A stretch of DNA of 64,000 nucleotides from Haladaptatus sp. R4 (GTDB lineage Archaea; Halobacteriota; Halobacteria; Halobacteriales; Haladaptataceae): the NCBI RefSeq assembly GCF_001625445.1, contig NZ_LWHG01000011.1, forward strand, positions 124,001 through 188,000, read 5' to 3'. The position numbers and the translations under genes are program-made. Shown here piece by piece: positions 1-64,000 of the stretch. The notes below the pieces were generated by a model that made no database searches, was not told the origin of the DNA, and saw only the letters and a program-made list of their open reading frames with translations. Every line of letters starts with the position of its first letter. The first letter of the stretch is position 1.

Positions 1-2
1 CG

Positions 3-440
3 ACGTTCCGCAACGTTCGGGTTCGTGACGTGATGACGACCGCGGACGACCTACACACGGTTTCGCCGGACACGTCCATCGCCGAACTCCTCGAAACCAT
101 GTTCCGCCAGCGCCACACCGGCTACCCGGTCATCGAGAACGGCGAACTCGTCGGCATGATAACGCTGGACGACGCCCGGAGCGTGCAGCAAGTCGAGCGC
201 GACGCCTACACGGTTCGGGACGTGATGTCCACGGAAGTGAAGACGATTCCCGCCGACAGCGACGCGATGGACGCGTTCGAAACGATCCAGCAGAACAACA
301 TCGGTCGGCTTCCCGTCATCGGTACCGACGGCGACGTGGCCGGAATCATCTCTCGCACTGACCTGATGACCGCGTTCAACATCATCAACAAGAGCGGGCG
401 TTCGGAGGACGAGTTCGCCCTCCGCGAACAGCCATCGTAG
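3..440 (+). CDS. CBS-domain pair, C-terminal part of a larger protein (5' end outside window)
   Basis: The reading frame is open to the left edge, so this is the 3' part of a gene. Two CBS motifs follow each other, each opening with VRDVM (VRDVMTT at the left edge and VRDVMST near base 222) and each ending in a VGMITLDD or AGIISRTD strand. CBS pairs bind adenosyl ligands and regulate an attached enzyme or channel. In haloarchaea this arrangement is common at the C terminus of M50 site-2-type membrane metalloproteases, so that is the likeliest parent (inference; the protease part is not visible). The ATG at base 30 lies inside the first CBS domain and is not the real start. The stop is TAG at 438-440. 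Confidence 0.85.
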   Translation, partial: TFRNVRVRDVMTTADDLHTVSPDTSIAELLETMFRQRHTGYPVIENGELVGMITLDDARSVQQVERDAYTVRDVMSTEVKTIPADSDAMDAFETIQQNNIGRLPVIGTDGDVAGIISRTDLMTAFNIINKSGRSEDEFALREQPS

Positions 441-507
441 GCTTCGAACCTCTCGATAAACACTGTTTGCCGTCGCGTTTATCCCCGCTCCTCGCCGAGT
501 AGTAGGT

Positions 508-1188
508 ATGTGTGGACGCCTCTCACTCTTCGCGCCGCAGGACGAACTCAAAGACCGGTTCGACGCCACGCCGGTCCGGGAAATCCGTCCGCGGTACAAC
601 GTCGCGCCGGGGCAGGCACACCCCGTCGTCCGTAACGACGCGCCCGAGGAAATCAGCTTCCCGACCTGGGGATTGGTGCCCCAGTGGGCCGACGAGTTCG
701 GCGGCGGACACATCAACGCCCGCGCCGAGACGCTTTCGGACAAACCGAGCTTCCGCGACGCCTACCGCGAACGTCGGTGTCTCGTGCTCGCCGACGGCTT
801 TTACGACTGGAAGAAGACGCCGACGGGAAAGCAACCGTATCGAATGACCAGAACGGACGGGAAGCCGTTCGCGATGGCCGGGTTGTGGGAGCCATGGCAG
901 AATGGGGAACACAAAACTTCGTTCACCGTCGTCACCACGGAACCCAACGACGTCGTCGGCGAAATCCACCACCGCATGCCTGTCATCCTCGCACCCGAGG
1001 AAGAGACGACGTGGCTCGACGGCGACGAGGACGAACTACGTTCCGTGCTAAATCCCTTCCCGGCCCGGAGAATGCGCTCCTATCCGGTCTCCACGAAAGT
1101 CAACAACCCGGCCAACGACTCGCCGGACGTCGTGGAGGAAGTCGTCGCCGACGAGGACGCACAGACGGGTCTCGGGGATTTCGCGTAA
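508..1188 (+). CDS. SRAP/YedK-HMCES family abasic-site crosslinking protein
   Basis: A 226-residue protein that starts MCGRLSLF, which places the catalytic cysteine at position 2. Members of this family form a thiazolidine crosslink with abasic sites in single-stranded DNA and protect them during replication. Family landmarks are present: YNVAPGQ (about 30-36), WGLVPQW (about 54-60), INARAET (about 69-75, with the conserved Asn), DGFYDWKK (about 97-104) and EIHHRMPVIL (about 152-161, with the active-site His). The length is normal. The C-terminal 15-20 residues are an acidic extension. It stands alone on the plus strand, 67 bases after the CBS gene. Start choice is fixed by Cys2. Confidence 0.95.
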   Translation: MCGRLSLFAPQDELKDRFDATPVREIRPRYNVAPGQAHPVVRNDAPEEISFPTWGLVPQWADEFGGGHINARAETLSDKPSFRDAYRERRCLVLADGFYDWKKTPTGKQPYRMTRTDGKPFAMAGLWEPWQNGEHKTSFTVVTTEPNDVVGEIHHRMPVILAPEEETTWLDGDEDELRSVLNPFPARRMRSYPVSTKVNNPANDSPDVVEEVVADEDAQTGLGDFA

Positions 1189-1219
1189 CCGAGCCGAAAA
1201 AATCGCGTATCGCCCCGCC

Positions 1220-1954
1220 TCAGCTCTTTTTGCGAACCGTCGAGTGGCGCTTTCTGCTTCCCATGTCCGACCGGGAGGACGGCATCGTGGAGTACATGTC
1301 CGTCGCACCTCCTCGACCGGGGCCACCGTCGTCCTCTTCATCCTCCGCCCCGTCCTCATCGTCATCCACCTCGTCGGCGTCGTCCTCCGCCTCCTCATCC
1401 CCTTTGAGCCTGCCGAACAGGGAACTGAACTCCTCGACGGCGTCCTCGGTCGAGAGGAATTCGCTTTCGTCGCTCTCTTCCCCGTCGTCAGCCGTGCCGT
1501 CCGCGTTTTCTGTCTCGTCCGAACTCCCCAGCGAGAATACCGACGACAGCAGGTCGCTCACGCTCCTGTTGCCGTCGTCCTCCGTTTCGTCCTCCCCGAT
1601 GCGTTCGAGGCGTTCGAGTCGCCCCTCGGCGTCGAGGTTCGACCATTCGTCCGAGAGGTCGGCCATCTCCAACAGGTGTCGAAGCGAGAGCACCGCGTCG
1701 GCGTCGGCGTCCTGCATCAGCATCGGGAGGTCCGCTGGCGTCACGTCTTCCGAGTCGTTCTCGAATCCGGACGCCGTGAGCAGTTCGCCGAGCGATGCAT
1801 CGGACACCGCTTCGGCGACGGCATCGGCGCGCTCGCGAACGGATTCTCCCGCTTCATCCGACAACTCGTCACCGTCGGTGGCGTCGAGCGTCGACCGAAT
1901 CTCCTCCATCCCGTCTTCGAGGCGTCGTTCGAGGTCTGGGTCGTCGTTTGTCAT
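1220..1954 (-). CDS. Acidic protein of unknown function, fourth gene of the 3796-1220 operon
   Basis: A 244-residue acidic protein that I do not recognise. Residues 1-105 look helical and include the segment LRHLLEMADLSDEW (about 92-105). The middle (about 130-210) is almost entirely D/E/S/G linker with short hydrophobic islands such as VSDLLSSVFSLG. The last 25 residues turn basic (SRSDMGSRKRHSTVRKKS), unusual for an otherwise acidic halophilic protein and possibly a nucleic-acid or membrane-surface contact (inference). It lies 44 bases after the stop of the preceding operon gene, so it is probably co-transcribed. No signal peptide or membrane span is seen. The three genes upstream show the same composition. 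Confidence 0.7.
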   Translation of the reverse strand: MTNDDPDLERRLEDGMEEIRSTLDATDGDELSDEAGESVRERADAVAEAVSDASLGELLTASGFENDSEDVTPADLPMLMQDADADAVLSLRHLLEMADLSDEWSNLDAEGRLERLERIGEDETEDDGNRSVSDLLSSVFSLGSSDETENADGTADDGEESDESEFLSTEDAVEEFSSLFGRLKGDEEAEDDADEVDDDEDGAEDEEDDGGPGRGGATDMYSTMPSSRSDMGSRKRHSTVRKKS

Positions 1955-1998
1955 CGTTTCAGTGGGCGTTCGTGGGGTATCTTCGGCCGCAGTGCGTT

Positions 1999-2742
1999 CT
2001 ATTCCTCATCGCCGGTGTCGTTCTCGTCCGTTCCATCTCCTTCTTCGCCGTCCTCCGCGTCCGCCGCTTCGTCTTCCTCCCCGTCATTGAACTGCTCGAC
2101 GATGGCATCGACCATCTCGTCGCGGCCGAGATTGGCCTTCACGTCGACTTCCTTCGCGACGGACTGCAGTTCGGAGTAGTCCATCGTTTCGAGGAGTTCA
2201 CGGTAGGTCTCCTCTCGAATGGCTTGCACGTCGTCGGGGTTCAAATCGACATCGGCGGCGTCGGTACCTCCCTCGTCGGACTCCTTTTCATCGGACTCCT
2301 TTTCATCGGACTCCTCGCCTTCGTCCTCGTCCTCGCCGAGCGATTCCACCACTTCCTCGGTGGTCTCCTTCGCATCGTCCAGCGTCTCGGTCGCTTCCCG
2401 CTTTTCGGCGTACTCTCGAAGCGAACTCTCGATGGGGTCTCGAAACTGCGGCTTGCGCAGCGTCTTGCCGAGGGCCACGACGAACGCGCTGGCGAGACGG
2501 CCGAGCAGTGACTGGCTTTCGTCGTCACCGCTCCGAAACGGTAGCTTGGAGCGAAGCCGACCGGCCGCGAGGCTGCCGAGTTTGCGCCCCGCGAGCGCGC
2601 CGACGGATTCGCCGAACGACCGCCCCAGCGATTCCCCGTCGACTTGGTCGCCGACGCTCTCGCCCTTCACCAGCGAACCGACGTCGACCTGGTCGGACAG
2701 TTCGTCGGTGATCGCTTCCTTCGGGTCGGGTGTGTCGCTCAT
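1999..2742 (-). CDS. Glycine-zipper protein with C-terminal Rho_N/SAP-like helical motif, third gene of operon
   Basis: A 247-residue protein. Around residues 40-66 there is a glycine-zipper-like stretch with small residues every four positions (SLGRSFGESVGALAGRKLG), followed by a basic, partly hydrophobic stretch (SKLPF to KTLRKPQF). Glycine zippers pack helices in membranes or oligomers. After an acidic linker (about 135-175) a conserved-looking helical unit appears near residues 195-225: MDYSELQSVAKEVDVKANLG, then RDEMVDAIVEQF. This resembles Rho_N/SAP-type helix-extended-helix domains, which often bind nucleic acid (similarity by eye). The start codon overlaps the previous gene's stop as ATGA (2739-2742), implying translational coupling. 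Confidence 0.75.
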   Translation of the reverse strand: MSDTPDPKEAITDELSDQVDVGSLVKGESVGDQVDGESLGRSFGESVGALAGRKLGSLAAGRLRSKLPFRSGDDESQSLLGRLASAFVVALGKTLRKPQFRDPIESSLREYAEKREATETLDDAKETTEEVVESLGEDEDEGEESDEKESDEKESDEGGTDAADVDLNPDDVQAIREETYRELLETMDYSELQSVAKEVDVKANLGRDEMVDAIVEQFNDGEEDEAADAEDGEEGDGTDENDTGDEE

Positions 2743-3077
2743 TCGGTCTCACCACCATCGTCCGCGTCGTCTTCGCTCTCGGATTCCTCGCTCGTTTCGC
2801 CCTCGTCTTGGCTGCCCGACGAATCGCTTTCCTCGTCGTCGTCCGCTTCGCCTTCGGATGGGGTATCGAGAAGCGAGTCCAGTACCAGAGCGCCGAGAAC
2901 TCCGCCGAGCCACGCGCCGAGGTTGCGACCGACGAACTCCCCGATGGTCGAACCGAGCGACTCAACGGAGGCGTCGTCTGCCACTCCCTCATCGAGCGAC
3001 GTGTCCGCGAACACCTCGTCCATATCGATGTTCCGGATGGCGTCGCCGACGCCGAGCGACGAACTCTCGTCGCTCAT
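2739..3077 (-). CDS. Small glycine-zipper protein with acidic tail, second gene of operon
   Basis: A 112-residue protein of unknown function. Residues about 39-69 form an uncharged segment with glycines in i, i+4 spacing (ESLGSTIGEFVGRNLGAWLG, then GVLGALVLDSLL). It could be one membrane-inserted or oligomerising helix pair. The remainder after residue 70 is a strongly acidic, disordered tail (D/E/S repeats). The zipper is similar to that in the next gene (2742-1999), suggesting the two partners pack together (inference). Both ends overlap neighbours by ATGA (3074-3077 and 2739-2742), which links its translation tightly to theirs. Confidence 0.75.
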   Translation of the reverse strand: MSDESSSLGVGDAIRNIDMDEVFADTSLDEGVADDASVESLGSTIGEFVGRNLGAWLGGVLGALVLDSLLDTPSEGEADDDEESDSSGSQDEGETSEESESEDDADDGGETE

Positions 3078-3796
3078 GCTCCGGACTCGTCTCCGGACTC
3101 CTCCTCGGAGTCGTCGCCGAACATCTGGTCGATGATTTCCTTGAGGAGCGTCGTGAGCAGTTCGTCGAGCGGGATGTCGGACAACGCGTCGCGCATCGAC
3201 TCACCGGCCGACTCCATCGCCGACGAAACGCGACCCGAACCGTCCTCGGACTCCTCGTCGGAGTCCTCGTCGCCGCCGAGTAGTCCCTCGAAGAGGCTCC
3301 CACCGATCAGGTTCTCCAGCAATCCTCCCGAGCCACCGCCGAGTAGATTCCCGACGCCGGAGAGCAAGTTCCCCAACAGCCGACCGGGACCGCTGACCGC
3401 GGAGACGTCCAACTCGACTTCGTTGAGGTCCACTTCGAGGCCGAGCAGGTCGAGAAACAGTCCTTCGAGGTCGAGATACAACACCGTCGTCCCCTCGTCC
3501 TCCCGATAGCCGTACTCGCCGCTCTCCCCGTCCCCTTCCGATTCTCCCTCGCTGTCCTCTTCGCCGTCCGCCTGTGTTTCTTCCGTCCCCTCCTGTGATT
3601 CTCCCGTCTCCTCCTGTGACTCCTCGGACTGCTCTTCTCCTTCCTCCGACGATTCCTCCTCGTTTCCTTCCTCGGTCGTTTCCTCCCCGTCTTCCTTCTC
3701 CCCACCGTCGGTCAACAATCGCCCTTCGTTCCGGACGTGCTCGTCGGCGTCTTCGTCAGCACGGAAAGTGTCATCCTGCTCAGCTATTTCTGTCAT
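3074..3796 (-). CDS. Acidic protein with DLLGL...NLLGNLL hydrophobic motif, first gene of operon
   Basis: A 240-residue protein counted from the ATG at 3796; a TTG nine bases upstream could extend it by three residues. Residues 30-100 are an extreme D/E/G/S linker. Residues 103-153 hold a hydrophobic unit: TTVLYLDLEGLFLDLLGLEV, a valine/leucine strand, GPGRLLGNLLSGVGNLLGG. I recognise this pattern (DLLGL...GPGNLLGNLL..V..LL.G) from unannotated bacterial and archaeal proteins; no function is known to me. Glycine/leucine repeats continue to residue 175, then another acidic stretch, then an amphipathic helix LDELLTTLLKEIIDQMF. A TATA-like run lies about 30-38 bases upstream (3826-3834, minus strand). 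It heads the operon 3796-1220. Confidence 0.75.
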   Translation of the reverse strand: MTEIAEQDDTFRADEDADEHVRNEGRLLTDGGEKEDGEETTEEGNEEESSEEGEEQSEESQEETGESQEGTEETQADGEEDSEGESEGDGESGEYGYREDEGTTVLYLDLEGLFLDLLGLEVDLNEVELDVSAVSGPGRLLGNLLSGVGNLLGGGSGGLLENLIGGSLFEGLLGGDEDSDEESEDGSGRVSSAMESAGESMRDALSDIPLDELLTTLLKEIIDQMFGDDSEEESGDESGA

Positions 3797-4098
3797 GGTA
3801 ACCAACGTAAATTGAATCCCGATGGTTTTACTAAGCCATTCTGGCCTTTTGCCGAGGGGTTCGGACGCTCTCTGGCGGTTTTAGGTGCAAATTCGGACGC
3901 TCTCAGAATGATATATTCGAACGTTTTTTTGGAAAAATAAACACGAGCACTAATCTTGACCGGGATGTTCCTCGAATTCCCTACCTGTTCTGCGTTTCTC
4001 CGAACGAGCGCGCTCGATTCGGTAATTCCGACTGACAGATTTCGAACAAAACTCGTTTACGGTGTGCTGTCATCTCACATACTGCCCTGGCGGTACCA
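3797..4098. other. Divergent intergenic region between the acidic operon and treT
   Basis: About 300 bases without a convincing gene. The left part is the promoter for the minus-strand operon: TTAGTAAAA on the minus strand (3826-3834). The middle (3900-3960) is AT-rich with ATATATTCG and a run of T and A. The right part leads to the treT start at 4099. A 67-residue frame at 3737-3940 runs through it, but it begins inside the operon gene and shows no family features. Confidence 0.6.
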
Positions 4099-5562
4099 AT
4101 GATTCAGCTCATCGACATCGACGTAGAACATACGATGGCGGAGTACGCGACGGATACGGTGTTGCGAAATTCCGTCGAAGCGATGCAGAACGCGGTCACC
4201 GACGACGTCGCCGCACTCGACGGGCGCACCGTTTGGATGGTGAATTCGACGGCCAGCGGCGGGGGTGTGGCGGAGATGATGCCGAAACTGGTTAGCCTGT
4301 CCCGTGCGCTCGGTGTCGATGCGAAGTGGGCGGTCATCGACGTCGACGAGCCCGTATTCTTCGAGTTCACGAAGGAGATTCACAACCTGCTCCACGGTGC
4401 GGGTGACCCCGAACTCGTGGACCACGAACGGGAGATTTACGAGGCGACGAGTCGGTCGGTGGCCGACGAACTCGCGGAGCGTATCGCTCCGGACGACGTC
4501 CTCGTCGTTCACGACCCACAACCGCTCGCGGCGGGTGCGATGGTCGTCGAAGAACTCGGCGTTCCCGCCGTCTGGCGCTGTCACATCGGATCCGAGGAGC
4601 ACTCGGAGAAATCACGGACTGCGTGGGAGTTCTTGGAGCCGTGGATAAGCGACTACGATCGCACCGTCTTCACGCTTCCAGCGTACGTCCCCGACTTTTT
4701 GGCGACCGACGCGGACATCATTCCTCCCGCAATCGACCCGTTCAGCGCGAAAAACCGCCGTATGAAGCCCCAAGAAGTCGCCACGGTGCTGGCACGGGCG
4801 GACCTCATCGACACCGGTCACCCGGTCGAACAGTTCGGCCAACCCGCCCGGCGGTTGCAGGCCGACGGCTCGTTCGCTCCCGCGACAGAACCGGCCGATA
4901 TCGGCTTGCTCTTCCGTCCAACCATCTGTCAGATTTCGCGATGGGACAGCCTTAAAGGGTTCGTCCCGCTGCTGCGTGGCTTCGCCGAACTGAAGCGCGA
5001 CGCCCGGTCGGCGGCCGACTCCTCCCGCTCGGACGACCATCGGGAGCGAATCGAGAACGCACGACTCCTCCTCGTCGGTCCCGACCCGTCGTCGGTCGCC
5101 GACGACCCGGAAGGGCGGGCGGCGCTCGAAAACTTGGAGGAGGAGTGGCTCGCCCTCGATCCCGAACTACGGGACGATGCCGCCGTCATCGTCATGCCGC
5201 CCGACCAGCACGAGAGCGCGCTGGTCATCAACGCCCTCCAGCGGTGTTCGACGGTCGTCGCCCAGAACTCACTTCAGGAGGGATTCGGCCTCACGGTGAC
5301 GGAAGCCATGTGGAAGCGGGCGGTACTGATGGGTTCCGACACCGGCGGCATCACCGCACAGATCCGCGACGGCAAGGACGGCCGATTGGTGCCGGACTCC
5401 GGCGACCCGGCATCGGTCGCCGAAACGCTCGATTCGGTGCTCGAAGCCGCCGACAAATGGGACGACTGGTCGTACAGCGCCCAGCGGCACGTCACGGACA
5501 ACTACCTCGTGTTCGAGCAGGTGACTCGTTGGCTGGAAACCCTCGGACTGCTCGTCCGTTAG
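4099..5562 (+). CDS. treT: Trehalose synthase, TreT-type glycosyltransferase (GT4 family)
   Basis: A 487-residue GT-B fold enzyme. TreT joins an activated glucose (NDP-glucose) to glucose and makes trehalose in the cytoplasm, a compatible solute in haloarchaea. The N-terminal domain carries VWMVNSTASGGGVAEMM (about 48-64), the typical TreT glycine loop, and WRCHIGSEEHS (about 159-169). The C-terminal nucleotide-sugar domain carries LQEGFGLTVTEAMWK (about 390-404) with the E-x7-E pair, then SDTGGITAQIRDGKDG. Length fits the family. The ATG at 4099 is used; a later ATG at residue 13 is possible. The stop overlaps the convergent ZIP gene by four bases, so no separate terminator fits between them. 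Confidence 0.85.
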   Translation: MIQLIDIDVEHTMAEYATDTVLRNSVEAMQNAVTDDVAALDGRTVWMVNSTASGGGVAEMMPKLVSLSRALGVDAKWAVIDVDEPVFFEFTKEIHNLLHGAGDPELVDHEREIYEATSRSVADELAERIAPDDVLVVHDPQPLAAGAMVVEELGVPAVWRCHIGSEEHSEKSRTAWEFLEPWISDYDRTVFTLPAYVPDFLATDADIIPPAIDPFSAKNRRMKPQEVATVLARADLIDTGHPVEQFGQPARRLQADGSFAPATEPADIGLLFRPTICQISRWDSLKGFVPLLRGFAELKRDARSAADSSRSDDHRERIENARLLLVGPDPSSVADDPEGRAALENLEEEWLALDPELRDDAAVIVMPPDQHESALVINALQRCSTVVAQNSLQEGFGLTVTEAMWKRAVLMGSDTGGITAQIRDGKDGRLVPDSGDPASVAETLDSVLEAADKWDDWSYSAQRHVTDNYLVFEQVTRWLETLGLLVR

Positions 5563-6365
5563 AGGACGAACACCAGCGGGATGAACACGACGAATCCGAC
5601 GATGACGCCAGCCGACAGGTACCACGTCGGGTTCGAGAGGCTTTCACCGGCCTCCAGTCCTTCCGGCAGCACGTCGCCGATGACGAGGTACAGCATCGAT
5701 CCTGCCGCGAATCCGTATCCGAAGCCGAGGAACTGCTGTGCCAATCGGACGAAGTAGAACGCGATGACTGCCCCGATCGGCTGTGGAAGACTCGTGAAGA
5801 ACGCTGCCCCCCACATGCGTCCGTTTCCGATACCGTCCACGTCGTGTATCGGAATCGCTGTCGCCAACCCCTCCGGGAAGTTGTGAATCGCCAACGATCC
5901 CGTGATGGCGATGGCGACGAGGGGGACGGTAAACCCGAGGATGTGAATCCCGCCCGTGTGATTGAGTTCGGCGAAGGAGACGCCGATGGCGAGTCCCTCC
6001 GGGAAACTGTGGACGAACAGGACCAGCAGGATATTGAGGATGGTCTGGAAATCCCCCTGCGCGATGTCCTCCGGTTGGAAATCCGGTCCGTAGCGGTCCA
6101 CCACGTAGTGTGCGAAAATCACGAGGAGGATTCCACAGACGATGCCCGCACCGACGAGCAGCCACCCGCTGTTTTTCTTGTACGCTTCGAACAGCAGTCC
6201 GAACACCGACGCGGACGCCATCAATCCCCCGGCGAACCCCCAGAGGCCAACATCGAGCTTGTCCCCGATGTCATCGACCCAAAACAACGGAACTGCCCCG
6301 AGACTCGTCCCGAACGCCGCGATCAGTCCTGCGACGAAGACGAGTACGTATGGTCCCCCATTCAT
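5559..6365 (-). CDS. ZIP family divalent metal transporter
   Basis: A 268-residue polytopic membrane protein with about eight hydrophobic segments. Family metal-site motifs are clear: HSFPEGLAIGVSFAE (TM4) and HNFPEGLATAIPI (TM5). ZIP proteins move Zn, Fe or Mn into the cytoplasm. The histidine-rich loop of eukaryotic members is absent and replaced by an acidic loop, as is usual in prokaryotes. A palindrome-like box (6407-6424) lies about 45 bases upstream and closely matches another box at 16144; both resemble operators of DtxR-type metalloregulators, which fits a metal importer. Convergent with treT. Confidence 0.92.
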   Translation of the reverse strand: MNGGPYVLVFVAGLIAAFGTSLGAVPLFWVDDIGDKLDVGLWGFAGGLMASASVFGLLFEAYKKNSGWLLVGAGIVCGILLVIFAHYVVDRYGPDFQPEDIAQGDFQTILNILLVLFVHSFPEGLAIGVSFAELNHTGGIHILGFTVPLVAIAITGSLAIHNFPEGLATAIPIHDVDGIGNGRMWGAAFFTSLPQPIGAVIAFYFVRLAQQFLGFGYGFAAGSMLYLVIGDVLPEGLEAGESLSNPTWYLSAGVIVGFVVFIPLVFVL

Positions 6366-6406
6366 GTACGTTCGTTTGAACTACGAACTTGTAGGGCTTT
6401 CTGCCG

Positions 6407-6424
6407 TTTTTGGCCGACCTAAGA
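6407..6424. promoter_or_regulatory. Metalloregulator-like palindromic box upstream of the ZIP gene
   Basis: The 18-mer TTTTTGGCCGACCTAAGA matches the perfect palindrome at 16144-16161 at 15 of 18 positions. The core is a T/AGG-N4-CCTAA dyad, similar to what is known for DtxR/SirR-type regulators in haloarchaea. Its position upstream of a metal importer supports metal-dependent control. Which regulator binds is inference. Confidence 0.5.
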
Positions 6425-6511
6425 TTTCTACCGGACGATTAGGGATTTTCTGTGTGAGCGAGATTGAGGTGATTTTCGAGCGAACGGCGTCCAAAATCAG
6501 TTGCGAAACGA

Positions 6512-8302
6512 TCACAGAATCGGTTCGGTCGTTCGCGTCACGACCCGGTCGTCCGCTATCGCGTGTAATATCGTCAGAAGCAGATGGAGTTGGTCGTCGG
6601 AATACTCCTCGTCGTCGTTGAGTAGATGACCGAGTTGTCGCTTCGAAATGACCGAGTCCTTTCCCAGATGGTCCTTATTCACGTCGGTGATCGAGCGTAC
6701 GACGTCACGAGTACCCGGAGAACGGTTGTTGCGCCCTTTCAGGAGTGCTACCACGCCGTTTTTGAGTTTCGGGTAGTCGCCCAACCAGTTGTACGCGTAT
6801 CGCTTCGCTCGATACTCGAACGACGTTATCGGGGCATCGAAATCCGCGTAATCGATTTCCACGGCCGTCGAAGAGAGTCCCGTCAAGAACTCCCGATACA
6901 GGCTCGTTCCCCGTTTTTGCTTCGGCGGGCACGCCATCGCTTCGAAAAAGAACGGCGTCGAGTAGAACGGCGTCGTCGACCAGAGGTGGTACCGGGTTCG
7001 GTCTTCTCCGTGGTTCAGCCAGTTGATTCCGCGCTCCCGAACGAGGAAGTGGGCGTATTTCTGGTCCAAATTCGTTTCCGGATAGGAGTCGACTCGCTCG
7101 CGCACCGAGGCGACGATTTCGCGTTCAGGGATGCCGGTCAATTCGGAAACGGTGTCGATGGGGAAGTAGCTCAACTCGTCGATGATGGCGGTAACGAGTT
7201 CGCCGGTGGTCGCGACCGACCGAGGACACGTCAAATCGGGTATCGCCTTGTCCCCACCATCGCCCGTGACGAGCATCGCGGTGTGGTGCGTGTGGTCGTC
7301 CGCCACCAGTTCGGCGAAGTGAAGCCCGTTCGCGATCCAAACGTTGTTCATTCCCTGCGTAAAGTCGAGGACGTCGTCGAGATGGCGATCACTCCGCTCC
7401 ACCGAGTAGAAGTTCCAGTCCGTGTCTAACGCCTTCGCAACCTTCCGTGCGACGGTAACTTCTTTTCCTTCGTCGTTGGCTTTCATGGCGGAGGTTGCAG
7501 CGCTGAGGCGGTCGGTGACGTGATCGTATCCTGCGACGACGGCTCGGGAGTCCAGGCCGCCGCTCAACGCGACGACCGTTTCGTCGGCGACCGACGCACG
7601 GTTCGCACATGCTTCCAAGAACAGCTCCGTCAGCCGTCTCACATTTTCGCCGGTGCTGTGGCTTCGATTTTCGAACCAGTCGAATCGATGCTTGTACAGC
7701 GCCGTTATCGCGCCCGTTTCGACGTCGAGCAACGAACCGGGCGGAAGTCGTTCGACGCCTTCGAACAGCGTCCTCGTTCCCAACGAATATCTGAACAGCA
7801 AGGTTTGGCTCACCCCGAGACGGTCCGCTTCGAGGTTCACATCGAGTCGGCGAGCGAGTTCCCGGATAACCTTGAGTTCACGAGACACGACCGTGGTTTC
7901 GCCGACCGTAGCTCGATAGGTCGGGAGGCGACCGAAAACATCGTTGAGAACCCACAGTTTGCCCGACGTTCGGTCCGCGACGAGCAACAAGAAGTCGCCA
8001 TCGCGGCCGTCGATCCACTGTCGGAGCTTCTCGTGTTCCCCATCGATGATGTACGTCGCGGCGTCGTCGATCGTTTCTTCTACGGCGTCAGTTCCGTAGA
8101 GGTAGCCTTCGAATGCCGCGGTGTACTCATCAGCCTCGAAGACGTCGACAGGATACGATTCGTAACCCGTGTAGCCGACGAACATATCGGTATCGCCGAC
8201 GATCTCGTGCCGTCGATATCGGTCGTCGAAACAAACCGCTCGAAGTATCTCGTCGATGCTCGTGCATTCGCGCGGGTTCTCTATTGCAGTGATTCCGGGC
8301 AT
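6512..8302 (-). CDS. Asparagine synthetase-like protein lacking the glutaminase cysteine
   Basis: A 596-residue protein with the two-domain layout of class B asparagine synthetases. The N-terminal Ntn-like domain (about 1-200) keeps strands such as GRDGDFLLLVAD and LNDVFGRLPTYR, but the protein begins MPG, so the N-terminal nucleophile cysteine (normally residue 2) is missing. The synthetase domain has the ATP pyrophosphatase P-loop LSGGLDSR at about 246-253. It may use ammonia or act as an amide/adenylate-forming enzyme in another pathway rather than make asparagine (inference). It is monocistronic, bounded by the ZIP gene and a long AT-rich upstream region with an oppositely oriented repeat tract. 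The start ATG at 8302 is the first in frame. Confidence 0.8.
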   Translation of the reverse strand: MPGITAIENPRECTSIDEILRAVCFDDRYRRHEIVGDTDMFVGYTGYESYPVDVFEADEYTAAFEGYLYGTDAVEETIDDAATYIIDGEHEKLRQWIDGRDGDFLLLVADRTSGKLWVLNDVFGRLPTYRATVGETTVVSRELKVIRELARRLDVNLEADRLGVSQTLLFRYSLGTRTLFEGVERLPPGSLLDVETGAITALYKHRFDWFENRSHSTGENVRRLTELFLEACANRASVADETVVALSGGLDSRAVVAGYDHVTDRLSAATSAMKANDEGKEVTVARKVAKALDTDWNFYSVERSDRHLDDVLDFTQGMNNVWIANGLHFAELVADDHTHHTAMLVTGDGGDKAIPDLTCPRSVATTGELVTAIIDELSYFPIDTVSELTGIPEREIVASVRERVDSYPETNLDQKYAHFLVRERGINWLNHGEDRTRYHLWSTTPFYSTPFFFEAMACPPKQKRGTSLYREFLTGLSSTAVEIDYADFDAPITSFEYRAKRYAYNWLGDYPKLKNGVVALLKGRNNRSPGTRDVVRSITDVNKDHLGKDSVISKRQLGHLLNDDEEYSDDQLHLLLTILHAIADDRVVTRTTEPIL

Positions 8303-8550
8303 CGTTCGTCCCCTTTCGTAGATTCGTGTGGACCAACAATGCGAAACGCACCGCAGTCACGCATCGGCGCACTGCACTCGTTGACTGTCGATATCTGTTT
8401 CATATTAGTTATCCTGAGAATATATTTCTTTGTCACTAAATACTTTGTCACCGTTGCGCACGTGCTACTCTGTGCCAACTCATGAATCGGGTGATTTTAC
8501 CGTTTTTCGGGGGGATGAGACAGAGATCTCACTCGGCGTTTGACTTTGTA
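8303..8550. other. Intergenic, AT-rich upstream region of the asparagine-synthetase-like gene
   Basis: No gene is supported here. Around 8395-8460 the DNA is AT-rich (TATATTTCTTTG) and holds two direct copies of CTTTGTCAC within about 25 bases, possibly promoter elements of the minus-strand gene. The rest is unremarkable until the repeats begin near 8551. Confidence 0.5.
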
Positions 8551-8936
8551 AAAAAGACCGAAGTGCGAGAACCGAACCGGAGCCAGCGAGTCCTGCTGGC
8601 TTGCTCGCGATGTGCGAAGTGCCTCGCAGTCGCTGGACGGACTGGTTGCCACTGGCAGGATTCGATTCTCCTACGCGATTTTCTCTCACTTGCGGTCGCT
8701 CGCGGATGGTTCTGAAAAACCGTCCGTTCACGAGGTGATGTTCGCAAAAGGTCCAGGTGCGAGAATCGAACCGGAGCCAGCGGTTCCTGCTCGCCTGCTC
8801 ACGGTGTTGCCGTTCGCATCGGCTGCGCGGGCTGCCGCTGGCAGGATTCGATCCTCTTCCAGGACTTTTCTTCGCTTGCCACTTGCTCGTGGCCGGTTTC
8901 GACCGCGAAACCGGGCACTCACGGTTTATCGCTCAG
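8551..8936. repeat. Two tandem ~193-bp units derived from the tRNA-His 3' end
   Basis: Unit B (8746-8936) opens with 27 bases (8746-8772) identical to 8937-8963, which is the 3' flank and T-arm part of tRNA-His. Unit A (8551-8745) opens with a diverged version. Spacing is 195 and 191 bases. Within each unit a long imperfect inverted repeat joins a T-arm-like left end (GAGAATCGAACC in B) to a T-arm-like right end in the other orientation: 8567-8588 with 8649-8671 in A, and 8761-8783 with 8835-8856 in B. The inner arms of B, GCCAGCGG and CCGCTGGC, are exact complements. Open frames across these units are out-of-phase readings of the repeat, not genes. Confidence 0.75.
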
Positions 8937-8941
8937 AAAAG

Positions 8942-9014
8942 GTCCAGGTGCGAGAATCGAACCCGCGTCCCAGCCTCCACAAGGCTGGAGGATAGTCCAC
9001 TACCCCAACCCGGA
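8942..9014 (-). tRNA. tRNA-His (anticodon GTG)
   Basis: The minus strand folds as a full cloverleaf. Acceptor TCCGGGT pairs with ACCTGGA; the anticodon stem CAGCC/GGCTG encloses the loop TTGTGGA with anticodon GTG; the T-arm is GCGGG-TTCGATT-CTCGC. The base before position 1 is G (plus-strand 9015) and the discriminator is C, which together give the G-1:C73 identity pair special to histidine tRNA. CCA is not encoded. No intron is needed. The D-stem is short, with U13 facing U22. Confidence 0.95.
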
Positions 9015-9099
9015 CACGCATATCGAGGTAAACGGGAGAGATTAAAATACGTTTCGGAAAGGAGGCCGCGTATGGTGGTTTCTGACGTGTTACTCGTAC

Positions 9100-9507
9100 T
9101 CACTCTCGTTCGGTCGTCGGATTCTCCAGTCGAAATCGACGGGTACGGTGGCCGTCGAACCACGGACCGGGTTCCGTTTCCTCGAACCCGACCGCCTCGG
9201 CGACGGCGATAGTGTCGGATTCGGTTTCCGGTTCGGGGAGCAGGATTTCGACCGGCATGGTTTCCCGCTCCGCGAAGCGTATCGGTTCGTCGAGGAGGCG
9301 TTCACAGGCCGATTCCGCTCCGAAGAGATGGGTAACGTGGACCGTCTTCTCGTCGGCTTCGTATCCGACGAACCCGTCGATGTCCCCGTCCGATTCGGCC
9401 ACGCGGACCGTCCGGTCGTGAACCACGTCGGCCATCACATCGGTCGGAACGTCGGCCAGTGCGGCGAGGCGGCCCCCGTCAGCCTCCACTGCGTCTCGGA
9501 CGTTCAT
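9100..9507 (-). CDS. GNAT-like N-acetyltransferase, divergent
   Basis: A 135-residue protein starting MNVRDAVEADGGRLAALADV, the usual first strand and helix of GNAT acetyltransferases. Later strands (RTVRVAES, DGFVGYEAD, TVHVTHLFG) follow the GNAT order, and AVAEAVGFEETEPGPW near the C terminus is typical of the last helix and strand. The acetyl-CoA loop (Q/R-x-x-G-x-G/A) is not obvious, so activity is uncertain. The substrate is unknown. It is a single gene on the minus strand downstream of the CHRD gene. Confidence 0.7.
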   Translation of the reverse strand: MNVRDAVEADGGRLAALADVPTDVMADVVHDRTVRVAESDGDIDGFVGYEADEKTVHVTHLFGAESACERLLDEPIRFAERETMPVEILLPEPETESDTIAVAEAVGFEETEPGPWFDGHRTRRFRLENPTTERE

Positions 9508-9704
9508 GTTGGATAGTTTCCGTCCCTCACATTAAACCCTTCAGCCGAACGCCCCCCATCTCCGACCGAACGACACCGGTCGCTGGTCGAACGGACCGTG
9601 ATCGATGTACTATCGTCAATGCGTATCTCGTTCGTGGCGTTACCCGTCGGTACGGGGACTCGATCTCCGAAAAATCGCGGTGTACGTTCCCGAGCGAACT
9701 GTCG

Positions 9705-10502
9705 CTACTCGTCGTCCTTACCGTCTTTGCCGTGCTTCGGTTTGCAGTCGTCCCAACCGCCGTGACCGTCACCGCCGTGATGCCCGTCACCGCCGTGGTG
9801 ACCGCGCTTTTTCTTCAGGTCCACGTCCAACGAGAGGTCGTACCAGATGCCGATCACCGAATCCCGCGAGACACCGGTGACGTCCCCTTCGAAGCTGACG
9901 TCGAGTTTCGAGGCTGTGCAGACCTGCCCCCTGATTTCGCCGTCCGCGTACTTTTCGGTATGAACGTTCACGTAGACGTTCCCCGCGCGAATTTCGCTGA
10001 TCAGGTCCGCTATCGAGTCCCCTTCGAGCGGTCCGACGAGGTCCGAGGCTCGGATCGATCCCGTCGAGGCTACGTTGTTCAGGATGAGTAACTGCTGTGC
10101 GTCGACATCCTCGCCGATCAACGATGCCACGACCGGCCCGTTTTCACCCTTCTCCCCCAGGTGCAGGTGTGCACCCGTTATCTGCGACGTCGCGTTTATC
10201 GCGAGCAGTGCGAAGTCGAGTCGCTTCTTATCCGGCGTCGATCGGAACGCCGCGACACCTTCCCCGGGGCTCCTGTTTTTCGGCACCTCCTTTTTACCAG
10301 ACATCGTGCTGGTACTGTAGAGTTGCCCTTTAAGGGCGATTTGCGGGTAGTTCTTTCCTTTCGACTTCTTGCCTTTCGAACCGTCTTTATCCATCGACGC
10401 TCCGTTACCGTTCAACATCGCGTTCCCCGAACTGATGCCGGCCAATCCGGTGAGTCCCATGCCAAGCACTTGCATCGTGCGGCGTTTTCGTTGATCAACC
10501 AT
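9705..10502 (-). CDS. Secreted CHRD-domain protein with His/Gly/Asp-rich tail
   Basis: A 265-residue protein. The N terminus has a KRR pair and a hydrophobic stretch (RRTMQVLGMGLTGLAG), like a weak twin-arginine signal. Residues about 58-200 form a CHRD domain: LYSTSTMSGKKEVP, GAHLHLGEKGENGPVVASL, and GNVYVNVHTEKYADGEIRGQV, which is the family signature. CHRD domains occur in extracellular proteins of many phyla and are thought to be binding modules. The C-terminal 40 residues are GHHGGDGHHGGDGHGG-like and could bind metal. The promoter carries the motif at 10538-10556 that is also found in the β-helix and propeller promoters, so co-regulation is likely. The ATG at 10502 is the first in frame. 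Confidence 0.85.
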   Translation of the reverse strand: MVDQRKRRTMQVLGMGLTGLAGISSGNAMLNGNGASMDKDGSKGKKSKGKNYPQIALKGQLYSTSTMSGKKEVPKNRSPGEGVAAFRSTPDKKRLDFALLAINATSQITGAHLHLGEKGENGPVVASLIGEDVDAQQLLILNNVASTGSIRASDLVGPLEGDSIADLISEIRAGNVYVNVHTEKYADGEIRGQVCTASKLDVSFEGDVTGVSRDSVIGIWYDLSLDVDLKKKRGHHGGDGHHGGDGHGGWDDCKPKHGKDGKDDE

Positions 10503-10537
10503 TTGTGATCCAACTCTGCGTTATTCTCGTTTTCTAT

Positions 10538-10556
10538 TTGTTATATGCTGCCTGAA
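10538..10556 (-). promoter_or_regulatory. TTCAGGCA-N4-ATAACAA promoter motif of the CHRD gene
   Basis: Read on the minus strand the site is TTCAGGCA-GCAT-ATAACAA. It sits 35 bases before the CHRD start. The right half overlaps a TATA-like ATATAACAA, so TTCAGGCA lies where an activator or BRE-adjacent repressor would bind. Two more copies with identical fixed bases lie in the divergent promoter at 14354-14405. Confidence 0.6.
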
Positions 10557-10740
10557 TATTGTACTATTCTTCCTGATACTCGAAATACATACCTTGTGGT
10601 CCGTAATACGGAGCCTGACTCTCGTAATGTTTGATTACTGCATTCTATAATATCTAAGAAACCTCCGGAGGGAACTGGGTTTCCAATTCTCCCGTTCCGT
10701 TGGGCGTAGTTTCATCTCGCTCGGATGCTAACATGTGACT

Positions 10741-11802
10741 ATGAGTGATGTATCCGGGAACGCCGACCGGAGACCGTGCGATTTCTGTCGCCTGCCGTGT
10801 CTCGACGAGACGATAACGCTGGCCCACGGCGAGACGACCTACGAATTCTGTTCGGAGACGTGTCGGAACGAGATGGTAGCGAACGACCGCGTATTCACCA
10901 CCTATCACGGATTTCGCCAGATAACCACGGGTATCTCGGCGCTCGACGACCATCTGCCGGAAGGGTTGCCACGCAACTCGTTCATCCTGCTGTCCGGGGA
11001 AGGTGGAACGCGCGACAACGCCATCGGGACCGAACTCGTCTGGCGGACGCTTCGGCGCGGTGAACCGGCAATCGTCGTCAGCTTCACCGAACCGCCGATT
11101 TCGGTCATCGAGCAGTTCCTCTCCTTGGAGTGGAACGTCCTACCGTATCTCGAATCCGGACAGCTACACGTTCTCGACTGCTTCACCTACCGGGTCGGCG
11201 ACCGCGACCGGATGTTCACCCGGATGGACGAGTGGAACCACTTCCTGCACCACGTCACTGCGCCCGTCACGACGACGGTTCGTGACCCGAGCGATACGAG
11301 CGAACTGCAAAACAAACTCGACAACTGTCTCGAATCGCTGTCGATGAGCGATACGGGCATCGTCGCAATCGACTCGCTGACCGAGTTCGGGACGCTCGTT
11401 CAGCCCGTCCAAGCGTACGATTTCGTCAAGGACATTCGCGCGGACGTCTGCAAAGGAAGGTTCGTCACCGTCTTTGCGGGAGCGACGTTCACCGGGGAAG
11501 AGAACGCGTTTCCGCACGACATGAGCTACGTCATCGACGGCCTCGTCGAGTTGCAGTTGAACGGATCGCTCGTCGACGACGTGCTCATCAAACGGATCCG
11601 CATCCGCAAGATGAACGGCGTGTTGACGATTCCTGAGTGGGTCGCCTACGAGTACACGAGCGGAGACGGGTTGATATCGTTCGACCCGATCGAGGAAATG
11701 GAATCGGCCGAGGAAGCCATCGAATCCGACGAAACCATCGAATCCGACGAACAACCGAGTTCGGATCGGAACGCTCGGTCGGAATCAGACGCCGCCGAGT
11801 GA
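10741..11802 (+). CDS. KaiC/RecA-like ATPase homologue with N-terminal zinc (TRASH-like) motif
   Basis: A 353-residue protein from the ATG at 10741 (a GTG at 10735 is also in frame). Residues 13-41 hold a cysteine cluster, CDFCRLPC and FCSETCR, that resembles a TRASH/zinc-ribbon metal site. The KaiC-like fold follows: ITTGISALDDHLPEGLPRNS, then a Walker A position reading LLSGEGGTRDNAIG, without the lysine-threonine needed for normal ATP binding. The Walker B strand GIVAIDSLTEF is kept, as is the C-terminal IRIRKMNG strand. It probably senses or scaffolds rather than hydrolyses ATP (inference). The C terminus is a short E/S/D tail. Similar haloarchaeal proteins are called HTR-like. Convergent with the β-helix gene. 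Confidence 0.75.
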   Translation: MSDVSGNADRRPCDFCRLPCLDETITLAHGETTYEFCSETCRNEMVANDRVFTTYHGFRQITTGISALDDHLPEGLPRNSFILLSGEGGTRDNAIGTELVWRTLRRGEPAIVVSFTEPPISVIEQFLSLEWNVLPYLESGQLHVLDCFTYRVGDRDRMFTRMDEWNHFLHHVTAPVTTTVRDPSDTSELQNKLDNCLESLSMSDTGIVAIDSLTEFGTLVQPVQAYDFVKDIRADVCKGRFVTVFAGATFTGEENAFPHDMSYVIDGLVELQLNGSLVDDVLIKRIRIRKMNGVLTIPEWVAYEYTSGDGLISFDPIEEMESAEEAIESDETIESDEQPSSDRNARSESDAAE

Positions 11803-11871
11803 ACGGTGACGGGGTCGCCGTCGAGTTTCAGTGATGTAGCGTGGTCTACAGGCGGAGCAGGCCGAGGCGGT

Positions 11872-14211
11872 TCACACGGACCCTTCGAAGACGGCGTATC
11901 CGACCGTCTCGGGAACGTGACTCGTTTCCGTATCGGCGCTCTCCTCCTCTTCGATCTTCACCTCGACACTACGTCCGGTGAGGTTTCGATACCGAAGTTC
12001 CGCGGTGTCGCCGCCGTTGAGCGTCTGTATGTCGGCGTAGAACAACGGCGAATCGTACCGATTGCCGAAGGATATCCGTTGCCACTCGTCGGTAATCTCC
12101 TCATCGGTTTGCCGTACTTCGAACACCCGTCCGTCGATTCGCCCGGACCTCCGTTGGAGCGCGATGTACCCGACCGTCTCGCTCACGTGCCCGTCTTGAC
12201 CCTCTTCCTCCTGAAGTCTCACCCCGAACGAGTTGCCGGTGACTTTCGACAGCCGTGAGACGACCGGATCGGAACCGTTGGCCGTCTGTGGCTGTGCAAA
12301 TACGACCGGTGCCGTCCCTCCGAAGAAATCCCCCATCGAAACGGTCGTCTTCGCGTCGGAAACCTCCGCTTGTCCGCCTTTTACCTTGAACGATTTGCCG
12401 TTGTCCAGTTGCAACACCTGTTCGTTCGTCCCGGCCGAAAGCGAATGGAACGTTTCGCTGATATGCGATCCATCGAGGTATTCCCACTCTTCGAGTTTGT
12501 ATTCGAAATTCCCATCCGCCACGTTTCGGAGACGGACGTGCGCCGGGTTCCCGCCGTCGTACGACAGCGGTTTCGCGACGACGACGCCACTCGGTTGTAC
12601 GGCCGAGGTGACCTGTTGCCACTGGTCTACGCTTTCCTGTTTTCCGCTGGTTATCGCTTTCGTCAACAGCGGTACTTCGCTGCCGGGGGTGTACGGTTCC
12701 CCATCGACCGTCCACACCGCGGGTCCACTCGACTCGGTCGAAACGATACCGCCGGTCACGTAGAACGAGTGGATCTTTCCCGCACGGACTGATCCCGTTG
12801 CGACCGACGAATCCCCGGGTCGGCTCGGACCCCCGTCCTCTCCCCAGGACATGGTCATCGTCGAACCTTCGTTGCCTGCGGGAAGGGCGTTCTCCCCGGC
12901 CGTAATCCGATACGTCGTCGGCGAGTCGTTGCCCGTATTGTCGATGCGAACGAGTTGCGCGGATTGCAGCGGAACGGTCCCGAGCGCCGGTGGATCGGGC
13001 AACGGCGGCGTCGTATTCGGTTCGTCGGGATTTCCGTTGACGGTCATCCGGTTGCTGATGTAGGTCGAGTTAGTCTGTGGACCGGACCCACCGAGTACGC
13101 CGGACACCGTTCCCCACTCGTCCGGTGCTTGGCCGATGTAGATCGCGTACTCGCTGTTGTGGTCGTTGCGTACCTGGACGTCATTGAGCTCCAGATATTC
13201 GAGGTTCGCTGGTGTCCCGTCGGACATCTGGTTGTCGTACGTGTAGATGGCGTCGTGGTTCTTCGTCGAATCGTAGCTGATTCGGACGTCGTCCACGACG
13301 ATTCGTCGACACGTGACCTGTCCCGTGATCGGTCCGCCGCAACTTGACGACTGGTAGCGGTGATAGAAATCACTATCCGCGATGGTGAGCGTTCCGTCGT
13401 AACTGTTGATTCCGTCCGCCGAATCCGCGGGAACGTTGGCCTCACAGCTCACACCGCGTTGGAGCGACCCGCCCGACCACGCCGACCGTGGATGTTGTCC
13501 GTCCTTGATGGAGACGCAGTTTCTCACTTCCGTGTTCCCCCCGAGACGGAGACCGTTTTGCGTGTTGCGGACGAAGCAGTTCAGGATTTTGAGTTTTCCT
13601 TCGGGTTTCTTCGCGTAAATCGTGTTCTCTCCCCACAGTTCGAACCAACAACGGTTGAACGTGAGTGCCCCCTTCCCGGATTCGACGAGTATCGCACGCC
13701 GGTTGCTCGCCTCGTCCGCGGCACACGCCCCCTCGTTGAAATAGCAGTCCTGCAGGAGTCCGCGTTTTCCGCTCGCGGAGGATAACCGGAAGTACGTGCG
13801 TGCGTCGCTCGAATCGTTCGATCCGACGTTGGTATCGGTGGCCGCCCGCACTTTTCCACGGGTGATGAGTCGTCTGAGCTCCCAGTCGCCCGAATTGGAG
13901 TTCATGCGAACGAACGGCGGAATCGGCGTATTCCGCATATCGAGTTCGAACCCGTCGAGGACGAACCCGTTCGAGTACACGTCGAACCATCGAACGCTGT
14001 CGCCCGAAGTTCCGGGGACGAGTCGCGCTCCGTTCGGCGCGATGAGTTCGAGGTTGTCGGTTCCCGATTCGACGGTAATTCCCCTGAGCTTGTAGGTTCC
14101 CGACGGAAAAACGATCGTCGTATTGCTGCCGACGAGGTCGTCTAGAATCGGATCGATGGCCGTGTTCCCGTTTTTGTCTGCCCCCTGATCGACGATATTG
14201 TAGGTCGGCAT
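11872..14211 (-). CDS. Right-handed beta-helix surface protein with three C-terminal ETVGY repeats
   Basis: A 779-residue protein from the ATG at 14211, which is preceded by a strong Shine-Dalgarno (GGAGGGGATCTG). The frame is open further upstream to 14418, but that start would lie above the promoter motif. Residues 1-25 (YNIVDQGADKNGNTAIDP) are the usual opening of pectate-lyase-like β-helix proteins. Residues to about 390 carry repeated β-helix rungs (NCFVRNTQNGLRLGGNTEVR). The last 230 residues contain three related units, each with a NGxDPVxxR-like turn and ending HxxET: SHISETFHSL, GHVSETVGYIAL and SHVPETVGYAVF. These repeats occur in exported proteins. No classical signal peptide is seen, so export is uncertain. 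Likely binds or cleaves polysaccharide. Confidence 0.75.
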   Translation of the reverse strand: MPTYNIVDQGADKNGNTAIDPILDDLVGSNTTIVFPSGTYKLRGITVESGTDNLELIAPNGARLVPGTSGDSVRWFDVYSNGFVLDGFELDMRNTPIPPFVRMNSNSGDWELRRLITRGKVRAATDTNVGSNDSSDARTYFRLSSASGKRGLLQDCYFNEGACAADEASNRRAILVESGKGALTFNRCWFELWGENTIYAKKPEGKLKILNCFVRNTQNGLRLGGNTEVRNCVSIKDGQHPRSAWSGGSLQRGVSCEANVPADSADGINSYDGTLTIADSDFYHRYQSSSCGGPITGQVTCRRIVVDDVRISYDSTKNHDAIYTYDNQMSDGTPANLEYLELNDVQVRNDHNSEYAIYIGQAPDEWGTVSGVLGGSGPQTNSTYISNRMTVNGNPDEPNTTPPLPDPPALGTVPLQSAQLVRIDNTGNDSPTTYRITAGENALPAGNEGSTMTMSWGEDGGPSRPGDSSVATGSVRAGKIHSFYVTGGIVSTESSGPAVWTVDGEPYTPGSEVPLLTKAITSGKQESVDQWQQVTSAVQPSGVVVAKPLSYDGGNPAHVRLRNVADGNFEYKLEEWEYLDGSHISETFHSLSAGTNEQVLQLDNGKSFKVKGGQAEVSDAKTTVSMGDFFGGTAPVVFAQPQTANGSDPVVSRLSKVTGNSFGVRLQEEEGQDGHVSETVGYIALQRRSGRIDGRVFEVRQTDEEITDEWQRISFGNRYDSPLFYADIQTLNGGDTAELRYRNLTGRSVEVKIEEEESADTETSHVPETVGYAVFEGSV

Positions 14212-14327
14212 CAGATCCCCTCCCCCGGAACCATTTCGCGGATTGCCCCCAAGACGGTCGGACGTCTGTTCCGATCGATTCGGTCGAGCAGCCGTGCGTC
14301 TTCGTTTCTGATTTCTCCTCTCACCAT
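14211..14327 (-). CDS. Possible 38-residue leader peptide coupled to the β-helix gene
   Basis: A short frame starts at ATG 14327 and ends with TGA at 14213-14211, overlapping the ATG of the β-helix gene as TGATG. The predicted peptide begins MVRGEIRNEDARLLDRIDRN and looks helical and charged. Its ATG lies 26 bases downstream of the left arm of the operator palindrome, close to the spacing seen for the other two genes with this motif, so transcription probably begins just before it. No homologue comes to mind. It may be a real small protein, or a leader that controls the downstream gene. Confidence 0.4.
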   Translation of the reverse strand: MVRGEIRNEDARLLDRIDRNRRPTVLGAIREMVPGEGI

Positions 14328-14353
14328 ATTTCGCATAAGCACTATCGAATCTA

Positions 14354-14405
14354 TTGTTATACTCTGCCTGAAGATGGAATATACCGTTCAGGCACCTCAT
14401 AACAA
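14354..14405. promoter_or_regulatory. Palindromic divergent operator (two TTCAGGCA-N4-ATAACAA sites)
   Basis: Left arm 14354-14372 is TTGTTAT-ACTC-TGCCTGAA; right arm 14387-14405 is TTCAGGCA-CCTC-ATAACAA. The fixed 15 bases are exact reverse complements, the four spacer bases differ, and the arms are 14 bases apart. Each arm points to one divergent gene: the left to the leader/β-helix pair, the right to the propeller gene 33 bases away. The same 15 bases occur upstream of the CHRD gene. Conserved fixed bases with a variable N4 gap indicate protein binding. Confidence 0.75.
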
Positions 14406-14438
14406 TTTGTGTGATCATTGAATTAACGTTCGAGACAT

Positions 14439-16114
14439 ATGCCTGGAGAATCCCACACGCGGACGGGAATCGACCGACGAACGATGTTGAAAACGATCGG
14501 TGCTACGGTGGGTGTCGCGGGGTTCGGAGGACACGCCTCCGCCAGGGGCGGTGGTTCCGAAATTCGACCGTACAACTGGACCGGACCTCGCTCCGGACCC
14601 AGTCGAACGGGAACGACCGACGACGACGGTCCGACACCGTACGCCACACTCGACTGGAAGATGGATTTGGACGGAAGTATGTTCCACGTCGAGCCGATCG
14701 TTACCGACGAACTGGTGTATATCGCCGTTACAACGGACAACACGCCCGGAGAGACCGCCGGATACCTCGGCGCATACGACCTCGAAACCGGCAAGCGACG
14801 GTGGAAACGAACCGACATTCCGAGTCCGAAGCCACCCACGACCGATGGCGACAAGGTGTACGTGGCGACGAAGACCTTCGAATCCTCAAAGTCGGGTGAG
14901 GGGGGGATGTACGCGCTCGATGTTGCGTCCGGGGAGACGGTGTGGACGCGGACGGACCACGACGTGTGGTCTCCCCCCATCGTGACCGACGACCGGATAT
15001 TCAGTTCGAACCGACACGGGACGTACGCGTTCGACCCCGACACCGGGAATACCGCCTGGCAAACTGCTGGCGTCTCCGGGTTGTCGAAGGACGTCGGCGA
15101 TGCACTAAGCTACATCGACGGAACCCTTTTCCTGAGCGATGGGAAGGCGTTGGACGCCGCAGACGGGTCGATGAAATGGAGTGTATCTCCGGACGACACG
15201 ACGCTCGGCAACCCGTCGGCAACCGAACAAATGGTCTATTTCTCCCAAACCGACTATCTCACCGGAGAGGACGACAGCGTGGAGATACAAGCCCGGTCGC
15301 CGGACTCCGGACGGTTGGAGTGGAGCTACGAGTCGTCAAAACAGAACCAGTGGAACGGACAACCCGCAATCACCGACGAGCACGTGATATTCGTCGATTC
15401 CACCGAGGATTCCACCCTGAAAGCACTCGACAGGATGACGGGGGAGACGGCGTGGACGACGGACATGGTGGGGGAAACCTTCAGCAACCCGGTCGTGGGC
15501 AACGGAACGGTGTATCTCGGCGGAAACATCGCCGAACTGGGTCTCATACACGCTATCGACGATTCGACCGGCGAGTTACGGTGGACGTATCCGCTCGACA
15601 GCACCGACCTCCAAACGTCGCCCGAAAATCCCCCCGCCGCCGGGGTACCCGTGATTTCGAACGGTAAACTGTACGTCGCGACGTATCCCGCCGGTGCGAC
15701 GCTCGACTACGAGTACACGTACTACTCGAACTTCTTCGTGCTGGGGTCGTCCGACCTGCAACCGGACGGGAGTTCCGGACTGCCGGACGGCAGCGAACCG
15801 GACGGCGGGACGACATCCCCGACACCCCTGACGAGGAAACCGAGTCCCCATCGTTGGATGCGTATATCGAAGTCACGCCGAGTCCCGACTCGACCGACCT
15901 CGACGGTGGCGACGTCCTCCAACTCGATGCGTCCGCTTCGACGGGGAACGAACTTCGGTTCGAGTGGGATATCGACGGGGATGGTGCGTACGAGAAGGGA
16001 GGACGTTCGATTCACGTGTCGCTTCCCTCCTGTGGGTCGCGGTCGATCACGGTTCGCGTCACGGACGGGGACGGTGAGACGGACACGGCGAGCGTTTCGA
16101 TGGCGGCGAACTGA
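14439..16114 (+). CDS. Secreted PQQ-like β-propeller protein with C-terminal PKD domain, frameshifted
   Basis: The N terminus has DRRTMLKTIGATVGVAG, a twin-arginine-type signal. Residues about 65-430 contain repeated PQQ-like β-propeller blades (GAYDLETGKRRWKR, YALDVASGETVWTR, KALDRMTGETAWTT, HAIDDSTGELRWTY). At about 15807-15809 the frame breaks at a GGG run. Reading one frame over from 15809 restores DDIPDTPDEETESP, then a PKD domain (about 15880-16110) ending VRVTDGDGETDTASVSMAAN and the stop at 16114. If uncorrected, the first frame continues as arginine-rich nonsense to 16337. One missing G explains it. PKD and propeller domains both suggest a cell-surface binding role. The promoter is the palindromic operator at 14354-14405. 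Confidence 0.8.
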
Positions 16115-16143
16115 TTCACGACGACGCGTCGCATCGATCACTG

Positions 16144-16161
16144 TTTTAGGCCAACCTAAAA
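16144..16161. promoter_or_regulatory. Perfect metalloregulator-like palindrome
   Basis: TTTTAGGCCAACCTAAAA is a perfect 7-base inverted repeat around CCAA. It matches the box in front of the ZIP transporter at 15 of 18 bases. A TATA-like CCTTTATC (16171-16178) follows and an ATG lies 25 bases after that. It therefore looks like an operator just upstream of a leaderless promoter. Confidence 0.6.
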
Positions 16162-16199
16162 ATCGAAACTCCTTTATCGAATTAGACGAGCCTGAAAAC

Positions 16200-16337
16200 A
16201 TGGTTCGTGATCGTACAGAGCACCGGAGACCGACACAGGGCAATTCCCTCACACGCGGCGAATCGCGCGCTGGCTGTGCCGCCCGTCGTGACCTCTTCTC
16301 CCGTCATGTCAAAGGAGTAACTGGCAGAAATGCTTGA
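16200..16337 (+). CDS. Possible small ORF (45 aa) or short regulatory transcript behind the metal box
   Basis: The ATG at 16200 is 25 bases from the centre of a TATA-like box, the spacing expected for a leaderless haloarchaeal transcript. The frame gives 45 mostly basic residues (MVRDRTEHRRPTQGNSLTRG...) unlike the acidic proteins around it, and I see no family. A two-tier hairpin follows at 16323-16357 (GGCAGA/TCTGCC outside, TGCTTG/CAAGCA inside), overlapping the stop codon. The unit may therefore be a small RNA, with the frame incidental. It shares its frame with the uncorrected propeller reading. Confidence 0.35.
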   Translation: MVRDRTEHRRPTQGNSLTRGESRAGCAARRDLFSRHVKGVTGRNA

Positions 16338-16357
16338 CATGCAAGCAGTTATCTGCC
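16323..16357 (+). terminator. Two-tier hairpin between the metal-box transcript and lysC
   Basis: Outer stem GGCAGA (16323-16328) pairs with TCTGCC (16352-16357); inner stem TGCTTG (16331-16336) pairs with CAAGCA (16342-16347), leaving a five-base loop and a small internal bulge. It could end the short transcript that starts near 16200, or act as a leader structure for lysC, whose GTG is 50 bases further on. Confidence 0.4.
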
Positions 16358-16406
16358 CACCGTGGCTATGCCCGCGCATGAATAACCGACCACAAGAGGT
16401 GGTTCG

Positions 16407-17590
16407 GTGCGCGTAGTCGCCAAGTTCGGGGGCACCAGCCTCGGAAGCGGAGACCGCATCAACCGTGCCGCAGACTCAGTCGCAGCAGCCGTCGAAGCAG
16501 GACACGAAATCGCCGTCGTCGCCAGCGCGATGGGCAACACGACCGACGAACTGCTCGACGAAATCCACTTCGACGCGGACGAACCGGACCGCGCGGAAAT
16601 CGTCAGCATGGGCGAGCGCACGAGCGTCAGGATGCTCAAAGCCGCCCTCTCCGCGCGCGGTGTAAACGCCATCTTCCTCGAACCCGGAAGCGAGCAGTGG
16701 CCGGTCATCACCAACACGCGCGGGGAGGTCAACGTCGAGGAGACGAAAGCGCGCGCCACCGAACTCGCGGCGGAGATGGATGGAGTCGTCCCGATCATCA
16801 CGGGCTTCCTCGCGGAGAACGAGGAAGGAGGCGTAACGACGCTCGGACGCGGCGGCAGCGACACGACGGCGTGATGCTCGGCACGTACATGGACGCCGAC
16901 GAAGTCGTCATCGTCACCGACGTGGAAGGCGTCATGACCGGCGACCCGAGCGTCGTGGAAGGCGCGCGGAACGTCGGCGAGATTACGGTGGACGAACTTC
17001 GAAACCTCTCGTTCCGCGGGGCCGAAGTCGTCGCGCCGTCGGCGCTCTCGTACAAGGACGACAACCTCCACGTCCGCGTCGTCCACTACCAGCACGGCGA
17101 CCTGCTGGCTGGCGGAACGAACGTCACCGGCCAGTTCGAGAACCTCATCGACATGCGCGAGTCGCCGCTCGCCTGCATGACCCTGGCGGGGCGTGCGATC
17201 CGAAACCGTCCGGGTATCCTCGCCGACCTCTCCACCGCGCTCGGTACCGGCAACATCAACATCGACGCCGTGGCGAGCGGCATGGACAGCATCACGTTCT
17301 ACGTGGACACCGAGGAAGCCGAACGCGCCGAGAACATCCTCCATCAGGAGGTCATCGACGAGGAATCGCTCTCCAGCGTGACGGTCGACGACCCGATCGC
17401 CGTGATTCGGGTGACGGGCGGCGAACTCCCCAACGAACCGGGAATCATCCACGAACTCGTTAATCCCATCGCGGAAGCGCACATCAACATCCACGACCTC
17501 ATCACCAGCGCGACCAGCGTCGCCCTGTTCGTGGACTGGGACGACCGCGAACGGACGCTGGAAATCCTCCAAAATCACTTCCAGCAGTAG
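16407..17590 (+). CDS. lysC: Aspartate kinase, frameshifted
   Basis: Aspartate kinase phosphorylates aspartate, the first step to lysine, threonine and methionine. The GTG start at 16407 has GAGGTGG just upstream and yields RVVAKFGGTSLGSGDR, the classic kinase opening. The catalytic domain runs through MGERTSVRML and GFLAENEEGGVTTLGRGGSDTTA, then meets TGA at 16872. Inserting one G (GCG-GTG-ATG instead of GCGTGATG) restores DTTAVMLGTYMDADEVVIVTDVEG in the next frame. The remainder to 17590 contains two ACT domains (LAGRAIRNRPGILADLSTAL and GELPNEPGIIHELVNPIAEA), expected for feedback control. Total length then fits the family, so one missing base is the best reading. Confidence 0.9.
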
Positions 17591-17690
17591 GTCTGCAGTA
17601 GGCCAGCAGTAGGAGCGGCTTCGAAGCCGTTCCCACCGAATCCCATCCACCTCCCGTATCCAATAATCCCATCCGCCTCACGTATCCAAT
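17582..17690. repeat. Short tandem repeats at and after the lysC stop codon
   Basis: Three 11-base units (17582-17614) follow the pattern CWGCAGTAGGN and start inside the last lysC codons, so the TAG stop is repeated in the DNA though only the first is in frame. After 24 bases, a 26-base unit beginning AATCCCATCC occurs twice head to tail (17639-17664 and 17665-17690) with 24 of 26 bases identical. Replication slippage is the simplest origin. The remaining space to 17874 contains no gene I can support. Confidence 0.7.
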
Positions 17691-17874
17691 TCGTGTTCAC
17701 GACACGCGCACGAGTATCGACCGACAGCAATCGTCTGACAGCACGTATTTTCATCCGATCGTGAATCCGTAAATCCCGTCAATCGGGGGTAAATCGCGCC
17801 AGACCGCCCGATATTTCGTCTTCTCGACGTGCATACCACAACGGTAATTACCCAGTTCCATCACACTTCTCACA

Positions 17875-19341
17875 ATGGTGCTCGAATCGTGGTCAATCTC
17901 CGGCCGCGCAGGGCGGCGTCTCATCGTGGCCCTCGGAGGGCTGTACGTCGTTTCCGGTCTCGGAATGCCGTTTTCGCCGTTTGCCCACGATTGGACAGCC
18001 GGTATCGTCTCGATATTCCTCCTCCTCGTCGTCGGCCCGGGGCTCATCCTCCTCTACGCCAGCTATCGATTGCCCCGAACCGAGGTTCGTCCCGACCTCT
18101 TCGGCTCCGTCGCCAAGTGGTGTCTCAGCGGCATCGTCGTGATGCTCGCTATCGTCGCACTCATCGCGCTCCTCATCGACCTCCTGCGACCGGGTAACGT
18201 CCTCATCCTCACGGCGCTCGCCAGCGTCTCGGGTCTCGGAATGGGATTCACCGACGCGCGGGCCGAAACCCGCGCGCTCAACGCCGAGGAACAACGGCTC
18301 GAAGCCGAACGGTACAGCAAGGAACTGAAACGCTACGAGACCATCGTCGAAACCATCAACGACGGTATTTTCGTCATCGACGAGGACGACCGTTTCACGC
18401 TGGTCAACGAAACCTACGCCGAGATGGTCGGCTACGACCGCGAGGAACTCCTCGGCACCCACACGTCGCTGGTCGTCGAAAAGGGAATCGACGACCTTCC
18501 TATCGATGCCCAACGCGAGGTTCTCAGGGACCGCGGCGGGAAGAAGACGTACGATGCCGTTCTGAAAACCTCGTCCGAGGAACTACTCGAAGTAGAAGCG
18601 ACCGTCGGGGGACTTCCAGAAGGGGAGAACGCTCGACACGACCTCGCCGGTGTCGTCCGCGACGTGACCGAGCGAAACGAGCGCGAACAGCAACTCGAAC
18701 GGCAGAACAAGCGCCTCGACAGCTTTGCGAGCATGATCGCCCACGAACTCCGCAATCCGCTGATGATCGGACAGATGTACTGCAACGAACTTCCGGCAGA
18801 GGCGGCGCCACTGGCGGTCGAATACATCACGGAATCGTTCGACCGCATCGAGGACATCATCGACGTGCTGTTGGTCATCACGCAGGGTCACGAGGCGATT
18901 CCCGAGAGTACGCCGGTCGAACTCGCTACCGTGGCGGAGAGCGCGTGGGCGAAGGTGGAAACGTCGAACGCGTCGCTCGACGTTCTCATCGACGCCACGA
19001 TATCGGCGGACGAGACGTACCTCGAACACCTGTTTCGGAACCTGTTCGAAAACGCCATCGAACACGGGGGGAGGGACGTGACCGTCACGGTCGGCGAGCT
19101 AGCGACCGGATTTTACGTGGCCGACGACGGTGCCGGAATCTCGGCCGAGGACGAAGAAACCGTGTTCGAGATGGGGTACACGACGGCGTCGGACTACGGC
19201 GGCATGGGTCTCGGACTGGCGTTCGTCCGGGAACTGTCCGACGTGTACGGGTGGACCTGCTCGCTGACCGACAGCGAGACGGGCGGGGCGCAGTTCGAAT
19301 TCTCCGACGTCACGAAAACGGCGGCGGCGAAGAGCGAGTGA
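17875..19341 (+). CDS. Membrane sensor histidine kinase with PAS domain
   Basis: A 488-residue two-component sensor. Four hydrophobic segments occupy residues about 13-125 with very short loops, so sensing may be within or near the membrane. A coiled linker follows ([20 protein letters not shown]). A PAS domain spans about 155-265 ([24 protein letters not shown]). The kinase core has the H-box [14 protein letters not shown] with His290, the N-box [11 protein letters not shown], and G-boxes VADDGAGI and [12 protein letters not shown]. All catalytic motifs are intact. No response regulator lies nearby, so the partner is unknown. hemL starts about 60 bases downstream on the same strand. Confidence 0.93.
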
Positions 19342-19402
19342 ACGACGGACTTCCACGCACCTCTCGACACAAACTTTACGGGGGAGTCCGAACCGGCCGA
19401 AC

Positions 19403-20743
19403 ATGAACCGCGAGCGCTCTCGAAACCTGTACGACCGTGCGCTGTCAGTAACGCCGGGCGGCGTCAATTCGCCCGTTCGGGCCGTCAGACCGTATCCATT
19501 CTTCGTGCAACGCGGCGACGGGGCACACGTCGTCGACGCGGACGGGAACAAGTACATCGACTACGTGATGGGCTACGGACCGCTGCTGCTGGGCCACGAC
19601 ATGCCCGACCCCGTGCAGTCGGCGGTGCAATCCCAACTCGCCGACGGGCCGATGTACGGCGCACCGACGGAGGTCGAGGTGGAACTCGCGGAGTTCGTCA
19701 CCCGGCACGTCCCGAGCGTCGAGATGATCCGCTTCGTCAACAGCGGGACGGAAGCGACCAGTTCGGCTGTGCGCCTCGCCCGCGGCTACACCGGCCGCGA
19801 CAAAATCGTCGTCATGCAGGGGGGCTACCACGGCGCACAGGAATCGACGCTCGTGCAGGGCAACGCGGGGATGGCCTCCGAACCGAGTTCGAACGGGATT
19901 CCGGCGGTGTTCGCCGAGGAGACGATCACGCTCCCGTTCAACGACGTCGAAGCGGCGCGCGAACTGTTCGAAGAGAAGGGTGACGAAATCGCCTGCGTCC
20001 TCACCGAACCGCTTCTCGGCAACTGCGCCAGCGTCCCGCCGGTGGATGGCTATCTGGAGACCCTCCGCGAGTTGACCGAGGACCACGGCTCCCTCCTGAT
20101 TTTCGACGAGGTGATGACCGGGTTCCGAATCGGCGGGTTGCAGTGTGCACAGGGCAAGTTCGGCATCACGCCCGACCTGACGACGCTGGCGAAGGTCATC
20201 GGCGGCGGCTTTCCCGTCGGAGCCATCGGCGGCCGGGCCGAAATCATGGAGCAGTTCACACCGACCGGCGACGTGTTCCAAGCGGGCACCTACTCCGGCC
20301 ATCCCCTCTCGTTGACCGCCGGACTCGAAACCCTTCGCTACGCCGCGAAACACGACGTGTACGACCACCTCAGCGGACTGGGCGACCAACTTCGCTCGGG
20401 GTTGACCGACATCCTCGCGGACCGTGCGCCCGAGTACACCGTCGTCGGGATGGACAGCATGTTCAAGGTCATCTTCACCCGCGACGGGCCGCGCGACCTG
20501 TCGGGGCAGTGCGAAGCGGGATGCGTGCAGGACCCCGACTGTCCCCGGTTCGACTACTGCCCGAAGGACAAGGGCGACGTGAACCGCGCCGAAACCGAGC
20601 GCTGGGAACGCCTCTTCTGGCCCGCGATGCTCGACGAGGGCGTCTTTTTGACGGCCAACCAGTTCGAATCCCAGTTCCTCAGTTACGCTCACACCGAGGA
20701 GGACGTCGAGGCGACGCTGGAAGCGTACAAGGAAGCGTTGTAA
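19403..20743 (+). CDS. hemL: Glutamate-1-semialdehyde 2,1-aminomutase
   Basis: A 446-residue PLP enzyme that converts glutamate-1-semialdehyde to 5-aminolevulinate, the precursor of haem and cobamides. Motifs: GGVNSPVRA near the N terminus, [27 protein letters not shown] and [15 protein letters not shown] with the PLP lysine at 264. Near residues 370-400 is an insertion, [17 protein letters not shown], with four cysteines, not part of the bacterial enzyme as I know it. It suggests a structural metal or Fe-S site (inference). Two other haem genes, hemC and hemD, start about 3 kb downstream but are separated by unrelated genes. Confidence 0.96.
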
Positions 20744-20811
20744 TCTACCGATATTTTCCCAATCTCCTATCAGTCAGAAGGTTACTCAGTACTCTCTGTA
20801 CTACCTCCTGT

Positions 20812-21036
20812 ATGGCAGTTTTCAGATCCCTCGTCTTCGCGCTGATTTCGGGCGTGCTCAGCGGTTTCCTGGTGACGTTTTCGGTCGCCTTCTACCGAAC
20901 CATCCGGTTCCGGTTTCGACCTGAATCGCCGTGCCCTACTCCCTCTCTTGTTCGCGTGGGTCTGAAGCACGTGCGGCGGCGAGTGCTTCCAACACGTCCG
21001 TCTTCGACAGTTCCGTTCCCGCATACGGGTCGGTGA
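20812..21036 (+). CDS. Possible small membrane protein
   Basis: An ATG at 20812 opens a 74-residue frame whose first 30 residues form one good transmembrane helix (VFALISGVLSGFLVTFSVAF) followed by basic residues. The C-terminal half is arginine/proline rich and overlaps the 3' end of the convergent Nudix gene by about 100 bases, which argues that only the front half, or nothing, is coding. No ribosome binding site is seen. Weak candidate. Confidence 0.3.
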   Translation: MAVFRSLVFALISGVLSGFLVTFSVAFYRTIRFRFRPESPCPTPSLVRVGLKHVRRRVLPTRPSSTVPFPHTGR

Positions 21037-21475
21037 CCGCTTCGAAGGGCTCGGTACCGTCGAATGCGCTCGCCCGTTCGACCGCACGAGCCATCCGTGC
21101 GGAAAACGTCGCTTCCAACCGCTCGGCGGCCGTCTCGGGCGAGACCCACTCGTAGTCGTCGTGCTCGTGATTCGGGTTCACGTCCGTCTCGTCGGTTTCA
21201 CATCGGTAGACGAGCGTCACCATCGGATTCCCGGTCTCGGCATCCATCCACCCGCCGTACGCCGCATCAACCGGCGGCCCGACCCTGGCGTCTACGGCTA
21301 ACTCTTCCCGCAGTTCGCGGCACAGACCCCCGACGAGCGTTTCCCCGTATTCGAACCGGCCACCCGGTGGCTCCCAGTGATCCCCGGATTTCGTCACCAG
21401 TACGTTCCCGTCGGGACCGAAGAGGATCGCTTTCTGCGTGATTTGGCCGACGTACTGCTCGCGCTTGTCAGTCAT
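20936..21475 (-). CDS. Nudix hydrolase
   Basis: A 179-residue protein from ATG 21475 (MTDKREQYV); an upstream in-frame start at 21526 would add 17 residues that look non-native. The Nudix box is intact: GRFEYGETLVGGLCREL followed by REEL, matching G-x5-E-x7-RE-U-x-EE. These enzymes hydrolyse nucleoside diphosphates linked to another group; the substrate cannot be told from sequence. Residues EHDDYEWVSPETA are typical of the C-terminal domain. The last 20 residues are a charged tail. Monocistronic, with an AT-rich upstream region. Confidence 0.9.
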   Translation of the reverse strand: MTDKREQYVGQITQKAILFGPDGNVLVTKSGDHWEPPGGRFEYGETLVGGLCRELREELAVDARVGPPVDAAYGGWMDAETGNPMVTLVYRCETDETDVNPNHEHDDYEWVSPETAAERLEATFSARMARAVERASAFDGTEPFEAVTDPYAGTELSKTDVLEALAAARASDPREQERE

Positions 21476-21671
21476 ATGTTGTTTACTCGCTCCCTGGAAT
21501 TTCAATCTAATGCTCGATGAAATCAACTCAAAAGGTGAACGAATACTCCCTATTTACTACTATTATTGCTGTGGTTTTGGAAACGCTGTCACTCGTTTAA
21601 TCATTCGAACAAATTCCGTGAAATTCTAGACCGCTTATTCTCGACGAAATAGTAGGATACCTCGCGTGATA

Positions 21672-21986
21672 ATGTTGGACGAACAATTGGATATTCTCTC
21701 GGACGCTCGACGGCGCGACCTGTTGCTCGCTTTGTCGAACGAGACGCCACGGACCGTTCGGACGAATACGGCCGCTATTCAGCGAACCGAGGAACGACGA
21801 GATGCGACACGGATGTATCACATACATCTCCCTAAACTGGAAGATTGCGGGTATATATGTTGGAATAAGGAGACCGAACGTGTGACGAAAGGGCCGAAGT
21901 TTGCGGAAATACAACCACTACTTGAACTCGTAACCGAGTACGAGGAAGAATATCTGGATTCTGTCTCACCTTGTGACTCCCTCTGA
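21672..21986 (+). CDS. Small winged-helix regulator of the DUF7344/ArsR-like type
   Basis: A 104-residue protein that starts MLDEQLDILSDARRRDLLLAL, the standard opening of haloarchaeal ArsR-like winged helices often labelled DUF7344 (from memory). The recognition region continues RMYHIHLPKLEDCGYICWNK, where an H-x-HLPKLED strand-helix is characteristic, and ends with FAEIQPLLELV. It probably binds DNA; target unknown. The ATG at 21672 was chosen over GTG 21666. The gene and its flanks are noticeably AT-richer than the surrounding core genes, which suggests transfer or relaxed selection. Confidence 0.75.
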   Translation: MLDEQLDILSDARRRDLLLALSNETPRTVRTNTAAIQRTEERRDATRMYHIHLPKLEDCGYICWNKETERVTKGPKFAEIQPLLELVTEYEEEYLDSVSPCDSL

Positions 21987-22415
21987 CTGTTGATCACAGG
22001 CGTCACAGAGACAGCACGGAGTGACGATTGGTTGGGACCCTGTCGTACTCCGTGCCAACTACTTATTCGTACTACCTTGGTATAACCTTACTGTGATTAT
22101 CCGGGTGAACAATCTGAGATTTGATGTGTGCGGTGATGTAATTTTACTTCGAATGAGGGCGTGCTAGCCTTCAATTCATATTTATTGTGGCGTATTACTG
22201 TCTTGTTATTAAAATCACATCCCCGTTCCATCTTGTCTCCCCCAATCTCGTTTCTCACGGTGCGATTACATGTGATGGATGTTTGATGACATTTGTGTGC
22301 GAGATGTTCATACATACTGAACTACTACTATACCCCTGTTAACCGAACGACGACGATTCTGTCAGGTGGGTTCGTCTTATTGGACAGGAACTGACTTGTG
22401 AGGGGCGGTAAAACA
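21987..22415. other. AT-rich intergenic region with a 9-bp inverted repeat
   Basis: About 430 bases with no supported gene. GCACGGAGT (22014-22022) and ACTCCGTGC (22047-22055) are exact reverse complements separated by 24 bases, able to form a stem-loop just after the DUF7344 gene; it may be a terminator or a structured RNA. The rest (22080-22400) is AT-rich, with several TATA-like stretches before the TrmB-family gene. Confidence 0.5.
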
Positions 22416-23291
22416 ATGAGAGCAGAGCCGGAAACCCCGGTCACATGGTTGGGACCCATGAAGGACGAATCAAATCATCAGCAGGCAGTCGAATTGTTAC
22501 AGCAGCTTGGGTTGAAAGAGTACGAGGCAAGGTGTCTCGTGGCGTTGTCACGCCTTCCAAAGGGAACGGCCAAGGAGATCAGCGACATTTCGGACGTTCC
22601 TCGAACGCGTGTTTACGACGCGATTCGAGTGTTGGAGAGCAAGGGACTCGTCGAAATCCAGCACTCGAACCCACAGAGATTCCGTGCCGTTCCTATCGAG
22701 GAGGCGGCCGAAACGCTCCGCCAGGAGTACGAATCGCGAACGGAGACGCTGGTCGAGTCGATAAACGAAATCGAACCCGTGCAGTCGGACGAGGACGACC
22801 AAACGACTCACGAGGTTTGGTCGCTGGACGGAACGTCGGCCGTTCGAAATCGCACACAGCAACTCATCGACACTGCTGACGAAGAACTCGTCCTCGTCAT
22901 CGGTCACGAAGCCGCCATCACGCCTGACTTGATCGAACAGCTACAAGAGACGTACACGAGTGGCATTCATGTTCTCGTCGGTACGCCGAACGACGCGATA
23001 CGCGACAGAATCCGGCAAGAGATTCCGGACGCTACCGTCTTCGTTTCGGGGTTGGAGTGGATCGACAGTTCGTCGATTCGGGAATCCGACGATACGGTCA
23101 TCACGAGTATGCTGCTGGTCGATGGGGAGACGATTCTGGTCAGTTCGGCTCACGAAACGGATACCGGCACGGTCACCGAAGAGAAGGCCGTGTTCGGTCG
23201 TGGATTCGACAACGGAATCGTCGTCATCGCTCGGCGACTGATGGCAACTGGGCTGTTCTCGACCGAAGAGCCGAAAATCGCGGACGAATAA
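22416..23291 (+). CDS. TrmB-family transcriptional regulator
   Basis: A 291-residue protein from ATG 22416, which has GAGGGGCGG about ten bases upstream; ATG 22458 (MKDESN) is an alternative closer to the fold. The N-terminal winged helix is typical of TrmB: LLQQLGLKEYEARCLVALSR, then PRTRVYDAIRVLESKGLVEI. The C-terminal half (about 135-280) is the TrmB effector-type domain (EVWSLDGTSAVRNRTQQLI, ELVLVIGHEA, GIHVLVGTPND). Known relatives control sugar or energy metabolism, but no sugar gene adjoins, so the target is open. Confidence 0.88.
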   Translation: MRAEPETPVTWLGPMKDESNHQQAVELLQQLGLKEYEARCLVALSRLPKGTAKEISDISDVPRTRVYDAIRVLESKGLVEIQHSNPQRFRAVPIEEAAETLRQEYESRTETLVESINEIEPVQSDEDDQTTHEVWSLDGTSAVRNRTQQLIDTADEELVLVIGHEAAITPDLIEQLQETYTSGIHVLVGTPNDAIRDRIRQEIPDATVFVSGLEWIDSSSIRESDDTVITSMLLVDGETILVSSAHETDTGTVTEEKAVFGRGFDNGIVVIARRLMATGLFSTEEPKIADE

Positions 23292-23297
23292 CTGATC

Positions 23298-23621
23298 TCA
23301 TTCCGACGGCTCGGAACCGTCCGACCGCACGCAAATTCCCCCGTCACTTCGAATGGTTACGTGGTACCCATAGTACTCGAAGGAGACGGTACTTTCCCCG
23401 CCAAACTCCGACGTTCGCGGTCGAACTATCGAATCCAGTGAATCCGGGTCGACGTGCTCGTACAACGGTTCGAGTTCGCTTTGCGGACGATTTTCTATCG
23501 TCGCTATCGTTTCTGCGATGGCGATACTGGGTGACGTGGAGGACCAATCGTACTGAACGCGTGTCGTATTCGAATCGGCTTCCGAATCGTCCTCGTCGAT
23601 TGGTGACTCCTCTCCACTCAT
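23298..23621 (-). CDS. HalOD1 output-domain protein
   Basis: A 107-residue protein from ATG 23621 (a GTG at 23630 is upstream in frame). It matches the HalOD1 pattern: SPSIAIAETIATIENRPQSE, then LEPLYEHVDPDSLDSIV, then VSFEYYGYHVTIRSDGGICV. The domain is restricted to haloarchaea and sometimes follows receiver domains; its biochemical role is not established. Here it is free-standing. It is convergent with the TrmB-family gene, with only six bases between stops. Confidence 0.88.
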   Translation of the reverse strand: MSGEESPIDEDDSEADSNTTRVQYDWSSTSPSIAIAETIATIENRPQSELEPLYEHVDPDSLDSIVRPRTSEFGGESTVSFEYYGYHVTIRSDGGICVRSDGSEPSE

Positions 23622-23876
23622 GGTATTCACTTCATACGAACCTAAGAGACATAAGAGTAGTGTGATTATGTGAGTTAACTACCACCTTCGAACAACGCAT
23701 TTGGGCCGCGATTCGGACGTATCGAAGGTAGTTCGGACGCTCGTCGGCATCGTCGACCGAAGAGACGTTCGAATCATCGTCCCGCTTCATATTCGTGCAA
23801 CCCTCATCAACTTCGACAGACGACCGCCGAAACGGGTTGCGAAGGTGGTTTCAATGTCGGGGTCTCACTGTCGGAT

Positions 23877-24977
23877 ATGAGCCATCGAGGAAAGGAACTC
23901 CGTCTCGCTACACGAGGGTCCGACCTCGCCATTCGACAATCGGGAGAGGTAAAGGCGGCACTGGAAGACCGCCGGTACTCCGTCGAACTGGTGGAAGTAG
24001 CAACCACGGGGGACCAACTGGACGACGCACTCATCACGGAACTGGGAAAGACCGGCGCGTTCGTCCGTGATCTGGACCAACAGGTGTTGGACGGCGACGT
24101 GGACGGCGCGATTCATTCGATGAAGGACATGCCGACCGAGCATCCGAACGAACTCATCGTCGCGGCCGTCCCCGAGCGTGCGAGCGCGAACGACGTCCTC
24201 GTGACGCCCGACGGCAAGCCGATCGACGCGCTTCCCGACGGTGCGGTCGTCGGCACGTCGAGTCTCCGGCGGAAGGCCCAACTGCTGAATTTCCGTCCCG
24301 ACTTGACCGTCGAACCGCTCCGCGGCAACGTCGATACGCGAATCGAGAAGCTCCTCGCGCCGGTTCTTCAAGCGGAACACGAGGAGCGAACCGAGGAGGA
24401 AAAGGAACGAAAGGGCCACGTCGGCAAGAAGGACAGCTACGAATTCCCGTACGACAAGAACATAGACGAGTGGTTCAACGACCTCTCGGAGGTCGGACGC
24501 GGCGCGCTCGAACGCGACGTCGAAACGGAGTACGACGCCATCGTCCTCGCCGAAGCGGGACTCCAGCGCAGCGGTCTCGCCCATCACGTCGAGTACGACA
24601 GACTGCCGCCGAAGCAGTTTGTCCCCGCGCCGGGACAGGGTGCGCTGGCGGTCATGACGTTGGACTCGGAACTCGCTCACGACCTTCATACCGTCCTCGA
24701 TCACCCACGGACGCGGGTCGAGACGACCGTCGAGCGAACGATCCTCCGTGAGTTGAACGGCGGTTGCATCGCCCCGATCGGCGTCCACAGCATCATTCAA
24801 GGCGAAAACGTCCACGTGGACGTACAGGTGTTCAGTCAGGACGGCTCCGAGGCCATCTCCCTCAAACGCGACGTGCCGGTCGAAACGCACGTCACCGGTG
24901 CGAAGCAGGTGGCGAACGAACTCGCCGAGCGTGGCGCCCGCGACCTCATCACGGAAGCCCGCGAAGGGAGCGAGTGA
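23877..24977 (+). CDS. hemC: Hydroxymethylbilane synthase (porphobilinogen deaminase)
   Basis: A 366-residue enzyme that polymerises four porphobilinogens into hydroxymethylbilane. Motifs: LRLATRGSDLAIRQSGEV at the N terminus, HSMKDMPTEHP, GTSSLRRKAQL, LRGNVDTRI, and NGGCIAPIGV with Cys297, which holds the dipyrromethane cofactor. It is longer than bacterial HemC because of a charged insertion at about residues 163-195 (EERTEEEKERKGHVGKKD), a trait I associate with haloarchaeal versions. hemD follows two bases after the stop, so the two form an operon. Confidence 0.96.
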   Translation: MSHRGKELRLATRGSDLAIRQSGEVKAALEDRRYSVELVEVATTGDQLDDALITELGKTGAFVRDLDQQVLDGDVDGAIHSMKDMPTEHPNELIVAAVPERASANDVLVTPDGKPIDALPDGAVVGTSSLRRKAQLLNFRPDLTVEPLRGNVDTRIEKLLAPVLQAEHEERTEEEKERKGHVGKKDSYEFPYDKNIDEWFNDLSEVGRGALERDVETEYDAIVLAEAGLQRSGLAHHVEYDRLPPKQFVPAPGQGALAVMTLDSELAHDLHTVLDHPRTRVETTVERTILRELNGGCIAPIGVHSIIQGENVHVDVQVFSQDGSEAISLKRDVPVETHVTGAKQVANELAERGARDLITEAREGSE

Positions 24978-24979
24978 CG

Positions 24980-25723
24980 ATGAAGGTCGCCGTATTCCGG
25001 CCGGACGACGAACGCCTCGACGAGGCGGTGGAACTGTTGGAATCGCTCGACGTGAACCCCGTTCCGGACCCAATGCTGGCAGTTCATCCGACGGACGAAA
25101 CGCCGCGCCACGCCGATTTCGTCGTTCTGACGAGCAAGACGGGTGTCGAACTCGCCGACAAGAACGGCTGGAATCCCGGCGATACGACCGTCTGTGCCAT
25201 CGGCGAACGTACCGCCGCGACGCTCCGCGAGTACGGTTACGACGTCGACATCGTCCCGGACGAGTACTCCTCGCGGGGACTCGTCGCGGCGCTCGCCGAC
25301 CGCGTCGATGGAAAGTCCGTCGAAGTCGCCCGCAGCGACCACGGCAGCGACGTGTTGACCGACGGCTTGGCGGACGCCGGTGCCGATGTCCACGAGACGG
25401 TGCTGTACGAACTCGTCCGGCCGAACGAGGCCGGTCGTTCGGCGGAACTCGCCGCCGACGGTGACCTCGACGCCGCCTTGTTCACGTCATCGCTCACGGT
25501 CGAACACTTCCTCGCCGCCGCCGGAGACCGGGGCGTCCGGGACGAGGTAATGAACGCGCTGGACGACGTTCTCGTCGGTGCCATCGGTGCTCCGACGAAC
25601 GACACCGCCCGCGAGCACGGTGTTCGCGTCGATGTCGTCCCCGACACTGCTTCCTTCGACCGATTAGCGGAGGAGGCCGTCGCCCGCCTCCACGACGAAC
25701 CGAACGACGAGGCCCAAGTTTAA
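24980..25723 (+). CDS. hemD: Uroporphyrinogen-III synthase
   Basis: A 247-residue protein that starts at ATG 24980, two bases after hemC. HemD inverts ring D while closing hydroxymethylbilane to uroporphyrinogen III. Sequence conservation is always weak in this family; the recognisable parts are VAVFRPDDERLDEAVELL, ADFVVLTSKTGVELA, VCAIGERTAATLREYG, LFTSSLTVEHFLAAAGD and VGAIGAPTNDTAREHGV. Order, length and the operon with hemC make the call secure. The next gene begins 27 bases downstream and may be read through. Confidence 0.93.
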   Translation: MKVAVFRPDDERLDEAVELLESLDVNPVPDPMLAVHPTDETPRHADFVVLTSKTGVELADKNGWNPGDTTVCAIGERTAATLREYGYDVDIVPDEYSSRGLVAALADRVDGKSVEVARSDHGSDVLTDGLADAGADVHETVLYELVRPNEAGRSAELAADGDLDAALFTSSLTVEHFLAAAGDRGVRDEVMNALDDVLVGAIGAPTNDTAREHGVRVDVVPDTASFDRLAEEAVARLHDEPNDEAQV

Positions 25724-25750
25724 ATCCGAGAACGTGACAAGGATGTTCCC

Positions 25751-27163
25751 ATGAGTAGCCCGGTTCCCGAGTTGGAAGCCCGCGCGACGGCCTGTGCGGA
25801 CAGAGTACGCGAAGCGGACGAGATACTGCTCGCCTCGCACATCGACGCCGACGGTTTGACGAGCGCCGCTATCGCGTCGTCCGCCCTCGAACGCGCCGGG
25901 GTGCCGTTCGAGACGGTGTTCTGCAAGCAACTCGGTGCCGATGAACTGGCCGCAATCGCGGCAACCGACTACGACACCGTCCTCTTCACCGACTTCGGGA
26001 GCGGCCAACTCGACATCATCACGGAACACGAGTCGGCGGGCGACTTCGACCCGGTCATCGCCGACCACCACCAGCCAGCGGACGCGGACACGGAATTCCA
26101 CCTCAACCCGCTTCTATTCGGTCTGGACGGCTCCTCGGAACTCTCCGGTGCTGGCGCGAGTTACGTCCTCGCGCGGGCGCTCGAACCCGACGGCGGCGAC
26201 AACCGCGACCTCGCCGCCCTCGCCGTCGTCGGTGCGGTCGGCGACATGCAGATTTCCGACGGTGAACTCGTCGGCGCGAACACGGGTATCGTCGAGGAAG
26301 GACTCGACGCGGGCGTGGTCGAAACCGGTACCGACCTCGCGCTGTACGGCAAGCAAACTCGCCCGCTTCCGAAACTCCTGGAGTACGCGACGGACGTGTA
26401 CATCCCCGGTATCTCGAACGACCAGAACGGCGCCCTCCGATTTCTCAACGGCGTCGGTATCGACTTGAAGGAAAACGGCGACTGGCGTCGCTGGGTCGAT
26501 TTGACCGCCGACGAACGCCAGACCGTCGCCAGCGCGCTGGTGAAGCGAGCCATGCGAAAGGGCGTCTCGGCGACCAAAATCGACGGATTGGTCGGTACCA
26601 CCTACACGCTCGCCGCGGAACCCGAGGGAACCGAACTCCGGGACGTGAGCGAGTTCTCCACCCTGCTCAACGCGACGGCGCGTTACGACCGCGCGGACGT
26701 CGGTCTCGCGGTCTGTCTCGGCAACCGCGACGCCGCGTTGGAGCGGGCCAGAACGCTCCTGAAGAACCACCGACGAAACCTCTCGGAGGCCATCAGTTGG
26801 GTGCAGTCCGAGGGCGTGACGAAGGAGGAGAACGTCCAGTGGTTCCACGCGGAGGACCGGATTCGCGAGACCATCGTCGGCATCGTCGCCGGAATGGCCG
26901 TCGGCGCGAACGGCATCGACCGAAACGTTCCCATCATCGCGTTCGCCGACGAGGACGACGAAAACGTGAAAGTCTCCTCGCGCGGCACGCCCCACCTCAC
27001 CCGAAAAGGACTCGACCTCTCGGTCGTCATGAAAACCGCCTCGCAGGCGGTCGGCGGCGACGGCGGCGGCCACAACGTCGCCGCCGGTGCGACGGTGCCG
27101 AAAGGCACGGAAAAAGAGTTCATCGAGCGCGCCGACGAACTGGTCGGCGAGCAGTTGGGATAG
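25751..27163 (+). CDS. DHH-family single-strand nuclease (archaeal RecJ-like)
   Basis: A 470-residue DHH/DHHA1 phosphoesterase. Motif I HIDADGLTSAAI, motif II LFTDFGSGQ, and motif III ADHHQP with D105-H106-H107 are all present and give the two-metal site. The C terminus has the DHHA1 glycine loop GGDGGGHNVAAGATVP. Archaeal relatives are 5'-3' DNA or RNA exonucleases; some work with the CMG helicase complex (family knowledge). The stop at 27163 is followed by the repeat tract. The start ATG 25751 lies 27 bases after hemD, so it is likely the third gene of that transcript. Confidence 0.9.
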   Translation: MSSPVPELEARATACADRVREADEILLASHIDADGLTSAAIASSALERAGVPFETVFCKQLGADELAAIAATDYDTVLFTDFGSGQLDIITEHESAGDFDPVIADHHQPADADTEFHLNPLLFGLDGSSELSGAGASYVLARALEPDGGDNRDLAALAVVGAVGDMQISDGELVGANTGIVEEGLDAGVVETGTDLALYGKQTRPLPKLLEYATDVYIPGISNDQNGALRFLNGVGIDLKENGDWRRWVDLTADERQTVASALVKRAMRKGVSATKIDGLVGTTYTLAAEPEGTELRDVSEFSTLLNATARYDRADVGLAVCLGNRDAALERARTLLKNHRRNLSEAISWVQSEGVTKEENVQWFHAEDRIRETIVGIVAGMAVGANGIDRNVPIIAFADEDDENVKVSSRGTPHLTRKGLDLSVVMKTASQAVGGDGGGHNVAAGATVPKGTEKEFIERADELVGEQLG

Positions 27164-27982
27164 TCGGTCAAACTCGGTAGGGAGTATCGTAACCAGCCAT
27201 CGTTTTGTCTCGTTCCGGAATCGAATGGTCTCGCTCGGAGGTATTCCAAAACTTCGAGTGGTTTCGATACTCCCGATGAGAAGGCGACCTCGCTACGCTC
27301 GCTACGAACAGTATTTGGTGGCGTTGTGGTTTGAGCAGTTACCGAGAACATGTCCTCGAAACCTCGAAAGCCCCCGCCCGCTCGCTACGACGAGAAGACG
27401 TGTTTGGAACTTTTGCGATTGCAGTTACTGAGAAAACGACGCCGAAAGCCCCCGCCCGCTCGCGGCCGCTGTGCAGGATATCCGCGCTCTCCGCGCCGGA
27501 AGAGCGAAGCTCTTCCGAGCAGCCCCTCGCTCCTGCGTCGCTCGTGGCGACACAGCCCGCGCAGATAGGGCCTGCACAAGCGACCACGGTAAACGCGACC
27601 GGGCGGCCCCTTTCATCCCCGCGAGGAACGAGCGGGGAGTTGAAAGACTTCGTCTTTCAGAAGTCCCACCCAAACGACAGCACCGCGCCACAAGCCTCCC
27701 CAGCCGACTGCGTTTCTCGGCCTTCGGCCTGCGATACTCATCCCTCGCACGATAGCCAGCAAGCCCTCGTATGACCGCTATCTTCGGGCTTGCTGTCCCG
27801 CGCGCCGTGTGGCATTGGGTCGATATCGGCCACCCCGTCCAGCCGAATGGCACGCGCGAGGGCTTTCGAAGGTTGCTTCTCAGAGGGTGTATCGTCGCCA
27901 ACTGGTCGATTTGTCATCCGGGAGCGAACGACGCATTCCGATACCGGAACGGGAAACCTATGGACTGCTACAAGAATCCATA
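27164..27982. repeat. Hairpin-rich non-coding repeat tract
   Basis: About 820 bases without a real gene. A 20-base string beginning CGAAAGCCCC occurs at 27365-27384 and 27443-27462; both copies sit in ~80-base imperfect repeats that also share CTCGCTACGA and GCAGTTAC. Perfect small hairpins follow: 27497-27517 (CGGAAGAGC around GAA), 27617-27637 (CCCCGC/GCGGGG), 27641-27659 (TGAAAGAC around TTC), 27719-27729 (GGCC around TTC), and CAGCAAGCCC (27757-27766) with GGGCTTGCTG (27786-27795). Three have a three-base loop. All six frames give arginine/serine shadow peptides. It resembles haloarchaeal interspersed repeats and could be a non-autonomous element or a structured RNA. Confidence 0.65.
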
Positions 27983-28771
27983 TCAGTACTTCCCCACCAA
28001 CTCCTCGAACAGTCCGAGGTCGTGGCCGTGCAACACGTCGCAGTCGTACACCCGCTCCAACTCCTTCAGCGTGTACAGGCTCTCGCGCCACGCGAGTTCG
28101 CTCCACAACAGGCCGGGACCGAGCGGCACCTCGTCGGTGTAGTTCGCATCGACGTACGCTTCGTCACCCGCAATGAGCAGGGTTCCCTCGTCCGACTCGA
28201 TTCGCGCGCCGAGGACGCCGGGGGTGTGTCCCGGCAAGTGGTGGAGTTCGAAGCCGTCGGCAATCGTGTGCGTGTCGCGGTGGACGATTTCCCAGTTCAA
28301 ATCGCGGTCGAAGTCGGGTGCCAGATAGGCGATCGACCCGTCGTCCGTCTTCGCCGAGTAGTAGGCGAACTTGAGTTCCTCCTCGTGAACGTACACCGGA
28401 ACGTCCCTCCCCTCGAACCTGTCGAGTTGCCCCGCGTGGTCGAGGTGGAGGTGACTCATCACGACGCCGTCGATGTCGTCGAGTTCGTATCCGTTCTCCT
28501 GCAGGTCGTCTTCGAGCGCGTGCTCCTCGGCGTCGTAGGCTTCGAACGCGCCGTACAGCGGGTCCGGCCAGTACTCGGCGGCGTTCTCGGGACAGCCAGT
28601 GTCCCAGAGGAACGTTCCGGCGTCCGTCTCGATGACGGCGTTCCAGACGACGAAGTCGATTAGCTCGTGGTCCGGATTCGGATTCTCCGCGCTCGCCATC
28701 GAGTAGCCGTCGATGACGTAGGCAGTGTCGGCACGGACTCGGCCACGGTCGATGAGTGTGACTTCGGGCAT
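27983..28771 (-). CDS. Metallo-β-lactamase-fold hydrolase, N-acyl homoserine lactonase-like
   Basis: A 262-residue MBL-fold enzyme. The metal motif is SHLHLDHAGQLD with His107, His109, Asp111 and His112. Further ligands fit HLPGHTPGVLG and LIAGDEAYVDANY. The N-terminal part, WNAVIETDAGTFLWDTGCPE, is typical of AiiA-type lactonases and related esterases. The true substrate is unknown; quorum-quenching activity should not be assumed. Monocistronic, on the opposite strand from the DUF5783-like gene; divergent promoters lie at 28772-28870. Confidence 0.85.
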   Translation of the reverse strand: MPEVTLIDRGRVRADTAYVIDGYSMASAENPNPDHELIDFVVWNAVIETDAGTFLWDTGCPENAAEYWPDPLYGAFEAYDAEEHALEDDLQENGYELDDIDGVVMSHLHLDHAGQLDRFEGRDVPVYVHEEELKFAYYSAKTDDGSIAYLAPDFDRDLNWEIVHRDTHTIADGFELHHLPGHTPGVLGARIESDEGTLLIAGDEAYVDANYTDEVPLGPGLLWSELAWRESLYTLKELERVYDCDVLHGHDLGLFEELVGKY

Positions 28772-28870
28772 ACCATGACCTTTGTTCCGTGTGACATAAC
28801 CCCTCTCGGTTCGGGAACTGCGGCACCCGAATCGCCCGCATTTTTACTTCCTGCTCCCCACGGTTCAGCC

Positions 28871-29209
28871 ATGACCGAATTCGACGCCGAGAAGTTCGAG
28901 GACAAGTACGCCCACTACTTCAACGAACTCCAGCGCGGGTACAAGAACGCCTTCAGCTACATGAACGAGCGGTACGACTCTCAACTCATCCACGCCATCG
29001 ATCAGGAGGTACTGAACGAGAGCGAGCCGTTTTATGAGGGTAATGGCGAGTTTCGTATCGACCTCCCCGAGAACCCGACCGACCGCGTACAAAGCGTCGT
29101 CGTGGAGGACGAGAAACTCGAAGAGACGCTTTCGGTGTACGTAGAGCGGTTGGAGTACGAACTGGCACGCGTCTTTGGATTCGATCCGACCAACCCGGAC
29201 GAGAACTGA
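28871..29209 (+). CDS. DUF5783-like haloarchaeal protein
   Basis: A 112-residue acidic protein from ATG 28871. It begins FDAEKFEDKYAHYFNELQRG, then AFSYMNERYDSQLIHAIDQE and ends LEYELARVFGFDPTNPDEN. I remember this as the DUF5783 family, restricted to haloarchaea, with no known function. It is mostly helical with a short β-hairpin (GEFRIDLPENPTDRV). No cysteine, membrane span or signal is present. The longer upstream reading from 28667 covers the divergent promoter and is not supported. Confidence 0.75.
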   Translation: MTEFDAEKFEDKYAHYFNELQRGYKNAFSYMNERYDSQLIHAIDQEVLNESEPFYEGNGEFRIDLPENPTDRVQSVVVEDEKLEETLSVYVERLEYELARVFGFDPTNPDEN

Positions 29210-29332
29210 CGGCGCTGCGGTTTTCTACCTCGTTTAAAACCCCGAAAAGTCACGGTTCAGCGGTGATTCCTGCCGGATTCGGTTTATCAGACAGTGGAAA
29301 GGCCTAAGGAGGCTCACCCCATATCCGGATAC

Positions 29333-29689
29333 ATGAGCACCGAAACTCAGGAAGACGGGGACGACCTCGAAGAACGGGTCACGAACTTCCTGCGCCGCAA
29401 CTTCCCGCAGATTCAGATGCACGGCGGTAGCGCTGCGATCCAGCACATCGACCGCGAGTCCGGCGAAGTTACGATCATGCTCGGCGGCGCATGCAGTGGC
29501 TGTGGTATCTCCCCGATGACGATTCAGGCTATCAAGAGCCGAATGATCAAGGAGATTCCGGAAATCAACAAAGTCATCGCCGAAACCGGCATGGGCGGTG
29601 GCGACGGAATGGGTGGCGGCATGAGTCCATCCTTCCCCGGCGAGTCCAGCGACGACGACGATGACGAAGGCCCGCAGGCTCCGTTCTAA
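29333..29689 (+). CDS. NifU-type iron-sulfur cluster scaffold protein
   Basis: A 118-residue protein from ATG 29333, with CTAAGGAGGCTC upstream as ribosome binding site. The NifU C-terminal domain is clear: RRNFPQIQMHGGSAAIQHID and LGGACSGCGISPMTIQ with the C54-x2-C57 pair that carries a transient 4Fe-4S cluster. The C terminus is a methionine/glycine-rich stretch (GMGGGDGMGGGMSP) followed by D/E residues, longer than in bacterial NfuA-like proteins. It probably delivers clusters to target enzymes. Alone in its transcript. Confidence 0.93.
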   Translation: MSTETQEDGDDLEERVTNFLRRNFPQIQMHGGSAAIQHIDRESGEVTIMLGGACSGCGISPMTIQAIKSRMIKEIPEINKVIAETGMGGGDGMGGGMSPSFPGESSDDDDDEGPQAPF

Positions 29690-29770
29690 TCCCGCTATTT
29701 TTAGTTTTCGGCCGATTCCATGGGCTGAATCACGATATTTATCCCACCGGACGCTGTAGCAGGCGATAGT

Positions 29771-31273
29771 ATGACGAACGACGACGCCACGGCGCAAAAC
29801 GTCGTATTCGTTGTGATGGATACGGTGCGTAAAGACCACCTTTCCGTCTACGGATACGATCGCCCGACAACGCCGGGCCTCGAACGGTTCGCGGAGGAAG
29901 CGACCGTCTTCGAGCAGGCGGTTTCCCCCGCTCCTTGGACCCTTCCGGTGCATGCCTCTTTGTTCACTGGAATGTATCCCAGCGAACACGGCGCTAGCCA
30001 GGAGAACCCGTATCTGGAAGGTGCGACGACGCTCGCACAGACCCTCTCCGCTGCGGGGTACGATACCTCGTGTTACTCCTCGAACGCGTGGATCACGCCG
30101 TACACCCATCTGACGGATGGTTTCGACGACCAAGACAACTTCTTCGAAGTGATGCCCGGCGACTTCCTCTCCGGGCCGATGGCGAAGGCGTGGAAGACGA
30201 TGAACGACAACGAGTCGCTTCGGAAGGTCGCGGACAAACTGGTCAGTCTCGGCAACGTGGCTCACGAGTACCTCGCCAGCGGCGACGGTGCGGACTCGAA
30301 AACCCCACAGGTCATCGACCAGACCATCGAGTTCATCGACGACTCCGACGGCCCGTACTTCTCGTTCATCAACCTGATGGACGCTCACCTTCCGTACCAC
30401 CCGCCGAAGGAGTACCGAAAGGAGTTCGCTCCCAACGTCGATTCCACCAAGGTGTGCCAGAACTCGAAGGAGTACAACTGCGGCGCACGCGACATCAGCG
30501 ACAAGGAGTGGGACGCGATTGGCGGCCTTTACGACGCCGAAATTCGCCACATCGACGACCAACTCCAACGGCTGTTCTCGTGGATGCAGGAGAATGACGA
30601 GTGGGACGACACCATGGTCGTCGTCTGTGCCGACCACGGGGAACTGCACGGTGAACACGACCTGTACGGTCACGAGTTCTGTATCTACGACCCGCTCATC
30701 AACGTCCCGCTGATGGTCAAACACCCCGAGATGGAGTCGGGTGTCAGCGACCAACAGGTCGAACTCATCGACGTGTACCACACGATTCTCGACCACACCG
30801 GCGTCTCCGGATCGAACTCGACGCGGCCGCTCGAAGAAGCACGGTCGCTCCTCAACGAGGACTACCGCGCGTTCGCCGAGGACGTGCCGGGCGACGGCGA
30901 GTGTGCGTTCGTGGAGTACTACCGACCGGTGGTCGAACTGAAACAGCTAGAGGAGAAAGCGAAGAGCGCGAACATCACGCTGGACGAGGACTCGCGCTTT
31001 TACTCGCGGATGCGTGCTGCTCGCAGACCCGACGCCAAATACATCCGCAACGAGCGCATCGAGGACGAGTTCTACAAACTCGACGACGACCCCGGCGAGT
31101 TGAACGACCTCCGGGGCGAGGGAACCGAGGAAGAGGTCGAACTCGAAGCCGCGCTCTCCGCGTTCGAGGAGACGGTCGGCGGCGAGTGGAACGAGGTCTC
31201 CGACGACGACGTCCTCGGCGATATGAGCGACGACGCCAAGGACCGCCTCCAAGACCTCGGTTACATCGACTAA
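29771..31273 (+). CDS. Sulfatase-like (alkaline phosphatase superfamily) protein without FGly motif
   Basis: A 500-residue protein with the sulfatase/alkaline phosphatase fold. VVFVVMDTVRKDHLSVYGYD carries the first metal aspartate; FINLMDAHLPYHPP and VVVCADHGELHGEHDLYGH carry later metal residues. The position where sulfatases have C/S-x-P-x-R reads APWTLPVHASLFTG, so no formylglycine can form; threonine could be the nucleophile, as in phosphotransferase-type members (inference). There is no signal peptide, so it is likely cytoplasmic or membrane-peripheral. The next gene starts two bases after the stop: a sulfatase-like/flippase-like pair, which suggests a lipid or surface-glycan role. Confidence 0.82.
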   Translation: MTNDDATAQNVVFVVMDTVRKDHLSVYGYDRPTTPGLERFAEEATVFEQAVSPAPWTLPVHASLFTGMYPSEHGASQENPYLEGATTLAQTLSAAGYDTSCYSSNAWITPYTHLTDGFDDQDNFFEVMPGDFLSGPMAKAWKTMNDNESLRKVADKLVSLGNVAHEYLASGDGADSKTPQVIDQTIEFIDDSDGPYFSFINLMDAHLPYHPPKEYRKEFAPNVDSTKVCQNSKEYNCGARDISDKEWDAIGGLYDAEIRHIDDQLQRLFSWMQENDEWDDTMVVVCADHGELHGEHDLYGHEFCIYDPLINVPLMVKHPEMESGVSDQQVELIDVYHTILDHTGVSGSNSTRPLEEARSLLNEDYRAFAEDVPGDGECAFVEYYRPVVELKQLEEKAKSANITLDEDSRFYSRMRAARRPDAKYIRNERIEDEFYKLDDDPGELNDLRGEGTEEEVELEAALSAFEETVGGEWNEVSDDDVLGDMSDDAKDRLQDLGYID

Positions 31274-31274
31274 C

Positions 31275-32324
31275 GTGACCGACAAGTCGGCTCCGGACGG
31301 CGGAAGTGCGCTGTCCGCAGGACTGTCGGAGCGATTCGGGACCGGCAAGCTACTGCTGGGCTTCGTCGTCGCAGTCGTCCTCATCTACCTGATCGTCGTC
31401 GCCTCCGGGTGGCGACGAGTGCTTCATGCCCTCCAGGGGGCGGACTACACGTGGATGTGGATCGCCTGCCTTTCGACGTTCATCGGTCTCGCCGCGTGGG
31501 GCAAGGCGTGGCAGATCGTTCTCGCCGTGCTCGACATCAAGGTGGAGTTCAAACGCCTCGTCGTCACCTACCTCGCGGCGACGTTCGCCAACTACGTCAC
31601 CCCGTTGGGACAGGCTGGCGGCGAACCGTTCATCGCCTACATCCTCTCGCGGGATACGGAGGCGAACTACGAGGACAGCCTCGCGAGCGTCGTGACGGCG
31701 GACCTGCTCAACCTCCTGCCGTTCTTCAACTTCGCGGCGCTCGGGTTGAGTTATCTGCTCATCCGCGCGTCGCTTCCGGACGACGCGAAGACGCTGGCGC
31801 AGGGACTCGTGATACTGGCGTTCGGAATTCCGGCTCTCGCCTACGCCGGTTGGCGGTATCGAGAGCGCGTCGAAGACCTCGTGATCCGCTTCATTGCCCC
31901 CATCGCCACCCGCACGTCACGGATCACGGTCGACGGGATTCGACAGCGTATCGACCGGTTCTATCACTCGCTGGAGCGCATCGCGAGCGAACCGCGTCAA
32001 CTGCTGTTCGCGCTGGTGTTCTCGTACACCGGTTGGATTTTCTTCGCCCTGCCGCTGTATTTCGCGGGACGGGCGCTCGGCCTGCCACTTCCACTGGTGC
32101 TCGTGCTGTTCATCGTTCCGGCGAGTACGCTGGCCGGACTGACGCCGACGCCGGGCGGACTGGCGGGCGTCGAGGCGGCGCTCACGGTCCTCATGGTCGG
32201 ACTCGTTCCGGCGATTTCGTGGAGTTCGGGCGTGGCTGCCGCTATGGTCTACCGGTTTGCGAGTTACTGGTTCGTGCTCCTCATCGGCGGCATCGCGTCG
32301 CTGTTCGTCATCATGCGGTCGTGA
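31275..32324 (+). CDS. Flippase-like integral membrane protein (lysylphosphatidylglycerol synthase TM family)
   Basis: A 349-residue membrane protein with about eight hydrophobic helices. GTG start at 31275, one base after the sulfatase-like stop, so translation is coupled. Signature pieces: YVTPLGQAGGEPFIAYILSR, VTADLLNLLPFF and GLTPTPGGLAGVEAAL, the last characteristic of the UPF0104/LPG-synthase TM family, to which archaeal AglD-type C termini also belong. Relatives move lipids or lipid-linked sugars across the membrane; the exact cargo is unknown. No cytoplasmic catalytic domain is fused. Confidence 0.85.
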   Translation: MTDKSAPDGGSALSAGLSERFGTGKLLLGFVVAVVLIYLIVVASGWRRVLHALQGADYTWMWIACLSTFIGLAAWGKAWQIVLAVLDIKVEFKRLVVTYLAATFANYVTPLGQAGGEPFIAYILSRDTEANYEDSLASVVTADLLNLLPFFNFAALGLSYLLIRASLPDDAKTLAQGLVILAFGIPALAYAGWRYRERVEDLVIRFIAPIATRTSRITVDGIRQRIDRFYHSLERIASEPRQLLFALVFSYTGWIFFALPLYFAGRALGLPLPLVLVLFIVPASTLAGLTPTPGGLAGVEAALTVLMVGLVPAISWSSGVAAAMVYRFASYWFVLLIGGIASLFVIMRS

Positions 32325-32327
32325 CGT

Positions 32328-33227
32328 TCAGTTTCCGTCGTTTCTCCCTTCCCACGTTTTCACCAAACCGACGAGCGTTCGGTTGACGGGCGTCTCGATA
32401 CCGTGTTCCCGTCCGCGAGCGACGACGTAGCCGTTTATCGCGTCGATTTCGGTCCGCTTCCCGCCGTCCACGTCCTGGCGCATCGAGGAGGTGTTCGCGG
32501 CGGTCGCGGCCGCGACCGCTGCGACCGCACCGACCGCGTCCTCGTCCGTCAACTCGACGTCTTCGGCACGCGCGACGGCGGCCGTTTCACGGGCCGCCGT
32601 CGCCGCGATAGCTTCGGCGTCCCCACGGAGCAACGCGCCGTTTTCGACCCGCGCGAGCGCGGTGGTCGGGTTGATTCCCGCGTTGACGGCGAGCTTCTCC
32701 CACAGCCTTCGGGGCATGTCTTCGGCAATCGTCGTCTCGATGCCCGCCGCGGAAAACGCCTCCCCGACCCTGTCCGCCGCGTTCGAACATCCGCCGTGGC
32801 GTGCGCCGAGTACCACGTCGCCGATACCGGTACACTCGACGTGACCGGGTTCGGACAGCACCGCGCCGTAGGTCGCGGTTCCGGCCAGGACTGGGCAGTC
32901 GAGGCGGTCGGCGAGGATGGTCTCGTTCCCCATTCCGTTCTGCAACGAGAGGACGGCCCCGAACTCGCCGGACACCAACTGCTCCGCGGCGGTGGCGGTG
33001 TGAAAGGCCTTGACCGTCACGACGGCGCAGTCGGCGCGGAGACCGGTCCCGTCGGTGGTCGCGTCGGGCCGAACTCGAAAATCGAACTCGCCGCCCACCG
33101 TCAGTCCGGCGTCGCGCACCGCGCTCGCGTGCGGGTCGCGGGCGACGAGCGTCACCGCGTGCTCACGGGCGAGCAACCCGCCGATGAGACTACCGAGACT
33201 CCCCGCCCCGAACACGACCACGTTCAT
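32328..33227 (-). CDS. Ketopantoate reductase family protein (2-dehydropantoate 2-reductase)
   Basis: A 299-residue NADPH-dependent reductase from ATG 33227 (MNVVVFGAGSLGSLIGGLLA, Rossmann glycine motif); an upstream in-frame ATG at 33386 is an antisense extension. VLSLQNGMGNETILA and LWEKLAVNAGINPTTAL hold the conserved Asn and Lys of the active site. Near the C terminus, SSMRQDVDGGKRTEIDAING is the family signature for dimer and substrate contacts. In archaea it acts in pantoate and so coenzyme A synthesis, though paralogues with other ketoacid substrates exist. Three bases separate its stop from the convergent flippase-like gene. Confidence 0.88.
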   Translation of the reverse strand: MNVVVFGAGSLGSLIGGLLAREHAVTLVARDPHASAVRDAGLTVGGEFDFRVRPDATTDGTGLRADCAVVTVKAFHTATAAEQLVSGEFGAVLSLQNGMGNETILADRLDCPVLAGTATYGAVLSEPGHVECTGIGDVVLGARHGGCSNAADRVGEAFSAAGIETTIAEDMPRRLWEKLAVNAGINPTTALARVENGALLRGDAEAIAATAARETAAVARAEDVELTDEDAVGAVAAVAAATAANTSSMRQDVDGGKRTEIDAINGYVVARGREHGIETPVNRTLVGLVKTWEGRNDGN

Positions 33228-33274
33228 ACCCGACCGAGGAATCCGAGGTGAAAAATTCAGCCGTCTTTCGACTC

Positions 33275-33667
33275 TCAGTCTTCCGTCCAGTAGTAGAGGT
33301 CTTCCTTCGGGACGCCGCAGTTGGGACAGGTATCCGGTAAGTTGTCGTCCAGATGACCCATCTCGCCGCAGTTCGAGCAGCGCCACATCAGTTCCGCTTC
33401 GCCGAGTTCGTGGCCCGCACGGGCGTGCTCCACCGAGAGTGCTTCGAAGCCCTCCCGCATGGTGACGTAAAAGCCGGAGTCGTCGAAGCCCCGGATGTCG
33501 CCCAATCGGTTTCCGTCGTCGTCGTAGACGGTTTGTCCGAGTTCGAGTCGGTCCACATCGATCTCCACGTCCGGATCTTCACCTGAATCGCTCACCATGT
33601 GCGTGCGTTCGCCGCTCATCATCTTAAAAGCGACCGCCGTCACGCGTTCCGCCTGTTCGTTTCTCAT
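33275..33667 (-). CDS. Rubredoxin-like zinc-ribbon protein (DUF7130-like)
   Basis: A 130-residue protein if started at ATG 33667; ATG 33619 (MSGERT) and 33595-33600 are alternatives, since a TATA-like TTTTAAG lies just before 33619. Residues TVYDDDGNRLGDIRGFDDSG form a PRC-barrel-like strand pair. The C terminus carries MWRCSNCGEMG and DTCPNCGVPKEDLYYWTED, the two C-x2-C knuckles of a rubredoxin-like metal site. It could be a redox or small metal-binding protein; I recall this family in haloarchaea without assigned function. Confidence 0.75.
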   Translation of the reverse strand: MRNEQAERVTAVAFKMMSGERTHMVSDSGEDPDVEIDVDRLELGQTVYDDDGNRLGDIRGFDDSGFYVTMREGFEALSVEHARAGHELGEAELMWRCSNCGEMGHLDDNLPDTCPNCGVPKEDLYYWTED

Positions 33668-33760
33668 CGTGATATGACGATCAAGATTAAGGTTGCCCTG
33701 CGTATGCAAGCCCGGAACTGACACGGAAACGTCCCCAACGAACGACCGACACGAGGACTC

Positions 33761-34072
33761 ATGCTCAACGAGACGATAGACACGAACCATGGAACGGTAA
33801 CGACGAATCACGACGCGATAATGCAGTGGGTCGAAAAACACGACGGTCACCCGGCGACGGACGAGATGACTCCCCACAGCATCGAATACCTCCGAATCGA
33901 ATTCCCGAACATGGACGACACCGACGCGCTGGCGACCGTCGGGTGGCGCGAATGGTTCGAGGAGTTCGAAGCCCAGGAACTGGCCTTCGTGTATCCGGAT
34001 CAGGACGAATACGACGACCCGAGTCAGGCATACAAACTCGTGGATCGGACGACTGCCGCCGAGCACACGTGA
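33761..34072 (+). CDS. Conserved protein of the small NHDxIRQW...LAFxY family
   Basis: A 103-residue protein that resembles a widespread small bacterial/archaeal family with a pattern near NHD-I-QW-E---G-PAT, then LRI-FP, then W-E-F--FE---LAF-Y. Here these read NHDAIMQWVEKHDGHPAT, LRIEFPN, GWREWFEEFEAQELAFVY. Homologues are often mislabelled as glucan-branching enzyme; no function is known to me. Two or three strands and helices seem likely, with no membrane span. It stands alone between the zinc-ribbon gene (divergent) and pheA (94 bases on). Confidence 0.7.
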   Translation: MLNETIDTNHGTVTTNHDAIMQWVEKHDGHPATDEMTPHSIEYLRIEFPNMDDTDALATVGWREWFEEFEAQELAFVYPDQDEYDDPSQAYKLVDRTTAAEHT

Positions 34073-34166
34073 TCCCGCCACGCTCGTGATCCCCGATCAT
34101 TCGCTGTTGCCGACATAATTGTCCGTCCCCGACGCGTTTTTGCCTCCCCACTCGAAACCCCTGGCC

Positions 34167-34973
34167 ATGCAAGCAGTAACCCTCGGCCCCGCGGGTACCT
34201 ACTCGCATCGGGCCGCCAGCGCAGTCGAGGACGACGTCGAATTCCTGGAATCCGTCACCGACATCGTGAAAGCGGTCGCCGGTGGCGAGTACGCCCGCGG
34301 CGTCGTCCCCATCGAGAACAGTATCGAAGGAAGCGTCACGGCGACGCTGGACGCCCTCGCGGACAACGATGTCGCGGTCGTCCGCGAACTCGTGACGCCG
34401 ATCCGTCACGCCCTGATGGCTCAGAGTACCGACTTCGAAACGGTCGCCAGCCACGCACAGGCGCTCGCCCAATGTCGTCCGTACCTCGAACGCGAGTACC
34501 CCGACGTGAAACGGGAGGCCGTCACGAGCACCGCTCGTGGCGTCGAACGCGCCCGCGCCGACTCGTCAGTGGCCGGTATCGCCCACCCCGACAACGCCGG
34601 GGAACTGACCATCCTCGCGGAGGACATCCAGGAACGCACGTCGAACGCGACCCGGTTTTTCGTCCTCGCGCCCGCGGACGAACGCTCCGACGCGGGCGGT
34701 AAATCCTCGCTCGTCGTGTATCCCGGTTCGAACTATCCCGGTCTCCTGCTCTCGCTCCTCGAACCGTTCGCCGACCGCGCCATCAACCTCACCCGCGTCG
34801 AATCACGACCGAGCGGGGAACGACTCGGCGACTACGTCTTCCATCTCGACTTCGAGGCGGGTCTGTACGAGAAACGCGCCAAAGACGCGCTCGCCGAAGT
34901 CGAGTCGCTCGCGGAGAACGGATGGGTGCGGCGACTCGGATCCTACGACACGCAACACGTCATCGACGGGTGA
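34167..34973 (+). CDS. pheA: Prephenate dehydratase
   Basis: A 268-residue enzyme that converts prephenate to phenylpyruvate for phenylalanine synthesis. ATG 34167 gives QAVTLGPAGTYSHRAASAVE. Key motifs: VVPIENSIEGSV, IAHPDNAGELTILAEDIQE, NATRFFVLAP (with the catalytic TRF), then an ACT domain with INLTRVESRPSGERLGDYVF, the allosteric ESRP site. It is a monofunctional enzyme; no chorismate mutase is fused. The longer frame from 34119 is not needed. Confidence 0.95.
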   Translation: MQAVTLGPAGTYSHRAASAVEDDVEFLESVTDIVKAVAGGEYARGVVPIENSIEGSVTATLDALADNDVAVVRELVTPIRHALMAQSTDFETVASHAQALAQCRPYLEREYPDVKREAVTSTARGVERARADSSVAGIAHPDNAGELTILAEDIQERTSNATRFFVLAPADERSDAGGKSSLVVYPGSNYPGLLLSLLEPFADRAINLTRVESRPSGERLGDYVFHLDFEAGLYEKRAKDALAEVESLAENGWVRRLGSYDTQHVIDG

Positions 34974-34989
34974 CGTAACTTTCAGCGTG

Positions 34990-34998
34990 AATTTTTAA
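34990..34998 (+). promoter_or_regulatory. TATA-like promoter of the hsp20 gene
   Basis: AATTTTTAAG lies about 32-40 bases before the hsp20 ATG at 35030. It has the A/T-rich core of haloarchaeal TATA boxes and would place transcription start a few bases ahead of the ATG. No heat-shock specific upstream site could be identified by eye. Confidence 0.45.
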
Positions 34999-35029
34999 GC
35001 CGTCGTACGTCGAACGGTGAGACGGAATC

Positions 35030-35466
35030 ATGGCCGGACGAAAGAATCCCTTCGATGAGTTAGAGGAACTGTTCGAACGAATGGGCCGCCAGTTCGAGAG
35101 CATGGGTGACCAGTTCGGCGGGGGCGGCGTGGGGTGGCAACCCGGCGGCATGTCGCTCGACCTGGCCGACCGCGGCGACGAGTTCGTCGTCACCGCCGAC
35201 CTGCCTGGCTTCGAGAAGGACGACATCGACATCTCGCTCCGCGGGGACCGCCTTCGCATCTCGCCGAGAGTTCGGCCGAAACCGAGGCCGGGGACGAGGA
35301 CTTCCTCCGGAAGGAACGCCGCCAGCAGTCGATGAGTCGAACGCTCACCGTTCCGGAACCAGTGGACGAGACGGGCGTCTCGGCGGAGTACAAAAACGGC
35401 GTGTTGACCGTCACGCTCCCGAAGGAAATGGACGAGGACGATTCACACGACATCGAGGTCAACTGA
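35030..35466 (+). CDS. Hsp20/alpha-crystallin small heat-shock protein, frameshifted
   Basis: The first frame gives MAGRKNPFDELEELFERMGR, then LADRGDEFVVTADLPGFEKD and DDIDISLRGDRLRIS, the crystallin β-strands. Near 35261-35263 the frame breaks: TCTCGCCGAG should read TCTCGGCCGAG. In the next frame it continues AESSAETEAGDEDFLRKERR, then SRTLTVPEPVDETG and SAEYKNGVLTVTLPKE, closing with an acidic tail at 35466. The two halves make one normal-length sHsp of about 145 residues. One missing base explains the shift. sHsps hold unfolded proteins as ATP-independent oligomeric chaperones. Confidence 0.85.
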
Positions 35467-35568
35467 TCGTCCACCGCGACTGCCCGTCCCGGTAGTCGTG
35501 ACCCATCGTAAACGGCGGGACTTACAGCAACCACAACTCCCTTGCTATCTCGGGCATAATCGCCGCAC

Positions 35569-36021
35569 ATGACGCTCGACGCAGGCGACGACGCGCCCGA
35601 CGTGACCGCGCAGAATCAGCACGGCGAGACGGTGTCCCCGTCCTTCGAAGCGCCGACGGTCGTGTACTTCTACCCGCGTGACGACACGCCGGGATGCACC
35701 ATCGAGGCGAAGCAGTTCAACGCGGAACTGGAGAGTTACCGCGAGGCCGGTGCGACCGTCTACGGCGTCTCGACCGACGACGTGGACAGCCACGACGAGT
35801 TCGCCGACAAGTTCGACCTCGAATTCGACCTGCTGGCCGACCCGGACGGTGAAATCGCCGACTCGTTCGGCGTCGAAGTCGAGGACAACTTCACCCAGCG
35901 AACCACGTTCGTCCTCGCGGACGGCGAAGTCCAGGCCGTCTACCCCGGCGTGGACCCCGACGGCCACGCGCGCGAAGTGTTGCAGGAAATGCTCGACGAC
36001 GAACTCGTCGTACTGGACTGA
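35569..36021 (+). CDS. Peroxiredoxin, Bcp/PrxQ-like, one-cysteine form
   Basis: A 150-residue thioredoxin-fold peroxidase. YFYPRDDTPGCTIEAKQF contains the peroxidatic Cys43 in the usual P-x3-T/S-x2-C loop. The resolving cysteine that most Bcp proteins carry five residues later is replaced by lysine, and no other cysteine is present, so an external thiol must recycle it. Later strands VYGVSTDDVDSHDEFADKF and RTTFVLADGEVQAVYPGVDP fit the family. Its likely role is scavenging organic hydroperoxides. Confidence 0.93.
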   Translation: MTLDAGDDAPDVTAQNQHGETVSPSFEAPTVVYFYPRDDTPGCTIEAKQFNAELESYREAGATVYGVSTDDVDSHDEFADKFDLEFDLLADPDGEIADSFGVEVEDNFTQRTTFVLADGEVQAVYPGVDPDGHAREVLQEMLDDELVVLD

Positions 36022-36086
36022 TCGGACCAGTTTCGGATTCGGGTTCGGTTGTTAGTTTTTTTGTCCCCGCTCAGTGACGTTCGCAT

Positions 36087-36527
36087 ATGGAATTTCGCTC
36101 GAACCTCCCCGAAGGAGTCGTTGGTGCAATTCAGTGGGGTGTGACGGGATTCTTCTGCTTTCTGATCGGCTTCGCGTCCGTCGCGTGGTATCTCTCCTCG
36201 ACACGGGCGACGTACTCCATCGACAGCAAGCCCGCTGCAATCGCATTTCTCCTCTTCATGATCATCGCGGGGTTTCTCTGGGGGCTTCGAAACCCGGACG
36301 GGCAGCGAAAACGCATCGAGGTTACCATCTGGCTGCTCGTCCTCGGGTTCGCTCTCCCGATGCTGACCAACCTGCTTTCCGTCTCTTCGGGTCTCGCGGA
36401 TACCGTGACGACGTTTTCAGTTCTTCAAATCCTCGCACACCTCCTGGTCATTTTCGTCGCTTACGGCTCGGTGTACGGACTCGGGTTGGTGGTTTTTCTG
36501 CCAGAGGAAGGTTGGGAAGAAGGATGA
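36087..36527 (+). CDS. Small four-helix membrane protein (DUF7548-like)
   Basis: A 146-residue protein with four hydrophobic segments: about 10-30 (VVGAIQWGVTGFFCFLIGFA), 50-68, 78-98 and 115-140 (ILAHLLVIFVAYGSVYGLGL). There is a short acidic C terminus. I recall the family as haloarchaeal DUF7548 without function. ATG 36087 is in a proper position after AT-rich DNA (TTAGTTTTTTTG). No partner gene is evident. Confidence 0.7.
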   Translation: MEFRSNLPEGVVGAIQWGVTGFFCFLIGFASVAWYLSSTRATYSIDSKPAAIAFLLFMIIAGFLWGLRNPDGQRKRIEVTIWLLVLGFALPMLTNLLSVSSGLADTVTTFSVLQILAHLLVIFVAYGSVYGLGLVVFLPEEGWEEG

Positions 36528-36566
36528 CGAGATACGTACGAACGGACGTGTTTGGGACTCTCGCCG

Positions 36567-37034
36567 TCAAATCCTCCGAACGATTTCCTCGACGGTCTCC
36601 TCCGCGACTCCCTCCCACTCGTCCGGCCACTCACCGCCTCGTTTCGGCGGCGTCAGCCCGAACGTCACGGGCGAGAACGACACCTGTTCGAACGAATTCG
36701 CCGTCACGGTGCCGACGAACTCGGCGACTTCGCGTTTCGAGGAGACGCCGCCGGATGCCAACGCGTAGTAGTCCGTAAACACCTGAACGACGGAAATTCG
36801 GTCGTACTCCGCCAACTCTCCTTCATTTACGTAGTAGAATAGCTTCGCGGTGTTGTTGACTGGGTCGGCTCTGCGCCACTCCAGTTCGACGGCGACGAAC
36901 CGGTCGTCAGTGTGGCCGACCACGTCCACGGGCGTTCGCTGGATTCGGTATTCGGTCTCCCACTCGAAGCGCGGCAGTCGCTTGGCGAGGCTGTCGCGGA
37001 TGGAGTCCCGAACGGTTTCGGCGAACGCGCCCAC
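36567..37034 (-). CDS. Unknown protein, possibly of PD-(D/E)xK nuclease-like fold
   Basis: A 155-residue protein I do not recognise. The N-terminal helix (FAETVRDSIRDSLAKRLPRF) leads to TPVDVVGHTDDRFVAVELEW, where Asp37 and the Glu50-x-Glu52 pair sit at the spacing of the restriction-endonuclease fold (D...ExK type, with Glu in place of Lys). A helix with KLFYYVNEGEL follows, then ISVVQVFTDYYAL. Nuclease activity is therefore possible but unproven. It is conserved-looking and stands alone, convergent with the DUF7548-like gene. Confidence 0.6.
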   Translation of the reverse strand: MGAFAETVRDSIRDSLAKRLPRFEWETEYRIQRTPVDVVGHTDDRFVAVELEWRRADPVNNTAKLFYYVNEGELAEYDRISVVQVFTDYYALASGGVSSKREVAEFVGTVTANSFEQVSFSPVTFGLTPPKRGGEWPDEWEGVAEETVEEIVRRI

Positions 37035-37127
37035 GAGCTGGTCTCACTCAGGGGTGTCGTATCAGCGTTTCGACTTGCTGCAATTATTGCCGAAACCTGA
37101 CAGGGAGCCCAGTCAGGTATGGTAGTT

Positions 37128-37136
37128 CTTTTAATC
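37128..37136 (+). promoter_or_regulatory. TATA-like box of leuS
   Basis: CTTTTAATC is centred 25 bases before the leuS ATG at 37157, the spacing expected for a leaderless haloarchaeal mRNA. No T-box or other leader structure can fit in this distance. Confidence 0.6.
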
Positions 37137-37156
37137 GCCAGTCTGAAAGTACGGGT

Positions 37157-40009
37157 ATGGACTACAACCCACGGGAAATCGAGTCGAAGTGGCAGTCTCG
37201 ATGGGCGGAGGAGGGCCAGTACGAGGTCGACCCGTCGAACGAAGAGGCCACTTTCGTCACGGTTCCGTATCCGTATCCGAGCGGGGGAATGCACATCGGC
37301 CACGCACGAACGTACACCGTGCCGGACGTGTGGGCGCGGTACCGCCGTCTACAGGGGGACAACGTCCTGTTCCCCATCGCGTGGCACGTCACCGGCACGC
37401 CCATCGTCGGCGCAGTCGAGCGTCTGAAGAAGCGCGAACCCGCGCAGATGTCGGTGTTGCAGGACACCTACAACGTCTCGGACGAGGACCTGTCCGAGAT
37501 GGAGACGCCGATGGGGTTCGCCCGCCACTTCATCGAGGACAGTTACAAGAAGAACATGCAATCGTTGGGGCTGTCCATCGACTGGCGGCGCGAGTTCACG
37601 ACGAACGACGAGCGCTACTCGAAGTTCATCACGTGGCAGTACGAGACGCTCAAAGAACGCGGCCTGCTGGAGAAGGGCCTGCACCCCGTCAAATACTGTA
37701 CGAACGAGCAGAACCCCGTCACGACCCACGACCTGCTGGAGGGTGAGGAAGCCGAATTCCAAGAGTACACCCTCGTGAAATTCGGATGGAGAACAGGTGA
37801 TTCGGAAATCACCGTTCCGATGGCGACCCTGCGCCCCGAGACGGTCTACGGCGTGACGAACGCCTACATCGACCCGGACGCTGAGTACGTCGAGGCGAGC
37901 GTGGACGGCGAAACGTGGCTCGTCTCCGAATCCGCCGCCGAGAAACTGGAACTGCAGGCCCACGACGTGGAAGTTCGAGACCGATTTACCGGCGAGCGAC
38001 TCGTCGGCGAGCACGTCACGAACCCCATCACGGGCGACGACGTACTGGTCCTGCCCGCGAACTTCGTGGACGCCGAGAACGCCACGGGCGTCGTGATGTC
38101 CGTTCCGGCCCACAGTCCCGACGATTGGGTTGCCCTGCAAGAAGCGAAAGAAGATGATGCCCGGATGGAGAAATACGATATCGACCCCGCGGAAGTCGCC
38201 GCCATCGAACCGAAGGCCATCATCGACGTGGAAGGCTACGGCGAGTTCCCGGCGGAGGACGCCGTGGCGGAACACGGTATCGAGGATTCATCTGACCCTG
38301 CCTTGGAGGACGCCACCCAAGAGGTGTACAACCGCGAGTTCCACAGCGGGAAGTTGGGTCCGATGTACGGCGACTACGCCGGGAAAATCGTGGAGGACGT
38401 GCGCGACGACCTCAAAGCGGAATTCCAACAGCAGGGGTCGTTCGGCACGATGCACGAGTTCAGCGAAGAAGTCGTCTGTCGCTGTGGCGGGGCCGTCGAG
38501 GTCGCCGAGCAGGATACGTGGTTCCTCCGCTACAACGACGAGGCGTGGAAGGCGAAGGCCCACGAGGCCGTCGCCGGACTGGACGCGATTCCGGAGAACA
38601 CCGGGGAGCAGTATGACCATACCATCGACTGGTTGAACGAGTGGCCGTGCATCCGCAACTACGGATTGGGTACTCGTCTGCCGTGGGACGAGGACTTCGT
38701 CATCGAACCGCTGTCGGATTCGACCATCTACATGGCCTACTACACCATCGCCCACCGGATTTCCGACGTTCCGGTCGAGGAGATGGACAAGGGGTTCTTC
38801 GACACGCTGTTTTTCGGCGGTGAGGCCGTCGAAGACTCGAACGAAACCGCGCTCTCGCTGCGCGAGGAGTGGGATTACTGGTATCCCGTCGATTACCGCT
38901 GTTCGGGCAACGACTTGGTCAGTAATCACCTGACCTTCTTCCTGTTCCACCACGCCGAACTGTTCGAACCGGCGAACTGGCCGCAGGGCATTACCGTGAT
39001 GGGCATGGGTCTGTTGGAAGGACAAAAGATGTCCTCATCGAAGGGCCACGTCGTCCTCCCCGAGAACGCCATCGAGAAGTACGGTGCCGACACGGTGCGC
39101 TTCTTCCTGATGAACAGCGCCGAACCGTGGCAGGATTACGACTGGCGGAGCGACCAAGTCGAGAGCACGCAGAACCAACTGCGTCGATTCTGGACTCGTG
39201 CGAACGAGATAATTTCGGCACCAGAGGGCGAGCGCGACCTGCAACGCATCGACCGCTGGTTGCTGTCGAAACTGCAGACCACGGTTCGAGATGCCACCGA
39301 CGCGATGGACCGCTTCGAGACGCGGACAGCGAGTCAGGCCGCCTTCTACAGTTTCGAGGAGCACCTGAAGTGGTACCGAAAGCGCACCGACACCGACCGA
39401 CCGGGTGCACGCTGGACGCTCCGAAAAGTGCTCGACACCCGTCTGCGCCTGTTGGCTCCGTTCGTCCCGTTCATGGCGACCGAACTCCACGAACGCTTGA
39501 CGGGCGAACCCATCGACGAGGCCGAGTGGCCGAATCCAGACGCCGACTTCGAGAGCACCGTCACGGAGATAGAGGAGTCGTTGGTCTCCGGGTTGACCGA
39601 CGACATCCGCGACATCGTGGACGTGACGAACACCGACCCCGAGACGATCCGGGTGTACGTCGCCGCCGACTGGAAGCGCAAAGTGCTCTCGGCCGTGGTC
39701 GAGAACGGCCCGAACGTCGGTGCGGTGATGGGTGAAGTCATGCAGAACGCGGACCTGCGCGAGAAGGGCGACGACGTGAATCGACTCGCCCAGACACTGG
39801 TCGAGGACGTACGCGAGCGTCCCGACGACCAGGTCGAGGTGCTGGCGAACGTGGACGAGGGTGCCGTCTACGACGACGCCCGCGACTTCTTCGAACGCGA
39901 GTTCGACGCTGACGTCGAGGTCTACCGCGAGGGCGACGACGTGCCCGACCCCGAGGACAAAGCCCGCCACGCCACGCCACTGCGACCGGCCATCCATCTG
40001 GAAGGATAA
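37157..40009 (+). CDS. leuS: Leucyl-tRNA synthetase
   Basis: A 950-residue class I synthetase that charges tRNA-Leu. The HIGH motif is MHIGHARTY with its first His at 46, and KMSKS reads QKMSSSKGHV with Lys624. The large CP1 editing domain occupies about residues 170-460 and includes MATLRPETVYGVTNAYIDPD, a typical editing-site threonine/arginine region. The C-terminal anticodon part is present and the total length is normal for archaea. The start ATG follows a good TATA spacing. No frameshift is visible across 2.85 kb. Confidence 0.98.
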   Translation: MDYNPREIESKWQSRWAEEGQYEVDPSNEEATFVTVPYPYPSGGMHIGHARTYTVPDVWARYRRLQGDNVLFPIAWHVTGTPIVGAVERLKKREPAQMSVLQDTYNVSDEDLSEMETPMGFARHFIEDSYKKNMQSLGLSIDWRREFTTNDERYSKFITWQYETLKERGLLEKGLHPVKYCTNEQNPVTTHDLLEGEEAEFQEYTLVKFGWRTGDSEITVPMATLRPETVYGVTNAYIDPDAEYVEASVDGETWLVSESAAEKLELQAHDVEVRDRFTGERLVGEHVTNPITGDDVLVLPANFVDAENATGVVMSVPAHSPDDWVALQEAKEDDARMEKYDIDPAEVAAIEPKAIIDVEGYGEFPAEDAVAEHGIEDSSDPALEDATQEVYNREFHSGKLGPMYGDYAGKIVEDVRDDLKAEFQQQGSFGTMHEFSEEVVCRCGGAVEVAEQDTWFLRYNDEAWKAKAHEAVAGLDAIPENTGEQYDHTIDWLNEWPCIRNYGLGTRLPWDEDFVIEPLSDSTIYMAYYTIAHRISDVPVEEMDKGFFDTLFFGGEAVEDSNETALSLREEWDYWYPVDYRCSGNDLVSNHLTFFLFHHAELFEPANWPQGITVMGMGLLEGQKMSSSKGHVVLPENAIEKYGADTVRFFLMNSAEPWQDYDWRSDQVESTQNQLRRFWTRANEIISAPEGERDLQRIDRWLLSKLQTTVRDATDAMDRFETRTASQAAFYSFEEHLKWYRKRTDTDRPGARWTLRKVLDTRLRLLAPFVPFMATELHERLTGEPIDEAEWPNPDADFESTVTEIEESLVSGLTDDIRDIVDVTNTDPETIRVYVAADWKRKVLSAVVENGPNVGAVMGEVMQNADLREKGDDVNRLAQTLVEDVRERPDDQVEVLANVDEGAVYDDARDFFEREFDADVEVYREGDDVPDPEDKARHATPLRPAIHLEG

Positions 40010-40148
40010 GTCGGTACGCTCGACCGAATTTCTCTGTGCGGTGGTCGTCTTCTGCCGTCCGTTCTCCGCTCACGTCGCTAATCCAATCGCCCACAAAAAT
40101 TCACAAATGAGCTACAGGTAAGACGCTACCCGGCGTTATGTCTCTTCT

Positions 40149-41012
40149 ATGGCCCGAGCGACCGTCTGCCTGACCTACGACTTCGACGCCGTCTCCGTCT
40201 GGATTCACACCTTTGGGGCCGGTGACGCCCCTACACAGCTTTCACGCGGGGTGTACGGTGCCTGGGTCGGCGCACCCAGAATCCTCGACCTACACGACAA
40301 ACACGGGATTCCGGCGACGTGGTTCGTCCCCGGTCACACCATCGAGAGCTTTCCCGAACGCGTCGGCGAGGTGCACGACCGGGGATACGACGTCCAGTGC
40401 CACGGGTGGCGACACGTCAACCCGAGCACGTTCGACAGCAAGGAGGACGAAAAGGACGAGTACGAGCGGGCGATGACGAACATCGAGGACATCACCGGAG
40501 ACGCGCCGGTCGGGTTCCGGTCGCCCGCGTGGGAGTTCTCCGAGAACACGCTCTCCATCCTCGACGAACTGGGGTTCGAATGGGATTCGAGCGCGATGGG
40601 CAACGACTTTCACCCGTACTATCTCCGAAAAAACTGGAGCGCCCCCCAGAAGAAACCGTTCCAAATCGGCGACAAAAGCGACGTCATCGAAATCCCGATT
40701 TCGTGGAAACGGGCGGACTTCCCGGCGCTGATGTTCGTCTGGGAACAGTCGATCCTGTGGGGATTCGCCGACGAGCGATCCGTGTTCGACCTCTGGAAGG
40801 CCCAGTTCGACTGGATGTACGAGAACATGGAGGACGGAATCTTCACGCTGGCGATGCACCCGCAGGTCATCGGACAACCACCCCGAACGACGCGACTGGA
40901 GGAACTGATCCAGCACATGCGGACGAAACCCGACGTCGAGTTCGCGGACGTGAGCACGGTTGCGGCGGAGGTTCGGAGCGGCGACCGGGCGGCGATGCCG
41001 ATGATCGGGTAG
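40149..41012 (+). CDS. Polysaccharide deacetylase (NodB-like)
   Basis: A 287-residue NodB-fold enzyme. TYDFDAVSVW holds the catalytic base and metal aspartates, PATWFVPGHTIESFPE and CHGWRHVNPS provide the metal histidines, and GFRSPAWEFSENTL is motif 3. It resembles haloarchaeal and bacterial puuE-like or allantoinase-type members as well as polysaccharide deacetylases, so the substrate may be a small amide rather than a glycan. There is no signal peptide; a cytoplasmic location is likely. Monocistronic. Confidence 0.88.
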   Translation: MARATVCLTYDFDAVSVWIHTFGAGDAPTQLSRGVYGAWVGAPRILDLHDKHGIPATWFVPGHTIESFPERVGEVHDRGYDVQCHGWRHVNPSTFDSKEDEKDEYERAMTNIEDITGDAPVGFRSPAWEFSENTLSILDELGFEWDSSAMGNDFHPYYLRKNWSAPQKKPFQIGDKSDVIEIPISWKRADFPALMFVWEQSILWGFADERSVFDLWKAQFDWMYENMEDGIFTLAMHPQVIGQPPRTTRLEELIQHMRTKPDVEFADVSTVAAEVRSGDRAAMPMIG

Positions 41013-41090
41013 CGATTTCCCGGTGGACCGTTTCGCCGTTTTGAGACATTGGCTATAACCGTTTTTCTAACCCACACCGTCCGCTCAGGT

Positions 41091-41372
41091 ATGGCAAAGT
41101 ACGTTGCACTCGTTGACATCCGGACGAGCGTCCAAAACGCGCAGGAACTCGCGTCGACGTGGGGCGACATCCGGTTGGAGTTCGAGGAGTTCGGCGTCGA
41201 ACTCGACGGAAGTTTTGCCGTGCTCGGCGAGTACGACTTCCTCCTCATCTTCGAGGCACCCGACCGCGATACGGCCTTCCGTGCGGGCATCGCGGTGGAG
41301 AGCTACGGAATGGACATGCAGACCATGGAAATCATTCCGATGGACGACTTCGCCCAGTTGGTCGAAGACTGA
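41091..41372 (+). CDS. GYD-domain protein
   Basis: A 93-residue single-domain protein: [40 protein letters not shown] and METIEIIPMDD-like C terminus ([16 protein letters not shown]). The family is a ferredoxin-like fold named for the GxYD motif (here GEYDF). No reaction is established. ATG 41091 follows a GTTTTTCTAAC run about 25 bases upstream, suggesting a leaderless transcript. hisI begins about 85 bases downstream. Confidence 0.85.
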
Positions 41373-41455
41373 CAGCAGGATTCGAGGATCTATCACCGAT
41401 GATCACTCTTCCCCGAGAGAAAAAGCCTATTCCCCGTCGAACCGTTCGTGGAGCC

Positions 41456-41866
41456 ATGAGCCAGTCGTCCGAAGTCGCCCTCGCGTTCGACGAGAACGAA
41501 TTACTTCCCGCAATCGCACAGGATGCGGACACCGGAGATGTTCTGATGTTGGCATACGTTTCCCCCGAAGCCGTCGAGAAAAGCCTCGAAACCGGGTTCG
41601 CTCACTACTATTCCCGCAGTCGGGACGAACTCTGGAAGAAGGGCGGAACCAGCGGTCACCTCCAGCACGTGAAGGACGTTCGCGTCGATTGTGACGCCGA
41701 CACGCTGCTCTACCTCGTCGAGCAGGACGGCGGTGCCTGCCACGTGGGCTACGAATCCTGTTTCTACCGCAGTATCGAATCCGTCGACCGGGACGGAGAC
41801 GAACCGACCGCGGAAACCGAAATCGTCGCCGAACGGGTGTACGATCCCGACGAAGTGTATGAGTGA
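41456..41866 (+). CDS. hisI: Phosphoribosyl-AMP cyclohydrolase
   Basis: A 136-residue enzyme that opens the purine ring of phosphoribosyl-AMP, the third step of histidine synthesis. Conserved parts: [59 protein letters not shown] and [11 protein letters not shown]. The DCDAD metal-binding aspartates and the three key cysteines are present. ATG 41456 was chosen; the longer frame covers the intergenic region. Its last eight bases overlap the next gene, so the two are co-transcribed. Confidence 0.96.
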
Positions 41867-42971
41867 TCCACTGACCGAACTCCGAAACGCGGACGAGGTG
41901 TGTCGGGAGAAAAACGCCGCCATCGCCGAATACGGCGAAGCGGAGATGAACGCCGTCGCCGACGCCTACCACCGGGCGACACACCTGTTCGACCGCTACG
42001 AGTCGCGTGCGACCGGTACCGGCGATTTCGAGGCGTTCTTGGAGTTCCAAGGGAAGTTCGGCGATTTCGTGGACGGGTTGCCCGACGACCTGCCCGCACG
42101 CGAGGCGTTCGAACGGGCGGAGACGTCCATCGACAAACGCCGATTGAGCGAGCGCGATTTCGAAAAGGCGCGAAACGCGCTCACACCCGCGAAGGAAATC
42201 GTCGCCCTGTCGGACGAACGCCAGGCGGCACGCGAGCGATACAGAGATACGCGACACACGGTTTCACAGCGGGTAGCGGAACTGAACGAACGAATCGCGT
42301 CCCTCGAACGGTTACGGGAACTCGGCGACGCCGATTTGGACGCCCCGACGGGACTACTCCGGGAGCCAATCGACGCCGCCAACGATGCCATCACCGAAGC
42401 GTTCTCGGAGTTTACACACGATGCGACATCCCGCGAAATGGTCGAGTTCCTCACCGCGACCGAACATTATCCCCTCATCGAGTTCCGGCCGCCGCCGGAA
42501 ACCCTTCGGGAGTATCTGCTCGGTCGGGACGGCGGGGACCTCACCGTCCCCGAACTGCTCGAATACGCTCACTACTCCCAGTCCAAGCTCGACCACTACG
42601 TCACCGACCCCGCCGCGTTGAAACGCGCCATCGCCACGAACGAGACGTATCTCGACCGAATCGATTCGGAACCGCTCACCATCGACTGGCCACCCGCCTC
42701 CGCGAACGAACTCCGCTGGTGGTGTGAGGAGGCGATTCGCGTCGCGGACCGATTCGCACCGCCAGAAACCATCGCACGGCTCCGTGAAGTGGAGGACCTC
42801 ACCCGTCGGGACGATTTCGAACGGCTCCGAACGGCAGCAGAAGCACGCTCCGAGTTGACGGACGACGAACGCGACAAACTCGCCAGTGGCGAGGTCGAGG
42901 ACGAACTCGCGCGGCTACGGGACGAACGGGAAAAACTGAGCGACGCTCTCGATACGTATCCGTCGCGGTAG
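41859..42971 (+). CDS. Coiled-coil haloarchaeal protein (DUF7118-like)
   Basis: A 370-residue, strongly helical protein overlapping hisI by eight bases. Most of it has heptad-like charged and hydrophobic repeats ([60 protein letters not shown]). A more globular middle contains [20 protein letters not shown] and [19 protein letters not shown] remember such proteins as DUF7118, limited to haloarchaea. The coiled coils resemble SMC- or Rad50-like arms but no ATPase motif exists. Function unknown; its translational coupling to hisI may be incidental. Confidence 0.75.
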
Positions 42972-43000
42972 CGCTTCGAGTTCGAACGATCGAACGAAGT

Positions 43001-44365
43001 TCAGGCGTCCGCTTTGGCCGTACGAAGGGCGTCTTCCATCTCCGTCGCCAGTTCCTCGGCGCGATGGCGTTCGTGCGCCTCGGCGTAGATTCTCATCATC
43101 GGTTCCGTTCCGCTGGGGCGGGCCAGCACCCACGCATCACCGAAATCCAAGCGGTAGCCGTCGCGGGTGTTCAGTTCGGCGTTCGAATCCGTCGCCGCCT
43201 TCTCCGCGGCGGCGAGCAGCGCGTCGTGTTCGGCGTCCGTCGTGTACTTGATGTTCGTCCGAACGTTGTGGTAGCCGCCGTACGGTGCCACTACCTCGCT
43301 CACGCTTGCGTCGACCAGCAGTTCGAGGAATTTCGCGGCGGTGTACGCGCCGTCGCGGGTGAGACGATAGTTCGGGAAGAAGATGCCGCCGTTGCCCTCT
43401 CCTGCGACCGGTACCGACACGTTCTGGTCCCGTAATTCTCGAATTCGGGTGATGATGTTCGTGCTCCCGATGGGCGTCAGTTCGAGGGTCGCACCCGTCT
43501 CGTGGGCGACGTCAACCAGCCGCTGGGAGACGTTGACGGCGGAGACCACGGCGTCGCCGGGTTCGAGTTGAGCGGCCGAGAGCGCGGCGAGCGTCGCGTC
43601 GCCTTCGATGTACTCGCCGTTCTCGTCGTAGAAGATGGCTCGGTCGGCGTCACCGTCGTGGGCGATACCGACGTCAGCGCCGCTCGCTTCGACCAATCGG
43701 CCGAGGTCACGGAGGTTTCCGGGGACGGGTTCGGGGTTGCGGCCGGGAAAGTGGCCGTCGGGTTGGCTGTTCGTCGTGACGACGCGGCAGCCGAGTTGGC
43801 GGAAGAATTCGGGGGAGGTGAGCGAACCGGCACCGTGACCGGGGTCGAGGGCGACGGTGAGGTTCGCGTCGGCGATTTTGTTCGTGTCTATCGAATCGAG
43901 CAGTTGGGAGACGTATCGTTCGCGGGCGTCGTCGATGACGTGGCTGTGGCCCGTCTCGCTCCAGCGAACTTCCTCGAACGCTTCGGTGAGAAACTTCCTT
44001 TCGACTCGTTCGAGGTCGTCGACCGAGAGTTCGATGCCGTCGTCGCCGATGAGCTTCACGCCGTTGTACTCCGGCGGGTTGTGGCTCGCGGTTATCATCA
44101 ACGCGGGAACACCCTCGCTTTCGGCGTACGACTGTGCGCCGGGCGTCGGCACGATGCCGAGACGGTCCACGTCCACCCCGACGCTCGCCAATCCGCTGGC
44201 CGCGGCGTCGGCGAGCATGTCGCCTGTCGCTCGTGTATCCCGTGCGAGTGCGATGCGGTCGGTGCGCCAGACCGTTCCCGCAGCCTTCGCGATCTTGAGC
44301 ACGAACTCGGGAGTCAGTTCGTCGTTGGCGACCCCTCTCGTCCCGCTCGACCCGAACACCTTCAT
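43001..44365 (-). CDS. glmM: Phosphoglucosamine mutase / phosphohexomutase (GlmM-like)
   Basis: A 454-residue α-D-phosphohexomutase from ATG 44365 (KVFGSSGTRGVANDELTPEF). The phosphoserine loop is ALMITASHNPPEYNGVKLIG with Ser94; the metal loop is GIAHDGDADRAIFYDENG; the sugar loop is VAGEGNGGIFFP; the phosphate loop is ARPSGTEPMMRIYAEA. GlmM interconverts glucosamine-6-P and glucosamine-1-P; archaeal members may also act on glucose or mannose phosphates, so the specific name is a best guess. The frame is open upstream to 45292 but that part is antisense to the MFS gene. Confidence 0.9.
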   Translation of the reverse strand: MKVFGSSGTRGVANDELTPEFVLKIAKAAGTVWRTDRIALARDTRATGDMLADAAASGLASVGVDVDRLGIVPTPGAQSYAESEGVPALMITASHNPPEYNGVKLIGDDGIELSVDDLERVERKFLTEAFEEVRWSETGHSHVIDDARERYVSQLLDSIDTNKIADANLTVALDPGHGAGSLTSPEFFRQLGCRVVTTNSQPDGHFPGRNPEPVPGNLRDLGRLVEASGADVGIAHDGDADRAIFYDENGEYIEGDATLAALSAAQLEPGDAVVSAVNVSQRLVDVAHETGATLELTPIGSTNIITRIRELRDQNVSVPVAGEGNGGIFFPNYRLTRDGAYTAAKFLELLVDASVSEVVAPYGGYHNVRTNIKYTTDAEHDALLAAAEKAATDSNAELNTRDGYRLDFGDAWVLARPSGTEPMMRIYAEAHERHRAEELATEMEDALRTAKADA

Positions 44366-44412
44366 GTGGGGGCATGGGATTTCTGCCTTCAAAGAGATTC
44401 CGAATACGGGTG

Positions 44413-45702
44413 CTACTCCGCCTCTGCACGGTGTCCGGTGGCCGATTTCACCGGCGTTTCCCAGCCGATGACGACGAGCGACCCGACGATGAGGAAGCCG
44501 CCAGCCACCGCCAGCGCCGTGAGCGGGGACGCCACGTCCGAGAGCACGCCGCTTCCGAGTTGGAAGGGAATCACCGCCAGCGAACTCACCATCGCCAGCG
44601 ACGAGAGGACCGTAGCCCGACCCAATGTCTCGATACGGTCGTTCACGTACTGGGACGCGAGCGACCGCGTCGTCTCCGCGATACCCCGAGCGAACAGGAA
44701 CGCCGGAATCGCCAACACCGGCATCATACGGAGCGCAACGAGCGCGATGCCGACCACGAACGGAATCGTGAGGAACCACGTTCGTAGACCGATCCGCTCC
44801 CGAATCGCACCGGTGTAGTAGCTCAATCCCGCCGAGAGCAGGCTGATGGCCGCGTAGAACCAGCCCAAAATAGGCTCGACGTTCCCGGGGACGACACCGA
44901 CCTGTGGCAGGACGGTTTTCAGGACGGGTTGGACGTACATGAACACGAGATATGACACCGCCGAGAAGAGGACGAAGTAGTAGACGACGAACGCCCGCAG
45001 TCGCTCCTCGGAGAGCGTTTCGCGGATGACACCGGCAGCCTCCCGGACGCCGAGTTCGTCCGACTCGCTCTCCTCGTAGCTCGCGGGTTCGTCCATCCCG
45101 AGGAGGACGGGAACTCCGACTCCCGTCACGCCCGCCGCGACGAAAAACGGATACGCGAGGTCGATTTGGGCGAGATAGCCCCCCAACACCGACCCGACGA
45201 CGCCGACCAGCAGCGCGGCCGACTGCCCGCGCCCCCGGACGTGTGCGAACTGGTCCTCGGACAGGTCGTCGGTCAGGGTATCGTACAGCCACGCGTCGCT
45301 GGTGCCCGACCGGAACGTGTAGCCGAACGACCAGCAGGCGTACAGGGCCGCGAGATGGACGAAGTTTTCGGCGAAGCCGATGCCGACGAGCGTCAGCGTG
45401 ATGATTCCGGTTCCGATGAGCAGGCTGTTCCGGCGGCCGACCCGGTCACCGACGTAGCCAGTCGGAATTTCGGAAACGAGCGTCGTGACGTTGTAAATCC
45501 CTTCGAGAACGGCTATCGCGGTAAAATCGAGGCCGAGCGAGAGGAAGTAGAGGTACATGATGGGTCGATAGAACTCCACCGCTTTCGTGGACTTGTAGAC
45601 GTAGTAGAGTCCGATATTCCATCCGACGGTGCGACGCGCCCGACCCATATCGATTCGCTCGTCCGCGAGCACCCTGTTCGTTCCGCGCAACCGATTGCAC
45701 AT
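44413..45702 (-). CDS. Major facilitator superfamily transporter
   Basis: A 429-residue, 12-helix transporter. Start ATG 45702 lies 28 bases from a TATA-like box; an internal ATG at 45648 (MGRARRTV) is an alternative. VSEIPTGYVGDRVGRRNSLL is the classic MFS loop 2-3 motif (G-x3-D-R-x-G-R-R). A central cytoplasmic acidic loop (MDEPASYEESESDELGVRE) separates the halves. Substrate unknown; family resemblance is to drug/H+ and sugar-efflux type members. It lies about 50 bases upstream of glmM on the same strand and may share its transcript. Confidence 0.9.
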   Translation of the reverse strand: MCNRLRGTNRVLADERIDMGRARRTVGWNIGLYYVYKSTKAVEFYRPIMYLYFLSLGLDFTAIAVLEGIYNVTTLVSEIPTGYVGDRVGRRNSLLIGTGIITLTLVGIGFAENFVHLAALYACWSFGYTFRSGTSDAWLYDTLTDDLSEDQFAHVRGRGQSAALLVGVVGSVLGGYLAQIDLAYPFFVAAGVTGVGVPVLLGMDEPASYEESESDELGVREAAGVIRETLSEERLRAFVVYYFVLFSAVSYLVFMYVQPVLKTVLPQVGVVPGNVEPILGWFYAAISLLSAGLSYYTGAIRERIGLRTWFLTIPFVVGIALVALRMMPVLAIPAFLFARGIAETTRSLASQYVNDRIETLGRATVLSSLAMVSSLAVIPFQLGSGVLSDVASPLTALAVAGGFLIVGSLVVIGWETPVKSATGHRAEAE

Positions 45703-45726
45703 AGATGGTTGACATCTTTCGTCGGG

Positions 45727-45733
45727 ATTTTAT
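45727..45733. promoter_or_regulatory. Shared bidirectional TATA-like box between MFS and DUF7351-like genes
   Basis: ATTTTAT (ATAAAAT on the other strand) is centred at 45730: 27 bases from the ATG at 45757 on the plus strand and 28 from the ATG at 45702 on the minus strand. Both distances match leaderless haloarchaeal promoters. With only 54 bases between start codons, no second AT-rich box exists. Confidence 0.55.
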
Positions 45734-45756
45734 CGCCGCTGGTGCAACGCCCGTCC

Positions 45757-46629
45757 ATGGACGACGAGCGACCCGACCCCGCCGACGCGCTCGCCGCAAT
45801 CGGCAACGAACGCCGCGTCTCGATGCTGTACGAGCTTCAACAGGCGTTCCGCGACGGCGAGTCCGCGCTCCCCTACGCCGACCTCAAGCGACGGGTCGGC
45901 ATCCGCGACAGCGGCAACTTCAACTATCACCTTCAGCGCCTCGTCGGGCAGTTCGTCCGCAAAACCTCGGACGGCTACGCGTTGACCTACGCGGGTCGAA
46001 AGGTCGTGAGCGCACTGACGGCGGGCGTGTTCACCGAGCAGGCCAACGGAGCCACCTTCGACGCGCCGGGAACGTGCTACGAGTGCGGCGAGGCATCGCT
46101 TTCGGCCCGTTACGAGCAGGAACGGGTTCGTATCGTCTGTGAAAACTGCGAGGAGGAAATCCTCCACAACCCCTTCCCGCCCGCGCCGACGACACGCCGT
46201 GACGACCTCCTCGACGCGTTCGAGGCGTGGACCCGCCGTTGGAACGCCCTCGCCGCCACCGGAACGTGCCCCGAATGCGGGTCGAAAATGGCCGGACTGC
46301 TCACCGACGACCGGCACGAACTGAGCACCGGAAACGTCCCCTACCGCCTCCGCGTCACTTGCACGGAGTGCTGGGCGATGGCGAACCTCCCCGTTGGTTG
46401 TCTCGTCCGCGACCACCCCCGCGTCGTCGGATTCCACGCCGAACGCGACGCCTCGCTCGACGCACATCCCCTCTGGAACCTCGACTGGGCGCTTCACGGG
46501 GACTTCCTGACCGTCCTCGACGACAACCCGCCGCGCGTTCGACTCCGAATTCCCGCCGACGACGACGAACTCCGACTGACGTTCGATGCCGAGGGCTCGG
46601 TCGTTTCGACCAGCGTCGTCGAACGGTGA
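45757..46629 (+). CDS. Winged-helix zinc-ribbon transcriptional regulator (DUF7351-like)
   Basis: A 290-residue protein. Residues 1-85 are an ArsR-like winged helix: DALAAIGNERRVSMLYELQQ, SGNFNYHLQRLVGQFVRK. Residues about 105-135 hold a zinc ribbon (CYECGEASL...CENCEEE), and about 170-205 another (CPECGSKM...CTECWAMA). The C-terminal 80 residues form a β-rich domain. I recall this as DUF7351-type haloarchaeal regulators. Ligand and targets unknown. Its promoter is shared with the divergent transporter, so it may regulate that gene. Confidence 0.82.
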   Translation: MDDERPDPADALAAIGNERRVSMLYELQQAFRDGESALPYADLKRRVGIRDSGNFNYHLQRLVGQFVRKTSDGYALTYAGRKVVSALTAGVFTEQANGATFDAPGTCYECGEASLSARYEQERVRIVCENCEEEILHNPFPPAPTTRRDDLLDAFEAWTRRWNALAATGTCPECGSKMAGLLTDDRHELSTGNVPYRLRVTCTECWAMANLPVGCLVRDHPRVVGFHAERDASLDAHPLWNLDWALHGDFLTVLDDNPPRVRLRIPADDDELRLTFDAEGSVVSTSVVER

Positions 46630-46647
46630 ACCGAGGTCTTCGGATCC

Positions 46648-47916
46648 TTATCGCTCCGGGTGAATCGACGCGTCGAACCCACCCCTGACGAGCGGCTTGG
46701 CGATGTGGCGGCGCGCTTCCGGCGGCACCTCGTACCACCCGAGTTCGAGGTCGCGCTCGATTTTCCGCTCGACTTTGCCGTCCGCATCCGTACCGCATCG
46801 GCGACAGCGGTAGCCCTGTCCCGCACCTGCGCTCTTCATCGAGCGGCCACAGTCGGGGCAGTTCGGCGTCACGAGTTCGGTCGTGTCGAGGCTCCGGACG
46901 GCGAACTTCTCCAGCTTGAGGGTTCCGTCGGTGACCTCGCCGCAGGCCGCAATTCGGTCGCCGGGGCGGAGGTTCCGAACGTGATTTCGAAATCGCTTCG
47001 TGGGTTCGAAGGCGGCACACAACTGTTCGGTCGTGCCGTCCTCGATGGTGAAAAAGACGTGGCCGCCACGTCGGGTTTCCGGCTTCGAAGCGACCGTTCC
47101 GGCCACGCGGTAGGCGCGGTCGTCCTCGATTTCCTGGAGTTCGGCGTCCTGCAAGTGGGCGTCGGTCCCCTGATTCGTCACGAACAGCGCCGTTTTGACG
47201 ACGGGTTCGCCCTCGATTCGCTCGGCGACTCGCCGGACGTCGTCCGGGTCGTCGCCGCGAATACCGTGGAGGATGGGACAGGGTGTGTGCGGAACACAGA
47301 CCGCTTCGCCGGTGCCGCGGTCCACGGTGTCCCACACGTCTGGATACCCCGAATCGGCGGCCGCGAAGGTCGAATCGAAGTCCACCTCGCGGGGCGTTCC
47401 CCACCGTTCGTCCTCGCGGTAGGAGATGTGTTCGTAGGTCCATTCGGAGAACGCGGCGTGCGCGCCGATGGCCGCCAGCGCGCCGATCTTTCCGCGGCCG
47501 TTCTTCCACCCGACGTGTCGGTAGCCCGCCGCGTCGATCCGTCGCTCGGCGTCCTCCCGCGATAGTAACTCCCGAATCGCCTTCCGCGAGAATTCCGCGA
47601 CGTCGTCCGGAATCCCGTCGGGAGCGTGCGGCGCGACGACGAGACCGGGATTCGTCCGCGGGTCGTCGGTCTCGGCGGCCGAATCGAGCGCCGAACGCGC
47701 GAGCGCGAAGGCGCGCTCGGGATCGAAATCCGTGTGTATCGCCAACGCGGCGTTCCCCCGTGTTTTGTGTTTCACGGCGGGATTGAGTCGGACGAGGAGC
47801 AATCGCTCGATGGTTCCCCCGGCGTCTCGAATTCGTTCTGCGAGTTGCGCCGCGAGGTAGGTCGTACACATCCCGCGTTCGCGGGAGTCGGTGTCGTCGA
47901 GACCGATGACGGTCAC
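46648..47916 (-). CDS. tiaS: tRNA(Ile2) 2-agmatinylcytidine synthetase
   Basis: A 422-residue archaeal enzyme that attaches agmatine to cytidine 34 of tRNA-Ile2 so that AUA is read as isoleucine. [20 protein letters not shown] is the diagnostic N terminus (TCKD domain). [30 protein letters not shown] and PRTNP match the ferredoxin-like and catalytic parts; the OB-fold ([20 protein letters not shown]) and C-terminal zinc ribbon ([12 protein letters not shown]...CRRCGT) bind the tRNA acceptor. Length is normal. It is essential in known archaea. Confidence 0.95.
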
Positions 47917-48030
47917 GTCCGGTGGTTACGGCGTGGCGAATTAACAGTTTTCGAAGAAACTATGCTATATAAATATACTGTCGGCAATTTACGTAATCGC
48001 AAGACTGCGGAGGGGTGGGTCGCCAAAGGG

Positions 48031-48040
48031 CTTTTATATG
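48031..48040 (+). promoter_or_regulatory. TATA box of the HTH regulator gene
   Basis: CTTTTATATG is centred 25 bases before ATG 48061, giving a leaderless transcript. A second AT-rich stretch TATATAAATATA occurs about 65 bases further upstream (47967-47978) and could be an additional or divergent promoter element for tiaS. Confidence 0.65.
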
Positions 48041-48060
48041 AGACTCACTTACCTCTCACC

Positions 48061-49008
48061 ATGTCCCGGTCTGCACTGGTCGGAAACGTGACTGCGATGT
48101 TAGAGGATGCGGGCTTCGTAGTTAGCGACCGGTGTGCTATCCGACCAAAGAGCTTCGACGTGGCAGCGCGACGAGGACCAGACCTCCTGTTGCTGAAGAT
48201 TCTCGGCAACATCGACGCGTTCGACGCCCAAACCGGCATCGAGATGCGCCGCCTCGGCACGTATCTCGACGCGACGCCGCTGGTACTCGGGCTTCGGACG
48301 CGAAATCAGGACCTCGAACCCGGCGTCGTCTACTTCCGTCACGGCGTTCCGGTGTTCAGCCCGGACACGGCAGTCGATCTGTTCGTGGAGGGCGTCCCGC
48401 CGCTCGTCTACGCCGCACCCGGCGGCCTGTACGTCAACATCGACGGCGACATCCTCCGCGACGAGCGCCAGGACCGCGGCTGGAGCCTCGGTCAACTGGC
48501 CTCCGAACTCGGCGTCTCGCGTCGCACCGTCTCCAAGTACGAAGGCGGCATGAACGCCAGCGTGGAAGTCGCCGTCGAACTGGAAGCGTTGTTCGACCGC
48601 GAACTGACGAGCCCGGTCGAGGTGTTCGACGGTGCCGACGAGGTGACGGCAGAGGACGAACCGGACCAACCGGAAGCCGAATCCGACGACCAAGACATGT
48701 TCTCCACGCTCACCCGCGTCGGGTTCACGGTTCACCCCACGAGCAGAGCGCCGTTCCGGACGGTCAGCGAGGACGACCGCGAGGACCGCGTTCTGACGAG
48801 TCACTCGGCGTTCACCCGCACGGCCGAAAAACGCGCTCGGATCATGAGTTCCATCAGCCAGGTCGCACGGACCCATTCGGTCTACTTCGTGGACAAGACG
48901 CGACGGGAAACCGTGGATGGCACCGCACTGGTCGAACGCGAGGAAGTCGAGGACCTCGACGACGCCGACGAACTTCAGAAGCTGATCCGCGAACGCGCGG
49001 AAGCCTGA
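48061..49008 (+). CDS. Archaeal HTH transcriptional regulator (XRE-type, nuclease-like N terminus)
   Basis: A 315-residue protein of an archaeal family usually named putative HTH-type transcriptional regulatory protein. Residues 1-120 ([39 protein letters not shown]) resemble an inactive PD-(D/E)xK-like fold. Residues about 135-185 are a Cro/XRE helix-turn-helix: [20 protein letters not shown], then [13 protein letters not shown]-rich linker follows, then a C-terminal domain ([20 protein letters not shown]). It probably binds promoters; targets unknown. The long upstream frame was rejected because the TATA spacing fits this ATG. Confidence 0.85.
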
Positions 49009-49013
49009 TCGAT

Positions 49014-49718
49014 TCAGTCCTTCATCGCGGCGAGGAGCAACCGGACGTTCGTGCCAAACTGCTCCACGAATGCGCGAGGGAACCGTTTTCGTGCATGATC
49101 GAGCGCATCGTCGAACGCGGCGCTCGCCTCCTCGAACACGCCGCTACCGTGTCCGAAGAGGATACGCTCCGGTTCGAGTTCGCCGAGTGCGTCCCGCGGC
49201 GGAAACAGCCGATGGGAGAGCACGACGCCGATTCGCTCCTCGCCCACGGTGTAGCCCGGACCGGATGCGAGCAGGTCCGGAACGATAAGCGTCCTATCCT
49301 CCTCTCGGTAGGCCACCGCTTCCTGCCACAGCGAGAGCGGTTCGAACCGTCGGACGCGAAATCCTGAGTCGCCGAACGTCGTCTCGAATCGCTCGATGGG
49401 AGCATCGACCCGCTCCCCGACGCGACCCATCCAGCGCGGAACGTGAACTGATACGTCGTGCCGGGCCGCGATGATACCGGCGTCCCTGGCGTGATGACTA
49501 CACAACACCGCAACGCCGACGACGTTTCCGAGGTCATCCAACAGCGCGTCGAGTTTCGGCGCGTCCAGCGGGTCGATGAGCCAGACGCCGTCGTCTGCCG
49601 TAACCGCGTGGCTCGTGCGCATCCCTTCCTCGGTCGGATGCGCCAGCCAACTGAAGCCACCATCCCAGCGGTCGATCACCCGAAAATCGGTCGCCGACGA
49701 CCGTTCGTACACCGGCAT
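49014..49718 (-). CDS. Metallo-β-lactamase-fold-like protein with degenerate metal site
   Basis: A 234-residue protein from ATG 49718 (MPVYERSSATDF). Secondary-structure pattern and phrases such as VWLIDPLDAPKLDALLDDLG, VLCSHHARDAGIIA and RILFGHGSGVFEEA follow the MBL fold, but the H-x-H-x-D-H motif has become SHHARDAG. Metal binding and hydrolysis are therefore doubtful. I recall similar haloarchaeal proteins without function. Its stop is five bases from the convergent regulator's stop. Confidence 0.72.
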   Translation of the reverse strand: MPVYERSSATDFRVIDRWDGGFSWLAHPTEEGMRTSHAVTADDGVWLIDPLDAPKLDALLDDLGNVVGVAVLCSHHARDAGIIAARHDVSVHVPRWMGRVGERVDAPIERFETTFGDSGFRVRRFEPLSLWQEAVAYREEDRTLIVPDLLASGPGYTVGEERIGVVLSHRLFPPRDALGELEPERILFGHGSGVFEEASAAFDDALDHARKRFPRAFVEQFGTNVRLLLAAMKD

Positions 49719-49904
49719 GGCCCGGTATTTCCGCCCCAATCGTATCAATTAATTTGTCTGTACTCATCTCTGTACTGACGTCCTCCGACAAGCAACTCGC
49801 GGAAAAAAGCACGATACGCGACTGCGGTCGTCGTGGACCGACGTTCCGTCGTGATCGTGTGGTTTGTCGGTGCGGGAGTCCCCGCTCTCGTCACTGACGC
49901 GCTT

Positions 49905-50153
49905 TTACGCGCCGTAGGTCTCTTCGAGATACTCGTTGATGTCGTCGCTCTCCGGCATCCCTTCGACGCCGTGTTCCTTGTCCACCAGTACCGGAACGCC
50001 GGTCTGGCCGCTGATTTCTTCGACTTCTGTCCGCGCCGAATGACTCCGTGGGACGGAATGTGATTCGTACTCCAGACCGAGTTCGTCGAGTTTTGACGTG
50101 ACTTTCGCACAGAACGGGCATCCCTTGAGTTCGTACAGTTCGAGGTTCGGCAT
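49905..50153 (-). CDS. Glutaredoxin-like thioredoxin-fold protein (GST N-terminal type)
   Basis: An 82-residue protein: MPNLELYELKGCPFCAKVTS with the C12-P-F-C15 redox motif, GVPVLVDKEHG with the cis-proline, and PESDDINEYLEETYG at the C terminus. It covers the whole glutaredoxin fold. Haloarchaea use γ-glutamylcysteine, so that thiol is the likely partner (inference). The gene lies alone, with an AT-rich region at both ends. Confidence 0.92.
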   Translation of the reverse strand: MPNLELYELKGCPFCAKVTSKLDELGLEYESHSVPRSHSARTEVEEISGQTGVPVLVDKEHGVEGMPESDDINEYLEETYGA

Positions 50154-50230
50154 ACGAACGCGTAGGGAGGTGGGAAATAAGAGTGTGGTGTTCAGGAGAA
50201 AATCCGCTGGTTTTGAAGGCGAACCCTGGA

Positions 50231-51693
50231 TCAGACGTTCCCTTTCAGGAGGTCGCTCGTCCGGACGAAGAAGTAAACGACGAACGCGGCGGCGAGCACC
50301 CAGTGTCCGGGCCGGATGTCATCGCGCTTGCCCGCGGCGAGTTTGACGATGGGGTAGGAGACGATGCCCGCGGCGATGCCGTAGGCGATGGAGTAGGTGA
50401 ACGGCATGACCAGGATGGTCATTCCGGCGGGGACGGTGTTGGTGATGTCGTCCCACGCGATGTCCACGACGTTGCCGAGCATCACGACGCCGATGACGAC
50501 CAGTGCGATGTGCGAGGCGTACTGGGGCACTGCGGTGGCCAACGGGACGAAGGCGAGCGAGAGGAGGAACAGGACCCCGATGACGAGCGCCGTCATTCCG
50601 GTGCGGCCACCCTCCTCGACACCTGCGGCGGATTCGATGTACGTCGTCACCGTCGAGGTTCCCAGCATGCCTCCGACCGTTGTACCGATGGCGTCGGCCA
50701 TCAGCGGCTTGTCAACGTCTGGGAGGTTGCCCTCCTCGTCGAGGAAGCCACCGACCTTACGACGCCGACGAGCGTTCCGGCGGTGTCGAAGAAGTCCACG
50801 AAGAAGAACGTGAAGACGATGAGTCCGAAGGAGAACAATCCGCTGACGGAGGCCAAATCGTGAGCGCCGAGACCGCTCACGAACGCTCCGGCGACGGGCG
50901 TGATGTCGTAGGTTGCACCCGTCATCGTCGGGGTGAGGGTACCCGGCGCGACGAGGCCGAACCACTCGGAGGCGTAGCCGATGAGCGTCGTCAGGCCGAT
51001 GCCGATGATGATCGAACCCGGAATTCCGCGTGCGTAGAGCGCGAAGGTGATGAAAAGACCGACGACCGAAACGACCGCGACCGGGTCGGTCGCGACGGGG
51101 CCGAGCGTGACCAACGTAGAGGAGTCGGCGGCCACGACGTGCATCGCTTCGAGACCGATGATCGCGAGGAACAACCCGATACCAGTCCCGACGGCGAATT
51201 TGACGGGGTCGGGGAACAGACGAATGATATATTTTCGTGCACCGATAGCGGTGAGCAGAATGAAGAGGATTCCTTCGACGACGACGGCGGCGAGCGCCGT
51301 CTGCCACGAAATTCCGAGCGTGCCGACGACGGTGAACGCGAAGAACGCGTTCAGGCCGAGGCCGGGTGCCTGGGCGAACGGTCGGTTCGCGTAGAAGGCC
51401 ATCGTCAACGTCGCAACCGCGGCGGCGATGATGGTGACGACGGCGAGCATCGCCATCGTCTGGTCGTAGGAATATCCCGCTATATTGATTCCGTCCTGAA
51501 TCGGTACATCTGGGCTGTCCGCGAGAAGGGACGGATTCACGATGACGATGTAACTCATCGTCAGGAACGTCGTTATTCCCGCCGTGACCTCCGTTCCGAG
51601 GTCGGTGCCGTGCTCCTCGAAGCCGAAATAGTCAGCCAGCAAGCCGGTTATCCCGGATCCCTGCTGATTACTGTTGATGTCCTTTAGCCCCAT
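50231..51693 (-). CDS. Purine-type permease of the NCS2/AzgA family, frameshifted
   Basis: The first part (51693 to about 50760) encodes ITTFLTMSYIVIVNPSLLAD, NRPFAQAPGLGLNAFFAFTV and GLIVFTFFFVDFFDTAGTLV, all typical of hypoxanthine/guanine permeases. Near 50758-50763 the frame breaks; one extra base (GTCGGTAAGG instead of GTCGTAAGG) restores KVGGFLDEEGNLPDVDKPLM and ESAAGVEEGGRTGMTALVIG up to 50231. Joined, the protein has about 12-14 membrane helices and normal length (~487). A palindrome-like site lies 64-81 bases upstream. It probably imports purine bases; the PRTase-type regulator gfcR is immediately upstream. Confidence 0.88.
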
Positions 51694-51756
51694 GATTCAC
51701 AGATGAGCATAAACGCGAATACCTACTTAACAGTTCTCATAGTATCTGGGCATCTA

Positions 51757-51774
51757 TACGCAATTATGCATATG
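51757..51774. promoter_or_regulatory. Imperfect palindrome upstream of the purine permease
   Basis: ATACGCA-ATTA-TGCATAT has 6 of 7 matching arm bases around a four-base spacer. It lies 64-81 bases before the permease ATG in otherwise AT-rich intergenic DNA, just after the gfcR gene. A regulator such as the adjacent GfcR-like protein could bind here (inference). Confidence 0.4.
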
Positions 51775-51846
51775 TCTGGTTCCAATTCGGATTTGAGAGG
51801 GAAAAATTAACACAACGGTGATTATTGGTGCTCGTTACCGACGAAC

Positions 51847-52565
51847 TCACTCGAACGACGCGAGTGCCCCAACCGGCGCGTCCGTGCGCTTCTCTGCCCG
51901 TTCGATGCCCTCCGTCCGGCGGCGATGAGCGCGAAGACGCCGCCGACGTCGGCGTCGGCCTCCTCGGCGATGTCCAAGAGCAGTTCCTGCGTCTCGCCGG
52001 AGCGAATGAGGTCGTCCACGACGAGGACGGTTTCTCCGGGGGCGATGGCCGAGGAGGGGAGATAGTACGTGAGTTCGATACCGGAGGCGAGTCGCTGGCG
52101 CGCCTCGATGAACTCCTCGACGGCGGTCTCCTTCGACTTCTTCGCGTAGGCACAGCGGGCACCGAAGTAACTCGCCATCGCGGCGGCGAGGGTGATGCCG
52201 TCCGTCGCGGCCGTGAGCACCACGTCGGGCAGGTCGAAATCGAACGTCTCGACGGCGACGGGTGCCACGAGGTCGAGGAACGACTGGTCGAAGACGACCC
52301 CGGAGTTGTCCACGTAGCCTTCGGGGTCGAGTCGGGTTCGTGCCTGTAATTCCTCGGCGAGTTGTTCACGCCCGACGCCTTCCACGACCGCTTCCGCACG
52401 GTCGGGACTGGGAAGGACGTGGCCGTTCACGTACCGATTCAGATCACCCGCCGGAAGTTCCGTGACTTCCGCGAGTTCGTCGTAGGTTCGGGTCTCCTTG
52501 AGCATTCGGAGGACTGAGACGGCCTGTAGTTGGAGATTGGCCTTCTCTGCTCGGTTCATACCCAT
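51847..52565 (-). CDS. gfcR: GfcR-like PRTase-domain transcriptional regulator, frameshifted near its end
   Basis: About 240 residues. The N-terminal HTH (LKETRTYDELAEVTELPAGD, LNRYVNGHVLPS) is followed by an orotate-phosphoribosyltransferase-like domain with the PRPP loop VLVVDDLIRSGETQ. GfcR of Haloferax controls glycolytic genes; whether this is the orthologue is inference. Near 51907-51914 the frame breaks in a GGG run; one added G gives RRGIERAEKRTDAPVGALAS and a stop at 51847, against an unlikely basic tail otherwise (to 51822). ATG 52559 (MNRAEK) is an alternative start. The box at 52615-52630 lies about 50 bases upstream. Confidence 0.85.
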
Positions 52566-52614
52566 CTAGTCATCATCGTGCAACCTTGAACACTTCGATG
52601 ATAGTTTGCCGCCG

Positions 52615-52630
52615 TTTAGGCACACCTATG
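52615..52630. promoter_or_regulatory. Third TTTAGG-N4-CCTA-type box
   Basis: TTTAGGCACACCTATG shares the TAGG-N4-CCTA dyad with the boxes at 6407 and 16144 (12 of 16 bases like the latter). It lies between the thrS stop and the gfcR start, 50-65 bases upstream of gfcR. It is the weakest of the three. Confidence 0.4.
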
Positions 52631-52650
52631 TTGGTTCGGCTGCTATCGGG

Positions 52651-54591
52651 TCAGTCGAGGAAATCCGGCCGAAGCCGCTTTTCGCCGTACTCGCCGTCCA
52701 GATGATTCCGGAAATCGGCGATCTCGACCGCCCCTTGCTGTCGTTCTTCCCTGTCGCGCACCGAGAGCGTCCCCGATTCGGCCTCGTCGCTCCCGACGAT
52801 GACCATGTAGGGGACCCGGTCGTCGTGGCCCGCCCGAATCTTCTTTCCGAGCGTCCAGTCCCGCTCGTCGACTTCGACGCGGTACGCGCCGAGTTCGTCC
52901 GCGATTTCCGCCGCATACCCCGCTTCATCGTCCGTGATGGGAAAGATTCGAACCTGCTCGGGTGCCAGCCAGAGCGGGAATTTCCCGGCAACGTGCTCGA
53001 TGAACACGCCCATGAATCGCTCCATCGACCCGAGGAGCGCGCGGTGGACCATCACCGGCCGGTGTTCCTCGTTGTCCTCGCCGACGTAACTGATGCCGAG
53101 GCGTTCTGGTTGCACGAAGTCCAACTGCACCGTTCCGATCGTCCACTCGCGACCGATGGCGTCCTCAACGTTGATGGCGATTTTCGGCCCGTAGAACGCG
53201 CCTTCGCCCTCCGCAACCTCGTAATCGAGTCCCTCGTCCTCCAACGCGTTTCGAAGCGCCTCGTGTGCTCGCTCCCATAACTCGTCGTCGCCGATTGCGT
53301 CGTCGGGTTTCGTCTCCAGTTTGAGGTGAGCGTCCAAGCCGAACACCTCGTACATCCCGTCGATGACCGACAGCGTGCGGGCGATTTCCTCCCGAATCTG
53401 GTCCTTGCGAATGAACGCGTGGCCGTCGTCCTGCGTGAATCCCCGAACGCGCAACATCCCCGAGAGCTCGCCGGATTGCTCGTTCCGATAGCACGTGCCG
53501 AACTCCGAGAAGCGAAGCGGCAGATCACGATACGAGCGTCGCTGCTCCCCGTAGATGTACGCGTGATTCGCGCAGTTCATCGGCTTGAGTCCGTACTCGT
53601 GGCCGTTTTGCTCCCACGCGAACATCTCCCCTTCCTCCTTGAAATGGTCGTAGTGGCCCGACTTCTTCCACAGTTCGGCGTGGTTGAGTTCCGGCGTCTT
53701 CACCTCGTGGTAGCCCAACTCGTCGTTCTTCTCGCGGACGTACTCCTCCAGCTCGCGGCGAATCGCCATCCCGTTCGGGTGGAAATTGACACACCCCGGC
53801 GAGTGGTCGGGCACCGAGAAGAGGTCCATCTCGCGTCCGATCTTTCGATGGTCGCGCTTTTCGGCTTCCTCCCGGCGTTCGAGGAACGCTTCGAGGTCGG
53901 CGTCCCGCTCGAAGGCCGTGCCGTAAATCCGCGTGAGCATCGCCTCGTCCTCGTCGCCGCGCCAGTAGGCACCCGCGATTTCGAGCAACGAGAGCGCGCC
54001 GACCGCTCCCGTCGATTCGACGTGCGGCCCGGCACAGAGGTCCTCGAACTCTCCCTGTCGGTAGAACGTGACCTGCTCCCCGTCCGCGACGATGTCGTCG
54101 AGCAGTTCTAGTTTGTACGGTTGGTCGGCGAGTCGCTCCCGCGCCTCCTCGGGTGACATCTCCTCGCGCTCGATGTCGTACCCCGCCGCGACGATGTCCT
54201 TCATCTCGCTCTCGATGGCCGCGAGGTCGGACTGCTCGATGTCGAGGCCGTCGAAGTCGTAGTAAAACCCGTCGTCCGTCGGCGGGCCGATGGCGGGCTT
54301 TGCGTCCGGAAACAGTTGGAGGACCGCTTGTGCGAGGACGTGCGCGGCGGAGTGTCGCAGCACCCGAACGTAGTCGTCACTCCCCGGCGTGACGATTCGC
54401 AGGTCGGCGTTCGACTCGATTCGATATTCGGGGGCGACGAGGTCGCCGTCGACGATTCCGGCGACGCAGTCCCTGCCGAGTCCCGGCCCGATGTCGTCGG
54501 CGACGTCCCCGACTGATGGTGCGTTCTCGAATTCGCGTTTCGATCCGTCCGGAAGCGATACGATTACCGATTTCTGTGATTGTTGGTTCAT
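52651..54591 (-). CDS. thrS: Threonyl-tRNA synthetase
   Basis: A 646-residue class II synthetase of the bacterial-like type with all domains: an N-terminal TGS domain (VIVSLPDGSKREFENAPSVG), the editing N2 domain with HSAAHVLAQAVLQLFPDAKP, catalytic motifs including MNCANHAYIYGEQRRSYRDL and MVHRALLGSMERFMGVFIEH (motif 3), and the C-terminal anticodon domain (QVRIFPITDDEAGYAAEIAD). No gaps in the frame. Euryarchaea normally have either this form or an archaeal form with a different editing domain, so the bacterial-like N2 is worth noting. Confidence 0.97.
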   Translation of the reverse strand: MNQQSQKSVIVSLPDGSKREFENAPSVGDVADDIGPGLGRDCVAGIVDGDLVAPEYRIESNADLRIVTPGSDDYVRVLRHSAAHVLAQAVLQLFPDAKPAIGPPTDDGFYYDFDGLDIEQSDLAAIESEMKDIVAAGYDIEREEMSPEEARERLADQPYKLELLDDIVADGEQVTFYRQGEFEDLCAGPHVESTGAVGALSLLEIAGAYWRGDEDEAMLTRIYGTAFERDADLEAFLERREEAEKRDHRKIGREMDLFSVPDHSPGCVNFHPNGMAIRRELEEYVREKNDELGYHEVKTPELNHAELWKKSGHYDHFKEEGEMFAWEQNGHEYGLKPMNCANHAYIYGEQRRSYRDLPLRFSEFGTCYRNEQSGELSGMLRVRGFTQDDGHAFIRKDQIREEIARTLSVIDGMYEVFGLDAHLKLETKPDDAIGDDELWERAHEALRNALEDEGLDYEVAEGEGAFYGPKIAINVEDAIGREWTIGTVQLDFVQPERLGISYVGEDNEEHRPVMVHRALLGSMERFMGVFIEHVAGKFPLWLAPEQVRIFPITDDEAGYAAEIADELGAYRVEVDERDWTLGKKIRAGHDDRVPYMVIVGSDEAESGTLSVRDREERQQGAVEIADFRNHLDGEYGEKRLRPDFLD

Positions 54592-54872
54592 AGTTGTGAC
54601 TCGTGATTCCGAAAGAGCGCTGGCCCGCTTCGACCGACCGGAAGCGCGTTCGGAGACGCGCGGCTCTCGGCTTCGAAGACGGGCGGGAAAACGACGATGG
54701 TGGTGACTAGATTAACGGGTGCGAACCCGGCGTGTAAAGCAGTCACCCAGCATCGTGTTGCTCGACTGATCGTAGTCGCGCCACGGTATTTAATCCTTGT
54801 GCGGGCCGCAACCGCTCGCACTTTCGACGACGAACCCGAACGCTTTCCCCGATTTGTGTCCATCACTCGCGT
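54592..54872. other. Divergent intergenic region thrS / β-propeller gene
   Basis: About 280 bases without a supported gene. On the plus strand ATTTAATCC (about 54788) precedes the 54873 start by some 80 bases. No riboswitch-like or T-box-like fold was recognised in the thrS upstream DNA. Confidence 0.5.
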
Positions 54873-55640
54873 ATGACCAGTATCGACGAAAAACGGGTGT
54901 ACAGCGACCAGGAGGGGACGACGACGGTGTACGTCGGGACCGAACTGGGCGTCGCCCGCGTGGAAGTCTCCGGGGACATCATCGGCGAGTTTTCGTTGGC
55001 ACACCGCTGTGTCTCCAGGGATACGGCGGCGACAGATGGCGCTCTCGCGGTAGCGACGGACGAAGACGTGCTCGATGCGGAGTTCTCACCGCTCGATTTC
55101 GGACCCGCCGTCGCGGTCGGGTTCGACGGCGAGGACCTCCTCGCGGCGGGCGACGACGGCCGACTCGCACGGTACGACGGCGAGTGGAACGAGTTGGCGA
55201 CGCTGGACGACGTGCGAGCCATCGACGGAAATCTGGTCGCCACCGCCGACGGCGTGTACCGGGTTTCGTCCGACGACGTTCAACACGTCGGCCTGACGGA
55301 CGTACGGGACGTCTCGGCAGCGGGCGGTCCGTTCGCTGCCACCGCCGACGGGTTGTACCGACTCGGCAACGGCTGGATGGACGTTTTCGAGGGTTCGTTT
55401 CGCGTCGTGAGTGCGACGACGGAGGATGCCTACGCCGCCACCGCCGAAACAGTCGTTTCACGCGACGGCGACGATTGGCAGGAAGTTTCCCTCCCGGTTT
55501 CGGGCCCCGTCGCGGCTATCGGGTTCGGTGACGGCGTGTACGCGGCGACCGATTCCGGAACGTTTCTGGTACGTTCCGGTGATGGATGGCGAAATCGCCA
55601 TCTCGGATTGACCGGCGTCACGTCCCTCTCGGTTCGGTAG
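54873..55640 (+). CDS. HVO_0234-like β-propeller protein
   Basis: A 255-residue all-β protein with about six short repeats, each near 40 residues: TTTVYVGTELGVARVEVSGD, DLLAAGDDGRLARYDGEW, DGNLVATADGVYRVSSDDVQ, GGPFAATADGLYRLGNGWMD, GDGVYAATDSGTFLVRSGDG. This matches what I know as the HVO_0234 family of haloarchaeal propellers; the function is unknown. No signal peptide, so cytoplasmic. ATG 54873 was used. A three-fold 14-base tandem repeat starts at its stop codon. Confidence 0.85.
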   Translation: MTSIDEKRVYSDQEGTTTVYVGTELGVARVEVSGDIIGEFSLAHRCVSRDTAATDGALAVATDEDVLDAEFSPLDFGPAVAVGFDGEDLLAAGDDGRLARYDGEWNELATLDDVRAIDGNLVATADGVYRVSSDDVQHVGLTDVRDVSAAGGPFAATADGLYRLGNGWMDVFEGSFRVVSATTEDAYAATAETVVSRDGDDWQEVSLPVSGPVAAIGFGDGVYAATDSGTFLVRSGDGWRNRHLGLTGVTSLSVR

Positions 55641-55679
55641 TCTCAATTCGATAGTCTCGATTCGACAGTCTCGATTCGA
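55638..55679. repeat. Three 14-bp tandem repeats starting at a stop codon
   Basis: Units 55638-55651, 55652-55665 and 55666-55679 read TAGTCTCAATTCGA, TAGTCTCGATTCGA and CAGTCTCGATTCGA. The first begins with the TAG stop of the propeller gene. They lie just before the convergent winged-helix gene's stop. Slippage duplication, or back-up stop codons (the second TAG is not in frame), are both possible. Confidence 0.75.
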
Positions 55680-55688
55680 CTTGCCCGG

Positions 55689-56174
55689 CTACTCCTCATC
55701 CAGCGCGTACAACCCTCGGTGGACGCGCCGGACGAGACCGAGTCGGGTGATATCCCGAAGTCGGTTTTTCACGCACTCTTGAGTGACGTCGAGTTCCTGT
55801 GCGAGGTATGCGGGTGTCGCACGTCCCCTCGAAAGCAGATTCAAAATCCCACGCTCGGTCGGCCTGAACTGGTCGTCTTCGAACGGAACGTCCACCAAAA
55901 CCGTTTCGGTGGTTCGGTATTTCCCGTCGCCTGCCGGTTCTTCGAGTGTTAATTCGTACAGGCCACGATACGGTTTTTGCACGATATCGACCTCGCGGAA
56001 TCCATCGAGAAGCGACCGGGCCGTCCCCGATTCGATCGCTAGCTCACTGGCGACGTAGGCGGGTGTACAACGGCCCTCCCCGAGGAGGTTCAACACCCCT
56101 TTCTCCGCCGGTGTCAACTCGTCCTCGTCGAGTGGAAGCGACGTTCCGATGTTCAACCGGGTTACCGAAACCAT
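55689..56174 (-). CDS. Tandem winged-helix DNA-binding protein (internal duplication)
   Basis: A 161-residue protein of two homologous halves. First: LTPAEKGVLNLLGEGRCTPA, then YVASELAIESGTARSLLDGF and RGLYEL. Second: FRPTERGILNLLSRGRATPA, then YLAQELDVTQECVKNRLRDI and RGLYAL. Each is a winged helix with a recognition helix and wing, so the protein can bind two half-sites as a monomer. The linker is a β-hairpin (YRTTETVLVDVPFEDD). Targets unknown. The upstream DNA (56180-56250) is AT-rich and separates it from prs. Confidence 0.82.
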   Translation of the reverse strand: MVSVTRLNIGTSLPLDEDELTPAEKGVLNLLGEGRCTPAYVASELAIESGTARSLLDGFREVDIVQKPYRGLYELTLEEPAGDGKYRTTETVLVDVPFEDDQFRPTERGILNLLSRGRATPAYLAQELDVTQECVKNRLRDITRLGLVRRVHRGLYALDEE

Positions 56175-56369
56175 CGAACGATACTACTACCCTCCTGCAT
56201 AAATAATATATTATATTAGCATATCAAATATTTCGTCATAGATGTAAGTTTTCATGTGTTGGTGTCCGTTTCTCACTGTCTCTCCACCTATCTTCCGATT
56301 CGGGGCACTGCCACGTCTTCTCGGCGACGAGTGAAAATCGGTTTAACCTGGCATATCCAGTGTGCTCGT

Positions 56370-57218
56370 ATGATACTCAGTGGGTCTGCCTCGCAATCTT
56401 TGGCGGCCACACTCGCCGATGAGCTGAACGAACCGCTCGGATTCGTGGAGTACCAGTCGTTCCCGGACGGGGAACTGCTCGCAAGCGCACCGGACTTCGA
56501 AGCCCACCGTGCCATCGTCGTCGCTTCCACCGTCTCCAGCGACGCACATCTCGAACTTCTGCAACTACAGGACGCCGCCCGTGAATGGGGTGCCGAGGAA
56601 ATCGTCACCGTCCTCCCGTACATGGGCTACGGGCGACAGGACAAGGCGTTCGACCACGGGCAACCGATTTCCGCCCGAGCAGTCGCCCGTGCCATCAGCA
56701 GCGGAACCGACCGCGTGTTCACCGTCAACCCGCACGAGGAATCCGTCTGCGACTTCTTCGACGTTCCCGCCGAATCCATCGACGCCGCGGGTCGCCTCGC
56801 GGACCCGCTACCCGACGACTTGACCGACCCCGTCTTTCTCTCCCCCGACGAGGGCGCACTCGACATCGCCGAAACGGTCCGCAACGCGTACGGCGACGGC
56901 GTCACCGATTACTTCGAGAAAAAACGCCTCTCCGGCACCGAGGTCGAAATGACGCCCAGCGACACCGACGTGACCGGCCGTGACGTGGTCATCACGGACG
57001 ACATCATCGCCACGGGTTCGACCATGAGCGAGGCCGTCTCGCTCCTCCACGGGCGTGACGTCGGCCGGGTCTTCGTCACCTGCGTTCACCCCATGCTCGC
57101 CGGGAACGCCCGCCTCAAACTCGCAAACGCGGGCGTCGAGGCCGTCTACGGTACGGACACCATCGAACGAGCCGTGAGTCAGGTGTCCGTCGCCCCCGAC
57201 ATTGCGAACGTATTGTAA
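56370..57218 (+). CDS. prs: Ribose-phosphate pyrophosphokinase
   Basis: A 282-residue enzyme making PRPP from ribose-5-phosphate and ATP. ATG 56370 lies 27 bases from a GGTTTAACC TATA-like box. ILSGSASQSLAATLADEL opens the protein; EFVEYQSFPDGELLAS-like strand (LGFVEYQSFPDGELLA) and VTVLPYMGYGRQDKAF form the ATP site; VITDDIIATGSTMSEAV is the PRPP loop. Length is the archaeal class III size. It supplies PRPP to purine salvage, histidine and pyrimidine synthesis, whose genes are scattered in this window. Confidence 0.95.
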   Translation: MILSGSASQSLAATLADELNEPLGFVEYQSFPDGELLASAPDFEAHRAIVVASTVSSDAHLELLQLQDAAREWGAEEIVTVLPYMGYGRQDKAFDHGQPISARAVARAISSGTDRVFTVNPHEESVCDFFDVPAESIDAAGRLADPLPDDLTDPVFLSPDEGALDIAETVRNAYGDGVTDYFEKKRLSGTEVEMTPSDTDVTGRDVVITDDIIATGSTMSEAVSLLHGRDVGRVFVTCVHPMLAGNARLKLANAGVEAVYGTDTIERAVSQVSVAPDIANVL

Positions 57219-57263
57219 CACCCCATCTTGGTTGCGCCGGACGCGTTGGCAGAGCGAAGGCGA

Positions 57264-59363
57264 TTACAGCAGTTCTCTCACTTTCTCCGCGGTGAGTTCG
57301 TCGCTCCAGTAGATGTCGCCGTTGATTTCGACCGGTGCATTCTCTTCCATGAAAAAGTCTTCTAGTTCTCCTTTTGAGAGGTCAAACGTCGCTACTTCTC
57401 CGGTAGGTAAGTAGTGCCGAGGAGTATTTTCAACAGCTGTTCCTACAATTATTCCTCGCTGGTAATCCCCTGCTGGATATATCTCCAATTTGACTTCGAA
57501 CATTCCTCCATCAGAAGATGAAATATGAGTCACATATGAGGTCATACCAGGAGTTTGGCATAATGTTGAATATGCATCACCAAGCACGATGTAGCGATAC
57601 CCTAACAAGTGAATCCGGTGAATCAGAGATAGTGCCGTCTGAAATTGGAATCCTGAACTAAGTAATCGAACAAGCAACCGACCGATCTCCGTCGCAGTGG
57701 CGTTGCTAACTTTAGATAGAGTGACAATACCTGCTGTCGAACCACGTTTGAGGAGGGCCATTCCCTGCTCGTATGAGTTACACGCATTCAGTAGAAACAT
57801 CCTGACATTCACTTCTGAGAGGTTTTGAACATCGAGATACCCATCTTCGCAGTGAATTCCTTTATCCGATATGTGGCCGATGTAGTGGAAGAAATCGGTT
57901 TGTGTGGAGAGTTGTTCCATCAATTCAGCTTTTGTCGTCCGATGATGGACTGTGACGTTGAACTGCGGAAGGTCCCATAGTTCGTAATCATCAACAACAT
58001 TACTCTCGTCTTGCATCATCGGATCGTTACATACTATTGTTACATTTATGGTCGCTGTCGATGAACCCTCGTTGGTACGACTTCTCGTCGAGTATGAATG
58101 AAGCCCATCGTAGGTCAGTTTGCTCCATCGAAGTGGATATCCGGGGCCAACCCACGCACGTTGTCGCGTGTTCGACTTACCTTCCATCTCGAATATCTTG
58201 GCCGAAGGATTCGATTTGGTACTAGCTTTAGCAGAATTTTTCGAGAATCCTTCCCGGTAAAATTCATGGACCAATTCCGGTGTTTCTTCCTTCCTTTCGG
58301 ATGGCGGTTGTGCCGTTCGAACGAATGCGAGTTTGTTCGCGAGGAAGGGGAGTATTTCGACGTTTTCGACGGTTGGAACCATATCGACAGCGAGATGCCA
58401 TGAGGAAATCACTGGTTCAAACGTATCGAACGGGATGCCGAGATATGCTCGAAGGCGTTCTTCCAGTGACGTATCGAAAAGAACGTCCAAATCGATATCC
58501 AACCGTGGTTCGATTACTTCTCGTTCATAAAGTTCAACTGAATAAAATCCATCTGTTCGGACCAGGCAGTCCAAAAAGAATACTTGTCGAAGGATTCGCT
58601 CGATTGTTTCTTCGTAGCTATTGCCCGTCCCCAATTCGTACTCGAAATCCTTTGCGATGAGTCGTGGACTTCTTCCAGAAACGACTGACGAATTGAGATA
58701 ATAGGCGAGTGACGTTGCCGGGTAGAGGTACTCTCGTTCCGGTGGAAGGACGAGCGTCGTTTCTGTCTCTCCAGAAGTCACCGAGGATGAAACGTGGAAT
58801 TCGTTACCGCGTTCGATGAGTGGTGGATGTCCACGGAGTGTCGGATACGACCGTTCCGAACTTGTTGTCTTCAACACCGATCCGAACAGTGACATCGCTC
58901 GCATGATATCGTTGGTATCGTCCGTGACCGTGATCGTTCCTGGGGGTTTCCGTACTTTCGAGCGTACTCCGATGATAATACTTCGTTCTTGACCGAACGA
59001 CAACTCCGAATCCGACCCTTTTCGTTCGAACGATATCGGTCCAGACAACGAGAGGTAGATCTTCATCGGCTTTCCTGATAGTTCGACCACATAGCTGTCT
59101 CTCGGCAATATCTCACCACACTGATTGTTGCTACTATCAAAACGAATCGTCCCATCGAGATCTCGAATGACAACCCCTCTATTTGCGTGCATCTCGATTG
59201 AACTCGTCTGAACCTCGACCGCTCTCTCGACCGGAAAATCCAGACCGTCGGCATCCACTTCCGTCGGAGAAACAGGCTTCGGTGTGCGAAGCACGAACCG
59301 TGATTTATCGAGTGGATCGATAAGTTCGAGTCCGTGACCATCGGAAAGGGTTTCGATTATCAT
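57264..59363 (-). CDS. Lone CHAT-type caspase-like peptidase protein, AT-rich
   Basis: A 699-residue protein. The C-terminal third has the CHAT/caspase-like dyad: FFHYIGHISDKG with His497 and MFLLNACNSYEQG with Cys528, then a GSTAGIVTLSKVSNATATE strand and YIVLGDAYSTLCQ, which corresponds to the conserved GDP-like end of CHAT domains. The first 330 residues form no family I know (β-rich start with FVLRTPKP and IYLSLSGP; later RLIAKDFEYELGTG). The gene is visibly richer in A/T than its neighbours, so horizontal transfer is likely. CHAT peptidases often act as effectors of defence or cell-death systems (family knowledge), but no partner gene adjoins. It lies between prs and ileS on the ileS strand. 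Confidence 0.75.
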   Translation of the reverse strand: MIIETLSDGHGLELIDPLDKSRFVLRTPKPVSPTEVDADGLDFPVERAVEVQTSSIEMHANRGVVIRDLDGTIRFDSSNNQCGEILPRDSYVVELSGKPMKIYLSLSGPISFERKGSDSELSFGQERSIIIGVRSKVRKPPGTITVTDDTNDIMRAMSLFGSVLKTTSSERSYPTLRGHPPLIERGNEFHVSSSVTSGETETTLVLPPEREYLYPATSLAYYLNSSVVSGRSPRLIAKDFEYELGTGNSYEETIERILRQVFFLDCLVRTDGFYSVELYEREVIEPRLDIDLDVLFDTSLEERLRAYLGIPFDTFEPVISSWHLAVDMVPTVENVEILPFLANKLAFVRTAQPPSERKEETPELVHEFYREGFSKNSAKASTKSNPSAKIFEMEGKSNTRQRAWVGPGYPLRWSKLTYDGLHSYSTRSRTNEGSSTATINVTIVCNDPMMQDESNVVDDYELWDLPQFNVTVHHRTTKAELMEQLSTQTDFFHYIGHISDKGIHCEDGYLDVQNLSEVNVRMFLLNACNSYEQGMALLKRGSTAGIVTLSKVSNATATEIGRLLVRLLSSGFQFQTALSLIHRIHLLGYRYIVLGDAYSTLCQTPGMTSYVTHISSSDGGMFEVKLEIYPAGDYQRGIIVGTAVENTPRHYLPTGEVATFDLSKGELEDFFMEENAPVEINGDIYWSDELTAEKVRELL

Positions 59364-59504
59364 GATTTAGGAAAAAACTCCGTATCTTCGTTATCGAGTG
59401 AAAATCTATTCTCGTTCCTCTGTAATAACTTTCTCCACTTCACCGACGGTTCCGTTTCGGACAAAAACAGTTCTGGAGTGGCGAACCAGATCCTCGTGAT
59501 CGCT

Positions 59505-59717
59505 CTACACTTCCGCTTCGGCCAACGGCGCGATTGCAATCCACCTTTTGCTGCACTCCCTCGCATCCGCTCGGTCGCTGGCAAAATCTGGACCAAAAGC
59601 GCGTCGTGCTCCCTGACGGTCGCACTCGCGCCCACTCGCGTTTCGAGGCGCGGAACGCCTCGTCGTTCGCGGCCGGTTTCCTACACTTCCGCTTCGGCCA
59701 GCGGCGCAATGGCGATT
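59505..59717. repeat. Duplicate copy of the ileS 3' end beside the CHAT gene
   Basis: 59681-59717 is the end of ileS (last eleven codons encode IAIAPLAEAEV and stop). 59505-59541 is a second copy offset by 176 bases. All differences fall at synonymous positions (ATC/ATT, GCC/GCA, ATT/ATC, CTG/TTG), so the copy still reads IAIAPLAEAEV-stop. Between them, 59542-59680 is GC-rich and resembles haloarchaeal interspersed repeat DNA, with a GAGGCG/CGCCTC hairpin. The pattern is what insertion of an element at the 3' end of ileS, with repair of the tail, would leave. The remaining gap 59364-59504 is the upstream region of the CHAT gene. Confidence 0.7.
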
Positions 59718-62700
59718 TCCATCTCGACGCCTTCGACGTCCCACGTCTTTCGGTGGCCGTCCTCGACCGTGCCGACGCTCTCGGCGCGAACCTCGTCCTT
59801 CACGAGGTCCATGTGGCGCTCGACCAACTCGGCCACGCGGTCGTCGCGCACGTCGAGTTCGAGGTTGATCGCTTCCTCGATGTCCAGATCGAGTTCCTTT
59901 CGCATCTCCTGCACGCGGCGGATGACTTCACGGGCGTAGCCCTCGCTCTCGATGTCCTCCGTGAGCGCGGTATCGACGTAGACGACGCCGAGTTCCGTAC
60001 CCTCGACGTCGAACGACGCGCCGGACACGTCGTCGGGCGTCTTCGTGACGAATTCGACCATCTCGTCGTCCAGTTCCACTGCTCGCGGTTCGTCACCGCT
60101 CGCACCGTCCGAGGCGCGTTGCGCCTCGCGCTCGCCCAGCGCGTCCTCCACGGCGGATTCGAGCGCGGAGAGGTCGGGTTCCGTGACGCGCGCCTCGTTG
60201 AGCGCGTTCATGACCTGTCCGGCGTCGCGCCGAAGGCGGGACCGAGCACGCTCATGTCGGCCTGTGCGCTGTAGGCGAGTTCGCCCCACCCCTCGTCGGG
60301 CGAGACCAACTCGACTTCGCGGGCGTTCAGGCGGTCGGCGAGCAGGTCGCCGTGGTTCTCGACGGCGTGGACGACCGACTCGTCCCGCGCGTCCACGACG
60401 ATTCGTGAGACGGGCCAGCGGAGTTTCCGTTCGGCCTGCTGACGGGCGTTCGCGCCCGCTTCCTCGACGGAGCGGAGGACGGCCACGTCCTCCTCCAACT
60501 GCTCGTCCTGCCAGAACTCGTCCACCTCGGGCCAGTCGAGCATGTGGACGCTCTCTTCGCCCTCGTCGTCGGTGAGGTTCTGATAGATGTCCTCGCTGAT
60601 GAACGGGGCGAACGGGGCGAGCAGGGCGACCAGTTCCTTCAGGACGTGGTAGAACGTCGCGTATGCGGCCTGCTTGCTCGCGCTGTCGGCCTCGTCCCAC
60701 ATGCGCTCTCGAACGACCTGGATGTAGAACCGCGAGACGTCCTCGACCACGAAGTCCAGCAGCGTGCGGAGCGCCTGGTCCTGTCGGAAGTCGTCCCAGT
60801 CCTCGGTCATCTCCGCTGTGACGGTCTGTAACCGGGACAGAAGCCACTCGTCCACGAGTTCCGTTTCGGCGTCCTGCACGTCGACCTCGCTCGGGTCGAA
60901 GTCGTCCAGTCGCATGTACGGCAGCGGGAACCGGAACACGTTCCAGAGGATGTTCAGGCTCCGTTGCATGTTCTGCATCTCGTCCCACGAGAAGCGCATG
61001 TCCTCGCCCTGCGGATTCTGCGAGAGCAGGAACAGGCGCATCGGGTCCGCGCCGTGGCGCTCGATTGCCTCCTCGGGGGAAACGATGTTCCCGATGGATT
61101 TGGACATCTTGCGGCCGTCCTCGGCGAGCGCCCACCCGTGCATCAGCACCTCGTCGTACGGCACTTCGTCCAGTGCGGCGGTGCCCATGCCGAGTTGCGA
61201 CCAGAACCAGCCACGCGTCTGGTCGTGGGCCTCCATGATGAGGTCCGCGGGCCACAGTTCCTCGAAGTCGTCCGGGTTGCTCGGGTAGTCGAGCGTGCCC
61301 CACGACGCCACGGAGGAGTCCAGCCACACGTCGAACACGTCCGGAACGCGGGTGTACGTCGTCCCGTCCTTCGTGATGGTCAGGTCGTCCACCGTCGGTC
61401 GGTGCAGGTCAACGTCTTCGGGGTCCACGTCTTGATCGACGGCTTCGGCGAGTTCCTCGCGGGTGCCGACGACGACCACGTCGTTCATGTTCCCGTCCCA
61501 TCCGTCCGCGGCTTCGCCGCTTCCGTTCGCGGACAGGTCCGCGTCCGGCGTCCAGATCGGTATCGGCACGCCCCAGTAGCGCTGGCGCGAGACGTTCCAG
61601 TCCGGCGAGTTCTCCACGAAGTTGCGGAAGCGCTCGTCGCGGGCTTCCTGCGGATGCCACTCGCTGTCGTCGATGTTGTCGAGCAGTTCCTCCTTGATGT
61701 CCGTCACCGTGATGAACCACTGGTCGGTGACGATCTGCAGGATGCCCGTATCACACCGCCAGCAGTGACCGTAGCTGTGGTGGACTGTCCCGGACGCGAG
61801 CAGGTGGCCGCTGGCTTCGAGGTCGGCCATGATATCCTCGTCGGCGTCCTTGACGAACTGTCCCTCGTACTTGCCAGCCTCCGGGCCGTACGTGCCGTCG
61901 CCGCCGACGGGACAGAAGATGTCGAGGCCGAGTTCCTGGCCTCGGTTGAAGTCCTCCTCACCGTGGCCGGGCGCGGAGTGGACGAGTCCGGTACCGTCCC
62001 CGTCCACTTCGACGTAGTCGGCTTCGTACACTCGAAGCGTCCCTTCGCCGCTCGGGTGGTCCGGCACCTCGTCGTCGAGCGGGTGGTCGTACTCCCAGCC
62101 GACCAGTTCGTCGCCGGTCAGTTCGTCAACGACCTCGTAGTCGTCGTAGCGACCTTCCTTCAGGACTTCCTCGACCTTCGGTTCGCCGACGTACAGCGTC
62201 TCGGTCTCACCGTCCTTCGTCGCTCGAACTTCGGCGTACTCTCCGTCGGCATCGACGGCGACGAACGTGTTCGCCGGGACGGTCCACGGCGTCGTCGTCC
62301 ACGCGACGAGGCTTCCCTCTCGGTCCTTCAGGGGGAACTTGACGTATATCGACGGGTCGTCGACGTCCTCGTACTCGACTTCGTTGTTGGCGATGGCCGT
62401 CTCACAGCGCGGACACTGGCTGATGGAGCGCATCCCCTGCTCCACGAGGCCGCGTTCGTGAGCGCGCTGGAAGCCCCACCACGCGGCTTCCATGTACTCG
62501 GGACTCAGCGTCTTGTACGGGTTGTCCCAGTCCATCCAGACGCCGAAGGACTTGAAGTCCTCGTCCATCGCGTCGAGTTGGTCGTTGGCGAACTCCTTGC
62601 ACTCCTCGATGAAGTTCTCCATCCCGAACTCCTCGATGTCCTTCTTGTTCTCGAAGCCCAGTCGCTCCTCGACTTTCGTCTCGATGGGCAGGCCGTGCAT

Positions 62701-62964
62701 GTCGTAGCCCGGCCGGTCGGTGACGTCGTAGCCGCACATCCGTTTGTAGCGGATGTAGGTGTCCTTCAGCGACTTGTTCCACGTCGTCCCCATGTGCGCC
62801 GCGCCGGAGGTGTACGGCGGACCGTCGACGAAGAAAAATCGCTCCGCGCCCTCCCGCGCCTGCTTCGTCTTCTCGTAGGCGTTCACGTCGTCCCAGTACT
62901 CGAACACCCGGTCCTCCACCGAGTGCGGTTCGTACTGGTCGTCTACTTCGGCGAACCTGCTCAT
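59681..62964 (-). CDS. ileS: Isoleucyl-tRNA synthetase, frameshifted near its end
   Basis: A class I synthetase of about 1,090 residues. ATG 62964 (MSRFAEVDDQYEPHSVEDRV) is the start. GPPYTSGAAHMGTTWNKSLK is the HIGH region, and DGRKMSKSIGNIVSPEEA the KMSKS loop; the editing domain contains AWTTTPWTVPANTFVAVDAD. Near 60221-60236 the frame breaks: TTCGGCGCGAC should be TTCGGCCGCGAC, after which the reading continues RDAGQVMNALNEARVTEPDL to the stop at 59681. One missing base explains it. As with other euryarchaeal enzymes, a C-terminal anticodon extension is present. Confidence 0.93.
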
Positions 62965-63123
62965 GTGCGATGTGAGTGCTCCCGACAATAAAGTGGGTTC
63001 GGTTATGCAGTCGAGACAGTACGACCCGTCCGGAGGGGATTTCGAGCAGGTGCCAGACGGCGGCGCGCTCGCCATCGTGAATAGGCACAGAAAATACTTG
63101 TACTCCAACTCGAATCTATCATC

Positions 63124-63531
63124 ATGCTTCTCTTCGAAATCGTCTCTCTCACCGCCGTCCCTCTCCTACTGATAATTCTCTTTGGATTGGTGTCGTTCTT
63201 CTACTGGCTACGATGGGATGCGACCGCCCGCGGGAGTTCATCTCCGCTTTATTGGACAATTTTGGGACCGATAGTCTGGCCTGTCGCCCTCTACTACTTC
63301 CTCGTCGTTCGCCCGTCGCACGAGCGACGATATCCACCGACGCGACGGCAGGGTCTCGCGGGTATCTTCACCATCAGCTACATCGGCGCGATGGGTCTCG
63401 GGTTTGCATTCGGACCGCCCGACCCGTTCACGCAGGTTCTCTACACGCCTATCTACTTCGTGATTCTCCTTCTGATCACGTATCTCCTCGTTTACCGACG
63501 CCGATACGAACGGCTTCCGGAGGTCGCGTGA
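63124..63531 (+). CDS. Small four-helix membrane protein of unknown function
   Basis: A 135-residue integral membrane protein with hydrophobic segments at about 5-28 (VSLTAVPLLLIILFGLVSFF), 43-63 (YWTILGPIVWPVALYYFLVV), 80-97 and 105-125. Charged loops include RPSHERRYPPTRR. I do not recognise the family. The ATG at 63124 is 159 bases divergent from ileS. It is the only gene on its strand until 63669. Confidence 0.65.
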   Translation: MLLFEIVSLTAVPLLLIILFGLVSFFYWLRWDATARGSSSPLYWTILGPIVWPVALYYFLVVRPSHERRYPPTRRQGLAGIFTISYIGAMGLGFAFGPPDPFTQVLYTPIYFVILLLITYLLVYRRRYERLPEVA

Positions 63532-63668
63532 AGCGACCGACCGTCGAGTAGCGGATTTCGAGACCTTCCACTCTACGGTACAGGGTATCGTTACTAGCGA
63601 CTCTGCTTATCCCTCTTCACGTCGGAACCCGTAGTCAGGCACTCCGTGCCGCCCACACCCCATCCACC

Positions 63669-64000
63669 ATGTCAACCGTCCAATTCGACGACCTCTCGGA
63701 CCGACTCGAAAAGTCCCTCACCGATTTCAACGGCGAGTCTTCCGACGAACGAACGCGACTTTCGACCCGCCTCGAAACAGCACTGGAGCGGCTTCAAGAC
63801 GCCTTCTCGTCCGCCGAATCGTTCGAGGACGTGACCATAGCCGCCGAGAACCTCTGGACCGTCATCGACGAAGCCGAGGACGTGCTCGCCGGGTTCGACG
63901 CCGAGTCGTTCGGCAACACCGTCGATGTCGGCAAATTGCCCGACGCCATCGAGTTCGAAGACGTCCCGGACGCCGTCGAGGGCGGCGACCCGATGGCGGC
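63669..64000 (+). CDS. Partial acidic coiled-coil protein, truncated by the window edge
   Basis: ATG 63669 opens a frame that runs off the end of the window: STVQFDDLSDRLEKSLTDFN, ERTRLSTRLETALERLQDAF, ENLWTVIDEAEDVLAGFDAE and DAIEFEDVPDAVEGGDPMA. The residues are helical, acidic and repetitive. Only 110 residues are visible, so no family can be fixed. Composition recalls the first operon proteins (1220-3796) but similarity is not demonstrable by eye. Because the frame is incomplete, it is easy to miss in gene lists that require a stop codon. Confidence 0.7.
   Translation, partial: MSTVQFDDLSDRLEKSLTDFNGESSDERTRLSTRLETALERLQDAFSSAESFEDVTIAAENLWTVIDEAEDVLAGFDAESFGNTVDVGKLPDAIEFEDVPDAVEGGDPMA

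Follow-up and report, generated by a model that had tools for sequence, protein, structure and literature searches.

A two-part sequence, TTCAGG-N6-ATAACAA-W-N14-WW in its full form, was found at three promoters of the window, the whole stretch of 64,000 nucleotides from Haladaptatus sp. R4 that was analysed. On the evidence of its sequence and position, the repeated motif is a real two-part promoter element of a lineage-specific class. This class is probably specific to Haladaptataceae, and in it a putative family-restricted DNA-binding factor would sit on TTCAGG and would help TFB/TBP to load onto a poor TATA box, ATAACAA, as the TBP contact. In the window, promoters of this class would fire the CHRD gene, the PQQ gene and the mini-ORF/beta-helix unit. 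An earlier note on this DNA had described 15 fixed bases occurring three times within 4 kb, and all three copies were found to be exact at 10538-10556, 14354-14372 and 14387-14405. The features of the three promoters were as follows.

9705 to 10502, minus strand: CHRD-domain protein gene (PF07452, E 4e-22; Tat-like N-terminus RKRRTMQVLG)
10521 to 10522, minus strand: -10 WW (AA) of the CHRD promoter, placed by the WW enrichment
10538 to 10556, minus strand: CHRD promoter element, exact match (TTCAGG 10556-10551, ATAACAA 10544-10538)
10559 to 10577, minus strand: degenerate copy of the CHRD element in tandem, ATCAGGAAGAATAGTACAA, lying 21 bp upstream of it
11872 to 14211, minus strand: beta-helix CDS (MPTYNIVDQGAD...), 779 aa, start conserved in paralogs
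14211 to 14327, minus strand: leader mini-ORF of 38 codons, beginning 26 nt after ATAACAA
14337 to 14338, minus strand: -10 WW (TT) of the mini-ORF/beta-helix promoter, placed by the WW enrichment
14354 to 14372, minus strand: divergent element of the mini-ORF/beta-helix unit, exact match (TTCAGG 14372-14367, ATAACAA 14360-14354)
14373 to 14386, no strand: 14-bp spacer between the divergent elements, its length kept and its sequence not in a six-genome comparison
14387 to 14405, plus strand: PQQ beta-propeller promoter element, exact match (TTCAGG 14387-14392, N6, ATAACAA 14399-14405)
14421 to 14422, plus strand: -10 WW (AA) of the PQQ promoter, placed by the WW enrichment 16-17 nt after ATAACAA
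14439 to 16337, plus strand: PQQ beta-propeller gene (PF13360; Tat-type N-terminus DRRTMLKTIG)

With up to three mismatches allowed, the 64-kb window would be expected to contain 0.24 matches, and a count of three was not attained in any of 100 shuffles. The genome of the strain was found to contain 7 copies at up to one mismatch against 1 for the reversed pattern, which served as the control count throughout. At three mismatches 58 matches were found against 48 in the control, so weak sites in this genome could not be called by pattern alone. The N6 gap was rigid, as 46 of the 50 matches found in the genus with the gap left free from 4 to 16 nt had exactly N6 (control, 2 in all). The N6 nucleotides ahead of ATAACAA leaned towards C and did not contain CGAAA. 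The earlier proposal of one DNA signal shared by the three promoters of the window was supported.

The copies at 14354-14372 and 14387-14405 had been described as a palindrome. They do form an opposed pair, but the pair consisted of two asymmetric sites 14 bp apart, TTCAGG and ATAACAA not being mutual inverted repeats and the single site having no dyad symmetry; judged from the sequence, the palindrome is two back-to-back promoters. Six Haladaptatus genomes were found to have a divergent pair, exactly 33 bp from start to start, between a beta-helix gene and a PQQ-type gene; the spacing and orientation of the PQQ element were the same in 5 Haladaptatus genomes besides that of the strain. Elsewhere most motif sites were single, without a partner. 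The CHRD promoter of Haladaptatus genome G008 (DYF46) was found to contain TTCAGGAAGCATATAACAA, and in that genome, too, a degenerate copy was present 21 bp upstream; such a copy was seen at CHRD alone and may be due either to a small duplication or to cooperative binding. As the degenerate copies repeat the whole site, one protein may read both halves, which counts against a separate factor on TTCAGG.

Several observations were made on the genes around these promoters. In the list of open reading frames the PKD-like end (15854-16114) was in a different frame from the beginning of the PQQ gene, and a second frameshift-like break lay near 16860-16880, where an aspartokinase-like gene continued in another frame; the apparent frameshifts (15780-15870 and 16860-16880) may be assembly errors or real mutations. 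A palindrome, TTTTAGG-CCAA-CCTAAAA, was present at 16144-16161 upstream of the ATG at 16201, and presumably resembles the boxes of DtxR/SirR-type metal regulators. The tRNA-His at 8941-9014 on the minus strand was followed by two more copies of its 3′ end at a spacing of about 190 bp within longer repeats (8552-9014), which look as if left by repeated integration or duplication.

The distance from the end of ATAACAA to the first ATG was found to peak at 26 nt after clustering of near-identical sites, and the copies were oriented toward the gene or RNA. In 65 sequence clusters a W nucleotide followed ATAACAA directly in 97%, and W nucleotides were found at +16 and +17 in 86% and 83%, respectively. 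Both together (WW at +16/+17) were present in 71%; other neighbouring pairs averaged 25% and reached 42% at most. These downstream bases, including the W at +1, had played no part in site selection, and both the +1 W and the WW were present at all three window sites. From the start codons, the RNA 5′ ends and the WW we infer a transcription start about 26-27 nt after ATAACAA, so that the WW falls at -11/-10. As the WW fits the haloarchaeal -10 element, ATAACAA, at roughly -33 to -27, would stand in the TATA position, and TTCAGG would span roughly -45 to -40, immediately upstream of the usual TFB contact. The mode of 26 nt and the -10 WW thus agreed with the earlier placing of the ATAACAA half at the TATA position. 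ATAACAA does not appear to be the ordinary TATA box of the family, being absent between -70 and -1 in all 203 ordinary ATG open reading frames of the same loci, whose starts were assigned mechanically and are crude. In three sets of orthologous promoters, those of the glycosyltransferase-like gene of Halorussus, of the solute-binding gene of Haladaptatus and of a chromosomal tRNA-like RNA, both boxes were conserved amid mostly diverged flanks.

The site had been called an operator, and a repressor bound to TTCAGG-N4-6-ATAACAA that blocks TBP was therefore considered. The 3′ half at the TATA position and the degenerate tandem copies at CHRD, 21 bp or two helical turns apart and thus suited to cooperative binding, agree with it. 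A repressor would need neither a strict orientation nor a strict distance to the start, and no alternative TATA box was conserved in the footprinted promoters, so that the operator would also have to be the core promoter. A repressor site is accordingly a rather improbable reading, and an asymmetric, strictly oriented site, fixed relative to the start codon, is better described as a promoter or activator element.

The targets in the genome of the strain included CHRD, the mini-ORF/beta-helix unit, PQQ, a solute-binding lipoprotein-type gene (its ortholog being SBP_bac_5), a secreted protein of unknown family, a small winged-helix protein and a tRNA-like RNA. Six of the seven copies were upstream of a gene or mini-ORF and faced it, and the seventh preceded the gene of the tRNA-like RNA, so that all seven faced a gene, mini-ORF or RNA. 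Other Haladaptatus genomes were found to contain further Tat-type proteins and a multicopper oxidase among the targets, and the Halorussus targets included several membrane proteins besides a DUF354 glycosyltransferase-like gene. With export assessed by visual inspection for Tat or Sec motifs, and with orthology classes likewise assigned by inspection, the targets appear to be mostly, but not exclusively, exported or envelope proteins. The regulon of secreted proteins that had been proposed was thus right in its richness in exported and envelope proteins and too narrow in leaving out the tRNA-like RNAs, the Halorussus glycosyltransferase-type genes and the winged-helix protein. Nor did all window targets look exported, since the beta-helix protein (MPTYNIV...), for which no Pfam family was matched over its 779 aa, had no obvious signal peptide by eye.

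All copies had also been placed 26-35 bases before an ATG. For the beta-helix copy the ATG at 26 nt (14327) was that of the mini-ORF, and the ATG of the beta-helix gene (14211) was 142 nt away. Among 27 beta-helix genes that were identified from their protein sequences, independently of the motif, and had a recognisable start, 12 contained the motif at up to one mismatch and 2 more a degenerate form. In 13 of these 14 motif-bearing genes a mini-ORF of 37-66 codons ended at the beta-helix ATG, the overlap in the window being TGATG (TGA of the mini-ORF with ATG of the gene). The mini-ORFs (window 14211-14327; L211-L229) were poorly conserved in sequence and began close to the expected start, mostly exactly 26 nt after ATAACAA. 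Similar short open reading frames, overlapping by ATGA, were found at the Halorussus motif genes L109, L110, L112, L120 and L128. The overlaps of mini-ORF and gene suggest translational coupling.

The relatives of the window proteins were from Haladaptatus, at 73-82% identity, of the family Haladaptataceae, and the family sample comprised Haladaptatus, the sister genus g2 and the third genus Halorussus. Each of the 28 Haladaptataceae genomes was found to contain at least one copy at up to one mismatch (90 matches against 7 in the control); for nine Haladaptatus genomes the counts were 61 and 5. In 380 Halobacteria genomes outside the family 19 matches were found against about 28 in the control, and the motif outside the family is at chance level. 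The scan of this and related genomes that the earlier note had proposed thus gave seven copies in the genome of the strain, a copy in every family genome and chance level elsewhere, and the regulon was found to extend past the window. No paper on the motif or on regulation in Haladaptatus or Halorussus was found in the open-access literature. The sites might also have no regulatory role and represent a recombination site or a repeated element that has been copied; in favour of this, many of them are located on plasmids, and one of the RNA families is multicopy. The flanks were unrelated between gene classes, orthologous promoters kept the boxes only while their flanks diverged, and the position relative to the starts was fixed, which leaves mobile or duplicated DNA as a highly improbable explanation.

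The motif was also found at two kinds of tRNA-like RNA. The first was multicopy in Haladaptatus and mostly on plasmids (L167-L174, L179-L185, L187-L191 and L194-L196; for example L083:1620-1921 and L007:1677-1766), and its covariance model gave 47 matches in the family. These loci contained the promoter motif followed by a leader of about 150-180 nt and the tRNA-like fold. All 23 listed plasmid-type loci, chosen by this model and not by the motif, contained ATAACAA 132-184 nt upstream, the copy at L189 being the one from the genome scan; TTCAGG was exact in 10 and one base off in 3, being more decayed in the others, and its decay beside a kept ATAACAA indicates that TTCAGG may not be needed everywhere. 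The fold contained a long variable arm, a standard T arm and a discriminator G, with a hairpin of variable length in place of the anti-codon loop, and would suit seryl-tRNA synthetase. Among 13 matching plasmid records, 12 had no annotation at the locus. The second kind was an 85-nt chromosomal RNA (Rfam tRNA, 44 bits) without a consistent anti-codon, found at the following positions, with relatives at L199-L205.

L010, 1388 to 1472, minus strand: chromosomal tRNA-like RNA
L044, 1547 to 1633: chromosomal tRNA-like RNA
L084, 1525 to 1609: chromosomal tRNA-like RNA
L099, 1440 to 1524, minus strand: chromosomal tRNA-like RNA

The motif ended 28 nt upstream of this RNA in most family genomes where the RNA was found. 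A few haloarchaeal families besides this one had related RNAs, of which some had a box resembling ATAACRA and lacked TTCAGG. As the motif was close to start codons, a signal in the mRNA leader acting on translation or RNA stability was weighed. A translation signal is hard to reconcile with targets that are non-coding RNAs, the motif lying 28 nt or about 150-180 nt ahead of the tRNA-like genes. The mode of 26 nt and the -10 WW are also in keeping with a start downstream of the motif, and action at the RNA level can hardly be credited.

A positive mechanism is likely, as ATAACAA does not contain the usual haloarchaeal TATA/BRE sequence (TTWT, CGAAA). The factor would most likely be an activator and less likely a special TFB/TBP pair. 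No regulator was found among the candidates weighed, which were the KaiC-like ATPase, the winged-helix protein and the TFB paralogs. The KaiC-like ATPase (10741-11802), which had been named as a candidate partner, was set aside, having no motif upstream; its relatives were also present in Haloglomus, Salinarchaeum and Natronosalvus, whose loci were motif-free, and none of the 16 relatives found, close ones only, was from Halorussus, which has the motif. The winged-helix protein (L005, L031) was rejected as a general regulator, its close orthologs being found in only three of the Haladaptatus genomes searched; its fold family is common elsewhere, and it appears to be a target and not evidently a regulator.

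As the main rival of the activator reading, a special TFB or TBP paralog might read the element directly, in the manner of an alternative sigma factor and without a separate activator. The element is asymmetric and at core-promoter distance, and the TFB tree contained a nearly identical secondary-replicon clade of Haladaptatus and g2, present in all 10 genomes examined (support 96/92), and a separate secondary-replicon clade of Halorussus. This tree, whose resolution was weak and for which a subset of TFBs was sampled, contained no single clade that the whole family shares to the exclusion of others, and TTCAGG is 6 bp upstream of ATAACAA, beyond the usual BRE contact; direct reading by a paralog is thus on the unlikely side. 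In a broader form, an alternative initiation system with its own core element, TTCAGG-N6-ATAACAAW, would descend from the Haladaptataceae ancestor and co-express surface proteins and multicopy plasmid tRNA-like RNAs without an anti-codon; such a lineage-specific system, which in archaea would correspond to an alternative sigma factor, is an equally tentative proposal. The secondary-replicon TFB paralog (L241, L248, L252-L259) was near-identical across all Haladaptatus genomes and g2, and in G000, G006 and G008 it was located 13-17 kb from a motif-driven secreted-protein gene.

If the preferred reading, a factor on TTCAGG aiding TFB/TBP, is true, the motif is a direct handle on a regulator or initiation factor datable to one family, and it links exported proteins with envelope genes of the glycosyltransferase type and with tRNA-like RNAs that carry no annotation. 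Few archaeal regulons are defined by a motif present in every genome of a family yet at chance level outside it, and the case bears on whether the many haloarchaeal TFB/TBP paralogs read different core promoters.

The haloarchaeal core promoter contains the BRE CGAAA, the TATA box TTWT and WW at -10 (PMC4983044). The present element was similar in its box at the TATA position, in the -10 WW and in a transcript that probably begins at the start codon or a little ahead of it (leaderless or with a short leader), and differed in the presence of ATAACAA for TTWT, in the absence of CGAAA, in the extra fixed TTCAGG further upstream and in its restriction to a few promoters per genome and to one family. 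Palindromic operators of dimeric HTH regulators, bacterial or archaeal, likewise combine conserved fixed bases with a free spacer, but the single site lacks their dyad symmetry and is fixed in orientation and start distance. The GvpE UAS of the gas-vesicle promoters PA/PD in Halobacterium and Haloferax is 20 nt long, immediately upstream of BRE, and contains two 8-nt blocks with 4 free nucleotides between them (PMC4390858). The two-block layout is shared by the motif, written here as TTCAGGCA-N4-ATAACAAW, as are the short upstream element at a fixed, close distance to the core promoter and the divergent pair with elements meeting centrally (the 33-bp pair of six genomes), which is a resemblance of layout only. 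Unlike the GvpE UAS, which is wholly upstream of BRE and TATA, the motif has its 3′ block at the TATA position and serves unrelated genes. A fixed, oriented and asymmetric core-promoter element whose TATA box departs from the usual consensus is best read as a site of activator-assisted TFB/TBP loading with a GvpE-like logic.
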